DNA from: an uncultured Roseicyclus sp.
Lineage (GTDB): Bacteria; Pseudomonadota; Alphaproteobacteria; Rhodobacterales; Rhodobacteraceae
DNA: 64,000 nucleotides
NCBI GenBank assembly: GCA_937139335.1
Contig: CAKZPN010000027.1
Span: forward strand, 124,001-188,000
Direction of reading: 5' to 3'
Shown here in pieces: positions 1 to 64,000 of this stretch. Each line of letters starts with the position of its first letter. Position 1 is the first letter of the stretch. The notes below the pieces were generated by a model that saw only the letters and a list, made by a program, of their open reading frames with translations, was not told the origin of the DNA and did not search any database. A program made the position numbers and the translations under genes.

Positions 1-2
1 GC

Positions 3-473
3 TCAGCCGCGCGTGATGCGGACCGCGAAGCAGTTGTTCCGGGCCGAGCGCACGTCGACGAAAGCGACGGCCGGGTTTGCGAGCAGCGCGTCGGCCCGCA
101 CGGCAACCTCGTCTCGCGGCGTGATCGCGCCGGTTCCGTAGATGATCCGCTCGTCGGCGGAATAAGCCTTTACCAGGTAATCGGGCGAGGTGGTGAGATT
201 GGCCGGAACCTCCGGCCCCGCGCCGCTTGCGCAGGTGTCTTCGCAGAGGAAGATCGGCCCGGTCTCGGCATAGGGATGCGCCGTGGCGAAGGGCCGCCAG
301 GCCAGCACCAACACGCCCTGCCCCGCAGGCACGTCCCTGAGGCAATGACGGCAGGGCACGCCCGAGCCGTCGGACTGAGCATAATGTTCTGCGGCGTGGC
401 CGTAGGCGTCGGGCGTGCCGGCGCGCAGCGCCTCGGCGGTGGCGGTGTCGAGACCCTGGAAGTGAAGCGGCAT
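3..473 (-). CDS. DUF1203 domain-containing protein
   Basis: ORF with start at MPLHFQGLDTATAEAL; C-terminus ...NCFAVRITRG; resembles small DUF1203 proteins. Upstream part of the listed ORF is judged non-coding. Confidence 0.75.
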   Translation of the reverse strand: MPLHFQGLDTATAEALRAGTPDAYGHAAEHYAQSDGSGVPCRHCLRDVPAGQGVLVLAWRPFATAHPYAETGPIFLCEDTCASGAGPEVPANLTTSPDYLVKAYSADERIIYGTGAITPRDEVAVRADALLANPAVAFVDVRSARNNCFAVRITRG

Positions 474-552
474 GGCTGAGTTCTCCTTTTCTGGAGCCTC
501 AGCCCTAGCAAGACGCCGCTCGCACCCGCGACCCGAAGCTTGCGCTTTCGCG

Positions 553-936
553 TCAGGCGGGCTTTTGCAGCATCCGTCCCAGCGGGCGGCCCGACAGGAT
601 ATGGACGTGGTAATGCGGCACTTCCTGCACCGCGACCTCGCCCGCGTTCGAAATGGTGCGGTAGCCCTGCCCGCCCTCGCCCGGCTGCAACCCCTTCTCG
701 GCGCAGATCCGGCCGATGGTGCGCCAGAAATCCACGATCTCGGCCTCGGAGGCTTCCAGCGCGAAGTGATCGGCGCAGACATAGGGCCCCTTGGGGATCA
801 CCAGAACATGCACCGGCGCCTGGGGCGAGATGTCGTCGAAGGCCAGCGTGTGCTCGGTCTCGGTCACGGTGCGGTTCGGGATCTCGCCGCGCAGGATCTT
901 GGCGAAGATGTTGGCGGGATCGTAGGCGTAGGGCAT
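553..936 (-). CDS. HIT family hydrolase (histidine triad)
   Basis: IFAKILRGEIPNRTV..., HIT motif HYHVHILSGRPLG. Confidence 0.92.
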   Translation of the reverse strand: MPYAYDPANIFAKILRGEIPNRTVTETEHTLAFDDISPQAPVHVLVIPKGPYVCADHFALEASEAEIVDFWRTIGRICAEKGLQPGEGGQGYRTISNAGEVAVQEVPHYHVHILSGRPLGRMLQKPA

Positions 937-951
937 GACGCGCGTCCTTTG

Positions 952-2529
952 TCAGTCGGCGAAAAGATAGGGGGTGTCGGCAAGGGTCTGGCCTGCCTCG
1001 GGCGGGATGCCGAAGAAATCCGACAGCACGGCGGCATTCTCGGCGGCGGAGCGGTCTTGCCGGATGCGCCAGTGGCGCGGAAACTCCGCCTCGCGGATGC
1101 GAACCGATTCATCGGCGAACTCGTGGCGCAGGGTGGGCAGCATCCGCGCGACGACCTCCTCCGGCGTTCCGCGCGTCGCCAGCCCGACGCGGCGGGCGTG
1201 GCCGATCAGGTAATGGTCGTCGAAGGTGCATTGCAGCTCGAGAATGCGGGTGTTGGCGCGGTCCGACATGAAATCCTGCATCAGCGCGATGTTGCCGGGG
1301 TCGAGGCAGATCATCAACCGGTCGGTGCCGTAATAGTCGAACAGCATCCGCATCAGCGCGCGGCGGTGGCGGTTGCGCTTTTCCAGCGTCCGCTCGATCC
1401 CGCCCAGGTGCGGCACCGGGCAGACCGCCTCGTCGAACAGGTATTCGACGCCGCGCACGTCGAGCTGGTCGGAGGCTGCGTGAAGCATCCGCTTGGCGAC
1501 ATGCCATTTCTTGCACACCAGCATGTAGAGGTTGCGGTCGGGCCCAAGCGTGCTTTCGCGTTCCCAGAACCGCGTGCCGTAGCGCTTGCCGATCCGCCCG
1601 CGCCCAGTCAGGAAGGCGTGCAGCTTTTCGCCCTCCTGGCTGGTGGCGAAATCGGTGCGGTCCGATTCCCACAGCGCGCCCAGCCGATCCTTCAGCAGCG
1701 CCGCCTCGGGGCTGATCTTGCGCGCGAAGAGGTAATCCTGCGAGATCAGCAGGTCGTACTGGTCGTTGTAGAAACTGACCGGCATGCCGTAATCGCTGAA
1801 CATCTTGAAGGTCAGCGTCCGGCTTTCGATCTCGCGCTCGGGCACGAGATGGCGCACGAGCGTCTGGAAGAAGGTTTCGTCGGGGATCCAGGTGGTCGAG
1901 AAGAACCGCACCACGTCGCGGCGCTGACGGCAGAACTCCAGCACCTTCTCGATCGTGCGGCGGCGCAGGCACCACCACTGGCTGCCGATCTGCACCTCGA
2001 TGTCCTCGGGGATGCGGCGCTTGAGGCCGAACCATTTCTGCAGCTCGAAGCTGCGGTAGAACAGCCATTTCTGCGCGCGCTCGTTGAACCAGTGGCGGTA
2101 GATCAGGCGTTCTTCCTTGAACCCGGTCTTGATCCAGGCGGAGGTGAAGAAATCGAAGCTTTCGACATAATCGCGGTCATGCGCATCGAGGAAGCGGTGC
2201 GCGTAGGCCGCCGATTTCACCGGCAGGCAGTCGCCCGAGAGCATGTAGAAATGCGTGGCGTCCGGAAACGTGCGCTCGGCCATCTCCAGCGCGTAGAGCG
2301 TGGCCTGCACCAGGCTCCACGCGCCCCAGCCGCACTTGATGCGGCGCGCAGCGAAGCAGACGCCGGGGTTGTCGGCCAGCGCCGCCGTGATTCTGGCATA
2401 GTCCGCCGCCTTGGACCGCGCATCGAAATGGATCGAGACACAGTCGCCTGTCGCCGTCAGGCGCTGCGCCTGTCGGATGATCGCTTGCGGGTCCTTATGG
2501 CACAGCAGGATGAAGGCTATCTTTGCCAT
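952..2529 (-). CDS. Core-2/I-branching beta-1,6-N-acetylglucosaminyltransferase family protein (with DUF5928-like C-terminal region)
   Basis: MAKIAFILLCHKDPQAI..., HFYMLSGDCLPVK, GSQWWCLRR typical of the Core-2/I-branching family; start taken at MAKIAF. Confidence 0.8.
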   Translation of the reverse strand: MAKIAFILLCHKDPQAIIRQAQRLTATGDCVSIHFDARSKAADYARITAALADNPGVCFAARRIKCGWGAWSLVQATLYALEMAERTFPDATHFYMLSGDCLPVKSAAYAHRFLDAHDRDYVESFDFFTSAWIKTGFKEERLIYRHWFNERAQKWLFYRSFELQKWFGLKRRIPEDIEVQIGSQWWCLRRRTIEKVLEFCRQRRDVVRFFSTTWIPDETFFQTLVRHLVPEREIESRTLTFKMFSDYGMPVSFYNDQYDLLISQDYLFARKISPEAALLKDRLGALWESDRTDFATSQEGEKLHAFLTGRGRIGKRYGTRFWERESTLGPDRNLYMLVCKKWHVAKRMLHAASDQLDVRGVEYLFDEAVCPVPHLGGIERTLEKRNRHRRALMRMLFDYYGTDRLMICLDPGNIALMQDFMSDRANTRILELQCTFDDHYLIGHARRVGLATRGTPEEVVARMLPTLRHEFADESVRIREAEFPRHWRIRQDRSAAENAAVLSDFFGIPPEAGQTLADTPYLFAD

Positions 2530-2671
2530 GCGGGAAACAACTGGCCTCAATCTTTCCTTTTTGTGTGAATACTATTAGCCAACGGAGATTGAAGACGCAC
2601 GTGTTGTTTGCTCTTCATGGGCAAACGGACGAGGCGCGCCCGGACCGGGCACCAATCAAGAGGCCAAGAGC

Positions 2672-3490
2672 ATGGGGTTTCCCGGAACCTGGATGACGGA
2701 GAGCGAAAGCGTGGTCTACCGCGTGGTGCCGAAGTGCGCCTGCTCGACCATCGGCCAGATCCTCTACTATTCCGACAACGGCGTGTATTTCGACGGTGAC
2801 ATCCACGATGCCTCGGGCGGCATGCACAAATGGTCGATCGACGCGAGCCAGCCGGTGATCGAACGCAACGTGCGCGGCCGCGAGACCTACACCTTCACCT
2901 GCGTGCGCAACCCCTACACGCGCATCCTGTCGTCGTTTTTCGACAAGATCTGCGGCATCCAGCGCAACGGCAAGCGCTACCGCGGCAACCTGGTGCCGCT
3001 CCTGATCCAGAAATACGGGATCGAGGTCGGCGGCGAGGACGGCAAGGGTGAGTTCGACCAGATCGCCTCGTTCCGCCGGTTTCTGCTGTTCACGCGCGAC
3101 ACCATCCGCTGGCGCCGCCCGATGGAGCCCGACATCCACTGGTCTGCGATGGCGGGCCATGTCTCCACGCTCATCGTGAATGGCGGGCGTTACGACAACA
3201 TCTTCTGGACCGAGAAGTTCAACGAGGGGATGCAGTCGGTTCTGGACGCGATCGAGGTGAAGAACCCGGTCGATCTGGCAGAGGTGCCGCGCTTCAACGA
3301 AAGCGAGGGGCACGGCCCCAAGCGGCTGCACCCGGTCGAGGATTACTTTGACGACCTGTCGATGCATCTCGTCTACGAGATCTATCACCGCGATTTCGAC
3401 CTGTTCAGATACGACTTCGAGAACCCCGGCAACAAGCTGCCCGTGGGCGAGATCGACCTCGACGAGGTGCACGCCAAGCTCGGCGACTGA
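2672..3490 (+). CDS. sulfotransferase family 2-like protein
   Basis: PAPS-binding-like VPKCACSTI and later TCVRNPYTRILSSFFDK motifs. Confidence 0.8.
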   Translation: MGFPGTWMTESESVVYRVVPKCACSTIGQILYYSDNGVYFDGDIHDASGGMHKWSIDASQPVIERNVRGRETYTFTCVRNPYTRILSSFFDKICGIQRNGKRYRGNLVPLLIQKYGIEVGGEDGKGEFDQIASFRRFLLFTRDTIRWRRPMEPDIHWSAMAGHVSTLIVNGGRYDNIFWTEKFNEGMQSVLDAIEVKNPVDLAEVPRFNESEGHGPKRLHPVEDYFDDLSMHLVYEIYHRDFDLFRYDFENPGNKLPVGEIDLDEVHAKLGD

Positions 3491-3628
3491 CGGGGCGCCA
3501 AGCGTGGCACGATAGCCGCAGCGCCGCGCCGAATGCGGGTGCCGCGACCCATTGTCGTTGCGGCATCGGAACGGCCCTGACAGGTTCGCGTCAATCAATT
3601 TTGATGCAGTTTCAATTTCGAGGGTATT

Positions 3629-4849
3629 ATGACCCCACTGACTCACCGGTTCGCCGCGGCCGCCCTGGCCGCGTTGCTTTTGTCGCCCGGCACCGCCGGG
3701 GCTCAGACCGCCGCGCTGGAAAGCCAGCGGCAGGCGGTCTTCGCCCAGCTTCTCTCCGCCCCCGCCGACCGAACGCTGATGCTGCAATACGCGCGGCTTT
3801 CGGTGCAGCTGCGCGATTTCGAGGCTGCGGCCGCGACGCTGGAGCGGTTCGTCGATCTTGACCCCGGCAACACCGGCGCGCGGATCGAGCTTGCCATCGC
3901 GTATTTCTCGCTCGGTGCCTATGACGTGGCCGAATACCACCTCGCCGCTGCTGCCGCCTCGGGCGCGCTGACGCCGGAGCAGGCCGAGCGCGTGGCAACC
4001 TACCGCGACGAAGCCGCAGGGCGCAACCAGCCCAGCCAGTTCAGCGGCCGCGTGGCCATCGGGCAGGCGTGGCTGCGCGAAGCCGACACCTCCGGCACCT
4101 TCGGCACCGCCGAGCTTGACTGGCGCATCGACATGGGCGGGCCGCATGCCGCCGAATGGCTGACGCAGCTCAGCTTTTCCAGTTACGTGCCTGGCGAGCA
4201 AAGCTTCGGCGAGCGCCAGATCGCGCGCCTGCGCACCGGCCCCGAGTTTCGTCTGGTCGGCGAAGTGCATGGCCCCCGCCTGCAACCCTATCTGGAACTG
4301 ACGGCGTTCCGCGACGACAGCTTCGGCTTTGGCGACTACAACGCGGCAGCACTCGGTTTCGCCTACCAGAACCCGCACAATGCCTTCTGGACCAGCTATG
4401 CCGATGTGCAGGTCGGCCGGGCCGAGGCAGATGCCGCCTTCGGGCAGGACTTCGATTTCCACGAGGCGAGCTTTGGCGCGAGCTACCGGCCGTCACGCGA
4501 CACGCGCATTCGCGGCACGTTGCGCTGGCGCGTCGAGGACAGTGATTTCCAGATGCTCACCACCCACGGGCTGCGGGTCGAGGCGTTGCACAGCTTCGAC
4601 ACCGGCCTCAGCCTTCTGCCGCGGCGGTGGGAACTGCGCGGATTTGCGCAGCGCGACTATCTCGAGTTCGACTACGGCGGCGGCTTTTCGGACGAGGCGA
4701 TCGACACCGCCTATGGCGGCGGGCTGCGGGCCTTCGTGACCGAAGATCTGTTTCTCGAAGCGCGCGGCAGCCGGCTGAAGCGCGAATTCGACTACGGGTT
4801 CACGCAGGAAGAAACCGTGTATTCCCTGCAAATCGGATGGGAGTTCTGA
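3629..4849 (+). CDS. TPR-containing outer-membrane beta-barrel protein
   Basis: Signal peptide, TPR-like N-terminal half (LMLQYARLSVQLRDFEAAAATLERFVDLDPGN), beta-rich C-terminal half ending in aromatic F (YSLQIGWEF). Confidence 0.7.
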   Translation: MTPLTHRFAAAALAALLLSPGTAGAQTAALESQRQAVFAQLLSAPADRTLMLQYARLSVQLRDFEAAAATLERFVDLDPGNTGARIELAIAYFSLGAYDVAEYHLAAAAASGALTPEQAERVATYRDEAAGRNQPSQFSGRVAIGQAWLREADTSGTFGTAELDWRIDMGGPHAAEWLTQLSFSSYVPGEQSFGERQIARLRTGPEFRLVGEVHGPRLQPYLELTAFRDDSFGFGDYNAAALGFAYQNPHNAFWTSYADVQVGRAEADAAFGQDFDFHEASFGASYRPSRDTRIRGTLRWRVEDSDFQMLTTHGLRVEALHSFDTGLSLLPRRWELRGFAQRDYLEFDYGGGFSDEAIDTAYGGGLRAFVTEDLFLEARGSRLKREFDYGFTQEETVYSLQIGWEF

Positions 4850-4850
4850 G

Positions 4851-5627
4851 ATGATGCGCCCCCTCGCCCTTCTCCGCCCCGCCCTTCTTGCCGCCGCGTT
4901 CGCCCTGCCCGCCTCGGCACAGCAGATCGGCACCGTCGCGTCGTCGGAGCCGACCCTGCGCGGCACGCCCCCCGGGGCCGCCACCCGCACGCTGGCGCTC
5001 GGCAGCGGCCTTGTCTCGAACGAGACCGTGGCCAGTTCTGCCTCGGGACGCGGGCAGCTTCTGTTCGCGGACCAGTCGACGCTCAGCCTGGCGCCGAACA
5101 CCACCATCGTGCTCGACCGCTTTGTCTACGACCCGGCCAGCGGCGCCGGCGCGGTCGGGCTGTCGTTGACCGAAGGCGCGCTGCGCTTCATCGGCGGCAC
5201 GCTGTCGCGCCAGCAGGATGCGGTGATCACGACGCCGACCGCCTCCATCGGCATTCGCGGGTCAACGGTGCTGGTGCTCTACCGCGGCGGCCAGACCTAC
5301 GCGATCTTCATCGCGGGCGAGCGGATGTGCATCGTGTCGGGTGGCACGCAAAGCTGCACCAGCCGCCAGGGTGGCGTGCTGACGAACGACGGCTATGCCG
5401 GCTCTGTCGCGTCCGAGTTCCTGACGCTGATCCTGTCGCTGATCGACGGCAACCCCGCCGGCGGCGGCGGCACCGGCCCCGGAACCGGCGTCGACAACCC
5501 CAACCCGTCCGAGCGTGGGCCGGTCTCGACCATCGGCGAGGAATTCGACCGGATGATCTTCGAGGATGATTTCACCCTCGACGCGATCTTCGAGTTTCTT
5601 GAGGAAAACTATTTCTACGAAGAGTGA
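4851..5627 (+). CDS. FecR domain-containing exported protein
   Basis: Signal peptide, then FecR-like SGLVSNETVASSASGRGQLLFADQSTLSLAPNTTIVLDRFVYDP...TPTASIGIRGST. Confidence 0.85.
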   Translation: MMRPLALLRPALLAAAFALPASAQQIGTVASSEPTLRGTPPGAATRTLALGSGLVSNETVASSASGRGQLLFADQSTLSLAPNTTIVLDRFVYDPASGAGAVGLSLTEGALRFIGGTLSRQQDAVITTPTASIGIRGSTVLVLYRGGQTYAIFIAGERMCIVSGGTQSCTSRQGGVLTNDGYAGSVASEFLTLILSLIDGNPAGGGGTGPGTGVDNPNPSERGPVSTIGEEFDRMIFEDDFTLDAIFEFLEENYFYEE

Positions 5628-5654
5628 CGGTCCGGCGTCTCGCGCGGCAGGCGG

Positions 5655-7853
5655 CTAACGTTTGGCCCCTGCCCGCTCCGCCCCATCCCAATCCTGGGGT
5701 GGCGGGCTGCGCAGGAAGGCCGCGATCCGGTCGAGGTAGAGCTGCGCCAGAAGCGGCGTGTCGCAGAAAGGCACTTCCATCGTGGCCAGGTCGGTGAACC
5801 GATCCTCCGCCGTGGTCCAGTTGCGGCCAAGATAGGCGGCGCGGGCGGTTTCGAGCGTATCCGCGAAATCGCCCAACCCCGGCGCATCCGAGGGCACCAC
5901 CAGGTAGACCGGCACGGCGGTGGAAAAGCCTTTGGCCGCGATCAGGTCGAGCTGAACCGCCCGCAACCCCTCGGGCAGGGACGCGACCGTCGTCGCGCCG
6001 ACGCAGTTCGCGACGCCGTAGATCCGCGTCAGACCCTCGAGCCGGGCGGCGAGCGTCACGCTGTCGCCGATCGCGGTGTAGCTGAGCCGGTCGCGCGAGC
6101 CCATCAGCCCGACCGAGGCCGGGCCGGTGTTGATGCCGATCCCGAGCGCCACTTCGGGCAGGCCCTGCGCCGTCAGCGCAGCGCTGGCGCGGCTGGCCGC
6201 CGCCTCGATCCCGGCCAGCGCCCTGAGGGCTGCGGCGGCGTGGTCCTTGCGCGCGATGGGCGCGTTCCAGAACGCCATCACGGCATCGCCCATGAACTTG
6301 TCGATGGTGGCGCCCGCGTCGAGCAGCGCGTCGGCCAGCGCCGAGAGCCAGGTGTTCACCAGCGCCACGACCCGGTCGGGCGCCATGCCCTCGGTCACGG
6401 TGGAAAAGCCGCGCATGTCGATGAAGATCACCGTCAGCTCGCGCTCCGCCCCCTCCGGGGTCAGGGCCGCGGCGGGGTTCGCCTCGATCCGTCCGATCAG
6501 TTCGGGCGGCAGGAAATAGGCGAAGCGGTCGCGGATGACCCGGCGCGCCCGATCCTTGGCCAGAAAGCCCAGCGTGGTGCCCGGGACGTAGACCATCAGC
6601 ACGGTCAGGACCGGCAGCACCGGGTCGAACAGCAGCCCCGCCCGCGAAAAGGCCAGAAGTCCGCCCAGCACCGCGCCCGCGATCAGCCCCACCGAGGCGA
6701 GAAGCCCGAGCACCGGACGTTCGCGCAGTTGCAAGAGCGTCAGCGCCAGCCCCGACAGGACGACCAGCAGGATCTCGAGGCCAGGCATCCAGTCGGGTCG
6801 CGACAGGAAATGCCCGGTGGCGATCTGCTCGATGATCTCGGCATGCAGCGTCACGCCCGAAATCTGGTTGTCGAGCGGCGTGGTGCGCAGGTCGAACAGC
6901 CCCTGCGCGGAGGAACCGACCAGCACGATCCTCCCGGCAATCCGTGCCTCGAGCTCCGGGTCGATGCCATCGGCCTCCAGGATGTCGCCCACGGGCGTCA
7001 CCCGCTCGGGCCGGTAGCCGGTGAAGTGGATGCGAAACCGGCCGTTGGCCTCGACCGGAAACTCCAGTGCGCCGGTGCGCATCGCCACCGCCGCGACGGT
7101 CCCGCCCGAGACCTCACCCGAGGCCTCGCTTGTGCGCAGGATGTGCCCGCCCGCGCCCTGCGCCACCCGCAGCAGTTCCGCCGAGAGCGAAGGGATCAGC
7201 GTGCCGCCGATGTCGCTGACCATCGGCACCGTGCGCGTCACGCCATCGGCGGTCCGTCCCAGCGAAATGGTGCCGAGCCCCGTGGCGACGGCGGTCAGCT
7301 CGGGCAGGTTGCCGATGGCGGCGGGAAACCGCGTGAGGCTTTGCGGCACCTCCCCCGTCACCGCGACGCCGGCCCGCGCCTCGGGCTGCACGCCTTGCGG
7401 CGCGCCCACGACGCTGAGGACCACGGGCCGCCCCGCGATCGCCTCGGCAAAGCGCGCGTCATGCGGCACCAGCCCGAGGTCGGGCAGCGCGGGCGGGATG
7501 CCGTCGGTGAACCTGCTCCAGCTTTCCACGATCCGTTCGGGCGAAGTGCGATCGGGTTCCGAGAACAGCACGTCGAACCCCACGGCGGCGGCGCCATGGT
7601 CGAACAGCCTGTCGGTCAGCTCCGCCATGTAACTGCGCGGCCAGGGCCATTGCCCGTAAAGAGCCAGCGACGCCTCGTCGATGTCGACGATATGCACCGG
7701 CGCGTCGGGGACGAAGTCGCGCGGGCTGAGGCGCTGATAGCCGTCGAAGACCGCGTCCTGCACGCGCGCCAGCATCGGCAGGCTGAGCCAGACCAGCACG
7801 ACCATGATCGCGGTCGCCGACAGCCCCAGCGCCAGGATCGCCCGGCGCATCAC
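5655..7853 (-). CDS. CHASE2 domain-containing class III adenylate/guanylate cyclase
   Basis: N-terminal CHASE2 (VHIVDIDEASLALYGQWPWPRSYMAELTDRL), TM segments, catalytic domain (ELTVIFIDMRGFSTVTEG, GDAVMAFWNAP, YTAIGDSVTLAARLEGL). Confidence 0.93.
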   Translation of the reverse strand: MMRRAILALGLSATAIMVVLVWLSLPMLARVQDAVFDGYQRLSPRDFVPDAPVHIVDIDEASLALYGQWPWPRSYMAELTDRLFDHGAAAVGFDVLFSEPDRTSPERIVESWSRFTDGIPPALPDLGLVPHDARFAEAIAGRPVVLSVVGAPQGVQPEARAGVAVTGEVPQSLTRFPAAIGNLPELTAVATGLGTISLGRTADGVTRTVPMVSDIGGTLIPSLSAELLRVAQGAGGHILRTSEASGEVSGGTVAAVAMRTGALEFPVEANGRFRIHFTGYRPERVTPVGDILEADGIDPELEARIAGRIVLVGSSAQGLFDLRTTPLDNQISGVTLHAEIIEQIATGHFLSRPDWMPGLEILLVVLSGLALTLLQLRERPVLGLLASVGLIAGAVLGGLLAFSRAGLLFDPVLPVLTVLMVYVPGTTLGFLAKDRARRVIRDRFAYFLPPELIGRIEANPAAALTPEGAERELTVIFIDMRGFSTVTEGMAPDRVVALVNTWLSALADALLDAGATIDKFMGDAVMAFWNAPIARKDHAAAALRALAGIEAAASRASAALTAQGLPEVALGIGINTGPASVGLMGSRDRLSYTAIGDSVTLAARLEGLTRIYGVANCVGATTVASLPEGLRAVQLDLIAAKGFSTAVPVYLVVPSDAPGLGDFADTLETARAAYLGRNWTTAEDRFTDLATMEVPFCDTPLLAQLYLDRIAAFLRSPPPQDWDGAERAGAKR

Positions 7854-7992
7854 GCAGCCTCCCGCCGCTTGATCGATCCGTCACGGGCCACGCGGCCGCC
7901 CTCCTCCAGCGCTCCTTGCGGCGCAGCATGGGCGATTGTCGGTGCCGTGGCAAACCTTCGGAGGGGGTTTCGCGGCCGGTTCGGGGGCGCGG

Positions 7993-8712
7993 TCACTCGA
8001 CCCTGCGCAGGGCGGGTTTCGGCACGGCGCCGTTCACGTGCCGCGTCTGCGCGGCGCGGTCCATCGGCACGCTGTCGGCGACCTTGCGCGCCAGTTCGTG
8101 CCCGAAGAGCGCGACCATCGCGTTCGACAGCGCGGGCGTCCGCGCCATCCGCCTCTTGAATTGCGTGATCGGCAGGCGCACCACCGTGCCGCCATCGGGC
8201 AGCGTCACCGATGCGGAGGACGGGTTGCCGGTCAGGAGCGCGATCTCGCCCACGAAGGCCGGTCCCGCGATGGGAAATTCCGCACCATCCTTGGCGATCA
8301 GGATACGGTCGGAGAAGACCAGCATCAGGTTCTCGACCGGCTGTCCCTCCCAGGTCAGCTCGGCGCCCGCCCCCTCGGTCTGGCGCACCATCATCGGGCG
8401 CAGCCGCCGGAACTGGCCCGGCGTCAGCGTGCCGAAATGGGTGAACAGCGACCGGTCCTCCGCGCTCATCCGCCAGGTGGTGCGCTCGGAGATGATGAGA
8501 AGGATCAGCGCGACGTTGATCGCGACGAGGCCGAGGTTCGACAAGGTGGATTGCAGGATCGGCTCGGGCCGCAGCCCGTAGAAGGCCGCGTCGCAGGCCA
8601 GACCGCCGGCCACCATGACCCGCAGCAACAGCTCGTCGCGCACGAGGAAGCCCGCGATCTTGAGAATGAGTCCAACGAAAAGAATGCCGCTCAGAATAAG
8701 CGAAACGTCCAT
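7993..8712 (-). CDS. membrane-anchored cyclic nucleotide-binding domain protein
   Basis: Three hydrophobic segments (MDVSLILSGILFVGLILKI...) followed by cNMP-like fold (FVGEIALLTGNPSSASVTL). Confidence 0.75.
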   Translation of the reverse strand: MDVSLILSGILFVGLILKIAGFLVRDELLLRVMVAGGLACDAAFYGLRPEPILQSTLSNLGLVAINVALILLIISERTTWRMSAEDRSLFTHFGTLTPGQFRRLRPMMVRQTEGAGAELTWEGQPVENLMLVFSDRILIAKDGAEFPIAGPAFVGEIALLTGNPSSASVTLPDGGTVVRLPITQFKRRMARTPALSNAMVALFGHELARKVADSVPMDRAAQTRHVNGAVPKPALRRVE

Positions 8713-8814
8713 GAAAATCGGCCTTTGCGCGCCGAAACAGGCACGGTGACGCAATAAGTTGTCCCGTGAATAAGGGGAAAAACGAAAGAAACCAAGGCCG
8801 AATGCTGCCCGGGA

Positions 8815-10218
8815 TCAAAGACCCCCGGCCAGCGCGTCGGCCACGACCGCCTTCAGCTGCAACCCGCCCGTGGGCGCGAAGTCGAGGTCGCTGGTGCCGA
8901 GATAGGCCTGCTGGTTGGTGGCCGTCCAACCGTTCGTCGCCAGCCGGTAGGTCCGCGACGGGTCGATGTCGATCTCGGCGGCATGGATGAAATCGCCGGT
9001 CCGCTGGTCGAGGCTGGCGGCCTGGTGCTGGTTGGCGCGGCCGAGGATCGTCGCCAGCACGTCGCCGGGCACCTCCGCCACCACCAGATCGCCGTCAAAG
9101 CGGATAAAGGCGTCGAAATCGTAGCGCCGAAGCGGGCCGGCATCGAGCGGCGCGCCAAAGGTGGTGTGGCCCAGTACGGCGAGGTCGGCATCGGTCGCGG
9201 CGCGCACGGCCTCGGCGGCAAGGAGGATCGAGGCGGGCAGGTCCAGCGCGGTCGCGCGCTCGGTCAGGATGCCGCGATCTTCGTCGGTCAGGTGCTCCGC
9301 CTCCACGCCCGCGATCGTCTCGGCCAGCATTTCATCGCCGCCTTCGGTGCCGATGACGCGCATCTCGGGTGTCACCGTGACGCCTCCGCCGGTGCGGTTC
9401 AGGTTCAGGACCGCCAGTTCGCGCGCCCAGGCGCCGCCGTGCAGGTAGGTCTTGCCCGGCTCGCTGTGGATGAAGTCGAGGTGGTCATGCGCGCCGATCA
9501 CCAGCGCCTGATCCAGCGTCGGTAAAATCGCGCGGTCGGGCATGACGCCCGCGTGGCTCACCAGCACCGGCAAGTCGGCGCCGCCTGTGACATCGCCAAA
9601 GGCCTCGGCGGTGAAGGCGACGGGGTCGAGCAGCGTGAGCGTGTCGCGCGCGGGCTGGCGGTAGACGAAGGGGTTGTCGGTCCCGACACCCAGCAGGGCG
9701 AGGTCGATGCCGCCCAGACCCAGCCGGGTGGAGACCGGCGCAAAGAAGCGCCCGGTGCGGCGGTCGATCAGGTTGCCGATCACCTGCGCGCCGGCGGCGG
9801 TCGCCTCGGCCACGAACTGGCCCATGTCGTCAAGGATCGCGGTCTCGTGGTTGCCGAGGTTCACGACAACCGGAAGCTCGCGGGCGAGCATCCTGAGTGC
9901 AGCGAAATCGGCGATGCCGCGCGAGCGGGTGGCGGCGACATTGCCGCGCTCGAAGAGATCGCCGTTCACGATGAGCGCCACGGGCGCCTCGGCCCCGGCC
10001 ACGATGGCGCGCACCTCGGCCACCAGTTGCGGCAGGCGGGCGTAGGGCGAATGCAGGTCGGCGATGCTGAGCAGGATCGCGTCTGGCCGCGCCTGCGCCA
10101 GCGCGCGGCGGGGCGCGAGGGCGGCGACGGCGGGCGCGGCCAGAAGGCCCTTGAGGACGAAGCGGCGGTCGAGGGCGACGGTCAGGCGGGTCATCGGCGG
10201 GGCACTCCGGTTGGGCAT
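8815..10218 (-). CDS. metallophosphoesterase / 5'-nucleotidase family protein, Tat-exported
   Basis: RRFVLKGLLAAPAVAAL Tat-like signal, SIADLHS, NGDLFERGN, NLGNHE, GAHDH metallophosphatase motifs, C-terminal 5'-nucleotidase-like domain. Confidence 0.8.
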   Translation of the reverse strand: MPNRSAPPMTRLTVALDRRFVLKGLLAAPAVAALAPRRALAQARPDAILLSIADLHSPYARLPQLVAEVRAIVAGAEAPVALIVNGDLFERGNVAATRSRGIADFAALRMLARELPVVVNLGNHETAILDDMGQFVAEATAAGAQVIGNLIDRRTGRFFAPVSTRLGLGGIDLALLGVGTDNPFVYRQPARDTLTLLDPVAFTAEAFGDVTGGADLPVLVSHAGVMPDRAILPTLDQALVIGAHDHLDFIHSEPGKTYLHGGAWARELAVLNLNRTGGGVTVTPEMRVIGTEGGDEMLAETIAGVEAEHLTDEDRGILTERATALDLPASILLAAEAVRAATDADLAVLGHTTFGAPLDAGPLRRYDFDAFIRFDGDLVVAEVPGDVLATILGRANQHQAASLDQRTGDFIHAAEIDIDPSRTYRLATNGWTATNQQAYLGTSDLDFAPTGGLQLKAVVADALAGGL

Positions 10219-10269
10219 TCGACGCCGATGCCGGTAGCAGCGCCGCGTGACAGCCGCGTGACCGGGTCT

Positions 10270-11262
10270 TCAGGCGAGCCCGGCCTCGGCGAAGACCTCG
10301 GACAAGGGCCGCTTGGGCCGCGGGCCGACATGGCGGATCACCTCGGCGGCGGCGGTGACACCCATGCGGCCCGAGGTTTCCAGGTCGCGGCCCGTGGCCA
10401 TGCCGTAGAGGAAACCCGCCGCGAACTGGTCGCCCGCGCCGGTGGCGTCGACCGGCGTGATCCGCGTCACCGGAACCTCGACCCGCTCGGCGCCGCGCAG
10501 GATCTTCACCGGCTCGCCGGAATGGGTGCAGACGACAATGTCGCAGATCGTTGCGGCCTGCGACAGCGCGGCATCGAGTTCGTCGGTCTGGTAGAGCGCC
10601 AGCCATTCCTCGTGGTTGCCGATGACGAAATCGAGCTGCCCCTCGATCAGCCGCAGGAAATCGGCGCGATGGCGGTCGACGCAGAACGGGTCGGAAAGCG
10701 TGATGCCGACCTTGCCCCCGCCCGCGCGGCAATGCTCGGCGGCGGCGGTGAAGGCGGTCTTGCCCTCGGGCTTGTCGTAGAGATAGCCCTCGAGAAACAG
10801 CCAGCGCGCGGCGCCTGCGACCTTGGCGTCGACGTCGTCGGCATCGAAATCCGCGCCCGCCCCAAGGTAAGTGTTCATCGACCGCTCGCCATCGGGCGAA
10901 ACGAAGATCATCGAGCGCGAGGTCGGCGCCTGCGCGTCGGCGGCGGGCGGGTTCGGAAAGGCGATGCCCTGCTCGGTCATGCCCGCGGCGTAGAACCGCC
11001 CCAGCGCGTCATCGCGCACCTTGCCCAGAAACGCGGTGGTCAGGCCCAGCGTCCCCGCCCCGGCGATGGTGTTGGCGACCGAGCCGCCGGGCGTCTGCAC
11101 CCGCTCTTTCATCGCGGCATAGAGCAGCTCGGCCCGCTCGCGGTCGATGAGCTGCATGATGCCCTTCTCGATCCCCATGTTGTCGAGGAAACTGTCGTCG
11201 CCGTGCGAGATCACGTCGACGATGGCATTGCCGATACCCACAAGGTCGTAGGTCTGGGTCAT
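10270..11262 (-). CDS. PfkB-family adenosine kinase
   Basis: MTQTYDLVGIGNAIVDVI, GGSVANTIAGAGTLG, DATGAGDQFAAGFLYG PfkB signature. Confidence 0.88.
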   Translation of the reverse strand: MTQTYDLVGIGNAIVDVISHGDDSFLDNMGIEKGIMQLIDRERAELLYAAMKERVQTPGGSVANTIAGAGTLGLTTAFLGKVRDDALGRFYAAGMTEQGIAFPNPPAADAQAPTSRSMIFVSPDGERSMNTYLGAGADFDADDVDAKVAGAARWLFLEGYLYDKPEGKTAFTAAAEHCRAGGGKVGITLSDPFCVDRHRADFLRLIEGQLDFVIGNHEEWLALYQTDELDAALSQAATICDIVVCTHSGEPVKILRGAERVEVPVTRITPVDATGAGDQFAAGFLYGMATGRDLETSGRMGVTAAAEVIRHVGPRPKRPLSEVFAEAGLA

Positions 11263-11903
11263 AGGGTCTTGTCCTCGTATTGGCACAGGTCGCGGATCAG
11301 GCACGCCCCGCATTTCGGTTTGCGCGCGACGCAGATGTAGCGGCCGTGCAGGATCATCCAGTGATGGGCGTGAAGCTGGTATTCAGCGGGCACGTTGTCC
11401 TCGATGGCGCGCTCCACGGCCTCGACATCGCGGCCGGGCGCGATGCCGGCGCGGTTGCCGAGGCGGAAGATATGCGTGTCGACCGCCTGCGCCGGAAACT
11501 GCCACCACATGTTCAGCACCACGTTGGCGGTCTTGCGCCCCACGCCCGGCAGCGATTGCAGTGCGGCGCGGGACGACGGCACCTCGCCGCCATATTCCTC
11601 GACGAGGATGCGGCTGAGCTTGATGACGTTCTTCGCCTTGTTGCGGAACAGGCCGATGGTCTTGATGTGCTCGGTCACGCCCTCTTCACCGAGCGCCAGC
11701 ATCTTCTCGGGCGTGTCCGCGATCTCGAAAAGCCGCCTCGTGGCCTTGTTCACGCCCGCGTCGGTCGCCTGCGCGCTCAGCGCCACGGCCACGACCAGCG
11801 TAAAGGCGTTGGTGTGATGCAACTCGCCCTTCGGCGCCGGTTCGGCGGCCTGAAAGCGCGCGAAGATCTCGCGCATCGTCGTGTAGGGCAACTGCTTGGC
11901 CAT
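11259..11903 (-). CDS. nth: endonuclease III
   Basis: HhH LPGVGRKTANVVLNMWW, VDTHIFRLGNR, Fe-S CVARKPKCGACLIRDLC. Confidence 0.96.
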   Translation of the reverse strand: MAKQLPYTTMREIFARFQAAEPAPKGELHHTNAFTLVVAVALSAQATDAGVNKATRRLFEIADTPEKMLALGEEGVTEHIKTIGLFRNKAKNVIKLSRILVEEYGGEVPSSRAALQSLPGVGRKTANVVLNMWWQFPAQAVDTHIFRLGNRAGIAPGRDVEAVERAIEDNVPAEYQLHAHHWMILHGRYICVARKPKCGACLIRDLCQYEDKTL

Positions 11904-11997
11904 GGGGTCTTTTGGCCGCTGGCGGGGATCACGTCCAGCGCGTTTTGGCGCAAGTTTCGGGTCGCGGGGGCTGGTGCGCGCAAGCTATTGTCGCGCC

Positions 11998-12834
11998 ATG
12001 ACAGACGAACGCACATACCACTTCAACGTGATCCGCCGCGCCATCGACGCGATCGACGCCGCCGAGACGCCGCTGGGCCTCGAGGAACTGGCGGCCAACA
12101 TGCAGATGAGCCCTGCGCATTTCCAGCGCGTGTTCTCGCGCTGGGTCGGCGTCAGCCCGAAGCGCTACCAGCAATATCTTACCCTGGACCACGCCCGCGC
12201 GATGCTGCGCGAGCGGTTCACCACGCTGGAAACGGCGCAGGCTGTGGGCCTGTCGGGCGGCGGGCGGTTGCACGACCTGTTCCTGACCTGGGAGGCGATG
12301 GCGCCGGGCGACTATGCCCGCGCGGGGGCCGGCCTGACGATCCGTTGGGGCTGGTTCGACAGCCCCTTCGGCCCCGCGCTGGTGATGGGAACCGACCGCG
12401 GCCTCTGCGGCCTGGGCTTTGCCGCCGAAACCGGGCCCGAGGCGACGCTGGCCGACCTCAAAAGCCGCTGGCCCGAGGCGCATTATGTCGAGGATGCGGA
12501 GACGCTGGCCCCGATGGTCGCCGCGGCCTTCGGCGAGACGCCAGACGGCGCCGCGCGCCTGCACCTGATCGGCGCGCCGTTCCAGATCAAAGTCTGGGAA
12601 GCGCTGCTTGCCGTCCCCACCGGCCATGTCACCACCTATTCCGAGATCGCCAGCGCCATCGGCAACCCGCGGGCGGTCCGGGCGGTCGGCACGGCGGTGG
12701 GGCGCAACCCGATCTCCTGGCTGATCCCGTGTCACCGGGCGCTGCGCAAATCGGGCGGCCTTGGCGGCTACCACTGGGGCCTGCCGGTGAAACGCGCGAT
12801 GCTGGCCCGCGAGGCGGCGCAAGCGGAGGCGTGA
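11998..12834 (+). CDS. AraC-HTH / methylated-DNA-[protein]-cysteine S-methyltransferase (Ada-like, lacks N-terminal Ada Zn domain)
   Basis: AraC HTH (LEELAANMQMSPAHFQRVFSRWVGVSPKRYQQYL), methyltransferase active site WLIPCHRALRKSGGLGGYHWG. Confidence 0.93.
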   Translation: MTDERTYHFNVIRRAIDAIDAAETPLGLEELAANMQMSPAHFQRVFSRWVGVSPKRYQQYLTLDHARAMLRERFTTLETAQAVGLSGGGRLHDLFLTWEAMAPGDYARAGAGLTIRWGWFDSPFGPALVMGTDRGLCGLGFAAETGPEATLADLKSRWPEAHYVEDAETLAPMVAAAFGETPDGAARLHLIGAPFQIKVWEALLAVPTGHVTTYSEIASAIGNPRAVRAVGTAVGRNPISWLIPCHRALRKSGGLGGYHWGLPVKRAMLAREAAQAEA

Positions 12835-12955
12835 TGGGCAAAATTCCGCCTTTTGCCCAAATCCCCCCTGCAGTCCGGCCCCGCAGATGCTATATGGAAC
12901 CCGAACAATTCGCCTGGGGTTAACCGGGCATAGAGCAGTCTGGAAGGGCATCACC

Positions 12956-13600
12956 ATGATCATGCGTACGAAATTCACCATTCTCGCCACCGTCTCGGCC
13001 CTGGCCCTGTCGGGCTGCGTCACCGGCCAACCCATGGGCGAGCGCCAGCGCAGCGGCGCCATCATGGGCGGTCTGTTGGGCGGCGTCGCGGGCGCGCTCG
13101 GCAATGACAGCGATCCGGGTATGGGCGCGGTCGTGGGCGCCGGTGCCGGCGCGCTGGCCGGCGGCGCCATCGGCGCGGCGCTGGACCGCCAGGCGCGCGA
13201 CCTGCGCGGCAACCTCTCGAACGACGACATCCGGATCCAGAACACCGGCAGCGAACTGGTCGTGACGATGCCCGAGGGCATCTTGTTCGACATCGACAGC
13301 GCCGCGATCCGCGCGAGCCTGCAGGCCGACCTGCGCGCGCTGGCGCGCAACCTGCAGCAATACCCCAACACCACCGTCGACGTGATCGGGCACACCGACA
13401 ACACCGGGTCCGCCGCCTACAACCAGGACCTGTCGTCGCGTCGCGCGTCGGCAGTTGCGGGCGTTCTGCTCGAGGCGGGCGTGTCGCCGGGCCGCGTGCG
13501 CAGCTTCGGCCGCGGCGAGGACGAACCGATCGCCAGCAACCTGACGCCCGATGGCCGCGCACAGAACCGCCGGGTCGAGGTCATCATCCGCCCGCGCTGA
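12956..13600 (+). CDS. OmpA-family lipoprotein (YiaD-like)
   Basis: Lipobox LALSGC, glycine-zipper region, OmpA C-terminal domain (VIGHTDNTGSAAYNQDLSSRRASAV ... NRRVEVIIRPR). Confidence 0.92.
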   Translation: MIMRTKFTILATVSALALSGCVTGQPMGERQRSGAIMGGLLGGVAGALGNDSDPGMGAVVGAGAGALAGGAIGAALDRQARDLRGNLSNDDIRIQNTGSELVVTMPEGILFDIDSAAIRASLQADLRALARNLQQYPNTTVDVIGHTDNTGSAAYNQDLSSRRASAVAGVLLEAGVSPGRVRSFGRGEDEPIASNLTPDGRAQNRRVEVIIRPR

Positions 13601-13625
13601 GCGCCGCAACAGACCATTTCCGCGA

Positions 13626-13658
13626 AGGCCGGGACGCTGTTCCCGGCCTTTTGCTTTT
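13626..13658 (+). terminator. rho-independent terminator downstream of OmpA lipoprotein
   Basis: AAGGCCGGGA-cgctgt-TCCCGGCCTTTTgcttttg hairpin plus T-rich tract. Confidence 0.85.
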
Positions 13659-13735
13659 GTCTGAAGACAGGCGTGCTGTCTGGACAGTTCGCGCGCGGTG
13701 GTCATACTCCTTTACCAATTCGGGAGGGGGACCCA

Positions 13736-14506
13736 ATGCCATTTCAGCGCGTCGCGGCGGAAAAGCTGTCGCAATCGGTGGTGCGGCAGATCGAGCAACT
13801 GATCCTGCGCGGCATCCTGCGGCCCGGTGAACGCCTGCCCTCGGAACGCGAGTTGAGCGAGCGCTTCGGGGTCTCGCGCCCCAGCCTGCGCGAGGCGGTG
13901 GCGGAGCTGCAGGAGCGCGGGCTGCTCGCCACCCGCGCGGGCGCGGGCATCTATGTCGCCGACGTGCTTGGCTCGGCGTTTTCGCCGGCGTTGATCCGGC
14001 TGATCGCAAGCCACGAGGAAGCCGTCTACGACTACGTCGCGTTCCGCCGAGACCTGGAGGCCATCGCCGCCGAACGCGCGGCGCTGCACGGGTCCGACAC
14101 CGACCTGAAGGTGATCGACACGATCTTTCACAAGATGGAAGCCGCCCACAAGAAGCGCAACCCGGCCGACGAGGCGGAGCTGGACGCGGAGTTCCACCTC
14201 GCCATTCTCGAGGCGTCGCACAACGTCATCCTGCTGCACATGATGCGCTCGATCTTCGACCTGCTGAAGCAGGGCATCTTCTTCAACCGCCAGATGATGT
14301 TCAAGAGCCGCACCACCCGCGACCTGCTGCTGGACCATCACCGCGCGATCAACGAGGCGTTGCAGGCCCGCGACGCCCCGGCCGCGCGGGCCGCCGTCGC
14401 CGACCACCTGAGCTACGTCGAAGGCCGGCTGGGCGACCTGAAGCGCGCCGAGAAGAACGAGGAGGTCGCGCGCCTGCGCTACGCCCATGAGCAGGAGCGC
14501 AACTGA
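13736..14506 (+). CDS. FadR/GntR-family transcriptional regulator (FCD domain)
   Basis: GntR wHTH (GERLPSERELSERFGVSRPSLREAVAELQERGLL) and all-helical FCD C-terminus. Confidence 0.9.
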   Translation: MPFQRVAAEKLSQSVVRQIEQLILRGILRPGERLPSERELSERFGVSRPSLREAVAELQERGLLATRAGAGIYVADVLGSAFSPALIRLIASHEEAVYDYVAFRRDLEAIAAERAALHGSDTDLKVIDTIFHKMEAAHKKRNPADEAELDAEFHLAILEASHNVILLHMMRSIFDLLKQGIFFNRQMMFKSRTTRDLLLDHHRAINEALQARDAPAARAAVADHLSYVEGRLGDLKRAEKNEEVARLRYAHEQERN

Positions 14507-14512
14507 AACCTC

Positions 14513-15730
14513 TCAGTCGGCGGCACCGCCAGCGAAGGCATTGCCGTTCTGCCAGTCGCAGGGCGCCTCCTGCATCTCGAGATGCAGGCGGTTTCCGGTG
14601 TAGGCATGGTCGCGCGCCATTACGTCGTTCAACTCGATCCCGAGGCCCGGCGCGGTCGGCGCCTCGACGAAGCCGCCCTCGACCGTCGGGCGGCCGGTGA
14701 CGAGCGCCTTGTGGAAATCGGTTTCGATCGCCTCGACCATCAAGAGATTCGGGCAGGACACGCCAAGATGCACGTTTGCCGCCCATTCCACCGGTCCGGT
14801 GTAGAGATGCGGCGCGATCTGGGCGCTGTGGCTTTCGGCCAGCACCGCGATCTTCTTGCCCTCCCAGATGCCGCCGGCGCGCCCCAGCGCGGGCTGCACG
14901 ATGCGCACGCCGGCACGGAGTGCTGCGGCGAATTCCATCTTGCCGGTCAGCCGCTCGCCGGTCGCGACCGGGATCGAGGTGGCGCGGGCGACCTCGGCCA
15001 TCCCGTCCATGTCGTCGGGCGGGATCGGCTCCTCGAACCAGAGCGGGCCGGAGGGCTCGATCGCCTTGGCGAGCCGGATCGCGTGGCCGACGGTGAACTG
15101 GCCGTGGGTGCCGAAGAGGAGATCGGCGCGGTCGCCCACAGCCTCCCGGATCGCGCGGCAGAAGGCGGCCGAGCGCGAGATGTCGGACATCGCGGGCGCG
15201 TGCCCGCCGCGCAACGTGTAGGGGCCGGCGGGGTCGAATTTCACCGCCGTCCAGCCCTCGGCCACGTAAGCCGCCGCAGCCTCGGCCTGCGCCGCGGCCT
15301 CGACCCAGAACTCGTCGCCCTGGTGCGCCATCGGGTAGAGGTAGGTGTAGGCACGGATGCGGTCGTTCATCCGCCCGCCGAGCAGCGCCCAGACCGGACG
15401 CTCGCGCGCCTTGCCGAGGATGTCCCAGCAGGCCATCTCCAGCCCCGCGAAGGCGCCGAAGGCGGTGGGATCGGCCCGGCCGGTGAAGCCCGAGGACCAG
15501 ACCCGGCGCGACATCAGCTCGATGTTCTCGGGGTTCTCGCCTTCCATGTGACGCTCGAACACGTCGGTGATGACGGCGCGCATGGCGTTGTGGCCCACCG
15601 CGGCGGCATAGACTTCACCGAGGCCGGTGATGCCGCAGGCGGTGGTGACGCGCACGATCTGCCAGTAGCGCCCGCCCCAGCCGGGCGGCGGCGGGGCGAT
15701 GGCGAAGATCTCGAGGTCCTGAAGTTTCAT
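14513..15730 (-). CDS. mandelate racemase/muconate lactonizing enzyme family protein (enolase superfamily)
   Basis: GLGEVYAAAVGHNAMRAVI, LEMACWDILGKA, WTAVKFDPAGPY, LWFEEPIPPDD, VATGERLT motifs. Confidence 0.88.
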   Translation of the reverse strand: MKLQDLEIFAIAPPPPGWGGRYWQIVRVTTACGITGLGEVYAAAVGHNAMRAVITDVFERHMEGENPENIELMSRRVWSSGFTGRADPTAFGAFAGLEMACWDILGKARERPVWALLGGRMNDRIRAYTYLYPMAHQGDEFWVEAAAQAEAAAAYVAEGWTAVKFDPAGPYTLRGGHAPAMSDISRSAAFCRAIREAVGDRADLLFGTHGQFTVGHAIRLAKAIEPSGPLWFEEPIPPDDMDGMAEVARATSIPVATGERLTGKMEFAAALRAGVRIVQPALGRAGGIWEGKKIAVLAESHSAQIAPHLYTGPVEWAANVHLGVSCPNLLMVEAIETDFHKALVTGRPTVEGGFVEAPTAPGLGIELNDVMARDHAYTGNRLHLEMQEAPCDWQNGNAFAGGAAD

Positions 15731-15817
15731 GGTCTGGTGCCTCTGTCTGGTGTGGGACGGGGGCCTGCCCCCCGCAGGCCCCGAGGTATCTCTGAAGCAA
15801 AGAGGGGGCGGGCGGCG

Positions 15818-16918
15818 TTAACCTTGCGTTTCGGTGAAGACGAGCACGTTGCGGCGCGCCTGGCCGGCATTGGTGTTGGCGATGGCCTCGTTGATCTGGT
15901 CGAACGCCCATTGCCGCGAGACCAGTTCGTCGAGCTTCAGGCGGCCCTGGCCGTAGAGGTCGACCATCCAGGGGATGTCGCGTGACAGGACCACGTCGCC
16001 CATCTTTGTGCCGCGCAGCCCCTGCCCCAGTGCCGCGATGATCACCGGCTCGTAGGCCGAGAGCGCGCCGGAATGCGGCATGCCGACGGCATAGGCGGTG
16101 CCGCCGGGCGCGATCAGGCGCAGCGCCACGTCATAGGCGGGAATTGCACCCACGGTGACGAAGACATGGTCGGCGAGGGTGCCGCCGGTGATCTCCATCA
16201 GCCGCGCCCAGGGTTTGTCGTCGGTGGCGAGGATCGTGTCGGTGGCGCCGAAGCCGCGCGCATCCTCGAGCTTCGAGGGCTCGAGGTCCATCGCGACGAT
16301 GCGGGCCGCCCCCGCGATCCGCGCGCCCTGCACGGTGTTGAGGCCGACGCCGCCGGCGCCGATCACCACGACGGAGTCGCCGGGGCGGACGCGGGCGGTG
16401 TTCACCACCGCGCCGACGCCGGTGGGCACGCCGCAGGCCAGCAGGCAGGCTGATTGCGGCACGATCGCCTCGCCCAGCAGCGCGATCTGCGACTGGTCGA
16501 CCACGACCTTCTCGGCGAAGGCGCCGCATTCCATCGCGGCGTGGACCGGCACGCCGCTGGCGTCGGTGAGTTTCGGCGCGCGCTCTTCCTTGCCGGTGCA
16601 ATAGACGGGCTTGCCGCTGGCACACGCCGCACAGGTGCCGCAGGAGCGGATCAGCGTGACCAGCACCCGGTCGCCCACCGCCACCTTGGCGACGCCGGGG
16701 CCAAGCGCCGTGACGCGCCCCGCCGCCTCGTGGCCGTAGACCGCTGGCAGCGTGCCGCCCCAGGCGCCTTCGAGGTAGGAGATGTCGGAATGGCAGATCG
16801 CGACGGCTTCCAGCGTGACTTCGATCTCGCTCGGGCCGGGGTCGCGGAGCGTCAGCGTCTCAACTGCGAGCGGCGCGCCAAAGCTGCGGCACACAGCGGC
16901 GCGGATGGTGGATGGCAT
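15818..16918 (-). CDS. Zn-dependent alcohol dehydrogenase
   Basis: AICHSDISYLEG, GHEAAGRV, structural Zn cluster CGTCAACASGKPVYC, GAGGVGLNTVQGA. Confidence 0.9.
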   Translation of the reverse strand: MPSTIRAAVCRSFGAPLAVETLTLRDPGPSEIEVTLEAVAICHSDISYLEGAWGGTLPAVYGHEAAGRVTALGPGVAKVAVGDRVLVTLIRSCGTCAACASGKPVYCTGKEERAPKLTDASGVPVHAAMECGAFAEKVVVDQSQIALLGEAIVPQSACLLACGVPTGVGAVVNTARVRPGDSVVVIGAGGVGLNTVQGARIAGAARIVAMDLEPSKLEDARGFGATDTILATDDKPWARLMEITGGTLADHVFVTVGAIPAYDVALRLIAPGGTAYAVGMPHSGALSAYEPVIIAALGQGLRGTKMGDVVLSRDIPWMVDLYGQGRLKLDELVSRQWAFDQINEAIANTNAGQARRNVLVFTETQG

Positions 16919-17094
16919 GGGTCCCTCGTCGGTGTCTCGTGTGTCTGTCGATTTTCGGGCACTCTTGCACAGCACGCGCTGGCAGCAAGGCCAATCCGCG
17001 GCCCGGCGCGGCCTGTTCGCGACCTTCGCCGGCGCAGGCCTTGCAGTACGGGCGACGCTGGCCCAAAACCGGGGGAAACGGGAGGTTTGGTGCG

Positions 17095-17895
17095 ATGGAA
17101 AGTCTCGATCTGGGCGACGTGGTGCTGCATGTGGCCGACACCGGGCCGAAGGACGCGCCGGCGGTGGTGTTCTCGAACTCGCTCGGCACCGATTTCCGGC
17201 TCTGGGATGGCATCCTGCCCTACCTGCCCGAGGGTCTGCGCGTGATCCGCTACGACAAGCGCGGACATGGGCTGTCGACCTGCCCGCCCTCGCCCTACAC
17301 GATGGGCGCGCTGATCCGGGACGCGGAGCGGTTGCTCGAGGCGCTGGAGGTGCGGGACTGCGTCTTCGTCGGCCTCTCCATCGGGGGGATGATCGCGCAA
17401 GGGCTGGCGGCCAAGCGGCTTGACCTGATCCGCGCGGTGGTGCTGTCGAACACCGCGCCCAAGATCGGCACGCGCGAGATGTGGGCCGAGCGTATCGCCA
17501 TCGCCGAGACCGAGGGCACCGGCCCGATGGCCGACGCGATCATGCAGCGCTGGTTCTCGAAGGAGTTTCGCGAGGGGCCGCAGGTCTCGCCCTGGCGGCG
17601 CATGGTCGAGACCACGCCGGGCGCGGGCTACGCCGGCTGTTCGGCGGCGATCGCGGGCACGGATTTCTACAGCACGACCGCCGCGCTGCGCCTGCCCGCG
17701 CTGGTGATCGGTGGGACCGAGGACGGCTCGACCCCGCCGGACCTGGTGCGCGAACTGGCCGGCCTGATCCCCGGCGCGCGGTTCGAGCTGATCCGGGGCG
17801 CGGGCCACCTGCCTTGCGTGGAAAAGCCCGAGATCTTCGGGCCGCTGCTGGCGGGCTTCCTGCGCGAGATCGGGCACGCCGGGGCCGGGGCATGA
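17095..17895 (+). CDS. pcaD: 3-oxoadipate enol-lactonase
   Basis: alpha/beta hydrolase with FSNSLGTDFRLWDGILPYL, GLSIGGMIAQGLA, GAGHLPCVEKPE. Confidence 0.88.
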   Translation: MESLDLGDVVLHVADTGPKDAPAVVFSNSLGTDFRLWDGILPYLPEGLRVIRYDKRGHGLSTCPPSPYTMGALIRDAERLLEALEVRDCVFVGLSIGGMIAQGLAAKRLDLIRAVVLSNTAPKIGTREMWAERIAIAETEGTGPMADAIMQRWFSKEFREGPQVSPWRRMVETTPGAGYAGCSAAIAGTDFYSTTAALRLPALVIGGTEDGSTPPDLVRELAGLIPGARFELIRGAGHLPCVEKPEIFGPLLAGFLREIGHAGAGA

Positions 17896-19220
17896 GCGCG
17901 AGTCCCTTCGACAGCGGGCTCTACCGCGGGCTTTTCGGGGATGCGGAGCTGGCGCGGCTGTTCTCCGACACCGCCGAGGTTCGCGCGATGATGCTGGTGC
18001 TGGGCGCGCTAGCGAAGGTGCAGGGCAAAGCCGGCGTGATCCCCGAGGTGTCGGGGGCCTTCCTCAACCGCGCGGCGATGGAGGTGCAGATTGATCCCTT
18101 GGGGTTGAGCGAGAGCGTGGCGCAGAACGGGGTGACGGTGCCGGGTCTCGTGGCGGCGCTGCGCAAGGCGCTGGAGGCGCCGGAACACGCGGCCTGGTTG
18201 CACTACGGCGCGACGAGCCAGGATATCCAGGACAGCGGGCTGATGCTGCGGCTTCGGCAGGCCTTGACGCTGATCGAGGGGCGGCTGGTCGCGGCGGCGG
18301 GCGCGCTGGCCACGCTGGCCGAGGCGGAGGCCGAGACGCCGATGGCCGCGCGCACTTATGGGCAGGTCGCGGTACCGTCGAGCTTCGGCGCGCTGGTGGC
18401 AGGCTGGGGCTGGCCGGTGATCCGCGCGGTGGAGCGGTTGCGGGCGTTGCGCCCCCGGCTCTGCGTATCGCTGGCGGGCGCGGGCGGCACCGGCACGATG
18501 CTGGGCCCCGAGCCAGCGGCGATCCGGGCGGGGTTGGCCGAGGCGCTGGGTCTGGCCGATCCGGGGCGCAGCTGGCACGCGGAGCGGAGCCTGATCGCGG
18601 AACTGGCGGAGATCTGCGTCGCGGTGACGGCGGCGGGGGCCAAGCCGGGCGAAGACCTGCTGATCCTCACGCGCAGCGACGTGGCCGAGGTGCGGCTGGC
18701 GGGCGGCGGCGCGTCCTCGACGATGCCGCAGAAGCAGAACCCGGTGGCGCCCTCGGTGCTGGTGGCGCTGTCGCGCTTCGCTGCGGCGCAAGGCGCGGCG
18801 CTGGCGCCATCGCGCGAGGCGCGGGATGGTGCTGCGTGGTTCACCGAATGGCTGGTGCTGCCGGGGCTGGTGATGGCGGCGGGAAAATCGGCGGCGCTGC
18901 TGGGCGAGGTCGCGGCACAGATCGCGCCCGACCGCGCGGCGATGGCGGCGCGGCTCGAGGACCCGCTGGGGCTGATCCATGCCGAGGCGCTGAGCTTCGC
19001 ACTCGCCCGCGCGATGCCGCGCCCCGAGGCGCAGGCGGAGGTGAAGCGGCTGGCCGGGATGGCGCAGGCACAGGCGCGCGCGCTACCCGCGCTGGTGGCC
19101 GAGGCGCATCCGGGCGTGGACCTGCCACCGCTGAGCGGGCCGGAGACGCTGGGGCTGGCGCCGTCGGAGGCGCGAGGGTTTGCCAGGGCAGCACGGGCCA
19201 TCGCCGATGGGCAGGGCTGA
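17892..19220 (+). CDS. pcaB: 3-carboxy-cis,cis-muconate cycloisomerase
   Basis: Fumarase/aspartase superfamily; HYGATSQDIQDSGLMLRL and GGGASSTMPQKQNPV signature; ATGA overlap with pcaD. Confidence 0.88.
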   Translation: MSASPFDSGLYRGLFGDAELARLFSDTAEVRAMMLVLGALAKVQGKAGVIPEVSGAFLNRAAMEVQIDPLGLSESVAQNGVTVPGLVAALRKALEAPEHAAWLHYGATSQDIQDSGLMLRLRQALTLIEGRLVAAAGALATLAEAEAETPMAARTYGQVAVPSSFGALVAGWGWPVIRAVERLRALRPRLCVSLAGAGGTGTMLGPEPAAIRAGLAEALGLADPGRSWHAERSLIAELAEICVAVTAAGAKPGEDLLILTRSDVAEVRLAGGGASSTMPQKQNPVAPSVLVALSRFAAAQGAALAPSREARDGAAWFTEWLVLPGLVMAAGKSAALLGEVAAQIAPDRAAMAARLEDPLGLIHAEALSFALARAMPRPEAQAEVKRLAGMAQAQARALPALVAEAHPGVDLPPLSGPETLGLAPSEARGFARAARAIADGQG

Positions 19221-19274
19221 TTTGTCCTTTGACACCCGCCCGACGCCCCCGAAAAAGCGGCGGTGGAGCGGGCG

Positions 19275-20249
19275 TCAGGCGCCGCCGAGGATCTCGGCGT
19301 AGAGCGACGGATCGGCGTTGCCGCCCGAGAGCGTGCAGATCACCGGACCGTCGGCCAGGTCGCGACCGTGGAAGAGGGCGGCGGCCAGCGCCACGGCACC
19401 GCCGGGCTCCACCACCAGCTTCAGCCGGGTCGCGGCGAGGCGCATCGCCTCCTTCACTTCGAGGTTTGTCACCACGATGCCGGGGCCGCAGAGCCGCGCG
19501 AGGATCGGAAAGGTGATCTCGCCCGGCATCGGCGTGAGAATGGCGTCGCAGAACCCGGATTCGGGCGAGCCGTGCCCGGTGCGGGTGCCGGCGCTGAGCG
19601 ACCTGGCCGTGTCGTCGAAACCTTCGGGTTCCACCGGGCGCACGGTGAGGCCGGGGGCCCGCGCCTCCAGCGCCAGCGCGATGCCCGAGGTCAGGCCGCC
19701 GCCGCCGCAGCAGGTGAGCACGGTGGCCTGCGTGATGCCGAGTGCGGCGGCCTGCGCCGCGATCTCCAGCCCGCAGGTGCCCTGCCCCGCGATCACCTGC
19801 GCGTCGTCGTAGGGCTTGATGAGCGTCAGGTTGCGCTCGGCCTGCAGCTTCGCGCCGATCTCCTCGCGCTTCTCGCCGCCGGCGCGGTCGTAGAGCACCA
19901 CCTCGGCGCCGAGCGCGCGGGTGTTCTCGATCTTCAGCGCGGGGGCGTCGCGCGGCATGATGATGGTGGCGGGCACGCCGTGAAGCTGCGCGGCATGCGC
20001 CACGCCCTGCGCGTGGTTGCCGGAGGAATAGGCCAGCACGCCGCGCGCCCGCACCTCGGGGTCGAGGGCAGAGACCGCCGACCAGCCGCCGCGGAACTTG
20101 AACGACCCGGTGTGCTGCAGCACTTCGGCCTTGGCCAGCACCGGCCGGCCCGCGATCGCGTCGAGGAAGGGCGAGGTGAGCATCGGGGTTTCGCGGACGA
20201 CGCCCCTGGCACGGGCGGCGGCGGCGTCGATCAGGGCGATATCGGTCAT
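19275..20249 (-). CDS. PLP-dependent threonine/serine dehydratase
   Basis: HTGSFKFRGGWSAV (PLP lysine), SSGNHAQGVAHAA, CCGGGGLTSGIAL. Confidence 0.88.
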   Translation of the reverse strand: MTDIALIDAAAARARGVVRETPMLTSPFLDAIAGRPVLAKAEVLQHTGSFKFRGGWSAVSALDPEVRARGVLAYSSGNHAQGVAHAAQLHGVPATIIMPRDAPALKIENTRALGAEVVLYDRAGGEKREEIGAKLQAERNLTLIKPYDDAQVIAGQGTCGLEIAAQAAALGITQATVLTCCGGGGLTSGIALALEARAPGLTVRPVEPEGFDDTARSLSAGTRTGHGSPESGFCDAILTPMPGEITFPILARLCGPGIVVTNLEVKEAMRLAATRLKLVVEPGGAVALAAALFHGRDLADGPVICTLSGGNADPSLYAEILGGA

Positions 20250-21079
20250 GGACTGCGCTCCAGCACGGTGGCGACCACGCGGATCGCCGGGGGTTCATCG
20301 AGAAACGGGACATGGCCGCGGTCGGCCAGTTCGGCGAAGGCCATGTCGGGGCGGCGGCGGCGCATCTCGGCGGTGGTGGCTTCCGACAGGATGTTGGAGC
20401 CCGCGCCCCGGATCAGGCCCAGCGGGACGCCTGCGAGCGCGTCGAAGTTCGACCAGAGGTCGATCGGCGCCGCCCCCGGCGCGAAGGAGGGCGCGACGGC
20501 TTCGCGCAGCGCGGGGTCGTAGCGGTTGTGCAGGCGGCCCCCGCCCTCGACATGGGTGCGGCGTGCAAGGTCGGCCCAGGTCGCGGGCGGCACATCGCGG
20601 AAGGCCGGCGCGTAGTGGCGCGGGAACGCGGCGGCAGCCTCGGCCAGCGTCTTGAACCGGGGCGGCTTGCCCAGATAGTCCATGATGTAGGCCAGACCCT
20701 CCGGCATTACCTCGGGGCCGATGTCGTTGAAGATGACGCCCGCGATGCGGTCGCGCGCCATCTCGGCCAAGACCAGCGCCACCAGCCCGCCGCGCGAGGT
20801 GCCGAGGATGGTGACGCGATCCAGCCCGAGATGGTCGAGCAGCGTCACCACATCCTCCGCCTCGGTCTCGACCTGGTAGGTGGCGGGGTCGCCCCAGTCC
20901 GACGCGCCGCGACCGCGGAAATCCATCCGGATGATCTGCGCACGGTCGGCGAACGCGTCCAGCACCGGCTCGAAATCTTCCATGTTGCGGGTGAGGCCCG
21001 GCAGGCAGAGGAGCGGCGGGCCCTCGCCCGTCACGTCATAGGCGAGCTTCAGCCCGTCGGCGGCGGTCACGACCGGCAT
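20246..21079 (-). CDS. alpha/beta hydrolase
   Basis: GLTRNMEDFEPVLDAFADRAQIIRMDFRGRGASDW, LGTSRGGLVAL; ATGA overlap with downstream dehydratase. Confidence 0.85.
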   Translation of the reverse strand: MPVVTAADGLKLAYDVTGEGPPLLCLPGLTRNMEDFEPVLDAFADRAQIIRMDFRGRGASDWGDPATYQVETEAEDVVTLLDHLGLDRVTILGTSRGGLVALVLAEMARDRIAGVIFNDIGPEVMPEGLAYIMDYLGKPPRFKTLAEAAAAFPRHYAPAFRDVPPATWADLARRTHVEGGGRLHNRYDPALREAVAPSFAPGAAPIDLWSNFDALAGVPLGLIRGAGSNILSEATTAEMRRRRPDMAFAELADRGHVPFLDEPPAIRVVATVLERSP

Positions 21080-21766
21080 TCAGATCCCCAGGATGTTGGC
21101 GACGGCGCCAAGATCGCCCGCGACGGTATCTGGCCGCCCCGGCAGACGGTCGACCGGGTCGCCCGCGCGGTTCACCCAGAGCGTGCGGAAGCCGTAGGCG
21201 GCGGCGGCGGCAGCATCCCAGCCGTTCGAGGACACAAAAAGCACCTCGTCCGGGGCGCAGCCGAACCGCGCGCCGACGAGGTCGTAGACGCGGGCATCGG
21301 GTTTGAAGACGCCGACATCCTCGACGCTGAGCACGGCATCCAGAAGCCCGCCCAGTTCGGCCGAGGCGACCGCACCCTCCAGCATCGCCGGGCTGCCGTT
21401 CGACAGGATCGCGCGGGCGATGCCGGCCTGTTGAAGCGCGCCCAGCACCCGTGGCACCTCCGGGTAGGGTGCAAGCTGCCAGTAAAGGCCCAGAAGCGCC
21501 TCGCGCAGCTCCGGATCGTCCAGCCCCGCGCGCTCCAGCGCCCAGTCGAGCCCGTCTTGCGTCACCTGCCAGAAATCGCAGTGGTCGCCGGTGACGGCGC
21601 GCAGCCAGGAATACTGCAACTGCTTCGTGCGCCAGTCGGCCGAGACCTGCGCCCAGACCGCGGCGAAGCCCGCCTGCCCCGGCGCGCCGGCCAGTGCGCG
21701 GGCGGCGGCGTTCACGTCGAAAAGCGTGCCGTAGGCGTCGAAAACGCAGGTCGTGATCTTGCTCAT
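21080..21766 (-). CDS. HAD superfamily, haloacid dehalogenase type II
   Basis: CVFDAYGTLFDVNAAAR, AILSNGSPAML, VFKPDARVYDL, FVSSNGWDAAAAAAYGFRTLWVNR. Confidence 0.9.
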   Translation of the reverse strand: MSKITTCVFDAYGTLFDVNAAARALAGAPGQAGFAAVWAQVSADWRTKQLQYSWLRAVTGDHCDFWQVTQDGLDWALERAGLDDPELREALLGLYWQLAPYPEVPRVLGALQQAGIARAILSNGSPAMLEGAVASAELGGLLDAVLSVEDVGVFKPDARVYDLVGARFGCAPDEVLFVSSNGWDAAAAAAYGFRTLWVNRAGDPVDRLPGRPDTVAGDLGAVANILGI

Positions 21767-21859
21767 CCGGGGCCCCTTTTTCGGCTCCGCGCACCCTTGC
21801 ACGTCGCGGCCGCCGCGACAATTCGTGACGACCCGGTTTAATACCGCGACCGAAGGGGC

Positions 21860-21865
21860 TATAAT
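21860..21865 (+). promoter_or_regulatory. candidate -10 box upstream of the FKBP gene
   Basis: TATAAT at 21860 preceded by TTTAAT at 17-nt spacing; ORF starts 21932. Confidence 0.45.
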
Positions 21866-21931
21866 AAAGCGGAGCCGCGGCCGACCCAACCATGCCGCAG
21901 AACCCATCATTCCCCACATCGAGGATTTCCA

Positions 21932-22360
21932 ATGACCCAGGCAACAGCCGGCAACACCGTATCCATTCACTACACCGGCACCCTCGCCGATGGCACCACC
22001 TTCGACAGCTCGCAGGGGCGCGACCCGCTGACCTTCGAGATGGGCGCGGGCCAGATCATCCCCGGCCTCGAAGCCGCGCTCGACGGCATGGCCGAAGGCG
22101 AGGAGAAGACCGTGACCATCCCCGCCGAGCAGGCCTACGGGCCCCGTCGCGACGAGGCGCTGCAGCAGGTCCCGCGCGACGCGGTGCCCGATCACATCCC
22201 GCTCGACCTCGGCACGCAGCTGCAGGTGCAGACCCCCGACGGCCAGGCGATGCCGGTGACGGTGGCCGAGGTGACCGACGCGCATGTGACGCTCGACGCC
22301 AACCACCCGCTGGCCGGTCAGGACCTGACCTTTGCCGTGGAGCTGGTGAAGGTCGCCTGA
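21932..22360 (+). CDS. FKBP-type peptidyl-prolyl cis-trans isomerase (SlyD-like)
   Basis: VSIHYTGTLADGTTFDSSQGRDPLTFEMGAGQIIPGLEAALDGMAEGEEKTVTIPAEQAYG. Confidence 0.93.
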   Translation: MTQATAGNTVSIHYTGTLADGTTFDSSQGRDPLTFEMGAGQIIPGLEAALDGMAEGEEKTVTIPAEQAYGPRRDEALQQVPRDAVPDHIPLDLGTQLQVQTPDGQAMPVTVAEVTDAHVTLDANHPLAGQDLTFAVELVKVA

Positions 22361-22384
22361 GACAGGATAGGACCCTGGCGCGCG

Positions 22385-23407
22385 TCAGGGTCCGTCCCAC
22401 CGCTCGACGGCTGCCAGAACGCTCGGCTCCAGCCGGGCGCGCAGACCGGCGGCCTCGGGCGCGCGCAGGGCGTCACGCTGAAGGCGATAGGGCGCGCCGC
22501 GATCCTTCTTGAGGATCGGAAAGCCCAGCACCTCGATATTCACGACCGGATGGTTCGACAGGATGTAGCCGCCGCGCGCCCCTTCGCCGCCGGAGTCCGC
22601 GTCGGAGAGCGTGGCCGCGCGGTCGCGGTCGTAGTCGGCAGTGTGGGCGCGGACGCAGGCCGGCAAGTCCTGCAGGTCTGGCGCCTGATGCGCGGTGTAA
22701 AGAGCGGCGACGCTCAGCCCGGCCTCAAGGCAGACCCGCGTCAGGCGCATCTCGCCGTTTCGGATTGTGCGCACCTTGTTGTTCGACATCGCGTAGCCGC
22801 GCCAAAACGCGCGAAACGCCGCGCTCGCTACCGCGCGGGCGGAAAAGGCGACGAGGTAGGATTGCAGATGCACGCGGTGCGGCGAGCGGTGGTCGTAATA
22901 GACCGCGCCCGCCAGATCGGCCCCGGTGGCATGCAGCCGTTGCAGCAGGTCGCAGTCGCGTAGCGCGGGGAACCACACGGAGTCGTTCAGGATCAACAGG
23001 CGCCGGATCGGCAGGCCCGAGCCGAGGCATTCGAGGATCGCCTGCCGGTAGCCGCCGAAGTCGTAGCCGTGGTTCGGCCGCTCGATGATGCGCCTGCAGA
23101 GCGGCCGCAGCCGCGCGATCTCGGAGGGTTGCAGGGGCGCGTTCGACACGAGATGCACCGCGTAGCCCGACGCAGTCAGGTGGCGGCACGTGGTCAGCAC
23201 CGTGTCCTGCAACCCGCCCGGCTGGTAGATCAGGAAGACGGCGACGGCATCGCTGCGGGGCTAGTCGCCGTCCTGCGCGCGGTAGGCGGCGGGGTGCAGG
23301 TACGGGTGCAGGCGAAACCACGCCTGTTCGACCGGGTGCATCGGCACGAAGATCAGCTGCCGCCAGAGCCGGAGCAGCTCGCGCCGGATCTTCCAGCCGG
23401 GGATCAT
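22385..23407 (-). pseudogene. RgpF-like polysaccharide/rhamnan synthesis glycosyltransferase, interrupted by in-frame TAG at 23261-23263
   Basis: MIPGWKIRRELLRLWRQLIFVPMHPVEQAWFRLHPYLHPAAYRAQDGD* followed in the same frame by PRSDAVAVFLIYQPGGLQDTVLTTCRHL...RPNHGYDFGGYRQAILEC...; ATGA overlap with upstream gene marks the native start at 23407. Confidence 0.75.
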
Positions 23408-24354
23408 GCCGCCACGGGCCATTCCCCGCGGTCGAGGCGGTCGGAAAGGGTTTCCATGCCGATGAACTCCAGCCCCCGGGTGCGGGCAAGCTCCTCGAGA
23501 TGGTCGAGCGCCATGAAGAACCGCGCCCGCGTCTTGGGGTGGGTGAGCACATCGGTGCGGGATTCCGCCAGCAGGTAGGGTGCGGGCCGCTGCAGGGCCT
23601 CGGCCGTGATTTTGGTGATCCAGTCGGGGTTGGTGCCGAGCAGAAGCTTCGTCCATTTGTCCGATCCGTCGCGCGCCGTGCCGATCACGCCCGAGGTCAC
23701 CGGCAGTTCCCAGAAGTTGTAATTCGAGGGCCCGTCCCGGCGGAAATCAACGGCCGACGGCTTGAACGGATGGCGCGGGGTGTCGCGGTAGTCGGGGAGA
23801 TGCCCGGTGCTGCGCTCGCCCTTGCCCAGCGCCTTCAGCGGCGCCATTCCCGGGTTCATCGAGAAATCGGCGCGGATGCCGTGGTCTTGCATGATCGGCA
23901 AAGCGCAGTCGTGCATGAAGCTGTCGCCGAAGGACATGACCGTCGGCGACCCTCCCATCCGGTCGCGGAACGTTTCCAGCGCGAGGGTGAGGCAATGGCT
24001 GATCCAGGCGGGATCCTCGAAATCGGCGATCCAGGTGTCGCGGAAGAACCGCCGCAGTGGCCGCCAGGTATGGACATGCAGGCCCACCACGTCGCCCGCC
24101 GCCTGCATCTGCGCAATCTCATCGGCGTAGCGGTCAAAGACCCAGTCCGCCTTGCCATAGGCGATCTCGATCTGGGGATCGATGCGCAGGCCCCAGTTGT
24201 AGCAGACCGGCAGACCGCTCGCGTCCTCGAGACGGGCGCGCCGCTCCATCAGCGCCTCCACGAGGTCCGACACCCCTTCCCAGTCCTCGCCGCCGCCGCG
24301 AACGACGCGGTGGGTCGGTTCCACGTGGACGGAGATCATCGCGGGAATGGGCAT
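23404..24354 (-). CDS. polysaccharide deacetylase-like protein
   Basis: MPIPAMISVHVEPTHRV..., GLHVHTWRPL, VMSFGDSFMHD; start at MPIPAM. Confidence 0.6.
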   Translation of the reverse strand: MPIPAMISVHVEPTHRVVRGGGEDWEGVSDLVEALMERRARLEDASGLPVCYNWGLRIDPQIEIAYGKADWVFDRYADEIAQMQAAGDVVGLHVHTWRPLRRFFRDTWIADFEDPAWISHCLTLALETFRDRMGGSPTVMSFGDSFMHDCALPIMQDHGIRADFSMNPGMAPLKALGKGERSTGHLPDYRDTPRHPFKPSAVDFRRDGPSNYNFWELPVTSGVIGTARDGSDKWTKLLLGTNPDWITKITAEALQRPAPYLLAESRTDVLTHPKTRARFFMALDHLEELARTRGLEFIGMETLSDRLDRGEWPVAA

Positions 24355-24512
24355 GGGGTCGCTCGCTTCTGGTCCGTGGCCGGAATGCCGGTCCGGGGAG
24401 TGTGCCACGAATGACGGCATTCCGAAACGCCCCGAGGCGACGGCGCCCGGCGCGGGGTCAGATCAAGGCACCTGCCGCCGCCGCCGTGGTTGGTATGACG
24501 GCGGAGGATGCC

Positions 24513-25094
24513 ATGACCGACCGGATGGACAAACTGCGTGCGCGGCTGAGCGAGGCCCGCGACGCGCTTGAAACCGAGATCGACGCGCGGCGCGATGCGA
24601 TCCGCTACCGCTTCGAGGGTGCGCGGGTGGTGTTCGAGGATGACCTCAGGCGCACCCACCGCGCCGCGCGCGAGAACCTGACCGATTTCCTGAAACGCAC
24701 CCGCCTGCTGGTGGTGCTGACCGCGCCGCTGATCTACGCGCTCATCGTGCCGCTGGTCCTGCTCGACTTGTGCGTGTCGCTCTATGCCGCGGTGTGCTTT
24801 CCTGTCTATGGCATCGCGCCGGTGCGCCGACGCGACCACATGGCCGTCGACCGGCATCACCTTGCCTACCTCAATGCATTGCAAAAGCTGAACTGCGTCT
24901 ATTGCGGCTATGGCAACGGCGTCCTGTCGCTGGCCCGCGAGGTCGCCAGCCGGACCGAGGCCTACTGGTGCCCGATCAAGCACGCCCGAAGGACCGCCGA
25001 TCCGCATGACCGGATGGCAGCCTTCGCCGATTACGGCGACGCGGCCGGGTTCTTCGGGGAAACGGAGCGGCAGAGGGAGAGGCTGGGAAAGTGA
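24513..25094 (+). CDS. conserved hypothetical membrane protein with Cys motif
   Basis: Two TM segments (LLVVLTAPLIYALIVPLVLLDLCVSLYAAVCF) and NCVYCGYGNG...YWCPIKHAR. Confidence 0.65.
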   Translation: MTDRMDKLRARLSEARDALETEIDARRDAIRYRFEGARVVFEDDLRRTHRAARENLTDFLKRTRLLVVLTAPLIYALIVPLVLLDLCVSLYAAVCFPVYGIAPVRRRDHMAVDRHHLAYLNALQKLNCVYCGYGNGVLSLAREVASRTEAYWCPIKHARRTADPHDRMAAFADYGDAAGFFGETERQRERLGK

Positions 25095-25104
25095 CGCCGC
25101 CCGG

Positions 25105-25803
25105 TCAGCTCGCCAGCTTCTTCTGCGCGGCAAAGGGGCTGAGGCCGAGCCAGGATTGCATGGTGTCGATCATGGCCTGAGGCCCCACCAGCACCAGCAC
25201 ATCGCGGTCGACCGCGTTGGCGACGCTGCGCAGCCCCATCCAGATCTCGGTCATCGTGCGCAGGTCCACCGTGGCGTAGAGATCCACGTCGAAGCCCGGA
25301 TCGACATGGCAGAGATCGACGGTGCGGTCCGGCTCGACGATCAGCCACCACCTGCTTTGCGACCGCGGCAGGTCGGGATAGACGAACTCGATCACCGTCT
25401 GCACGGCCGGGACGGGATCGGTGTTGAGGTTGCGCCGCATGTCCCACATCAGCAGTTCGACATCGAGATTTTCCAGCGACGGCTCGGTCTCGACCCATTT
25501 CTGGCCCCACATGCCGATGGCTTCCACCACCGGCAGGACATCGCGCCCGGCGGGGGTCAGCCGGTAGGCGACGGTGTCGGGCGCGCCGGGCGCGGGCGCA
25601 CGCTCCACCACGCCGGCCTGTTCCAGCTCGCGCAGGCGCTTGGACAGCAGCGCCGGCGACATCCGTGGCACGCCGCGGCGCAACTCGTTGAAGCGCGTCG
25701 AGCCCGCGACCAGCTCGCGCAGGAGCACCATCGTCCAGCGTGTGCAGAGAACCTCGGCCGCCATCGCGACGGGGCAGAATTGCCCGTAGCTTGCATTTGT
25801 CAT
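25105..25803 (-). CDS. HxlR-family transcriptional regulator with C-terminal SCP2-like domain
   Basis: CPVAMAAEVLCTRWTMVLLRELVAGSTRFNELRRGVPRMSPALLSKRLRELEQAGVV (HxlR wHTH) followed by ~100 aa SCP2-like region. Confidence 0.85.
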   Translation of the reverse strand: MTNASYGQFCPVAMAAEVLCTRWTMVLLRELVAGSTRFNELRRGVPRMSPALLSKRLRELEQAGVVERAPAPGAPDTVAYRLTPAGRDVLPVVEAIGMWGQKWVETEPSLENLDVELLMWDMRRNLNTDPVPAVQTVIEFVYPDLPRSQSRWWLIVEPDRTVDLCHVDPGFDVDLYATVDLRTMTEIWMGLRSVANAVDRDVLVLVGPQAMIDTMQSWLGLSPFAAQKKLAS

Positions 25804-25994
25804 CGTAGCCTCCCTTCCGTCCGGATGGCCCCAGAGTGCCACGCGCACCCCGCCCGCGAAAAGTTCAGAAACTGTATCACCCGGATTCAGATCGTGAACT
25901 GGAGGGCGGAAGGCCCCCCGTGGCAGTCTGCCTGGCATCGGATCTGTCCCGGCAAGCGGGGCGGATCGGCGACAACAACCAGAGGAAGCACAGC

Positions 25995-26216
25995 ATGCCA
26001 CTTGTCGACATTCAGCTGATCGAAGGCGTCTTCGATCAGGGCCAGAAACAGCAGATGATCCGGGACGTGACCGAAGCGATGGTCCGCGTGGAGGGCGAGA
26101 GCCTGCGCGGCGTCACCTGGGTCCGGGTGCAGGAGTTTCCGAGCGGGGCATGGGCGATCGGCGGCAAGCCGCTCTCGACCGCCGATGTGAAGGCGGTGCA
26201 GGCCGAACCGGCCTGA
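25995..26216 (+). CDS. tautomerase family protein (4-oxalocrotonate tautomerase-like)
   Basis: MPLVDIQLIEGVFDQGQKQQMIRDVTEAM, N-terminal catalytic Pro. Confidence 0.85.
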   Translation: MPLVDIQLIEGVFDQGQKQQMIRDVTEAMVRVEGESLRGVTWVRVQEFPSGAWAIGGKPLSTADVKAVQAEPA

Positions 26217-26261
26217 CCGGGCGTCATCGCGATCCAGACGATACGGAGACGGGAGACCGAC

Positions 26262-26663
26262 ATGCAAAGCTCACAGATCCGAGACCTGAACACCGTCACC
26301 CTTTACGAGAAGCTTGGCGGGACCGCCGGGATCCGACGGATCGTCGACGGGGCCATCGCGGCGCATTTGCGCAACCCGGTCATCCGGGCGCGTTTCGAGC
26401 CCTACGAGGACCGCCCCGACCGCGTCGAGGAGGTCAAACGGCACACCTGCGATTTCTTCGCCGCCGGAAGCGGTGGCCCGGACAGGTATCGCGGGCGCAG
26501 CATGGCCGAAGCGCATCGCGGCATGAACATCGACGCGGCCGAATACGCGGCCGCGTCGGGTGACATCCTCTCGACGATGAAAGACCTGAACTACGATGGC
26601 GCGACGCGCGCGGAGGTCCACGAGATCCTGCGCGCGCTGGAGGCGGACATCGTGCACAAGTGA
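26262..26663 (+). CDS. group 1 truncated hemoglobin
   Basis: TLYEKLGGTAGIRRIVDGAIAAHLRNPVIRARFE...HTCDFFAAGSGGPDRYRGRSMAEAHRGMNI. Confidence 0.9.
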   Translation: MQSSQIRDLNTVTLYEKLGGTAGIRRIVDGAIAAHLRNPVIRARFEPYEDRPDRVEEVKRHTCDFFAAGSGGPDRYRGRSMAEAHRGMNIDAAEYAAASGDILSTMKDLNYDGATRAEVHEILRALEADIVHK

Positions 26664-26691
26664 CCCTGCCCAGGGAAAGGAGAGTTCCACC

Positions 26692-27048
26692 GTGGCACAG
26701 CCCATCGAAATCAGACGCTTCGAAACACCCGACGACGAGCTCGACATGAAGGAGCGCGGCGGGATCGGCATCATCAAGATGCGCGACGGCACCACCGGCA
26801 TGCACGCGGTGTTCGAGCCGGGATGGTCCTGGGAGGCGGACGAGAAACCGCTGCTCGGGTCGCCGGCAACCTGCCCGATGCGCCACGTTGGCTATTGCCT
26901 GTCGGGTCGGCTGGTGGTGCGGATGGTCGAGGACGACACCGAGACACCGATCACGCCGGGCGACTTCTTCGACATTCCGCCGGGCCATGACGCCTTTGTG
27001 GCGGGGTCGGAGCGGGTGGAACTGATCCTGTTCGAGGCGCCGTCCTGA
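26692..27048 (+). CDS. cupin domain-containing protein
   Basis: GTG start after GGAAAGGAGAG RBS; RHVGYCLSGRLVVRMVEDDTETPITPGDFFDIPPGHDAFV. Confidence 0.85.
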   Translation: MAQPIEIRRFETPDDELDMKERGGIGIIKMRDGTTGMHAVFEPGWSWEADEKPLLGSPATCPMRHVGYCLSGRLVVRMVEDDTETPITPGDFFDIPPGHDAFVAGSERVELILFEAPS

Positions 27049-27071
27049 AGCGGGACGGGACGCCCCTGCCC

Positions 27072-27860
27072 TTACAGGTTCTCGGGCTGCGCCATGCTGA
27101 GGACGTGGAAGCCGCCGTCGACCATGACGATCTCGCCGGTGGTGCAGGCGCCGTAGTCGGAGGCGAGGTAGACGGCGGTGCCGCCGATGGCCTCGAGCGT
27201 GGCGTTGGCGCGGAGCGGTGCGTTGGCTTCCGTGGTCTTGAAGGTCTTGCGCGCACCGCCGATGGCAGCTCCCGCCAGCGTCTTCATCGGGCCGGGCGAG
27301 ATCGCGTTCACGCGGATCTTCTGCGGGCCGAGGTCGTTGGCGAGGTAGCGCACGGCGCTTTCCAGCGCCGCCTTGGCCACGCCCATGACGTTGTAGAAGG
27401 GCGTGACGCGGTTCGAGCCCTGGTAGGTGAGCGTGATGAGCGTGCCGCCATCCGGCATCAGCTCGGACGCGCGTTTCGCCACGTCGATGAAGGAATAGCA
27501 GCTGATCGTGAGCGAGTTGCGGAAGTTCTCGCGCGTGGTGTTGATGAAACGGCCGGTCAGCTCATTCTTGTCGGAGAAGGCGATGGCGTGGACCACGAAG
27601 TCGATCGTTCCCCAACGGTCCTTGAGCGTCGCGAAACAGGCGTCCATCGAGGCGTCGTTCATCACGTCGACGTCGATCATCAGGTCGGAACCGACGGAGG
27701 CGGCCAGCGGCTCCACCCGTTTGCCGAAGGCCTCGCCCTGGTAGCTGAACGCAAGCTCCGCGCCTTCGGCATGCAGTGCCTTGGCGATGCCCCAGGCGAT
27801 CGACCGGTCATTCGCGACCCCCATCACCAAGCCGCGTTTGCCCGTCATCAAGTTTGCCAT
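27072..27860 (-). CDS. fabI: enoyl-[acyl-carrier-protein] reductase (NADH)
   Basis: GKRGLVMGVANDRSIAWGIAKAL, YNVMGVAKAALESAVRYLANDLG, NAISPGPMKTLAGAAIG. Confidence 0.96.
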   Translation of the reverse strand: MANLMTGKRGLVMGVANDRSIAWGIAKALHAEGAELAFSYQGEAFGKRVEPLAASVGSDLMIDVDVMNDASMDACFATLKDRWGTIDFVVHAIAFSDKNELTGRFINTTRENFRNSLTISCYSFIDVAKRASELMPDGGTLITLTYQGSNRVTPFYNVMGVAKAALESAVRYLANDLGPQKIRVNAISPGPMKTLAGAAIGGARKTFKTTEANAPLRANATLEAIGGTAVYLASDYGACTTGEIVMVDGGFHVLSMAQPENL

Positions 27861-27867
27861 GCCTGTC

Positions 27868-29097
27868 TTACCCGTCAAACCGGCTGAGCAGCATGGAGCC
27901 GTTCGTGCCGCCGAAGCCAAAGGAGTTCGTCATCACCGTGTCGAGGCCGGCGCTTGTGCGCAGGCTGGTCGCGATCTCGTCGGGATGCAACGCCTCGTCG
28001 AGGGTTTCCACATTGATCGAGGGCGCGATGAAATCGCCCTTGAGCATCAGCAGGCAGAAGATGGCTTCGAGCGCGCCGGCGGCGCCCTGGGCGTGGCCGG
28101 TCATCGACTTGGTGGAGGAGATCGGGGGCGTGGTGCCCTGCCCGAAGACGCGACGCACCGCCTCGACCTCGCCCACGTCACCGACGGGCGTGGAGGTGCC
28201 GTGCGCGTTGATGTAGCTGATCTTGCGACCCTCGGGGAGCGTCTGGAGCGCGAGGCGCATCGCGCGCTCGCCGCCTTCGCCGCTGGGGGCGACCATGTCG
28301 TGGCCGTCGGAGGTGGCGGCGAAGCCGGTGACTTCGGCGAGGATGGTCGCGCCGCGGGCTTTCGCGTGCTCCAGCTCTTCCAGAACGACGATGCCGCCGC
28401 CGCCTGCGATGACGAAGCCGTCACGGCCCGCGTCGAAGGCCCGCGAGGCCTTTTCCGGCGTGTCGTTGTATTTCGAGGACATCGCTCCCATTGCGTCGAA
28501 GAGGCAGGACAGCGTCCAGTCTAGCTCCTCCGCGCCGCCGGCGAACATGATGTCCTGCTTGCCCATCATGATCTGTTCCGACGCCGCGCCGATGCAATGC
28601 AGCGAGGTCGAGCAGGCCGAGGTGATCGAGTAGTTGATCCCCTTGATCTGGTAAGCGGTGGCGAGGTTGGCGGAGATGGTGGAGGACATGCATTTGGGCA
28701 CCGCGAAGGGACCGATGCGCTTGGTTGCGCCGGTCTTCAGCACCGACTGGTGCGCCGCGAACATGGCCGAGGTCGACGGCCCGCCCGAGCCCGCGATCAG
28801 GCCGGTGCGGTCGTTCACGATATCGGCCTCGGTCAGCCCGGCCTGCGCGATGGCCTGGCCCATTGCGATATGGGCATAGGCCGCGCCTGGCCCCATGAAG
28901 CGCAGCGCGCGCTTGTCGACATGCTCGGCAGTGTCGATCTTCAGCGTGCCGGCGATGCGCGAGCGAAAGCCGTGCTCGACCATGTCGGGCTGCGTCTCGA
29001 TGCCGGAGCGGCCGGCGCGCAGGGACGCCTCCACCTCGTCAGCGGAGTTTCCGATGGGCGAGACGATCCCCAGCCCGGTGACGACGACCCGTCTCAT
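27868..29097 (-). CDS. fabB: beta-ketoacyl-ACP synthase I
   Basis: [29 protein letters not shown] active site, [22 protein letters not shown]; in operon with fabA. Confidence 0.95.
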
Positions 29098-29271
29098 GAG
29101 CATACCTCCGGTCTGACCCGTCTCATATCCAAACCTCTGGTTTGACGCGGCGCATGTGGCCTCCCTTGGCAACGCGCGTCCTGTTTAGGCTAGCCCAAGG
29201 CCGGGGTGCAAGGCGATAGGGCTGGTGGCCGCGGGACGGTCCGGGGCACAGGTGCGCTGGGGTCGGCGGCG

Positions 29272-29781
29272 TCAGCTCTCGCTCAGCGCGACCTTCATGT
29301 CCTTCACGAGGTAGATCACCTCGCCGTCGGCCTCGACGCGGCCATCGGCTACGCCCATGGTCAGTCGGCGGCTTTGCACCGCTTTGGTGAAATCGACGTG
29401 GTAGGTCAGCATCTTTCGGTCGGGGCGGACCATGCCGGTGAGCTTCACCTCGCCCACGCCGAGGGCGTAGCCCCTGCCGGTCCAGCCGCGCCAGCCGAGG
29501 TTGAAGCCGGTCAGCTGCCAGAGACCGTCGAGGCCGAGGCAGCCGGGCATGATCGGATTGCCGGGAAAATGGCAGTCGAAGAACCACAGGTCGGGACTGA
29601 TGTCGAATTCGGCCACCACATGACCCTTGCCGTGTTCGCCGCCATCCGCGGAGATGTCGGTGATCCGGTCCATCATCAGCATCGGCGGCAAGGGCAGCTG
29701 CGCGTTGCCGGGGCCGAACAGCTCGCCGCGGGCGCAGGCCAGAAGAGCCTCCTTGTCGAAGGATGTCGGATACTGTGGCAT
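29272..29781 (-). CDS. fabA: 3-hydroxydecanoyl-ACP dehydratase/isomerase
   Basis: [42 protein letters not shown]. Confidence 0.96.
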
Positions 29782-29883
29782 GGTCCCCCCGGAGGCTCTG
29801 TGTCTGGTCCGAAAATTCGTTGCACGCGTCTAGCATCGCGCCCGACAGCGGTGCAAGGGCGCGGGCTGTCGCGCGGTTTGCAA

Positions 29884-29913
29884 TTGAAACGCAAGGAAGA
29901 TGGGCTTTATAAT
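29884..29913 (+). promoter_or_regulatory. candidate sigma70-type promoter for irr
   Basis: TTGAAA (29884-29889), 18-nt spacer, TATAAT (29908-29913), ORF starts 29944. Confidence 0.55.
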
Positions 29914-29943
29914 GATTGGCACAGCCACAGGATCCCTGACGCC

Positions 29944-30363
29944 ATGACACCCGCCACGCTCGAACGCAGCAAACGCTGGCTCGCCCAAGGCGACCTGAGG
30001 CCGACGCGGCAGCGTCTGGCGCTGGCCGCGCTGCTGGTGGGGGACGGGGAAAACCGCCACGTCACCGCCGAGGGGTTGCACGGGGCCGTTCTGGCGACCG
30101 GCGACCGGGTGTCGCTGGCCACCGTCTACAACACGCTCAAGGCGTTCTGCGACGCCGGACTGATGCAGGAAGTCACGGTCGACGGATCGCGCAGCTATTT
30201 CGACACCCGCATGGACGACCACCCGCATTTCCATTTCGAGGACAGCGGGCGGCTGACCGACGCTCCGGCCGGCGAGCTTGAGATCGTGGCGCTGCCGAGC
30301 ATCCCCGAGGGCTACGAGATCGCCAAGCTCGATGTCGTGATCCGGCTGCGCAAGAAGGCCTGA
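29944..30363 (+). CDS. irr: iron response regulator, Fur family (Irr)
   Basis: Fur-like fold; LRPTRQRLALAALL, HVTAEGL, VSLATVYNTLKAFCDAGL, HPHFHFED; divergent from fabA as in other Rhodobacterales. Confidence 0.9.
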   Translation: MTPATLERSKRWLAQGDLRPTRQRLALAALLVGDGENRHVTAEGLHGAVLATGDRVSLATVYNTLKAFCDAGLMQEVTVDGSRSYFDTRMDDHPHFHFEDSGRLTDAPAGELEIVALPSIPEGYEIAKLDVVIRLRKKA

Positions 30364-30543
30364 CCGCGCGTCGTGTCGGCCGCCCTGCCCCCGCCACACG
30401 TCACACGGCGACGGCTCGAAATGCCAGCTGGCGACATCGCGACATAGGTGCAGGCACACGTCTGCCCGCTTCCCGGCACCGCCAAAACATGTCATCCGAG
30501 GAGCGAGAGACGCGCGCATGACACCTTCAGCCGAGGCTCGACC

Positions 30544-31860
30544 ATGACGGCCAAGAAGAACTTCCTGCTGGTGAGCTTCGACGACTGCTTCGCCTTCCAG
30601 AACTACCGCACGGTTTTCGGCGAGACGCTGCAGATCCCGAACCTCGACCGGATCATGGCCTGTTCCACGGTGTTCACCTCGGCCTATTGCCAGGTGCCGC
30701 TGTGCGGGCCGTCGCGGGCCAGTTTCATGTCGGCGAAGACGCCGCACCAGCTGGGCGTCCTGAGCAACGAGACCGAGGTCTTCGACAAGATCACCCCGGA
30801 GGAGATCTGGAGCGTCAGGCTGAAGGAGGCCGGGTGGTTCTGTTCCTCGGGCGGCAAGGTGCACCACGGCTACAAGCCGCTGAAGCGCCGGCATCACAAC
30901 GTCATCTATTCCGACGAGCAGAAGCGGTTTTCCGACGACATGTCGATCCCGGAAGGGGTTGAGAAGAAGCGCTACAACGGCATCCGCGGCGGCTGGGGCA
31001 CGACGAACGAGGCCGATGACGGGCTGTTCTACGACGCGCAGTCGGCCGATTCGGCCATCAACTTTCTGGACACCTACAACAGCGACGCGCCGTTCTACCG
31101 CGAACTGGGGTTCTTCAGCCCGCACGGGCCGCGCTATACCCCGGCCCGGTTCAAGGACATGTATGACGTCGACAAGTTCCAGCCGCCCGCGAGCTGGGCC
31201 GACGGCTTCGACGAGACGCCCTACACCGAGGAGCACATGCCGATGACCGGGCAGCTCGACGCAGGCAATCTCGACTGGTGGCGCGCCAATGTGCGCAACT
31301 ACTTCGCAGCGATGAGCCATGGCGACTATCACCTTGGCCGGGTCTGGGACGCGCTGCAGGCGTCGCGCCACGCCAAGGACACGGTGATCGTGATCCTGTC
31401 CGACCACGGTTTCCTGCTGGGCGCGCGGCGGCGGTTCTACAAGACGACGCTGTGGGAGCAGTCGGTCGGCACGCCGCTGATCGTGCATGACCCGGACGAG
31501 GCCGAGGGCCGTGTCATCGACGAACCGGTGGGGCTGATCGACGTCGGCCCGACGGTGCTGGACCTGGCCGGGCTGCCGCCGATCGAGGGCACGGTTGGCC
31601 GGACCCTGGTGCCGCAGATCCGGGGCGCGCAGGCGACCGGCCGCGCGGTGCCGTCGTTCCGCTTCGGCAATGTCACCATCCGCAAGGGCGACTACCGCAT
31701 CATCCGCTACGAGGACGGCAGCACGCAGCTCTTCGATCTGCGCGCCGATCCCTGGACGCTGAAGGATCTGGGCCGGGATCACCCCGCCTTCGCGCCGATG
31801 CTGGCGGAGCTTGTCACGTGTTCGGCGGAGTATGGCCTGCCTCTGACCGCCGAGGTCTGA
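30544..31860 (+). CDS. sulfatase (type I, Cys-type)
   Basis: [14 protein letters not shown], formylglycine motif C-G-P-S-R in [18 protein letters not shown]. Confidence 0.88.
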
Positions 31861-31946
31861 GGTCGGGGCGGTTTGCGCCTAGCCAAACGCGGCCAGAGCC
31901 TGTAACGGCTCGGCCAACCCTTATCCGTACCCTCAAAAGGCCCCCC

Positions 31947-33764
31947 ATGGACCTCCGCAATATCGCGATCATCGCGCATGTCGACCACGGCAAGACGACG
32001 CTGGTCGACAACCTTCTGAAACAATCCGGCGCCTTCCGCGAAAACCAGGCCGTGGCCGAGCGGGCGATGGACAGCAACGACCTGGAGCGCGAGCGCGGCA
32101 TCACGATCTTCGCCAAGCCGACCTCGGTCGAGTGGAAGGGTACGCGGATCAACATCGTCGACACCCCCGGCCACGCCGATTTCGGCGGCGAGGTGGAGCG
32201 GATCCTGAGCATGGTCGACGGGGTCGTGCTGCTGGTCGACGCGGCCGAAGGGCCGATGCCGCAGACGAAATTCGTGACCTCGAAGGCGCTGGCGCTGGGG
32301 CTGCGCCCGATCGTGGTGCTGAACAAGGTCGACAAGCCCGACGCCGAGCCCGACCGGGCGCTGGACGAGGTGTTCGACCTCTTCGCCGCGCTCGACGCCG
32401 ACGAGGACCAGCTCGATTTCCCGCACATGTATGCCTCGGGCCGTGCCGGCTGGGCCGATCACAAGCTCGACGGGCCGCGCAAGGATCTGAGCGCGCTGTT
32501 CAACCTGATCGTGAACCACGTGCCGAAGCCGAAGCAGATCGCGCATCAGAACGACGATTTCCGGATGCTGGCGACGACGCTGGGCGCCGACCCGTTCGTG
32601 GGCCGTTTGCTGACCGGCCGGGTGGAATCGGGACGGCTGAAGGTCGGGCAGACCGTGCAGACGCTGAGCCGTCTGGGCGAGAAGGTGGAACAGTTCCGCG
32701 TCACCCGTATCCAGGCGTTCCGCGGCCTTGGCCAGCAGGACATCGAGGAAGCGCTGGCCGGCGACATCGTCAGCCTCGCGGGGATGACGAAATCGACCGT
32801 GGCCGACACGATCTGCGCGCTGGCGGTGGACGAGCCGCTGTATGCGCAACCCATCGACCCGCCGACCATCACCGTCACCTTCGGCATCAACGACAGCCCG
32901 CTGGCCGGCCGTGACGGCAAGAAGGTGCAAAGCCGGGTGATCCGCGAACGCCTGATGAAAGAGGCGGAAAGCAACGTCGCGATCAAGGTCAGCGACACGC
33001 CCGGCGGCGAGGCCTTCGAGGTCGCGGGCCGCGGCGAATTGCAGATGGGCGTGCTGATCGAGAACATGCGCCGGGAGGGGTTCGAGCTGTCGATCTCGCG
33101 CCCTCAGGTGCTCTACCGAGAGATCGACGGGGTGCGCCACGAGCCGGTCGAGGAAGTCACCATCGACGTGGATGACGAATACACAGGCGCGGTGATCGAG
33201 AAGGTCACGGGCCCCCGCAAGGGCGAGTTGCTGGAGATGAAACCAGCGGGCGCAGGCAAGACACGGATCATTGCGCAAGTGCCCTCGCGGGGCCTCATCG
33301 GCTACCACGGCGAATTCCTGACCGACACCCGCGGCACTGGCGTGTTGAACCGCGTGTTCCACGCCTGGGAACCCTTCAAGGGTCCGATCGAGGGGCGGCG
33401 TGCGGGCGTGCTGATCTCGATGGAGAACGGCGTCTCGGTGGCCTACGCGCTCTGGAACCTCGAGGATCGCGGGCGGATGTTCATCGGCGCGCAGGCCCCG
33501 ATCTACACCGGCATGATCATCGGCGAGCATAGCCGCGACAACGATCTCGAGGTGAACCCGCTGAAGGGCAAGAAGCTGACCAACGTGCGCGCAAGCGGAA
33601 CGGACGAGGCGGTGCGCCTGACGACGCCGATCACGCTGACGCTGGAACAGGCCATCGCCTATATCGACGACGACGAGCTGGTGGAGGTCACGCCGAACGC
33701 GATCCGCATGCGCAAACGCTTCCTCGACCCGCACGAGCGCAAGCGCCAGTCGCGCGCGGGCTGA
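31947..33764 (+). CDS. typA: translational GTPase TypA/BipA
   Basis: [49 protein letters not shown]-terminal TypA domain. Confidence 0.97.
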
Positions 33765-33776
33765 CCTGCCAAAACG

Positions 33777-33815
33777 AAAAAAGCCGCGCACCCGACCCGG
33801 GTGCGCGGCTTTTCA
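33777..33815. terminator. bidirectional terminator between convergent typA and cysE
   Basis: AAAAAAGCCGCGCACCC-gaccc-GGGTGCGCGGCTTTT perfect hairpin with A/T tracts on both sides. Confidence 0.92.
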
Positions 33816-33834
33816 ATGTATTGCGGGACGATCT

Positions 33835-34662
33835 TCAGGCAGTACTTGAAGTTGATCCAGCACTTGGCAGCAAGTGATCCATGCTCATCGAGGGCTGGTC
33901 GCAGCCGGCCTCGCCCACGATCCGGGCCGGCACACCCGCGACGGTCTTGCAGGGCGGCACCTCCTCCAGCACGACCGAGCCCGCCGCGATGCGCGAGCAG
34001 TTGCCGATGCGGATGTTGCCCAGCACCTTGGCGCCGGCCCCGATCAGCACGCCGTCGCCGATCTTCGGGTGGCGATCCTCGGTCTCCTTGCCGGTGCCGC
34101 CAAGGGTGACCGAGTGCAGCATCGAGACGTTGTTGCCGACCACCGCGGTCTCGCCCACGACGATGGAATGGGCGTGGTCGATCATGATGCCCTGCCCGAT
34201 CCGGGCCGCCGGGTGGATGTCGACCCCGAAGATCTCGGACACCCGCATCTGGATGAAATACGCAAGATCCTTGCGGCCTTGAGTCCAGAGCCAGTGGCCC
34301 ACGCGGTAGGCCTGAACTGCCTGGAACCCCTTGAAGAACAACAGGGGCTGAATGTAGCGGTGGCAGGCGGGGTCGCGGTCATGAACGGCCATGATGTCGG
34401 CGCGCGCGGCGGCCCCGAGGCCCGCGTCGGCGCGGTAGGCCTCGTCCGCGATCTCGCGCAGGAGTTGCTCGGACATCTCGCCCGAGGCGAGTTTCTGCGC
34501 CATCCGGTAGGCCAGCGCCTTTTCCAGCGTGTCGTGGTGGAGAATGCAGCCGTGGATCAATCCGCCGAGCAGCGGCTCGTCGATGACGGCCTGACCGGCT
34601 TCATCGAGGATGCGCTGCCAGACCGGGTCGACCCCGGCCAGCTTGCGTTGCACGTTTGCCAT
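33835..34662 (-). CDS. cysE: serine O-acetyltransferase
   Basis: LAYFIQMRVSEIFGVDIHPAARIGQGIMIDHAHSIVVGETAVVGNNVSMLHSVTLGGTGKETEDRHPKIGDGVLIGAGA. Confidence 0.96.
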   Translation of the reverse strand: MANVQRKLAGVDPVWQRILDEAGQAVIDEPLLGGLIHGCILHHDTLEKALAYRMAQKLASGEMSEQLLREIADEAYRADAGLGAAARADIMAVHDRDPACHRYIQPLLFFKGFQAVQAYRVGHWLWTQGRKDLAYFIQMRVSEIFGVDIHPAARIGQGIMIDHAHSIVVGETAVVGNNVSMLHSVTLGGTGKETEDRHPKIGDGVLIGAGAKVLGNIRIGNCSRIAAGSVVLEEVPPCKTVAGVPARIVGEAGCDQPSMSMDHLLPSAGSTSSTA

Positions 34663-34734
34663 GGCATAGCCCTCCGCTGTTCGCGCGCCCGATCTACCGC
34701 AAATAGGCGCGGCGGTCCATCATGGAAGGGGCGG

Positions 34735-35445
34735 TCAGACCGGGTCGGGCAGGCTCAGCTCGGCGTGATGGACCACGAGGCGGATTGCGCCGCCGGTGAA
34801 GGCGCCGCCCTGAGCAGTGATTTCCAGTGCCGTGGGCGACCAGTAGACGATGGGCGCGGCGGGCCCGTTCACCCAGGAATTCAGGCCCAGACCCAAACCG
34901 GTGCCGAAGCGGCCGGCGTCGCCCGCAACGCCCAGGTCCCAGGTGGTCGCGGTGCCGGTGATGGCCTCGATGACGCGGCCGGTGACGCCGAAGACCAGCG
35001 CGCGCGACGGGATCAGCAGGGGCGACGTGACGGAAGACCCGGCGGTGAGCGCCACATCAATCTCCCTCGATATCAGCGACATCACCGAGCCTGATACGCT
35101 GAGCGTCGCCGCCCCCACCCGCCAATCCGCGCCGTCCCAGATCGCAGGCGCGCCAGCGTCGAGCACGAAGGCCTGCCAGCCCCGGCGCGGCGGCACGAAG
35201 ACCCAGCCGCCGTTCACGGCGATGGCGAGCTTGCCGTCCTGCCCCGACCAGGCGTTCACGCCGCCGGGCGGCACGGCAAAGACCTCACCGTCGATCACGG
35301 CAGCTGGCGGAGTTGCCCGACTGACCGAGACCAGCGTCAGATGCGTCAGCGCGTCGAGACGCGCCAGCGCCTCGTTCACGGTCACATGCTTTTGCGCCTG
35401 CGCGGGGGCCAGCAACGGCAGGGACATGCGGGGGGTGTCAGTCAT
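34735..35445 (-). CDS. DUF2793 domain-containing protein (GTA fiber-like)
   Basis: LPLLAPAQAQKHVTVNEALARLDAL...; PPRRGWQAFVLD; overlaps the 3' end of GTA g15. Confidence 0.85.
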   Translation of the reverse strand: MTDTPRMSLPLLAPAQAQKHVTVNEALARLDALTHLTLVSVSRATPPAAVIDGEVFAVPPGGVNAWSGQDGKLAIAVNGGWVFVPPRRGWQAFVLDAGAPAIWDGADWRVGAATLSVSGSVMSLISREIDVALTAGSSVTSPLLIPSRALVFGVTGRVIEAITGTATTWDLGVAGDAGRFGTGLGLGLNSWVNGPAAPIVYWSPTALEITAQGGAFTGGAIRLVVHHAELSLPDPV

Positions 35446-38400
35446 CGATCTCGATCCTTGCAAACGGCCCTGGCCCGAAGCGATCGGACAGCTGGGCAAC
35501 CTCGATGGTGAAGGGGGCGGCGGCGCCATCGCTGGCCCGCATCGTTGCGGTGTAGGTGAAGGCGGGGGCGGCAAGCGTGGCCTCCCGGCGGAGACCAGTG
35601 CCGTCCATGACGCGCAGCAGGTAGCTTTCGGTAACCTCGCCCAGCGGCACCTCGATCCCCTCCCAGCTGTCGCCGTCGATCCGCGTGCGGCGGATCCAGG
35701 TGAGGGAAAGGTTGCCGGCCACAGCCTGCGCCCGCAGATGGGCGGGGGCATAGGGCCTGAGGCCAACCCCTGGAAAAGCCAGAACCTTTTCGACGTAGCT
35801 CGGGTCGTCGAGACTGCGCCGGGCCGAGCCGATCCGGTAATGCCGCGCCAGCCCGCGGGTCGCGGCCCCGAGGTCTACCTGCCCCGGCGCGCCGTCGAGC
35901 ACCACGAAGAGGCTGCCTTCCGGCCAGACCTCCGGCATCACGCCGTCGCTGCCCTGCTGGCCGCGCAGGCGCCGGCCGATGTCCCAGAGGTCCGCGCCCA
36001 CCAGCGTGGCCTCGGCGAACTGGATCACCTCCCAATCCCCATCGTCGCCGGAACCGATGGCGGCGAGGTTGGCGCCGTTCAGCACCGCCGCCGCCTCGGC
36101 GCCCGACAACTGGCCCGCCGCCAGCCGCACCCGCACGACGCCCGACCGGTCCCAGAGCCCCGGCCGGGCCGCTGCCAGCGGCGTCACCAACGTGCCCATC
36201 ACCGCGCGGCGCTCCATCAATCTGTTGAAGCTGAATCCGTCCGGCCCCGGCGCGGTGTAGACCGCAATGGTACCGGGCCAGGGCGTCGCCGTGACCGCCA
36301 GATGCGGCGCGTGCTCCACCTCAGTCCCGGTGAGCAGCGGCAGGTCGAGGAACACCGGGCTGACCGGCACGGGCGCGACGAAACTGGAGGCAGGCGCGCG
36401 TTCCTCCACCGCCTCCGACGGCTCGGAGACCGAGGGCTCGACCCGCACCGCCTCGATGCTGCGCGCGCCTCGGTCCTCGACCCGGTCGATGCGCCACGTG
36501 GAGCCGTCCTCCAGCGCCACCATCGCCCCCGCGCCCAGCGCCCGGCGGGACGGCGGCAGGGCGAAGCGCAGCTGGTCACGCGCGACCCTTGCCTCGGCCA
36601 GCCAGCGTTCAGCCACCGCCTGCCCCTCCGGCCCGGTCAAGGCCAGCGGCAGGTCGCTTGCCGTCACCACGTCCGAGGCATCGGCGGGAAACACCGCCTC
36701 GGCCACGCGATCTTCGTAACCGGTCTCGGCCGCAGTGAAGCTGACCCGCACCCGCCCCGCGATCTCCGCCTCGGCGGCGCGGATCGCGGTCAGCCCGCCC
36801 GCGTCTTCGTCCACCTGCGCGGTCCAATCGGCTTCGATCACCGCCTCGGGTCCGACGGGCAAGGGCAGGAACACGAGGTGCCCCTCCCGCTCCACCGCCT
36901 GGAACCCGTAGGCCATCATCAGCGCCTGCAACCGCGCCCGCGCGCTTTCGGTCTCGCCTGACAGGTGTCCCCGCACCAGCCCGTGCAGCGCCGAGACGTC
37001 ATAGGCCGTGACCCCCGCCGCCTCGCAGAGCTCCGCCACCACATGTGACAACGGGGCAGCTTCGATCCGGCCGGTGAGCCAGTGGCCCAGCCGCCAGTTC
37101 GCGCCGTCCGACCAGCGGTCGATCTCGTTGGGAAAGGCAGGCCAGGGCCGCGCGTCCCAGGCCCAGGCATGGGCGTGGTCCATCTCCAGCATCGGGCCGC
37201 CATAGACGTCGGAGACCGGGTTGCGGCCCGGCACGGCCCAGTAGGACAGGACCGCGCGCAGGTATTGCGCCTGGATCAGGTCGTCGCGCCGGCCAGAGGA
37301 ATACCGCGGCAGCGCGCTTTCCGAGCTTTTGGGATCGAAGAACTTGTTCGGCTCGTTCGTGCCCTTGTCGACGGCGGGGCAACCAAGCTCCGTGAACCGG
37401 ATCGGCTTCGATCGCGGCACCCAGGGCGAAGGCGTGGGCAGGTGCTCGCCTGCCCTGCGGTCCCGGTGCGGGTTCTCCCACCAGCCGCGGATATCCTTGT
37501 AGCGGAAGGTCCAGGGCTCGTCGTGAGCGCCGTCGGTGATCGCCACCCGCCGCTGCGCTGCCCGCGCTTCCTCGGTCGGGTAGAACCAGTCGTAGCCCTC
37601 GCCGCCCTCGACATTGGCGCGCAGATAATCGAGGTCGTAGATCGTCCCGTGACCTGCATCGGCGTGCTCTGTGCCGTCGCGCCAGTCGCTCAGCGGCATG
37701 TAATTGTCGATCCCGATGAAATCGATCGCGTCATCGGCCCAGAGCGGGTCGAGGTTGAAATACACGTCACCCGACCCGTCCTGCGGCTGGTAGCCGAAAT
37801 ATTCCGACCAGTCGGCGGCGTAGCCCAGTTTGGCCTCCGGAAGCAGGCTGCGCACCTCCGCCGCCAATTGGCGAAAGCGCGCGACCGCCGGAAAGCCCAG
37901 ATCGTCACGCATCTGCGTCAGCGCGCGCATCTCCGAACCGATGCAGAAGGCGTCGACGCCCCCCGCAGCGGCCCCGAGCGCGGCGGCATGCAGGACGAAG
38001 CGGGAATATGACCATTCGGCCGGTCCCGTGTAGCTCACGCGGCCCGGCGTCACGGTGAAATCCGCCGCGCTGACCGTGCCGAAAAAGGCGTCGACGGCGG
38101 CGGCATTGGCCACCGTCCCGTCGGGGCTCCCCGGCAAACCCGGTGCGGCATCGCCCGTGATCCGCCCGCGCCAGGGCAGCACCGGCTGTTCCGCGCCCCC
38201 CCAGGGGTCCGGCAAGCCGTTGCCCGCCAGGATCTCCATCAGCAGGAACGGGTAGACCATCACCTCCTGCCCGCCGTCGCGGATCGCCTCGATCGCCTCG
38301 ATCACCGAGCCGTCGGCGGGCGTGCCACCGTAGATCGGCCGGTCATCGACCCGCGCCAGCTCCTCCGCCTCGGCCCGCGCGATGCCGCCCGCCGTCCAGG

Positions 38401-39334
38401 GCATCTGCACGCCGTCGCGGCTCTTGTCCTCGACCTTGGGCTTCACGCTGCACTGGCCCGCACGCAGATCGTCCCCGAACCAGGCGTAGATCAGGCTGAC
38501 CGAGCGCAGCTCTGGCAGCACATCGCGCATCTGCGTGAGCGCGCGGGTGAAATCCGACCCGCCACCTTCGGCGCTGGTGTTCAGAGCGCTGTCCTGTCCG
38601 AACCCCTTGCGATAGCTGATCTGGCGGGTCGACAGCACGTACTCTCCCGTCCCCGGCATCAGCGCCACCGCGCGCACGAGATCGGCGGCGGCGGGCAGCA
38701 TCTCGCCCTTGGGCTGGGCCGGGCGCGTCACTTCGAAGGCGAACTGCGGCACGCGGTTGCCGAAAGGGCCGAGATCCAGATCCTCGAAAACCACATAGGC
38801 GATGCCGCGATAGGCCGGCACCGCGCCCGCGCCTTCGACCGCCTCGATCAGCGGGTCGGGCATCTGGTCCTCGGTCCCGTGATAGACGCGCAGGCTGACG
38901 GTGCCGAGGTCCAGCTCCACGCCGTCGGCCCAGACCCGGCCGACCCGGCGGATCACCCCTTCGCAAAGCGCGACAGCCAGGCTCACGGAATAGGAATAGG
39001 TCGTGGTCTTGGGCTGCGGCGGCGCACCCTTGCCGCCGCCGCGGGTCGACGCCGTCTCGACGAACTGCGTGGCCCAGATGACATGCCCGCCCAGCCGCAT
39101 CCGCCCGAACAGTTGCGCCACCGGCGCGCCCTCGCCGGCCCCGGTGATGCGGAACCGGTCGATCCGCCCTCGCTCCACCGGGTCCGAGCCGGTGCCGAGC
39201 AGCCGCTGGTCGATCACCCGGCCCAACGTCGCACCGACCGCGCGCCCGATAACCGCGCCGGTTAGGCCCAGCACCGTGCCCGAGGCCATGCCGCCGATGG
39301 CCGCGCCCGCAGCCGACAGAAGGATCGTCGCCAT
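35438..39334 (-). CDS. GTA g15-like host-specificity/tail hub protein with TIM-barrel-like (glycoside hydrolase-like) domain
   Basis: 1298 aa; MATILLSAAGAAIGG..., IDFIGIDNYMPLSDWRDG, PIRFTELGCPAVDKGTNEPNKFFDPKSSESALP typical of GTA tail proteins; position in cluster. Confidence 0.93.
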   Translation of the reverse strand: MATILLSAAGAAIGGMASGTVLGLTGAVIGRAVGATLGRVIDQRLLGTGSDPVERGRIDRFRITGAGEGAPVAQLFGRMRLGGHVIWATQFVETASTRGGGKGAPPQPKTTTYSYSVSLAVALCEGVIRRVGRVWADGVELDLGTVSLRVYHGTEDQMPDPLIEAVEGAGAVPAYRGIAYVVFEDLDLGPFGNRVPQFAFEVTRPAQPKGEMLPAAADLVRAVALMPGTGEYVLSTRQISYRKGFGQDSALNTSAEGGGSDFTRALTQMRDVLPELRSVSLIYAWFGDDLRAGQCSVKPKVEDKSRDGVQMPWTAGGIARAEAEELARVDDRPIYGGTPADGSVIEAIEAIRDGGQEVMVYPFLLMEILAGNGLPDPWGGAEQPVLPWRGRITGDAAPGLPGSPDGTVANAAAVDAFFGTVSAADFTVTPGRVSYTGPAEWSYSRFVLHAAALGAAAGGVDAFCIGSEMRALTQMRDDLGFPAVARFRQLAAEVRSLLPEAKLGYAADWSEYFGYQPQDGSGDVYFNLDPLWADDAIDFIGIDNYMPLSDWRDGTEHADAGHGTIYDLDYLRANVEGGEGYDWFYPTEEARAAQRRVAITDGAHDEPWTFRYKDIRGWWENPHRDRRAGEHLPTPSPWVPRSKPIRFTELGCPAVDKGTNEPNKFFDPKSSESALPRYSSGRRDDLIQAQYLRAVLSYWAVPGRNPVSDVYGGPMLEMDHAHAWAWDARPWPAFPNEIDRWSDGANWRLGHWLTGRIEAAPLSHVVAELCEAAGVTAYDVSALHGLVRGHLSGETESARARLQALMMAYGFQAVEREGHLVFLPLPVGPEAVIEADWTAQVDEDAGGLTAIRAAEAEIAGRVRVSFTAAETGYEDRVAEAVFPADASDVVTASDLPLALTGPEGQAVAERWLAEARVARDQLRFALPPSRRALGAGAMVALEDGSTWRIDRVEDRGARSIEAVRVEPSVSEPSEAVEERAPASSFVAPVPVSPVFLDLPLLTGTEVEHAPHLAVTATPWPGTIAVYTAPGPDGFSFNRLMERRAVMGTLVTPLAAARPGLWDRSGVVRVRLAAGQLSGAEAAAVLNGANLAAIGSGDDGDWEVIQFAEATLVGADLWDIGRRLRGQQGSDGVMPEVWPEGSLFVVLDGAPGQVDLGAATRGLARHYRIGSARRSLDDPSYVEKVLAFPGVGLRPYAPAHLRAQAVAGNLSLTWIRRTRIDGDSWEGIEVPLGEVTESYLLRVMDGTGLRREATLAAPAFTYTATMRASDGAAAPFTIEVAQLSDRFGPGPFARIEIDD

Positions 39335-39338
39335 GCCG

Positions 39339-39770
39339 TCACATCCTTTCCGGAAACGCGAACCGCGCCACCACCCGCCGCGCCCAAGGGGGCGTCAGCG
39401 CACTTTCCACCACGCCACGCCCGGAATAGGCGTGGATGAACGTGGGTGCCGACCCGACCTCGGCCTGCACACCCACGTGTTTCGCCACCCCGCCGTCGCG
39501 CATGCGAAACAGCAGCACGTCGCCGGGTGCGGCGTTTCCAATCGGTTTGCCAAGCAGATGACGGGTTGCCGCCGCCCAAAGCCGCTCCTCTCCCGAGGGT
39601 TCGGACCAGTCGGCGGTATAGGCCGGCACCGGCTCCGGTTCCGCCCCGTGAACCTCGCGCCAGAGCCCGCGCAGCAACCCCAGGCAATCGCACCCCGCGT
39701 CCCGGCAACTCGCCTGGTGCACGTAGGGCGTGCCGATCCAGCCGCGCGCGGCGGCCACCACAGCACTCAC
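39339..39770 (-). CDS. GTA g14-like NlpC/P60 peptidase
   Basis: GTG start (VSAVVAAARGWIGTPYVHQASCRDAGCDCLGLLRGLW), KHVGVQ His; overlaps g13 stop. Confidence 0.9.
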   Translation of the reverse strand: MSAVVAAARGWIGTPYVHQASCRDAGCDCLGLLRGLWREVHGAEPEPVPAYTADWSEPSGEERLWAAATRHLLGKPIGNAAPGDVLLFRMRDGGVAKHVGVQAEVGSAPTFIHAYSGRGVVESALTPPWARRVVARFAFPERM

Positions 39771-40651
39771 CGCCGGCTCCCGCCGTCGCGCGCGGACAGG
39801 CGCGAGGGGTGCGCCACCATCCAGTCCTCGCTTGGAATGTCCGGGAACCCGCGGAAATTCAGCAGGTTGGCGAATTTCAGGCGGCAGGTCTCCATCCGCT
39901 TGTCGCAGCCCGCCGTCAGCCGAACCCGGTCGCCCGCGGCAATGCCGGCCCGCAAGCGGTCCCACAGCTCCACACGGCGCAACCCACCCTCATGCCGGTC
40001 GATCTTCACCGCGCCGACCAGCCCTACCGCAGCGCCGTCCAGAACCACGCAACGCCCGCGCTCGAACCAGCGCGGCTCGAACCCACCCAGCCCGGCAAGC
40101 CAGAACACCCGCCCGTCCTCGACCGCCGCGACCGTGACCTCCGCGCCATAGCCCGGCGCCTCCAGCTCGAACCGGCACGCGCCATCCCCCAGCACCGCTG
40201 AACATCCACGCTGGTAGACGCGCCCCTTAGGCGTGTTCATCCGCTCCGCCAGCCCGCGCAGCTCCGCCGTGAAGGCCCCGCCTGCTCGCGTCAGGTCTCC
40301 CAGTGTGCCTCGAAATTGCAGCACGCGGTTCTCCGGCGCGTCCCATTGCACCAGCCAGGCCTCGATCGCCGCCCCGTCGAAGCGCCCGGCGGCGATATCC
40401 GCCTCTGTGATCGCCACGTCCGATAGCGCGCCCACGGCTTCGGTATTGTCGACCGACAGGCCGGTGGTCTGCATCAGCGCCGCAGCCGTGAGCCCGGTCT
40501 CGGGCTTGAAACGCACGCCGTCGAAATCCACCGCCCGGTCGTGGTCGGTGAAGCCGAATGCTTTTCCATCGGCCCGCTCCAACTTCCAGCAGCGACACAC
40601 GCTCGTCGTGCCGCTCGCCAGGTGCGCGTCCAGCGCCGCCACCCCTATCAC
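39767..40651 (-). CDS. GTA g13-like DUF2163 baseplate/hub protein
   Basis: TSVCRCWKLERADGKAFGFTDHDRAVDFDGVRFKPETGLTAAA...CDKRMETCRLKFANLLNFRGFPDIP. Confidence 0.93.
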   Translation of the reverse strand: MIGVAALDAHLASGTTSVCRCWKLERADGKAFGFTDHDRAVDFDGVRFKPETGLTAAALMQTTGLSVDNTEAVGALSDVAITEADIAAGRFDGAAIEAWLVQWDAPENRVLQFRGTLGDLTRAGGAFTAELRGLAERMNTPKGRVYQRGCSAVLGDGACRFELEAPGYGAEVTVAAVEDGRVFWLAGLGGFEPRWFERGRCVVLDGAAVGLVGAVKIDRHEGGLRRVELWDRLRAGIAAGDRVRLTAGCDKRMETCRLKFANLLNFRGFPDIPSEDWMVAHPSRLSARDGGSRR

Positions 40652-41280
40652 AGCCGGATCTCCACCACCGGCACGTTCGGTACCTCGCCCGCCTGGAAAC
40701 TGGCGACCGAGGTCTGGATCGCGTCCGTGTCGAAACGCACCGGCACGTCGAACTCGAACCCTGCCGTGATCACCTCGCCCGCGTCCGGCGGCTCGGCAAA
40801 CCGCACGAGACCAGCCGCGAGGTCCAGTTCAAAATGCACGCCAAGCACCTGTTCATCCGTAGATATCCCGACCAGCACCGTGCTTTCGACCGGCTTCGCG
40901 ACCGGCCGCACATAGGCGTACCCGCCCGAGGCATAGGTCTTGCTCAACGCAAACTCCGTCGCCACCCCGTCCGCCACCGCAATGTCCTGGTCGCGGAAAT
41001 CCGGCGTGGCGGAGGGCGCACAGCTCTTGAAATCCGACCAGTCCTTCCACCGGAACCCGTGCAACTGCCCACGCCGCGCCTCGAAGAAGGCGATCAACAC
41101 CGCAATGTCGTCGAGCGAGCGCAGCGACACTCCCGCATCGTAGCGCCGCCGCGACTGCGCCCAGGGCGTGTTGCGCTCCTCGAACCCGTTGGTCAGCGTC
41201 ACCACCTCGGTGCGCCGCTCGGGGCCGCCAGTGGAGCCGAAGCTCAGGTTGGCGGGAAACCGGACCTCGTGAAATGCCAT
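40648..41280 (-). CDS. GTA g12-like DUF2460 tail protein
   Basis: FHEVRFPANLSFGSTGGPERRTEVVTLTNGFEERNTPWAQSRRRYDAGVSLRS. Confidence 0.93.
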   Translation of the reverse strand: MAFHEVRFPANLSFGSTGGPERRTEVVTLTNGFEERNTPWAQSRRRYDAGVSLRSLDDIAVLIAFFEARRGQLHGFRWKDWSDFKSCAPSATPDFRDQDIAVADGVATEFALSKTYASGGYAYVRPVAKPVESTVLVGISTDEQVLGVHFELDLAAGLVRFAEPPDAGEVITAGFEFDVPVRFDTDAIQTSVASFQAGEVPNVPVVEIRL

Positions 41281-41292
41281 GATCCCGCCCCC

Positions 41293-41958
41293 TCAGCGAT
41301 TGCGCTGGCCGCGCGCCAGCGCCCGACCCATCTGCGCCGCGATCTGCGTCTGGCTGCGCTGGAATCCCTGCACATCGGGCGTCGTGATGTTCATCACCAC
41401 CTGGACCGGCCCGCCGCCACCTGCCGCCGCGACCCCCAGCCGCCCGTCCGCCCCGCGGCGGAGCGGCATGATCGCCTCGGGCCCCGCCTCGCCCATCAGG
41501 CCCGTGCCGCCGCGCATCGCGAACGCGGTCGGTCCCTGCACGACCCCGCCGCGGGCAAACGGCATCATGCGCCCCTGCGAGATCGCGCCGCCCTTCTGAA
41601 ACGGCAAAATGCCACCCATCAACCCGTTGATCCCGTTCGCCAATGCTGTCCCGAGTGCATTCTGCACCGGCCGCATCGCGGTGTTGTAGGCGGCGTCGAC
41701 CATGCTGCGCGCGACCGTCCTCAGCGCGTCCGACAGGCGCATCCCGTCGAAAACCACGCCGTCGAAGGCGCGTCTGAGCCCGCCGCCGATCGCCCGGCTC
41801 ATCGAGTGAACCTCGCGCCCGGTGTAAAGCATCGTGCCCTGCATCCCGCGCAACTCCGCCTGGAACGCGGCGGTCATGCTCGTGGCCCCCGCGAGGCTCA
41901 CCTCCAGCTCCGCGATCTGCACATCCAGCGCCGCCATGTCGTCATCCAGCCCGGCCAT
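41293..41958 (-). CDS. GTA g11-like short tail tape measure protein
   Basis: 221 aa; GGILPFQKGGAISQGRMMPFARGGVVQGPTAFAMRGGTGLMGEAGPEAIMPLRRGADGRLGV. Confidence 0.9.
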   Translation of the reverse strand: MAGLDDDMAALDVQIAELEVSLAGATSMTAAFQAELRGMQGTMLYTGREVHSMSRAIGGGLRRAFDGVVFDGMRLSDALRTVARSMVDAAYNTAMRPVQNALGTALANGINGLMGGILPFQKGGAISQGRMMPFARGGVVQGPTAFAMRGGTGLMGEAGPEAIMPLRRGADGRLGVAAAGGGGPVQVVMNITTPDVQGFQRSQTQIAAQMGRALARGQRNR

Positions 41959-42163
41959 CGCCTGTCTCCTTGTCCGTTACATCGGGAAACCGGGCCGCCA
42001 GCGCCTCCAGCCGGGCGCGCCCCATCGGGGCCGCTCCGGGCGCGTCGCCCAGCATCATCAGCAGCTCCGCGGGCGTGAGCCGCCAGAACATCTCGGGTGC
42101 CAGCCCCAGCCCCTGCAGACCCGCCCGCATCACGGCGGGCCAATCGAAGCCTGCCGCGCTCAT
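41942..42163 (-). CDS. GTA g10.1-like tail assembly chaperone
   Basis: FDWPAVMRAGLQGLGLAPEMFWRLTPAELLMMLG; overlaps g11 start and g10 end. Confidence 0.85.
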   Translation of the reverse strand: MSAAGFDWPAVMRAGLQGLGLAPEMFWRLTPAELLMMLGDAPGAAPMGRARLEALAARFPDVTDKETGDGRAG

Positions 42164-42474
42164 TCCGGCACCGCGAAGGCCAAGGCCAGCAACTGCGCTG
42201 CCACCCGCGCCGCCTCCAGCGGGCCGCCCTCGATCTCGGCCGACAGAAGTTCGGGCAGGTCGCCGCGCCAGCCGCCGCCCCTCAATCCCGCGCAGACCAG
42301 CATCAGCACGTCGCGGGCCCGCAGGCTCTCGCCCTCGAACCGCTCCACAAGCTCGGCCAGACTGTCGACCTCCAGTCGCGCCTCCAGCTCCGCCAGCGCA
42401 CCCAGCGTCAGCTTCGCCGCCCACCGCTCGCCACCCACGACCAGCGCCACCTCGCCCGCCCACGGGTTCGCCAT
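42160..42474 (-). CDS. GTA g10-like family protein
   Basis: MANPWAGEVALVVGGERWAAKLTLGALAELEARL...RDVLMLVCAGLRGGGW. Confidence 0.88.
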   Translation of the reverse strand: MANPWAGEVALVVGGERWAAKLTLGALAELEARLEVDSLAELVERFEGESLRARDVLMLVCAGLRGGGWRGDLPELLSAEIEGGPLEAARVAAQLLALAFAVPE

Positions 42475-42477
42475 GGC

Positions 42478-42891
42478 TCAGATCGCCGTAAAGGTCAGCG
42501 CGCCAGCCGACGCCATCGACATTTCGTAGGTTGCCTCGCCGTCATGGCTGCCCGCGTAGTCGATCGCGGTGATCTGGAACGCCCCCTCGACGATGCCGAA
42601 ATCGGGGATCACGACCTGGAAATCCGGCGTCGCGCCATCGAAGAAGATCTGCCGCGCCCGCTCGTCCGTCGCCGCGTCGCGGAAGATGCCCGAGCCCGAG
42701 ATCGCGGCCGATTTCACGCCGGCCCCGCCCAGCAGCTCGCGCCAGCCGCCCGCCGACTCAAGGCTCGTCACGTCCACCTGTTCTGCGTTGAAGCTCAGCC
42801 GCGTGGCGCGCAGCCCCGCCACCGTCTCGAACACGCCGTTCCCGTCCATGTCGACCTTCACCAGAAGGTCCTTGCCGCTTTGCGCCGCCAT
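42478..42891 (-). CDS. GTA g9-like major tail protein
   Basis: MAAQSGKDLLVKVDMDGNGVFETVAGLRATRLSFNAEQVDVTSLESAGGWRELL. Confidence 0.93.
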   Translation of the reverse strand: MAAQSGKDLLVKVDMDGNGVFETVAGLRATRLSFNAEQVDVTSLESAGGWRELLGGAGVKSAAISGSGIFRDAATDERARQIFFDGATPDFQVVIPDFGIVEGAFQITAIDYAGSHDGEATYEMSMASAGALTFTAI

Positions 42892-42930
42892 ATCGTTCTC
42901 CAATTCTATCAGATAATTGCCAGACGACGC

Positions 42931-43338
42931 TCACGCGTCCTCATCCACGCGGGCGCGGAACCACAGCTCGATCTCGCGGCCGCCATCGACCCGCCGTGCC
43001 CGCGCCCGCAAAAACGCCATGCGCACCAGCCGCCCGCGCGCCAGCGTCAGGTCCGCGCCGGTCAGCGCATCCGACACCGCCGCCGCCAGCGCCTTGGCGC
43101 TCGCGAAACCCGCCGCCTCGCTCACCACCGTGACCGCGAAATCATGCACCGCGCCCGCGCCCGTCTTGTCAGACGCGTCGCGCGCGTTTTCCGGCCCGAG
43201 CGTCAGGTAAAGCGGCTGCACCGGCCCCGGCGGCAGCGCGTCATAGACCGCGCCCCCCGACAGCGCCGCGACCGCCGCGTCACCGCTCAGCGCGCCATAG
43301 ACCGCGGCCTGCAGCGCCGCCGTGATGCCGTAGCTCAT
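42931..43338 (-). CDS. GTA g8-like DUF3168 tail terminator
   Basis: MSYGITAALQAAVYGALSGDAAVAAL; ATGA overlap with g7. Confidence 0.88.
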   Translation of the reverse strand: MSYGITAALQAAVYGALSGDAAVAALSGGAVYDALPPGPVQPLYLTLGPENARDASDKTGAGAVHDFAVTVVSEAAGFASAKALAAAVSDALTGADLTLARGRLVRMAFLRARARRVDGGREIELWFRARVDEDA

Positions 43339-43664
43339 CGCCCCACCTCCTCGACCGCGAAACAGACCAGCGTGCGGCCCAAGGGCTCGCCCTCGTGCAC
43401 CGCCTCGATCCGGTAGAGCCGCGCACCGTCGCGAAACCGCATCGCCGCATCGGGACGCGCCGCCGCACCCTGCGGCACCGCGCGCATCGTGATCTTCAAT
43501 TGCAACCGGGCCGCCTGGTCCACCTCGCGTCCCGCGCCCCGCGTCTCGACCGCCGTCCAGACATGGCCGCGCGCGACCCAGACCTCGCTGAAACCGCCCG
43601 CGCCGTCGGCGACCCGCTCGGGCGCCTCCAGGAGCAGGCGGCGCGTCATCGCGGGCGCGCTCAT
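43335..43664 (-). CDS. GTA g7-like head-tail adaptor/stopper
   Basis: RRLLLEAPERVADGAGGFSEVWVARGHVWTAVETR; ATGA overlap with g6. Confidence 0.88.
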   Translation of the reverse strand: MSAPAMTRRLLLEAPERVADGAGGFSEVWVARGHVWTAVETRGAGREVDQAARLQLKITMRAVPQGAAARPDAAMRFRDGARLYRIEAVHEGEPLGRTLVCFAVEEVGR

Positions 43665-44248
43665 TGTCCCGCCCCGCGCAACCGCACCGGCCGGTGCGGC
43701 TCCAGCAACACCGACACCGCGAAGGGGATGCCCGTCTCAGCGTCCAGGTTCTGGCCCCAGAACTCGCCCGCCAGGATCATCGCGGCCTGCCGCAGGTCGG
43801 CCGGAATGCCGGACCAGTCCGGCGCGTAGCCGGCGGTGAACTCGACCTCGATGGTCCCGCCCATGCCCGGCGCGGGCAGCGTGCTGCCGGTCGCCGCCAG
43901 CCCCGGCCGATGCCCATCCACCCGCAACTGGTAGCGCGCCGGGTCGACCAGCGTTTCGGCGCCCGCCCGCGTGATCAGCTTCACGCTCACGATCCGGCTC
44001 ACCGGCGCCAGCGGAAGGGCATGCACCGCGGGCCCGTTCCACGCCATCAGCGTCAGCACGAACCGCCGCTCGTAGAGCGCCTTGCCGATCCGCGCCTCGA
44101 TCCCCGACAGCGCCGCCCTGAGACAGCTTTCCAGCTGCGCATCCTGGCTGCCGTCATCGGAAAATCCGCGCGCCAGCCGCAGATGCTCTGCCAGCTCGCT
44201 GACGGGCAAGGCCGCACCGGGCACCGAGGTCAATTCGACCATCATCAT
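43661..44248 (-). CDS. GTA g6-like head-tail connector (gp6-like)
   Basis: MMMVELTSVPGAALPVSELAEHLRLARGFSDDGSQDAQLESCLRAALSGIEARIGKALYERRFVLTL. Confidence 0.9.
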   Translation of the reverse strand: MMMVELTSVPGAALPVSELAEHLRLARGFSDDGSQDAQLESCLRAALSGIEARIGKALYERRFVLTLMAWNGPAVHALPLAPVSRIVSVKLITRAGAETLVDPARYQLRVDGHRPGLAATGSTLPAPGMGGTIEVEFTAGYAPDWSGIPADLRQAAMILAGEFWGQNLDAETGIPFAVSVLLEPHRPVRLRGAGQ

Positions 44249-44415
44249 TGTTGTTGTCTCCGAAAAACCTGCCGTGTTCAGGGGTGGGACGGTGCACCGC
44301 CCGCGCTGCTCGAGCGGAGAGACGCGCAGCTGGACCGCGCGCGGCTCACCGCCCCGCCCGCCCCGCAGCCGTCACCGGCCGGGGGCGGGGTCTCGACATT
44401 CCGCTCACGCGGAGG

Positions 44416-45612
44416 TCAGGACAGGCCGAACTTCATCAGCTTGATGGCAGCATAGTCGGAGATCGCCCCGCCGACGCGCTTGGTGGCGTAGAACAGGACA
44501 TGAGGCTTGGCACTGAAGGGGTCGCGCAGCACGCGCAGGTCGGGCCGCTCCGCGATCGTGTAGCCGGCACCGAAATCGCCGAAGGCGATCGCGGTGCTGT
44601 CGACCGCGATGTCGGGCATGTCCTCGGCGATCAGCACCGGGTAGCCCATCAGCCGCGCCGGCTCCCCCGCAGCCATTCCGTCCGACCACAGGAACCTGCC
44701 ATCCGCGTCCTTCATCTTGCGCACCGCGCCGGCGGTCTTGGAGTTCATGACGAAACTCGCCGCCGCCCGGTATTGCGCGTCCAGCGCGTAGACCAGGTCG
44801 ACGATGGCATCGGCCGGGTTGCTGGCGTCGAAATCGCCCGCGGTTCCCGTGGCGACGTAGCCGAGCACCCCCCAGGACCAGATCGTGTTGGGGAGCGTCA
44901 ACCCGCTCAGGATCCCCATCGGCTTGCCTTGCCCGTCACCGGTGATGAAGGCCGCGGCCTCGGCGCGGGCGAACTTGTCCGCGATCCGGCCCGCGAGCCA
45001 GCCCTCGATGTCGAAGGCGCTGTCGTCCAGCAACCGCTGCGACGCCTTGGGCATCGCCGACAGCTCGTAGAGCGGGATCGACACGCGCTCGATCTGCGGC
45101 GCCGCCGTTTCCGACGTGTCCGTCACCTCGTCGGCCCAGCCGGCTCCGGTGTCCGTGGTATCGACCAGCACGTCGAAGGAGCTGGCCTCGACCTGCACCA
45201 CATTGGCCACCGCCCGCAGGCTGGAGGCGCTGCGCAGAACCGATTGGATGGTCTCCGCCGTCTGCGGATCGACCAGGTAGCCGCCCTCGGCGTTCACCGC
45301 CGTGTTCAGGCCCTTCTGCTCCAGCTCGAGGCCGCGCAACGCGTCATCGTCGCCGTTGCGCAGATAGGTCGCGAGCGCCTTCTTGTGCGGCGCGCCGGTG
45401 TCGATCGTCGCCGACAAGGCCGGACGGGCATGGGTCATGGTTTTCGTGGTCAGCATTGCGATACGCTCTTCCTGCTTCTGTAGCTTTACGTTGAGGTCGT
45501 TCTGGAACTGGCTGAATTCGTTCAGGAACCCACCAAGGGCCTCCTTCACCTCAACCAACGGCGCCTGGGCCGCACGGGGCTGTTCCGCCGCCCCGGATCG
45601 GGTCTCGGTCAT
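44416..45612 (-). CDS. GTA g5-like HK97-fold major capsid protein
   Basis: Delta-domain coiled coil followed by GGYLVDPQTAETIQSVLRSASSLRAVANVVQVEASSFDVLVDTTDTGAGWADE. Confidence 0.95.
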   Translation of the reverse strand: MTETRSGAAEQPRAAQAPLVEVKEALGGFLNEFSQFQNDLNVKLQKQEERIAMLTTKTMTHARPALSATIDTGAPHKKALATYLRNGDDDALRGLELEQKGLNTAVNAEGGYLVDPQTAETIQSVLRSASSLRAVANVVQVEASSFDVLVDTTDTGAGWADEVTDTSETAAPQIERVSIPLYELSAMPKASQRLLDDSAFDIEGWLAGRIADKFARAEAAAFITGDGQGKPMGILSGLTLPNTIWSWGVLGYVATGTAGDFDASNPADAIVDLVYALDAQYRAAASFVMNSKTAGAVRKMKDADGRFLWSDGMAAGEPARLMGYPVLIAEDMPDIAVDSTAIAFGDFGAGYTIAERPDLRVLRDPFSAKPHVLFYATKRVGGAISDYAAIKLMKFGLS

Positions 45613-45640
45613 GCATCACCTCTGAATGATTGCCTTGGGG

Positions 45641-46222
45641 TCAGCGGAGCTGAAGCGCCGCCAGACTGGTCCGCGCGTCCTCGAACACGCGCGCCAGGTC
45701 ACGCAGGTCGTCGCCCGCCTTGGCCTCCGCGGCCTCGGCTGCGGCGCTCACCCGCGCCTCGGGGAGCATCGGGAACGTCACCAGCGACACCTCCCACAAC
45801 TCCACCTCCGACAGGAGCCTGCGCCCCTGCCCGTCCTTTGCGGCGCGCACCGTGCGGTAGCCGATGCTGAGCCCGTCGATGGCCCCGGCCTCGATCAGCG
45901 CCGCCGCTTCGCGGGCCCGCGCGACCTCCTTCAGCAGCCGTCCCTTCACGTAGAGCCCCCGAGCGTCCTCGCGGACCTCGTCCCAGATGCCGATGGGCTC
46001 CGTCGGGTTGTGCTGCCACAGCATCTTCACCCGGCGCCCGTCGCCTTCCAGCCGCTTCAGGCTCGCCGCGTACGCTCCCGGCGAGACGATATCGCCGCCC
46101 TGGTCGCAGGCTCCGAACAGGCTCGCATAACCCTCGATCTCGCGGCCCTTCGTGACCGTCAGCCCGGCCTCGTCGAACCGGGCGAACTTGGTCTCAAGCC
46201 CCTGCAAATAATCGTCTTTCAT
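45641..46222 (-). CDS. GTA g4-like HK97-family prohead protease
   Basis: GREIEGYASLFGACDQGGDIVSPGAYAASL...LWQHNPTEPIG...GLSIGYRTV. Confidence 0.93.
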   Translation of the reverse strand: MKDDYLQGLETKFARFDEAGLTVTKGREIEGYASLFGACDQGGDIVSPGAYAASLKRLEGDGRRVKMLWQHNPTEPIGIWDEVREDARGLYVKGRLLKEVARAREAAALIEAGAIDGLSIGYRTVRAAKDGQGRRLLSEVELWEVSLVTFPMLPEARVSAAAEAAEAKAGDDLRDLARVFEDARTSLAALQLR

Positions 46223-46230
46223 ATCCGCTC

Positions 46231-46476
46231 CTATCCCGCGCCACTCAGCTGGATCAGCTCGTTCACGCCTTGCGCCAGGATAACCGAGACGACGCCAAAG
46301 ACCGCCAGCCACAGCCGCCGCTCCAGTCGTTCCAGCGCCGTCTCGATCCCCTCCAGCCGGAAACTCAGCGCCTGCCAGCGCTCGTCCTGCACCCGCTCGT
46401 TGGCCTCGATCCGGGCGCTGGCCGCGTCAAAGGGCGCGTAAAGATACCGCGATCCGCCCGCACCCCGGTCACTCAT
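46231..46476 (-). CDS. GTA g3.5-like small protein with C-terminal TM segment
   Basis: MSDRGAGGSRYLYAPFDAASARIEANERVQDERWQALSFRLEGIETALERLERRLWLAVFGVVSVILAQGVNELIQLSGAG. Confidence 0.8.
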   Translation of the reverse strand: MSDRGAGGSRYLYAPFDAASARIEANERVQDERWQALSFRLEGIETALERLERRLWLAVFGVVSVILAQGVNELIQLSGAG

Positions 46477-47636
46477 GCCCCCTCCGGTCGATCCGGCAGG
46501 CCCAGCATCCGTCGCTTCTCGCCCTCGGTGAGAAAGCTTGCCCCGGCGATCCGCCGCCACTGCGCCTCGCGCTCCGCCGACAGCGCCGGCACCTGGTCCA
46601 GATCCGGTTTGATCTCAAACACATCACCGGTCAGACCGCTCAGCCAGTGCCCCATCTGCGCCAGCACCTTTTGCGCCAACGGCAGCACTGTCAGCCGGTA
46701 GAAGGCGCGGTTCGCCTCGGCGTAGTTGGCATAGGTCGCATCGCCCGGGATCCCCAGCAGCATCGGCGGCACGCCGAAGGCCAGCGCGATGTCGCGCGCC
46801 GCCGCCTCCTTGGTCTTCTGGAACTCCATGTCGCTGGGGCTGAACCCCATCGGCTTCCAGTCGAGCCCGCCCTCCAGCAGCATCGGCCGCCCGGCGTTGC
46901 GCGCGCCCTGGTGGTGGCTCTCCAGCTCACCTTGCAGCCGTTCAAACTGGTCCTGGGTCATCGTGCCCGTCCCGTCGACACCGCGATAGACGATTGCCCC
47001 CGAAGGCCGCGCGGCATTGTCGAGCAGCGCCTTGGACCAACGCGAGGCCGCGTTATGAACGTCGAGCGCAGTTGCCGCCGCCTGCAACGGCGCCAGCCCG
47101 TAATGGTCGTCCTGCGGATGGAAGGTCTTGATATGGCAGATGATCTCGGCCGCGTAGCGATGTTTCTTTGCCCCCACCACGTAGTCGTAGCCCGTCGGCC
47201 ATCCGTCGCTCCCCGGCACCAGGCTGATCCGGTCGGACCGCAGCACATGCAGCTCCGCCAGCCCGGCCTCCGCCGCCGGCACCGCCTCCAGATAGGCGTT
47301 CCCCGACAGCATCAACTGCGCATAGGCCGCCTCCAGCAGGTCGGCCCGGCCCTGCGCCTGGTTCGGCCTGTTCAGCAGGCCCAGCACCGGGTGCGTTTCG
47401 TAGCGACAACTAGCGTCCTGGCACACCACCGGCAGGGCCGCCGCGGCTTCCGCGATCAACTTCACCGCACGGAACCCCACCGGGTTGCCCTGGAAGCCGG
47501 CCTTGGTCAGCGAGACGGTGTCCCGTGGGCTCCAGGCAACGCGGCCCACCGCGCCCCAGACCGCGACCCTTGCGCCGGCCGAGGCCTTGCGCTCCGGCAT
47601 CTTTTCTGGGGCTTTCCGCAAGAAATCCAATACCAT
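46473..47636 (-). CDS. GTA g3-like phage portal protein
   Basis: TKAGFQGNPVGFRAVKLIAEAAAALPVV, LLLNRPNQ-like LLNRPNQAQGRADLLEAAYAQLMLSGNAYLE. Confidence 0.95.
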   Translation of the reverse strand: MVLDFLRKAPEKMPERKASAGARVAVWGAVGRVAWSPRDTVSLTKAGFQGNPVGFRAVKLIAEAAAALPVVCQDASCRYETHPVLGLLNRPNQAQGRADLLEAAYAQLMLSGNAYLEAVPAAEAGLAELHVLRSDRISLVPGSDGWPTGYDYVVGAKKHRYAAEIICHIKTFHPQDDHYGLAPLQAAATALDVHNAASRWSKALLDNAARPSGAIVYRGVDGTGTMTQDQFERLQGELESHHQGARNAGRPMLLEGGLDWKPMGFSPSDMEFQKTKEAAARDIALAFGVPPMLLGIPGDATYANYAEANRAFYRLTVLPLAQKVLAQMGHWLSGLTGDVFEIKPDLDQVPALSAEREAQWRRIAGASFLTEGEKRRMLGLPDRPEGA

Positions 47637-47741
47637 GCGCCTCTCTCCTCAAGCGATACATCAAGACAGGCCGCGCGCCCCAAACGGCACCCGCCCTCGC
47701 ACCCCGAACCGGGGTCGTCCGAAACTTCCGTGAGCTTGGTC

Positions 47742-49085
47742 TCAAAGGCCCCGGATCTGCGGGCTCAGCGCCCGTCCGCCGGGCACCAGCAGCCCCTCGG
47801 TCACTGCCCAGACCAGCGCATCGACGCGGTCCGGACTGCCCGCACCTGCAAAGCCCCTCAGGCTCATCAGGCACATCTCGTCTTCCAGCGCGGCCAACAC
47901 ACCCAGGTGCCGAACCCGCCCCTGTTCGTAAAGCGCCGCCACCGGTTCCGCCCGCGCCGTCTTTCCGACGCTGGCCCGCACGGCCTTCACATTCACATGC
48001 GGATCGACCTGCCGCATCAGCGTCGTCACCAGGTCGCCGCCCTGGTTCACCTCGGCCACCATCCGCGCCGCGCCGTGCCTGTGATAGGCCGCAGCCGCCG
48101 CCTCGGCCCATTCCTTGGGGCTGGCCGCCGCGACGCTCGCATCCTCAAGCACCACCGCCGTCCAATCGTGCGGCGGCCCCTGTTCCACCACCGCCAGCAC
48201 CACGATCCCGCAGGCGTCAGAGCCTGCGTGCCCCGTCACCGGCGGGTCGACCGCCACGATCACCCGCGCACCCTCCGGCGCCCGGTCCACCCTGAGCCCA
48301 TCCAGCCGCGCCCGCGTCCAGAGCGCGTCCTCCGCATCCTCCAGCAACTCGCCGTCCAGTTCCTGCCGACCCAGCCGCGTCTGCCCGTAGCGCGCCCGCA
48401 CCTCGCGCAGGAAGCTCGGCGCGAGGTACGCCCGGTTCGCCTCGGTCGCGGCCTGCGTCACCACCGTGCTGTCACGGCCCAGCAGCGCCTTCAGCACACC
48501 CACATTGCGCGGCGTCGTCGTCACCACCTGCTGGGGGCGTTCTCCCAGCCGCAGGCCGAATTGCAGCATATCCCAGGTCTCCTGTGCCTTCGGCCATTTC
48601 GCCAGCTCGTCGGCCCAGGCTGCGTCGAACTGCGGCCCGCGCAAAGCCTCGGCGTCATGCGCGGAATAGAGCCGCGCCTCGGCCCCGTTCGGCCATTCCA
48701 GCCTCCGCTCCCCCGCGATCCAACGCGGGCAGCGGTCGGGCGGAGAGCAGGCGATGATCCCGCTCTCCCCCTTCACCATCACCGCCAGCGCCTGGTCATA
48801 GGTTTCACCCACCAGCGCCACGCGACGCGCGCGCCCCGGCGCCTCGGGCGTCGACCCCTCAACCATGGCCCGCACCCATTCGGCCCCAGCGCGGGTCTTG
48901 CCCGCCCCGCGCCCGCCCAGGATCACCCAGCTCGTCCAGTCCCCCTCGGGCGGCAGCTGGTGCGGCAGTGCCCAGACCTCGAAGAGGTAGGGCAGCGCCG
49001 CGAGGCACCCGTCACTCAGCCCCTCCAGGAACGTCTGCACCGTCTCCGGCGGCGCGGAGGCGAGCCAGCCTGCGGCCGATCTCAA
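47742..49085 (-). CDS. GTA g2-like terminase large subunit (start approximate, TTG at 49085)
   Basis: Walker A-like WVILGGRGAGKTRAGAEWVRA, VVTTTPRN, nuclease VAVDPPVTG..DACGIVV; no ATG in the plausible 5' region. Confidence 0.92.
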   Translation of the reverse strand: MRSAAGWLASAPPETVQTFLEGLSDGCLAALPYLFEVWALPHQLPPEGDWTSWVILGGRGAGKTRAGAEWVRAMVEGSTPEAPGRARRVALVGETYDQALAVMVKGESGIIACSPPDRCPRWIAGERRLEWPNGAEARLYSAHDAEALRGPQFDAAWADELAKWPKAQETWDMLQFGLRLGERPQQVVTTTPRNVGVLKALLGRDSTVVTQAATEANRAYLAPSFLREVRARYGQTRLGRQELDGELLEDAEDALWTRARLDGLRVDRAPEGARVIVAVDPPVTGHAGSDACGIVVLAVVEQGPPHDWTAVVLEDASVAAASPKEWAEAAAAAYHRHGAARMVAEVNQGGDLVTTLMRQVDPHVNVKAVRASVGKTARAEPVAALYEQGRVRHLGVLAALEDEMCLMSLRGFAGAGSPDRVDALVWAVTEGLLVPGGRALSPQIRGL

Positions 49086-49368
49086 GCCGGGCGGCGTCGA
49101 GGTCGAGTACGCCGCCCCCGCCCCGCCGCCCGTATCTCTGGCTTCCTGCGTCACGGGCCTTGGCCTCCTGTTGAATGGCCAGCGAAAAGGCGGCGCCCAC
49201 CGCGCGCACGTCCTTGACCACGTCGGCCTCGCTGCATGTCTGCGCCGCCCGCGCGGTGTCGAGCGTCCTCTCCAGAAGCTCCACCGCCGTTTCCAGCGCC
49301 TTGTAGGCCTGCGCGACCGACCGGTCCGCATGGGCCAGGGCATCACCGTCTTCAAAGGTCTCAGTCAT
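49012..49368 (-). CDS. GTA g1-like protein (small terminase-like)
   Basis: MTETFEDGDALAHADRSVAQAYKALETAVELLERTL...; first gene of GTA operon, overlaps g2. Confidence 0.8.
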   Translation of the reverse strand: MTETFEDGDALAHADRSVAQAYKALETAVELLERTLDTARAAQTCSEADVVKDVRAVGAAFSLAIQQEAKARDAGSQRYGRRGGGGVLDLDAARLEIGRRLARLRAAGDGADVPGGAE

Positions 49369-49444
49369 GAAATGTCCCCGTGTCCGAAAACTCCCTCGGT
49401 CACGAGCAGCACATGGGTGCCGGGGTCTAGCCCCGCTCAGGTCA

Positions 49445-49480
49445 CAAAAAAACGGCCCGTGGGCATCCCCCCGAGGCCGT
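49445..49480 (-). terminator. terminator-like hairpin in the GTA g1 leader / after mltG
   Basis: Minus strand ACGGCCtcgGGGggatgCCCacgGGCCGTTTTTTT. Confidence 0.7.
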
Positions 49481-49608
49481 CTAACCCATGTCTTCCAGCG
49501 TGCCTAAACAGATGCCACGGAGCGTTCGCATGGTCAAGAAGTTTTTTCTTTACAAGGGGTTAACGCGACCTATGGCGTTCACACCACGTTAACCAGGGGC
49601 CCGCGCGC

Positions 49609-50772
49609 TCACTGCCCCGCAGCACCCTGCTCGGCCTCGATCTGCCGCCAGCGCGCAACATTTCTGTTATGTTCCTCAAGGGTTTCGGCGAAAGCGTGCC
49701 CGCCCGTCCCGTCCGCCACGAAGAACAGCAGCGGCGTGTCGTCCGGGTTCACCGCCGCCTCGATCGCCGCGCGGCCGGGGTTCGCGATCGGCGTCGGCGG
49801 CAGCCCGGAGATGACATAGGTGTTGTAGGGCGTCTCCGCCCGCAGCTCGCTGGCGCGCAGACCCCGCCCCAGAATCCCCCGCCCCTCGGTCAGCCCGTAG
49901 ATCACCGTCGGGTCGGTCTGCAGCCGCATGCCTCGGTTCAGCCGGTTCACGAAGACGCTCGACACCTGCCGCCGCTCGTCGGGCACGCTGGTTTCCTTCT
50001 CGATGATCGAGGCGAGAATCAGCGCCTCCTCCGGGCTCGTCAGCGGCAACCCGTCCTGCCGCTCCGCCCAGGCTTCCGCCAGGATCTCCTCCTGCGCCGC
50101 CTGCATCGCGTCGAGTAGCTCCTGCCGGTCCGCCCCGCGCTGCACCTCGACCGTGTCTGGCGCCAGCATCCCCTCGGGCGGCACCTCGGCGATCTCGCCC
50201 GACAGGAACTCCGCCGCGCGCAGGCCCTCCACGATCTGCCAGCTCGTCAGCCCCTCGGGGACTGACACGCGGTAGACCATCGGCGTGCCGCTTTCGACCA
50301 GCTCCGAATAGACCTCCGGCACCCCGTCCTCATAGGCGAAATCGGCCAGTTCCAGGATCTCTTCGGTGCCCGGCACCCGCTCGCGCAGGCGCAGCTCGCC
50401 GGTGCCCGACAGGCGCAGCACATAGGTCGCCGTGTAGCGAAAGCGCGACGGCCCGCCCGCGGTCACGATCGCCAGCACTTCTTCCATCGAGGCACCGGCC
50501 GGGATCTCGTAGGTGCCGAAGCGCAACTGGTCGCCCATCCCGGCGTAATCCGCGCCGACCCGGAACAGCACGGCCGAGGATACTGCGCCGACCTCCGCCA
50601 GATCATCCGAGATGCGCCTGAGCGACGCCCCGCGCGGCACCTCGAAAAATGTCGCCTCCGTCAACGGCCCCGGCGCGCGAAACTCGCGCTGGCCCCAGGC
50701 AATCGCGCCCGCCACCGCGATGAACACGATGATCAGGAAACTCATCCCGTTGGCGGCGACGCTCTTCCACAT
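49609..50772 (-). CDS. mltG: endolytic transglycosylase MltG
   Basis: ILASIIEKETSVPDERRQVSSVFVNRLNRGMRLQTDPTVIYGL, NTYVISGLPPTPIANPGRAAIEAAVNP. Confidence 0.96.
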   Translation of the reverse strand: MWKSVAANGMSFLIIVFIAVAGAIAWGQREFRAPGPLTEATFFEVPRGASLRRISDDLAEVGAVSSAVLFRVGADYAGMGDQLRFGTYEIPAGASMEEVLAIVTAGGPSRFRYTATYVLRLSGTGELRLRERVPGTEEILELADFAYEDGVPEVYSELVESGTPMVYRVSVPEGLTSWQIVEGLRAAEFLSGEIAEVPPEGMLAPDTVEVQRGADRQELLDAMQAAQEEILAEAWAERQDGLPLTSPEEALILASIIEKETSVPDERRQVSSVFVNRLNRGMRLQTDPTVIYGLTEGRGILGRGLRASELRAETPYNTYVISGLPPTPIANPGRAAIEAAVNPDDTPLLFFVADGTGGHAFAETLEEHNRNVARWRQIEAEQGAAGQ

Positions 50773-50779
50773 CGGCGCG

Positions 50780-52036
50780 TCAGACCCGGCCCATGATCAG
50801 GCAGGCATTGGTGCCGCCAAAGCCGAAGGAGTTCGACTGCACGATGTTGATCTCCGCCTTCTGCGCCGCGTTGGCGCACAGGTTGATCGCCGTCTCGGCG
50901 GCCGGTGTGTCGAGGTTGATGGTCGGTGGCGCCACCTGGTCGCGGATCGCCAGCATCGAGAAGATCGCCTCGATCGCGCCCGCGGCCCCCAGCAGATGCC
51001 CGGTCATCGACTTCGTCGACGACATCAGCACATGACCGGCGTGATCGCCCATCAGACGCTCCACCGCGCCCAGCTCGATCGTGTCGGCCATGGTCGAGGT
51101 CCCATGCGCGTTCACGTAGTCAATGGCCGACGGCTCCAGCCCGGCCCGCTTCAGCGCCGCGCGCATCGCGCGCTCGGCGCCCTCGTGGTTCGGCGGCGGC
51201 GCGGTGATGTGGTAGGCGTCGCCCGACAAGCCGTAGCCCAGTATTTCCGCGTAGATCTTCGCGCCGCGCGCCTTTGCGTGCTCGTAATCCTCCAAGACGA
51301 CGCAACCTGCGCCCTCGCCCATGACGAAACCGTCGCTGTCTGCGTCCCACGGCCGGCTGGCCTTCTGCGGTTCGTCGCCGCGCTTGGTCGACAGCGCCTT
51401 GCAGGCATTGAACCCCGCGATGCCGATCTCGCAGATCGGGCTTTCCGCGCCCCCCGCGATCATCACGTCCGCGTCGCCCCACTGAATCAGCCGCGCGGCG
51501 TCCCCGATGGCATGCGCGCCCGTCGAACAGGCGGTGACGACCGCATGGTTCGGCCCCTTGAACCCGTAGCGGATGGAGACCTGCCCCGAGATCAGGTTGA
51601 TCAGCGCCCCCGGCACGAAGAACGGAGACACCCGCCGCGGACCCTTGTCGCGCAGGGTGAGGGAAGTATCGGCAATGGACGACAGCCCCCCGATCCCCGA
51701 ACCGATCAGAACGCCGGTGCGCTCGAGGCTTTCGGTATCGGTCGGCGTCCAACCGGCATCCTCCACCGCCTGGATCGCGGCGGCCATGCCGAACAGGATG
51801 AAATCATCGACCTTGCGCTGTTCCTTCGGCTCCATCCAGTCGTCGGCGTTGAATGTGCCGTCGCTGCCATCGCCCACCGGCACTTCGCAGGCATAGGTCG
51901 TGGCCAGATGGCTCGCATCGAAGCGCCGGATCGTGCCCGCGCCGGATTGCCCGGCCAAAAGCCGCTCCCACGTCTTCTCCACCCCGGAGGCCAGGGGCGT
52001 CACCAGCCCCAGTCCCGTCACAACCACTCGACGCAT
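50780..52036 (-). CDS. fabF: beta-ketoacyl-ACP synthase II
   Basis: [62 protein letters not shown]. Confidence 0.96.
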   Translation of the reverse strand: MRRVVVTGLGLVTPLASGVEKTWERLLAGQSGAGTIRRFDASHLATTYACEVPVGDGSDGTFNADDWMEPKEQRKVDDFILFGMAAAIQAVEDAGWTPTDTESLERTGVLIGSGIGGLSSIADTSLTLRDKGPRRVSPFFVPGALINLISGQVSIRYGFKGPNHAVVTACSTGAHAIGDAARLIQWGDADVMIAGGAESPICEIGIAGFNACKALSTKRGDEPQKASRPWDADSDGFVMGEGAGCVVLEDYEHAKARGAKIYAEILGYGLSGDAYHITAPPPNHEGAERAMRAALKRAGLEPSAIDYVNAHGTSTMADTIELGAVERLMGDHAGHVLMSSTKSMTGHLLGAAGAIEAIFSMLAIRDQVAPPTINLDTPAAETAINLCANAAQKAEINIVQSNSFGFGGTNACLIMGRV

Positions 52037-52181
52037 GCCCTGAGCCCCTTTGTCACAGTCCTTGTCTTGGTCGCGGTGATACCGCGCCCGGCAACCGGTG
52101 CGCAATCCCTCCGAGCCCTTGACGTTTACGCCCGGCGGTCCGCCGCGTCCGGACATGTCCGGCTTGTCGCGCCCCGCAAGC

Positions 52182-52212
52182 AAAACGGCCCCCGCATCGC
52201 TGCAAGGGCCGT
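52182..52212 (-). terminator. hairpin between acpP and fabF (minus strand)
   Basis: Minus strand ACGGCCC-ttgcagcgatgcgg-GGGCCGTTTTG. Confidence 0.7.
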
Positions 52213-52238
52213 CTGAAAATCCGTCGCCGGATGCGCGC

Positions 52239-52472
52239 TTACTGCGCTTCCTTGATGAACTTGACCGCGTCGCCGAAGGTCTGGATGGTTTCGGCTGCGT
52301 CGTCGGGGATTTCGATACCGAACTCTTCCTCGAAGGCCATGACCAGCTCGACCGTGTCGAGCGAATCCGCGCCCAGATCATCGATGAATGAAGCGTTCTC
52401 GGTCACCTTATCCTCTTCGACGCTCAGGTGCTCGACCACGATCTTTTTCACGCGCTCTGCGATGTCGCTCAT
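52239..52472 (-). CDS. acpP: acyl carrier protein
   Basis: [58 protein letters not shown]. Confidence 0.98.
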
Positions 52473-52678
52473 GTTCATCCTCGTTCGTTGCGGCGCCGCT
52501 CGTCCCGGCCCCTTCGTTTGCGTTCTGCCTCTCGGCCCGCTCATTTGACACCCGGACACTAGCCGGATGCGTCCCTGTCGGGAACCCTGGGCCCCGGCAA
52601 AATCTGCGCCGCCTATAGCATAGAAAAGAGCGAAGGCAACGGCCTTCGCATAACCCGGTCCGATGGCCCCGGCGGCGC

Positions 52679-53416
52679 TCACAGCATCGCCATCCCGCCG
52701 TTCACATGCAAGGTCGCGCCCGTGACGTAACCCGCCTCGGCACTCGCGAGATAAAGCGCGGCGGCGCCGATCTCGGCGGCCTGGCCCATGCGGCCCGCAG
52801 GGATCTGCGCCAGGATCTTGCCTTTCTGATCCTCGGTCAGCTTGCCGGTCATCGCCGTCTCGATGAAGCCCGGCGCGATGCAGTTCACCGTGATGCCCCG
52901 GCTCGCCACCTCGTAGGCGAGGCTTTTCGACATGCCCACCATCCCGGCCTTGGCGGCGGCGTAGTTGCCCTGCCCCGGGTTGCCGGTCGCGCCGACGATG
53001 GAGGAGATATTCACGATCCGCCCCCAGCGCGCCTTCATCATGCCGCGCAGCACGCCCCGGCAAAGCCGCATGGTCGAGGTCAGGTTCACCTCCAGCACGC
53101 TCGACCATTCGTCGTCCGACATCCGCATGAAGAGGTTGTCGCGGGTGATCCCGGCGTTGTTCACCAGGATATCGACCGCGCCCATCGCCTCCACCGCCTG
53201 TTTCGGCAGCGCCTCGACCGCCTCGGCATCGCTCAAGTTGCAGGGCAGCACATGCGCCCGCGCGCCAAGTTCGCCCGCCAGCGCCTCCAGCGGCTCGACC
53301 CGCGTGCCCGACAGCGCCACGCTCGCCCCGGCGGCGTGCAGCTTGCGCGCGATCTCGGCGCCAATGCCGCCCGACGCGCCGGTGACCAGCGCCGATTTTC
53401 CCGTCAGATCGAACAT
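52679..53416 (-). CDS. fabG: 3-oxoacyl-ACP reductase
   Basis: [65 protein letters not shown]. Confidence 0.96.
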
Positions 53417-53434
53417 GTTGGAGTCTTCCTTTCG

Positions 53435-54007
53435 TCAGTTCGCCGTCTGTAGACCGAACCGATCCATGTCGTCTTCGGTCAGCGTGTAATTGTCCCGCGT
53501 GGCGCGCGTCTCGGCCATGAACGCGGCAAAGTCTCCATCGCCCAGCATGGCCTCGACGAACCGTTGCCGATCCCCCTCTGCCGCGGCGCTGGCGTCCACC
53601 GCCACGCCCATCCGGCGCTGCACCGCATCGCTCTGAAGCACCAGCGCTCCGCCCGTGACCGAACGCTCCGTGCCGCCCAGAAACAGGAAGATGCCGTCGT
53701 TCACGACCGCTCCCGTGGCGCGCGTCTCGAGCCCGGCCGCGCGGATCAGGCGACCCATTCCGGTGACCCAGGCCACGTCATCCGCGCCGGGAATATCGCC
53801 CAGCGCCACCACCTCCAGGCCGGGCGTCTGCTCCAGCGTGCGCTGCAGACGATCCGCCGCCGCGCCGCTGATCGGCCCCGAGATCCGCAGCACCGTACCT
53901 TCGACCCGGAACTCGGTCGCGCCCGCACCCACGAGCCGGATCAGCGCCAGCGCACCGCCCGCCATCACGACGATGACGGCCAGCGCGATGCCGAACCGCC
54001 TAAGCAT
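53435..54007 (-). CDS. single-pass membrane/exported protein with ClpP-like (COG3904-type) fold, tentative
   Basis: N-terminal [45 protein letters not shown]; 8-nt overlap with fabD. Confidence 0.6.
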
Positions 54008-54944
54008 CGTGCAGACTCTCCGCCGCCGCTTTCACTTCATCCGGCGTGCCGACGCTCCGCGTCGCGATCGTCCGGTCGATACGCTTGACCATGCCGCTCA
54101 GCGCCTTGCCCGCGCCGATCTCCCAGGTCTCCGTCACGCCCTGCGCCGCCATCCAGGCCACGCTCTCGCGCCAGCGCACCCGGCCCGTCACCTGCTCGAC
54201 CAACCGCGCGGTGATCTGGTCGGGATCGCTTCCGGCCTCGGCGGTCACGTTGCCGACCAGCGGCACGGCGGGCGCCGTCAACCGGGTGTCGCGCAGCGCC
54301 TCGGCCATGGCGTCGGCGGCGGGTTGCATCAGTGCGCAGTGGAACGGGGCCGAGACCGGCAGCAGCAGCGCGCGCTTGGCGCCCTGCACCTTCGCGATTT
54401 CGACCGCGCGCAGCACCGCCTCGCGATCGCCCGACAGGACCACCTGTGCCGGATCGTTGTCATTGGCCGCGGCGCAGACCTGGCCTTCGGCGGCTTCCTG
54501 CGCGATTGCGCTCACCGCGTCGAAATCAAGGCCCAACACCGCCGCCATCGCGCCCTCGCCCGCCGGCACCGCCGCCTGCATCGCCTCGCCGCGCAGCCGC
54601 AGGAGGCGCGCAGCATCGGCCAGGCTCAGCGCGCCCGCAGCGCACAGCGCGGTGTATTCGCCCAGCGAATGACCGGCAACGAAAGCCGCCGCCGTCACCT
54701 CGACCCCCTCGGCCTTCAGCGCGGCCATCGCCGCCATCGACGTCGCCATCAGCGCCGGTTGCGCGTTGCGGGTCAGCGTCAGCGTGTCCTGCTCGCCCTC
54801 CCAGATCAGCGCCGACAGCTTCTCGCCCAGGGCCTCGTCCACCGCGTCGTAGACGGCGCGCGCGTCCGGGTAGGCGTCGGCCAGGTCACGGCCCATGCCG
54901 ATCGTCTGCGCACCCTGTCCGGGAAAAAGAAAGGCTCGTGTCAT
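54000..54944 (-). CDS. fabD: malonyl-CoA:ACP S-malonyltransferase
   Basis: MTRAFLFPGQGAQTIGMG, GHSLGEYTALCAAGAL, SAPFHCALM. Confidence 0.96.
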   Translation of the reverse strand: MTRAFLFPGQGAQTIGMGRDLADAYPDARAVYDAVDEALGEKLSALIWEGEQDTLTLTRNAQPALMATSMAAMAALKAEGVEVTAAAFVAGHSLGEYTALCAAGALSLADAARLLRLRGEAMQAAVPAGEGAMAAVLGLDFDAVSAIAQEAAEGQVCAAANDNDPAQVVLSGDREAVLRAVEIAKVQGAKRALLLPVSAPFHCALMQPAADAMAEALRDTRLTAPAVPLVGNVTAEAGSDPDQITARLVEQVTGRVRWRESVAWMAAQGVTETWEIGAGKALSGMVKRIDRTIATRSVGTPDEVKAAAESLHDA

Positions 54945-55043
54945 CGGGTCCCTCGTCGCCAATTCCTGCGACGGGGCTACCCCAAGGGCGATCCTGGCGC
55001 AACGGTCTGGCCGGGACCGCGCCCGTGCAGGCGCCGGAATTCG

Positions 55044-55880
55044 CTACCGAGCCGAAATCTCGACCTCGGTTCCACTGCACGAACCGCCGTAGGTCATGCC
55101 CACCCAGATGCTGATCAGGCCGTTCAGATTGGCCAGATCGTCCTCGATGCGCAGCCGGTTGTCGGCGTTGCGGCGACCGGCATACCAGTTGCCTTGCGCA
55201 TCGCGCAGCAAGATCTCCGCGTCGCAAGACCTGTTGGTCGTGACTTCGACGCGCCGCAGATCGTCGCTGAAGCCTGAAAGATCCAGCGTCAAAGTCGGGT
55301 TGGCGTTGAAGTAGCCGCGCCCGGGCAGTCCGTTGCACGACACGATGTTCGTGCTGCCCGATGCCGTCACATCGACCTCCAGCCCGTCTGCGACCAGTCG
55401 CGCTGCCGTGGTAATCAGCGGTTGGGCGATATACGCGGCCGACGGGCAGCCGGGGATGATACCGGTCACGATCTGCGGACCGCCCCCGGTCGGATCCGGG
55501 TCCGGCTCTGGCTGGGGTTCCGGAACAGGCTCGGGTTCCGGCTCGGGTTCCGGTACCGGGTCGGGGACAGGTTCGGGCTCCGGCTCCGGCGTGGGGTCAG
55601 GCGTCGGCACCACGATGAGGATCGGATCGCGGTCTTCCCATTCCTCGCGCGGCGGGATCTCGACGGTCGAGGTCCAGTCGGTGTCGAAATACGGATTCTG
55701 GATCTCGTCGCGCACCACGGTGCTGTAGGTGGTGGCCGTATCCGTCCCCATGTTCATGGCCGCAATCGCCATGCCCGTCGCGCCAGCGCAGATGACGACC
55801 CAGTCCACCGTCGCGAGCCCGGCCTCCTGGCGCAGGAATCGCGAGATCGAGGCGCGAAGGGGGGGGAAGATACGTGGCAT
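55044..55880 (-). CDS. Flp/pilin-like N-terminus + P/E-rich repeat linker + four-Cys beta module, hypothetical surface protein
   Basis: LRQEAGLATVDWVVICAGATGMAIAAMNMG pilin-like TM start; PDPTPEPEPEPVPDPVPEPEPEPEPVPEPQPEPDPDP; C-terminal CPSA...CNGLPG...SCDAEILLRDAQGNWYA...ISIWVGMTYGGSCSGT. Confidence 0.7.
   Translation of the reverse strand: MPRIFPPLRASISRFLRQEAGLATVDWVVICAGATGMAIAAMNMGTDTATTYSTVVRDEIQNPYFDTDWTSTVEIPPREEWEDRDPILIVVPTPDPTPEPEPEPVPDPVPEPEPEPEPVPEPQPEPDPDPTGGGPQIVTGIIPGCPSAAYIAQPLITTAARLVADGLEVDVTASGSTNIVSCNGLPGRGYFNANPTLTLDLSGFSDDLRRVEVTTNRSCDAEILLRDAQGNWYAGRRNADNRLRIEDDLANLNGLISIWVGMTYGGSCSGTEVEISAR
55491..55610 (-). repeat. low-complexity DNA encoding PEP/PDP repeats
   Basis: Repeating ggttccggctcgggttccgg-type units on the + strand, coding (P-[ED]-P-[EV])n on the minus strand. 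Confidence 0.8.
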
Positions 55881-56171
55881 CGGGGAACATCCTGGGTGGT
55901 TAACAACGCGACTCAGCTCAATTCCGTCCTTCCCTACCGGGCGCTCTTGTCGAAAATGTGGCCGCATCACGGAGGGTTCCGGGCTCCGCGCCGCTGCAAA
56001 CCGCCCCTGCCCACCAACACGGCAAAGGGCTTGCCACGCCCCGGAGCCACCGCTATACGCCGCAGGTCTCCGCCGCATGTCATTTGATCGGCGCTCTACC
56101 TCGTGGTCCGGGGGGCGGAGATGCGAATGCCCCGGCCTTTGAAAGACGCCCGCAACAGAACTGGAGCTTCC

Positions 56172-56624
56172 ATGCCTCTTTATGAGCATGTGATGATTGC
56201 GCGTCAGGATCTTTCCGGCACGCAGGCCGAAAGCCTCATCGAACATTTCGGCACGGTCCTCAGCGACAACGGCGGCGCCGTTGTCGAAACCGAGTACTGG
56301 GGCCTGAAGACCATGGCCTACAAGATCAACAAGAACCGCAAGGGCCACTACGCCTATATCCGCACCGATGCGCCCTCCGAGGCCGTGCAGGAGATGGAGC
56401 GCCTGATGCGCCTGCATGACGACGTCATGCGCGTCCTGACCGTGAAGGTCGAGGGCCACGAAGAAGGCCCCTCGGTCCAGATGCAGAAGCGTGACGACCG
56501 TGACCGCGGCGATCGCGGAGACCGTGGGGATCGCGGAGACCGTGGGGATCGGGGCGACCGCGGCGATCGTGGCGACCGGGGTGGTGATCGTGGCGACCGC
56601 GGCGAACGCCGCGAACGTCGCTGA
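56172..56624 (+). CDS. rpsF: 30S ribosomal protein S6 with (GDR)n C-terminal extension
   Basis: [26 protein letters not shown]...[22 protein letters not shown]; tail [41 protein letters not shown]. Confidence 0.97.
56491..56621 (+). repeat. 9-nt periodic tandem repeat encoding GDR units
   Basis: ggcgaccgtggn-like units; 18-mer ggagaccgtggggatcgc repeated. Confidence 0.85.
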
Positions 56625-56641
56625 GAGGAAGGAACAAGACC

Positions 56642-56869
56642 ATGGCAGCAAAACCGTTTTTCCGCCGTCGCAAGTCCGATCCGTTCGAGGGCGATGGCGC
56701 CCCCAAGATCGACTACAAGGACGTGCGTCTCCTGCAGCGCTACATTTCCGAGCGTGGCAAGATCGTGCCCTCCCGCATCACCGCCGTCGGTGCCAAGAAT
56801 CAGCGTAAACTGGCCCAGGCCATCAAGCGCGCCCGGTTCCTGGCCCTTCTGCCCTATTCCGTGAAGTAA
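56642..56869 (+). CDS. rpsR: 30S ribosomal protein S18
   Basis: [67 protein letters not shown]. Confidence 0.98.
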
Positions 56870-56881
56870 GGAGACGATCCG

Positions 56882-57496
56882 ATGGAAGTCATCCTTCTGC
56901 AACGCGTGGCCAAGCTGGGCCAGATGGGCGAGGTCGTGACCGTCAAGGACGGATACGCCCGCAACTATCTGTTGCCGCAGAAAAAGGCCCTGCGCGTCAA
57001 CGACAGCAACATCAAGAGCTTCGAGGCCCAGAAGGCCCAGCTCGAGGCGCAGAACCTCGAGACCAAGAAAGAGGCCGAAGCCCTCGCCGCCCGTCTCGAC
57101 GGTCAGCGCTACGTGATCATCCGCTCGGCCTCCGACGCCGGCGCGCTCTACGGGTCGGTCACGCCCCGGGACGCGGCCGACGCGGCGACCGAGGCGGGCA
57201 TCACCGTCGACCGCCGCCAGGTGCAGATGCAAAAGCCCATCAAGGAGCTTGGTCTGCACGCGGTTCAGGTCGTGCTGCACCCCGAAGTCGAGGTGGAGAT
57301 CGTGCTGAACGTGGCCCGCTCCGCCGAAGAGGCCGAGCTTCAGGCCTCGGGCAAGACGATCCAGGAACTGGCTGCGGAAGAAGAAGCCGCAGCCGAGTTC
57401 GAGATCTCCGAGCTGTTCGATGACATCGGCGGCGCGCAGAACGACGAGGACGAGGACGGCGACGCACGGTCGAACGACGACGACCGGCAGGGCTGA
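56882..57496 (+). CDS. rplI: 50S ribosomal protein L9
   Basis: [37 protein letters not shown]. Confidence 0.97.
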
Positions 57497-57520
57497 AACC
57501 CGCCACCTCAAGAAATTGTC

Positions 57521-57555
57521 AGGCCGCATCCTCCGGGGTGCGGCCTATCTTTTTG
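57521..57555 (+). terminator. rho-independent terminator of rpsF-rpsR-rplI
   Basis: AGGCCGCA-tcctccgggg-TGCGGCCTatcttttt. Confidence 0.88.
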
Positions 57556-57584
57556 GGGGACCACCATAACCGGAGGACCCCGAC

Positions 57585-58781
57585 ATGAGACTTGCCCTGA
57601 CCTTCGCCGCCATGGCCACCCTGCCCGCCACGCAGGCGCTCGCGCAGCCCTGGCCGGACGGTGAGCCGAACCGCACCGACACCACCCCCGCTTTTGCCGA
57701 ACAGACCGAGGCCCCGGCGCAGCGGACCGATCCCGCGCCGGTAATGTCGACCATCACCGAAGACTTGACCACGCCCTGGGCCGTGGCCGTGCTGCCCGGC
57801 GACGCCGGCTATCTCGTGACCGAACGCGGCGGCACGCTCCGCCACGTAGGTCGCGACGGCACCGTTTCCGAGCCCATCACCGGCACGCCCGAGGTCGTGG
57901 CCGAGCGCCAGGGCGGGTTGCTCGACGTGGCCCTCTCGCATGACTTCGCGGAGAGCCGGGTGATCTACCTGACCTTCTCCGCCCCCGAGGGCGACGGCCA
58001 GTCCGCCACGGCCGCCGCGCGCGCGACGCTCTCCGAGGATCACACGGCCTTGCAGGGCGTGACCGAGATCTTCCGCCAGACCCCACCTGCTACCGTCGCG
58101 GGCCATTACGGCAGCCGCGTGGTGCCGCTGCCCGACGGCACCATCGCCATCACCACCGGCGAGCGCATGGCCCATTCCGACCGCGCGCAGGATCCCGCCA
58201 CGAGCTACGGCGCCGTGGTGCGGGTGACGCCCGAGGGCGCGGCGCCGCAGGACAGCGCCTTTGACGACATGAACGGCGCGCTGCCCGAGCTGCACAGCTA
58301 CGGCCACCGCAACGTTCAGGGCGCCGCCGTCGACCCAGACACCGGCAATCTCTGGGTCGTCGAACACGGCCCCGCCGGCGGCGACGAGCTGAACCTGATC
58401 GAGCCCGGCGGCAACTACGGCTGGCCCGAGGTGAGCTATGGCGAAAACTACGACGGGTCCGAACTTGCTGGTGGCCGCTACACCCATGCGCCGGACTTCA
58501 TCCCGCCGCGCTACTACTGGGACCCGGTGATCGCGCCGGGCGGCATGGTGTTCTACGATGGCGGGATGTTCCCCGACTGGCAGGGCGACATCCTCGCCGC
58601 CGGCCTCGTCGCGCAGGCCGTGGTGCGGCTCGACATGGATGGAGACACCGTGGCAGGTGAGGAACGGCTGGCCGAGGGCGTGGGCCGCGTGCGCGACGTC
58701 GCGGTGGACACCGACGGCTCCATCCTATTCGTCACCGACGAAGGCGCGGGCTCGGCCCTGATGCGCCTCGCAGTGCCCTGA
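57585..58781 (+). CDS. PQQ-dependent sugar dehydrogenase (soluble aldose dehydrogenase-like)
   Basis: Signal peptide; LTTPWAVAVLPGDAGYLVTERGGTLRHV, HSYGHRNVQGAAVDPDTGNLWVVEHGPAGGDELNLIEPGGNYGWPEVSYGENY. Confidence 0.93.
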   Translation: MRLALTFAAMATLPATQALAQPWPDGEPNRTDTTPAFAEQTEAPAQRTDPAPVMSTITEDLTTPWAVAVLPGDAGYLVTERGGTLRHVGRDGTVSEPITGTPEVVAERQGGLLDVALSHDFAESRVIYLTFSAPEGDGQSATAAARATLSEDHTALQGVTEIFRQTPPATVAGHYGSRVVPLPDGTIAITTGERMAHSDRAQDPATSYGAVVRVTPEGAAPQDSAFDDMNGALPELHSYGHRNVQGAAVDPDTGNLWVVEHGPAGGDELNLIEPGGNYGWPEVSYGENYDGSELAGGRYTHAPDFIPPRYYWDPVIAPGGMVFYDGGMFPDWQGDILAAGLVAQAVVRLDMDGDTVAGEERLAEGVGRVRDVAVDTDGSILFVTDEGAGSALMRLAVP

Positions 58782-58798
58782 CACCCCGGCACGAAATA

Positions 58799-58831
58799 AG
58801 GCCCCGGATCGCATGGAGCGAACCGGGGCCT
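58799..58831. terminator. inverted repeat between convergent genes
   Basis: AGGCCCCGG-atcgcatggagcgaa-CCGGGGCCT. Confidence 0.65.
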
Positions 58832-58851
58832 CGTCGAGCGGTCGTTTCGGA

Positions 58852-59307
58852 TCAGAAGGTTTCAAGCGTCAGCGTGGCGCTGCAAGTGCCCGAGTGATAG
58901 GTGCCGACCCAGATGTCATAGACACCGGAGCGCGCGCCCATGATGTCCATCGACGCATTCAGCCCCTGGCCGCCGTCGTCGTTGAAATACCAGCGGCCCG
59001 TGGCGTCATTCACCAGAAGCACGGTATCGCAGTTGGCATTCACGCGGATGTTCAGGCGGTTGTAGGATTCCAGACCGTCGAGGCGAAACTCGAAATCGGG
59101 CTGCGAGATCACCCAGCCGGTGTTGTTGAACCCGCAGTTCCGCAACTGCTGGTTGCCGCCCGCGATGACGTTGTACGAGTTCGGCGACCACAGGTCCTGC
59201 CCGGTGGTGTAGTAGTTCTGGACGCCGGCCATCTGCACGTTCGGACAGGCGGCCGCCACGCCGGTCAGGCCAAGCAGGAAAAATGCGGCGGTAACAAGAC
59301 GTTTCAT
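58852..59307 (-). CDS. secreted protein, single copy of four-Cys module
   Basis: Signal peptide; CPNVQMAGVQNYY...NCGFNNTGWVISQPDFEFRLDG...NCDTVLLVNDATGRWYFNDDGG...YDIWVGTYHSGTCSATLTLETF. Confidence 0.75.
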   Translation of the reverse strand: MKRLVTAAFFLLGLTGVAAACPNVQMAGVQNYYTTGQDLWSPNSYNVIAGGNQQLRNCGFNNTGWVISQPDFEFRLDGLESYNRLNIRVNANCDTVLLVNDATGRWYFNDDGGQGLNASMDIMGARSGVYDIWVGTYHSGTCSATLTLETF

Positions 59308-59444
59308 GATGATCTCCTAGGGAATGAGTTGAGGTCGAATTGACCCTCGAGGGGGAATTGTCCGCGGCAAGCTGGCGCTTTGCGCAAATACGCATGCCTG
59401 TTCTGGCGCGCCCCGGACGTTGTCAGGTGACCGGCCTCGGCCGA

Positions 59445-61070
59445 TCAGTTGTACCAGGTCTCCAGTTCGATCGATGCGTTGCAGGTGGTGCCGTTGTAGG
59501 ACCCCATCCACACGTCCAGCCGCCCGTTCAGCCCGAAGGTGTCGGTCAGGTTGATCAGCGGGTTCAGGTTGCCGTTGGAATCGTCGTCGAAGTACCACGA
59601 GCCGTTCGGCGTGCGCACCAGCATGACGGTGTCGCAGGTCGATTCACCCTCGATCTCGAGCCGGCCATACTCCTGCATCCCCGAGAGGAAGAAGCTGTAG
59701 GACGGCTGCGCCGAGAACCAGCCCCAGCCCGAGACCGGCAGGCCGCAGGTGGACAGGTCGGTCGGGCCGCCCGCGACCAGCGCATAATCGGTCGGGCTGT
59801 AGAGCGCCTGACCGGTGGTCTGCACCGGAATGCCCTGCATGCCGGGGTTGGGGCAACCGCCCACCGGGGTCACCGGCGGCTGCGGCGCGGGTGCGGCCGA
59901 AACGGTGCGGAAGGTGATGGTGCCCTGGCACGCCGAGTTGCCGAAGGCGCCGACCCAGATATCCACGCGGCCGTTCAGCGAATTCCCGTCGATCTCCAGC
60001 CGCGGCTGAAGCCCGTTCGGGCCGTCGTCGTTGAAATACCACTGGCCGTAGGCATCGCGGATGATCAGCGTCGGATCGCATTCCGTGGTGGTCTCCGCGC
60101 TGAAGGTATAGCCGTTCATCTGCGACATGAAGAGCGTGAAGCTCGGCGCCTCGTTGGCGTAGCCCCAGCCGTCGATGCCGGCGCAGTTGGAGACCTCGTG
60201 CTGGCCGCCGACCTGGGCCACATAGGCCTGCGGCGACATCAGCTGCCCACCGGTCAACGTCAGCGAGGGGCCGACGATATTGGGGTTCGGGCAGACCGCG
60301 GCCGGCACCGGGGCCGGGGGCGGAACGGGGATCGGCGCCGGAACCGGAACCGGTTGCGGCGGCACGATGGCCTGCGGGGCGGGCACGGGCTGCGGCGGCG
60401 GAACCACAGGCTGCGGCGCCGGAACGAACTGCGGCGCCGGGACCGGCTGGACCGGAACCGGCTGCGGGGTCTGCGTTTGCACCGGGGCCTCGGGCGTGGG
60501 GATGACGGGCGCGGGGAAGCTCGGCATCGCGGGCGGCGGCGTGACCAGGGCCAGTGCATCACCGGACGGCTGCTCGACGGCCATCGGCGGGGCCACCGGC
60601 ATCTCGACGCCGGCTTGCGCGATGTTCAGCGTCGCGGCGCACTCGCCGCCATTGAAGGTGCCGAGCCAGACATCGACCTGACCGTCGAGCGCCGCACCGG
60701 CGGGCACGACCAGGCGCGGGTCGAGGTTGCCGTTCGCGTCGTCGTTGAAGTGCCACTGACCGTCGGCCGTATTCACCAGCATCGTCGCGTCACACTCGGA
60801 GGTGACGGCCAGCACGACATCCTGCGCGGCGCCGCCGCTGACGACGAAGGAGTAATCGGGGGCGGAGCGGAACTGCCCGAAGCCGAGCATGCCGAGCCCG
60901 CACTGGTCGAGCTGATTCTCGCCCCCGGCTGTCAGCGACACGCTTTGCGGGGCGCCAAGTTGATCCATTCCAAAGGTGGTTGCGCCCTGTGACATGTTCA
61001 GAGCGGGGCAAGCGATGGCCGCCGTGCTGCAGGTGAGCGCGCCGAAAAGACTTAGTACGAAAAGACGCAT
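59445..61070 (-). CDS. secreted protein with three copies of four-Cys module and a P/Q/V-rich linker
   Basis: Signal peptide; CPALNMSQ...(module 1); VPAPQFVPAPQPVVPPPQPVPAPQ linker; CPNPNIVG... (module 2); CPNPGMQG... (module 3). Confidence 0.75.
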   Translation of the reverse strand: MRLFVLSLFGALTCSTAAIACPALNMSQGATTFGMDQLGAPQSVSLTAGGENQLDQCGLGMLGFGQFRSAPDYSFVVSGGAAQDVVLAVTSECDATMLVNTADGQWHFNDDANGNLDPRLVVPAGAALDGQVDVWLGTFNGGECAATLNIAQAGVEMPVAPPMAVEQPSGDALALVTPPPAMPSFPAPVIPTPEAPVQTQTPQPVPVQPVPAPQFVPAPQPVVPPPQPVPAPQAIVPPQPVPVPAPIPVPPPAPVPAAVCPNPNIVGPSLTLTGGQLMSPQAYVAQVGGQHEVSNCAGIDGWGYANEAPSFTLFMSQMNGYTFSAETTTECDPTLIIRDAYGQWYFNDDGPNGLQPRLEIDGNSLNGRVDIWVGAFGNSACQGTITFRTVSAAPAPQPPVTPVGGCPNPGMQGIPVQTTGQALYSPTDYALVAGGPTDLSTCGLPVSGWGWFSAQPSYSFFLSGMQEYGRLEIEGESTCDTVMLVRTPNGSWYFDDDSNGNLNPLINLTDTFGLNGRLDVWMGSYNGTTCNASIELETWYN

Positions 61071-61275
61071 GGGATTTCCCTCCACATGATGATCCGACCC
61101 GTTCGCGAAACGGGCCCGTTGTGCGACAGGGTGCAAGCTATCCGGTAATCGGACGACCGCGGAACTGCGGAAACCCCGCCCCCCTGTTGCCTGTGCGGAC
61201 CTTACGCAAGGGCACCCGAGCGCGCTAGAAAAACTGCGCGGCGATCACAGATTCCCGCGCCACGATCACCAGAAC

Positions 61276-61302
61276 GAAAAAGGGCGGCCCGCGGGGCCGC
61301 CC
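61276..61302 (-). terminator. rho-independent terminator downstream of tig
   Basis: Minus strand AGGGCGGCCCC-gc-GGGCCGCCCTTTTTCG. Confidence 0.88.
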
Positions 61303-61337
61303 TGTCCGTCCGTCTCAGCGTCCGCGAGGGCGCGGGA

Positions 61338-62663
61338 TCATTCGTCTTCCAGCGCGTCGACCGCGGCCTTCAGCTCGTCCTTGCTGATCTCTTTCTCGGT
61401 CACGTCGGCCAGCTCGACGATGAAGTCGACGACTTTGTCCTCGAACAGCGGCGCGCGGATCTGCTGCTGCGCGCCCTGGTTGGACTGGATGAACTCGAAA
61501 AACGCCCGTTCCTGACCCGGATACTGGCGCGCCTGCATCATGATCGCCTGGGTCATCTCGGCGTCCGAGACCTTGACCTCGTTCTTCTGGCCCAGCTCGG
61601 CCAGCAACAGGCCCAGCTTCACGCGCCGCACGGCCAGCGACTTGTGCTCGTCGGTCGGGTTGATCTCGGGGTGGTCATGGCCCTGGTGCTCGGGGTTTTC
61701 CTCGTGCCAGAGCTGGTGCGCGATCTGGCCTGCCTCGGCCTCGACCAGGCTGTCGGGCAGGTCGAAGCTCACCTGTGCGTCGAGCTGGTCGAGCAGCTTG
61801 CGCTTCAGCACCTGGCGCGCGGCACCGGTGTATTCGGCGGCCATGCGCTCGGCGATCTGGCCCTTCAGCGCAGCCAGATCCTCGGCGCCGTACTTCTTCG
61901 CCAGCTCGTCATCGACCTCGGCCGGGACGGGCTTTTTCACTTCCTTCACGGTCACGTCGAAGACCACGGCCTTGCCGGCCAGGTGCTCGGCGCCGTATTC
62001 CTCGGGGAAGGTGACCTCGACGGTCTTCTGCTCGCCCGCCTTGGCACCCACCAGCTGCTCCTCGAAGCCGGGGATGAAGGAGTTGGAGCCGACGACCAGC
62101 GGGTAATCCTCGGCCGAGCCGCCCTCGAAGGCCTCGCCGTCGAGCTTGCCGACGAAGTCGATCACGACCTGGTCGCCATCGGCCGCCTTGCCCTTTTTCG
62201 TCGCGAAGTTCTGCGCGCTTTCGGCCAGGTTCTTCAGCGCCTCGTCGATCTCGTCGTCGCCGGGCTTGGCCACCAGCTTCTCGAGCTTCAGCGCCTTGTA
62301 GTCGATCTCGGGGATCTCGGGCAGTTTCTCGTAGGACATGGCGACGACGACATCATCGCCCTCTTTCCAGTCTTCGTTGGTCATCTTGACCTCGGGCTGC
62401 ACCGCCGGGCGGTCGCCGCTTTCGTCCAGATGGCCCTGCATCGCGCCATCGACGGCTTCCTGCATCGCTTCGCCCAGAAGCCGCGGTCCGAACTGCTTTT
62501 TCAGCAGCGCCATCGGCACCTTGCCCTTGCGAAAGCCCTTCATGGCGACCTCGGGCTGCGCTTCGACCAGCTTCTCGGTCACGCGGGCTTCCAGATCGGA
62601 ACCGGTGATGATGATCTGGTATTCGCGCTTGAGGCCCTCGGCCAAGGTCTCGTTGATCTGCAT
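61338..62663 (-). CDS. tig: trigger factor
   Basis: [63 protein letters not shown] core [41 protein letters not shown]. Confidence 0.97.
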
Positions 62664-62825
62664 CGCATCCTCACGAAATTCGGGGCCGGACCGGGCACGC
62701 GATGCACCCGGGACCAACCCGATGTCCTCAGAAATTTGCGTTGTTCTAGGGTTGTGAACCGGGGTCCGCAAGCCCAATCCGGGCGACACCGGCGCGCAGG
62801 TCCGCACCAATCCCCGCTGGGCGCC

Positions 62826-64000
62826 TCAGGCCGCCTGCGTCGCCCCCGGCGTCACGCTCAGCCGCCCCGGCCCCCACTGGCTCAGGTCGTTGCCGGCGAC
62901 CGCCGCGCGCAGACGCTCCATCCGGTGCCGCCGTTCGGTGCTGTCCATGTCGAGCGCCTGGCAGATCGTGCGGTCCATCGCGCGGGCCGAGAACGGGTTG
63001 CAGATCACCGCATCGCTCAGCTCCACCGCCGCGCCGGCGAACTCCGACAGCACCAGCACCCCGTCGCCGTCGACGCGCGCGGCCACGAACTCCTTGCACA
63101 CCAGGTTCATCCCGTCGGCCAGCGGCGTGATCCAGGCCACGTCCGCCGCGCGGTAATAGGACACAAGCTCCTCGAACGGGATCGCGCGCGACATCAGCGC
63201 CACCGGCTGCCAGTCGAGCGTGCCGAAGCGGCCGTTGATGCGCCCCGCGATCTGCTCGATCTCGGTCTGGATGTCCTCGTAGGCCGACATCGCACGGTTG
63301 GCCGAGACCGAGACATGCATCAGCCGCACCTTGCCGCGCAGGTCCGGGTTCGCCTCCAGCACGCGCTCGAAGCTCTGCAGTTGCTGCGCGCCGCCCTTGG
63401 TGTAGTCGGTCCGGCCGACCGACAGGATCAGCTTGCGCTGCTTGAGGTCGTTCCAGATTTCCTTGACCCGCGCCTCGGTCTCCTCGCGGCGGGCCAGATC
63501 CTCGATATAGCCGACCGCCACGCCCAGCGGCGTGACGCTCACGCCGGTCTCGTGGTCGTTGTGGGTGATCGTCTCGTGCATCACCCGCTCGGTCAGCGCG
63601 GTACCCTCGGTGAACAACTTGTCGGGCACCCGCACCGGCGTCGAGACCTCGACATCGAAGAGGCTGCGGACCACCGACACGAAATTCGCGGCATAGCGCG
63701 GGATGTGAAAGCCCACGTCGTCGCAGGCCAGCAGGCTTTCCACGATCTGCTTGCGCCAGGGCAGCACGTTGAACATGTCCGCCGACGGGAACGGCGTGTG
63801 GTGGGTGAAGGCGATGCGCAGATCGGGCCGGATCTTGCGCAGGTATCCCGGCACCAGCCACAGGTTGTAATCATGCACCCAGACCAGAGCGCCCTCGGCC
63901 GCCTCTTCCGCGGCCGCCTCGGCGAAGCGGCGGTTGACGTCCTGGAAATTCTCCCAGTCCACGGGGTCATAGTTGTAGCGTTCCTTGAACGAATGCAGGA
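62826..64000 (-). CDS. ggpS: glucosylglycerol-phosphate synthase (GT20 family), 5' end outside window
   Basis: VHDYNLWLVPGYLRKIRPDLRIAFTHHTPFPSADMFNVLPWRKQIVESLLACDDVGFHIPRYAANFV; frame stays open to window edge (..ERYNYDPVDWENFQDVN). Confidence 0.8.
   Translation of the reverse strand, partial: LHSFKERYNYDPVDWENFQDVNRRFAEAAAEEAAEGALVWVHDYNLWLVPGYLRKIRPDLRIAFTHHTPFPSADMFNVLPWRKQIVESLLACDDVGFHIPRYAANFVSVVRSLFDVEVSTPVRVPDKLFTEGTALTERVMHETITHNDHETGVSVTPLGVAVGYIEDLARREETEARVKEIWNDLKQRKLILSVGRTDYTKGGAQQLQSFERVLEANPDLRGKVRLMHVSVSANRAMSAYEDIQTEIEQIAGRINGRFGTLDWQPVALMSRAIPFEELVSYYRAADVAWITPLADGMNLVCKEFVAARVDGDGVLVLSEFAGAAVELSDAVICNPFSARAMDRTICQALDMDSTERRHRMERLRAAVAGNDLSQWGPGRLSVTPGATQAA

Follow-up and report, generated by a model that had tools for sequence, protein, structure and literature searches.

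Does a group of four adjacent genes in an alphaproteobacterial genome encode a route by which events in the cell envelope reach cyclic nucleotide signalling? The genes lie within a stretch of 64,000 nucleotides from an uncultured Roseicyclus sp. (hereafter referred to as the window), and the original prediction proposed such a circuit for them, running from an envelope ligand or FecR, through a CHASE2 sensor and cAMP or cGMP, to a membrane-anchored cyclic nucleotide receptor. As argued below, I consider with a probability of about two in three that the locus encodes a relay of the rhizobial NsrA-CyaK type in split form, leading from the envelope to cAMP, with a POPDC (Popeye)-like protein reading the signal or scaffolding the cyclase.

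Four genes in two convergent pairs

All four open reading frames are real genes (Table 1), and the convergent pairs first described, with their junction in the short gap at 5628-5654, are present; the start of the fourth gene is better placed at the ATG at 8712. None of the four proteins received a usable name from NCBIfam, an Rfam scan of the window gave zero matches, and a scan for promoter and terminator consensus sequences returned no informative site. The genome to which the window belongs (G000) is a 3.77 Mb assembly of 92.5% completeness, in which the window cyclase is the sole match to PF00211 and the window FecR protein the sole match to PF04773. It contains eight cyclic nucleotide-binding (CNB) matches, corresponding to the fourth-gene protein and seven others. 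The four genes look like an outer-membrane sensor acting on the only class III cyclase found in this genome.

Table 1. Coordinates of the four genes and of their features within the window.
Feature	Position	Strand	Basis
TPR/14-strand outer-membrane barrel protein, 406 aa	3629-4849	+	ORF, Pfam, AlphaFold, Foldseek
Signal peptide of TPR-barrel protein	about 3629-3703	+	Sec-type, sequence
TPR helices	3689-4024	+	AlphaFold
Barrel of TPR-barrel protein	4034-4843	+	AlphaFold; C-terminal residue Phe
Exported FecR-domain protein, 258 aa	4851-5627	+	ORF, Pfam FecR, hydropathy
FecR domain	5025-5318	+	Pfam FecR (PF04773) 7.1e-11
Acidic C-terminal tail of FecR protein	5526-5624	+	Sequence
27-bp gap between convergent gene pairs	5628-5654	no strand	Sequence
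CHASE2 class III nucleotide cyclase, 732 aa	5655-7853	-	ORF, Pfam CHASE2 + Guanylate_cyc
CHASE2 domain	7808-6747	-	Pfam CHASE2 3.5e-55; TM helices after domain
Cyclase catalytic domain	about 6443-6021	-	Pfam Guanylate_cyc 1.8e-10
Codon of Thr600, site of class III transition-state Asn	6054-6056	-	Alignment of 138
Membrane CNB protein, predicted POPDC (Popeye)-like family, 239 aa	7993-8712	-	AlphaFold, Foldseek, Pfam
TM1; TM2; TM3	8706-8644; 8634-8572; 8556-8482	-	AlphaFold
CNB fold	8421-8074	-	AlphaFold, Foldseek
Phosphate-binding-cassette segment VGEIALLTGNPSSASV, Arg missing	8253-8206	-	Family alignment

The TPR-barrel and FecR proteins

The first gene had been described as encoding a TPR beta-barrel protein, and both parts were recovered. 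Its TPR matches in Pfam are weak (TPR_19, 2.8e-6), and an AlphaFold model built from 25 relatives, with plasmid-derived rows left out, agrees with a signal peptide and contains TPR-like helices, seven in all, as well as 14 long strands running up to the C-terminal Phe, with a mean pLDDT of 89 and no plug in the predicted barrel. Foldseek places this model near 14-strand barrels, namely OmpG (2iwv, TM-score 0.70 on the target) and CymA, and also matches it to the TPR-barrel export proteins BcsC and PelB, a likeness to polysaccharide export channels. The second protein is, as anticipated, an exported FecR-domain protein with an acidic tail: it starts with a Sec-type signal peptide, after which no TM helix is found by hydropathy, and its FecR domain is recognized by Pfam. 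When compared with the PDB it matched 5ix9, deposited as an antifreeze protein, at 1e-8; the remaining PDB matches were set aside, since they lay mostly in the low-complexity tail region.

A FecR domain accompanied by an outer-membrane barrel recalls classical FecI-FecR-FecA cell-surface signalling. However, no sigma factor (Sigma70_r2) is found anywhere on the window's contig, and the ten sigma-70-type proteins of the genome are all encoded off it, so that a FecI-FecR reading is unsupported and was rejected. In addition, the FecR protein has a signal peptide only, with neither a cytoplasmic anti-sigma N-terminus nor a TM helix, and the 14-strand barrel is plugless. It is therefore exceedingly improbable that the block is a system of this type, in agreement with the original prediction that this is not a classical FecIR arrangement.

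A different parallel comes from S. meliloti, where a 1,219-residue protein encoded on pSymB ends where cyaK begins, directly upstream of it. This protein consists of a FecR domain (residues 85-179, 2.3e-15), TPRs (residues 397-606) and then a C-terminal region. Its record is unannotated, and its position beside cyaK, its length and its architecture fit nsrA, for whose product the C-terminal region has been described as a beta-barrel (PMC7529298). NsrA and CyaK are both required for the cAMP-dependent response of S. meliloti to ribosomal protein uL2 (PMC7529298), and NsrA acts with the CHASE2 cyclases CyaK, CyaD1 and CyaD2 (PMC13001267). The cyaD1 locus of the same organism has a FecR gene on one side and a Crp-family gene on the other.

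Because NsrA combines FecR, TPR and barrel in one chain, the two + strand genes of the window can be read as NsrA cut in two; since FecR and the TPR-barrel are separate genes here, I refer to a split variant and not to NsrA itself. Of the features of NsrA-CyaK, the window has the exported FecR domain, the TPR followed by an outer-membrane barrel, and the adjoining CHASE2 class III cyclase, but not the union of FecR, TPR and barrel in a single polypeptide. Judged on domain content, it looks like a split NsrA-CyaK system.

The Foldseek matches to BcsC and PelB suggest another function for the pair, namely that it is a secretion or polysaccharide-export channel, and that the cyclase monitors export and not an outside ligand. 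This would agree with the presence of type I or NHLP exporters next to FecR-CHASE2 modules in other genomes. However, neither an exporter nor a polysaccharide synthase is found among the annotated neighbours in the window, and the genetics of NsrA, in which these three domains are also combined, are those of a receptor (PMC7529298). I therefore regard export monitoring as unlikely, and retain the receptor reading.

The CHASE2 cyclase and its linkage to FecR

The third protein had been proposed to be a CHASE2 class III cyclase, and both domains are identified by Pfam (Table 1). The original prediction had also named the metal-binding and base-recognition residues as a point on which the proposed circuit could fail. 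I compared these in 138 aligned sequences, comprising the window cyclase and homologous CHASE2 cyclases, and both sets are present. D479, K519, D523 and R604 are found in the window protein and are nearly invariant, the two metal-binding Asp being kept in 138/138 (D479) and 137/138 (D523) sequences, and K519 and T593 are base-recognition residues of the ATP type. The nearest solved catalytic domains are those of adenylate cyclases, and the window cyclase was aligned with CyaB and CyaC. In class III cyclases, a Lys/Thr pair indicates ATP as the substrate; this pair predicts ATP for the window cyclase, and its product is probably cAMP.

The transition-state pair is altered, with the Arg kept (R604) and the Asn replaced by Thr600, a change that may lower catalysis. 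Position 600 is Asn in 133 of the 138 sequences and Thr in just three, from the window and loci L050 and L066. Combined with the weak PF00027 score of the fourth protein (see below), this rarity could mean that the cyclase is degenerate and the membrane protein unrelated, the two being non-functional or merely coincident neighbours. Such an interpretation is quite improbable, however: the remaining catalytic residues are intact, Thr600 recurs in the L050 cyclase, 63% identical over the whole protein, and the four-gene block is conserved. Locus L050 (genome G081, from a different genus of the family) has all four genes, 42-63% identical and with order and strands unchanged, and none of seven flanking genes of the window was present in its 20-kb stretch.

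I gathered a sample of 199 genomes of the family, in which CHASE2 is present in 44 and FecR in 50; 40 genomes have both, 4 have CHASE2 only, 10 FecR only and 145 neither, these being raw counts in which shared ancestry is not factored in. In the 44 CHASE2-bearing genomes, a CHASE2 gene is no more than 6 kb away for 43 of the 54 FecR domains, against an expectation of about 0.3, and FecR is found alongside 43/58 CHASE2 loci of the family. Retrieval with the cyclase gave 80 named genome loci; 43 of them have FecR at a distance of 6 kb or less, and some of the others are limited by contig ends. The two genes are on the same strand at 46 loci, convergent at 20 and divergent at 21, and because all three orientations occur, the linkage has outlived many rearrangements and does not reflect a fixed operon.

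Starting from the barrel, FecR is found within 300 bp and on the same strand at 29 of 40 loci across the class, and a CHASE2 cyclase is inside the fetched stretch at 15 of these 40. No CHASE2 receiver with a non-cyclase output was found beside the cyclase-less barrel-FecR pairs in those loci, and CHASE2 without a cyclase domain was encountered only at L056 and L070. A lack of co-occurrence in related genomes, which would have counted against the original prediction, is not what was found: FecR, TPR-barrel and CHASE2-cyclase occur together much more often than chance would give, and L050 keeps all four genes; the POPDC-like CNB gene is carried by a minority of CHASE2 loci only.

The family also has many loci at which FecR makes up the N-terminus of a much larger protein of 800-3,000 residues. 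Those that were scanned contain cadherin-like, bacterial-Ig, VWA and RTX repeats, and their genes adjoin that of a CHASE2 cyclase as well as a type I exporter pair (HlyB-like ABC and HlyD); these giant FecR proteins are type-I-secreted adhesins. FecR and CHASE2 appear to be the constant elements, with the surface part exchanged between TPR-barrel, NsrA and giant adhesins, and together appear to form a general module coupling outer-membrane proteins to inner-membrane enzymes. The output side appears to be exchanged likewise, as the CNB-domain proteins encoded near CHASE2 cyclases are diverse, and include SulP-STAS, patatin, SpoIIE phosphatase, glutaminase, EAL, ion channel and Crp proteins. A CNB gene is found in the fetched stretch at 12/41 CHASE2 loci of the family, where the CNB density of G000 would predict roughly 2-3. 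What CHASE2 senses has long been an open question, and it now becomes directly testable, the candidate being a FecR domain that an outer-membrane protein presents.

The fourth protein and the proposed relay

The fourth gene is the part of the block that could surprise specialists. It had been described as encoding a cNMP-binding membrane protein, of which the architecture stands, with three TM helices followed by a CNB fold in the AlphaFold model (pLDDT 93) and Foldseek matches to CNB domains. The binding function fares less well, as the protein scores 22.1-22.2 bits against cNMP_binding (PF00027), under the 27.5 cut-off, and the phosphate-binding Arg is missing. I expanded the family to 21 sequences: cNMP_binding is matched by 19 of these when scanned singly with Pfam, the cassette Glu156 is invariant (21/21), and the canonical cassette Arg is absent in all 21, with Ser, Ala or Thr instead. 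These features weaken its assignment as a cNMP receptor, which is best called putative.

The same family shows similarity to the Popeye proteins, which sense cAMP in animal heart muscle. As the six-frame genome search with PF04831 (POPDC1-3) was noisy under the cut-off, members were scanned singly, and 17/21 matched, at best with 7e-10. The window protein itself has no match at E up to 5; its L050 ortholog has a weak one (4.4e-4), and L044, which likewise adjoins a CHASE2 cyclase, reaches 29.9 bits, over the 28.1 cut-off. In a wider control set of other CNB proteins, PF04831 matched 4/19. Two of these, L255 and L258, were identified singly and are both three-helix CNB proteins; controls outside the three-helix group gave 0/8. 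Since the matches in L255 and L258 extend over the TM portion of that profile (protein residues 14-93), generic CNB similarity cannot account for them. No POPDC chain was among the PDB matches listed. The DSPE and FQVT motifs are absent from the window protein, whose cassette reads VGEIALLTGNPSSASV, and I therefore use the name POPDC-like, not POPDC. On the strength of the profile matches of its relatives, I assign the fourth protein provisionally to a POPDC (Popeye)-like family. Reviews of POPDC proteins describe the Popeye domain as confined to these, and the proteins as restricted to animals, from hydra to man, with bacterial CRP as its closest known relative, and a literature search, with most subscription papers outside its reach, found no report of a bacterial POPDC.

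POPDC-like genes are commoner in CHASE2-bearing genomes (15/44 versus 12/155, odds ratio 6.2). In the family, three of 30 sit no more than 6 kb from a CHASE2 gene, where 0.09 would be expected, and in another order L212 has one 455 bp from the cyclase. Since most members sit elsewhere in genomes, the link is real but not general. That Alphaproteobacteria carry Popeye relatives, and that the one in the window would serve an envelope-sensing CHASE2 cyclase as its dedicated partner or effector, is a tentative proposal with the odds leaning clearly against it. If true, POPDC proteins would have prokaryotic kin, and their association with adenylyl cyclase would have a bacterial counterpart; should the POPDC-like protein of the window prove to be a cAMP effector, a family of human disease genes would gain a tractable relative in bacteria.

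With seven other CNB proteins in the genome, the neighbour of the cyclase need not be the target of cAMP. The receptor and cyclase could operate as proposed, with cAMP acting via other CNB proteins such as Crp-type regulators or CNB transporters, and the POPDC-like protein serving as an accessory scaffold that binds no nucleotide. I regard this as a serious contender, only a little short of even odds. The eight CNB matches, the family-wide absence of the canonical Arg, the location of most POPDC-like genes away from CHASE2, and the use by S. meliloti of Clr, encoded beside cyaD1, would all agree with it; but L050 retains the fourth gene with the other three while the tested flanks all differ, the family is enriched in CHASE2-bearing genomes, and animal POPDC proteins bind cAMP despite a divergent phosphate-binding cassette (PMC6952887).

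In the preferred relay, from envelope to cAMP with the POPDC-like protein at its end, the TPR-barrel would lie in the outer membrane and form a receptor together with the FecR protein, which would sit on the periplasmic side of the barrel; a ligand or envelope event would change this receptor. The FecR domain would then contact the CHASE2 domain that the inner-membrane cyclase exposes to the periplasm, probably directly, altering cyclase activity and thereby cAMP. The POPDC-like three-helix CNB protein may read this local cAMP, or scaffold the cyclase, at the inner membrane. The model builds on the gene content, the domain folds, the conserved linkage, and a one-chain FecR-TPR-barrel homologue encoded beside a CHASE2 cyclase. 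Signal-induced output from a cAMP reporter in S. meliloti depends on NsrA and on the CHASE2 cyclases (PMC7529298, PMC13001267). The receptor step and the likely signalling from FecR to CHASE2 rest on the conserved linkage and on the genetics of NsrA in that other organism. The circuit originally proposed is thus largely supported from envelope or FecR through CHASE2 to cAMP, while its last step, a membrane cNMP receptor, is weaker, given the missing cassette Arg and the score under the cut-off. To this earlier reading are added the split NsrA pair, the POPDC-like family and the Thr at the transition-state Asn.

The receptor-cyclase part is of a known kind, since NsrA-CyaK, Campylobacterota and Burkholderia precedents exist. 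With NsrA-CyaK (and CyaD1/D2), the window shares FecR, TPR and outer-membrane barrel together with an inner-membrane CHASE2 class III cyclase, encoded by adjacent genes; it differs in having FecR and the TPR-barrel on separate genes, convergent with the cyclase, in its predicted 14 strands, and in having a POPDC-like membrane CNB gene in place of the Crp gene that neighbours cyaD1. Campylobacterota possess clusters in which a CHASE2-adenylate cyclase is likewise grouped with FecR and TPR proteins, but with a phosphodiesterase where the window has a CNB membrane protein (PMC9239204). In the Burkholderia BiofilmReg operon, a LysM-FecR protein gene similarly lies beside a CHASE2 sensor, whose output is however a histidine kinase and response regulator (PMC5192318). 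FecIR-FecA also has a periplasmic FecR domain and an outer-membrane barrel, whereas the window has no ECF factor or TonB-dependent receptor, and its FecR does not span the membrane. Finally, the window protein differs from animal POPDC proteins in being bacterial, without DSPE or FQVT and itself without a PF04831 match, while members of its family do match PF04831 and it shares with them three TM helices, a following CNB-type domain and a non-canonical phosphate-binding cassette; in heart, adenylyl cyclase 9 is a binding partner of POPDC1 (PMC9724675), and in parallel the window gene adjoins that of a cyclase.

Cyclic-nucleotide-binding domains and alternative outputs

Cyclic-nucleotide-binding (CNB) domains are encoded near CHASE2 cyclases at loci L036, L038, L043, L051, L058, L071, L174, L175, L190 and L218, and their fusion partners are highly varied (SulP-STAS, SpoIIE phosphatase, glutaminase-STAS, patatin, ion channel, EAL), as if each CHASE2 module had its own cAMP effector. 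On an Ensifer (L072) and a Shinella (L073) plasmid, genes for NHLP-type peptide exporters, as well as one for a small CNB protein, lie next to the TPR, FecR and CHASE2-cyclase genes.

Coordinates of individual features (window or fetched locus)
Feature	Location	Strand	Remark
Core-2/I-Branching glycosyltransferase	window 955-2550	-	C-terminal DUF5928
Sulfotransferase	window 2672-3490		adjoins glycosyltransferase gene
Tandem POPDC-like CNB genes	L242:1498-2991		genome G185; far from any CHASE2 gene
CHASE2 protein	L056:8469-10784		SpoIIE/PP2C-type phosphatase-like C-terminus apparently replacing cyclase
CHASE2 protein	L070:9347-11572		apparently as L056 protein

Giant FecR proteins

At nine CHASE2 loci (L032, L037, L038, L040, L041, L046, L047, L199, L219), a FecR domain forms the N-terminus of giant proteins, which, where scanned, are cadherin/Ig/VWA/RTX adhesin-like. 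Their genes adjoin the one for a CHASE2 cyclase and also a type I exporter pair, an HlyB-like ABC protein with HlyD, an arrangement that suggests adhesin-to-cAMP signalling via FecR-CHASE2. The FecR family profile (A3) matched a chain of PDB entry 5ix9, deposited as an antifreeze protein (1e-8), which is consistent with FecR-like domains at the base of large adhesins.
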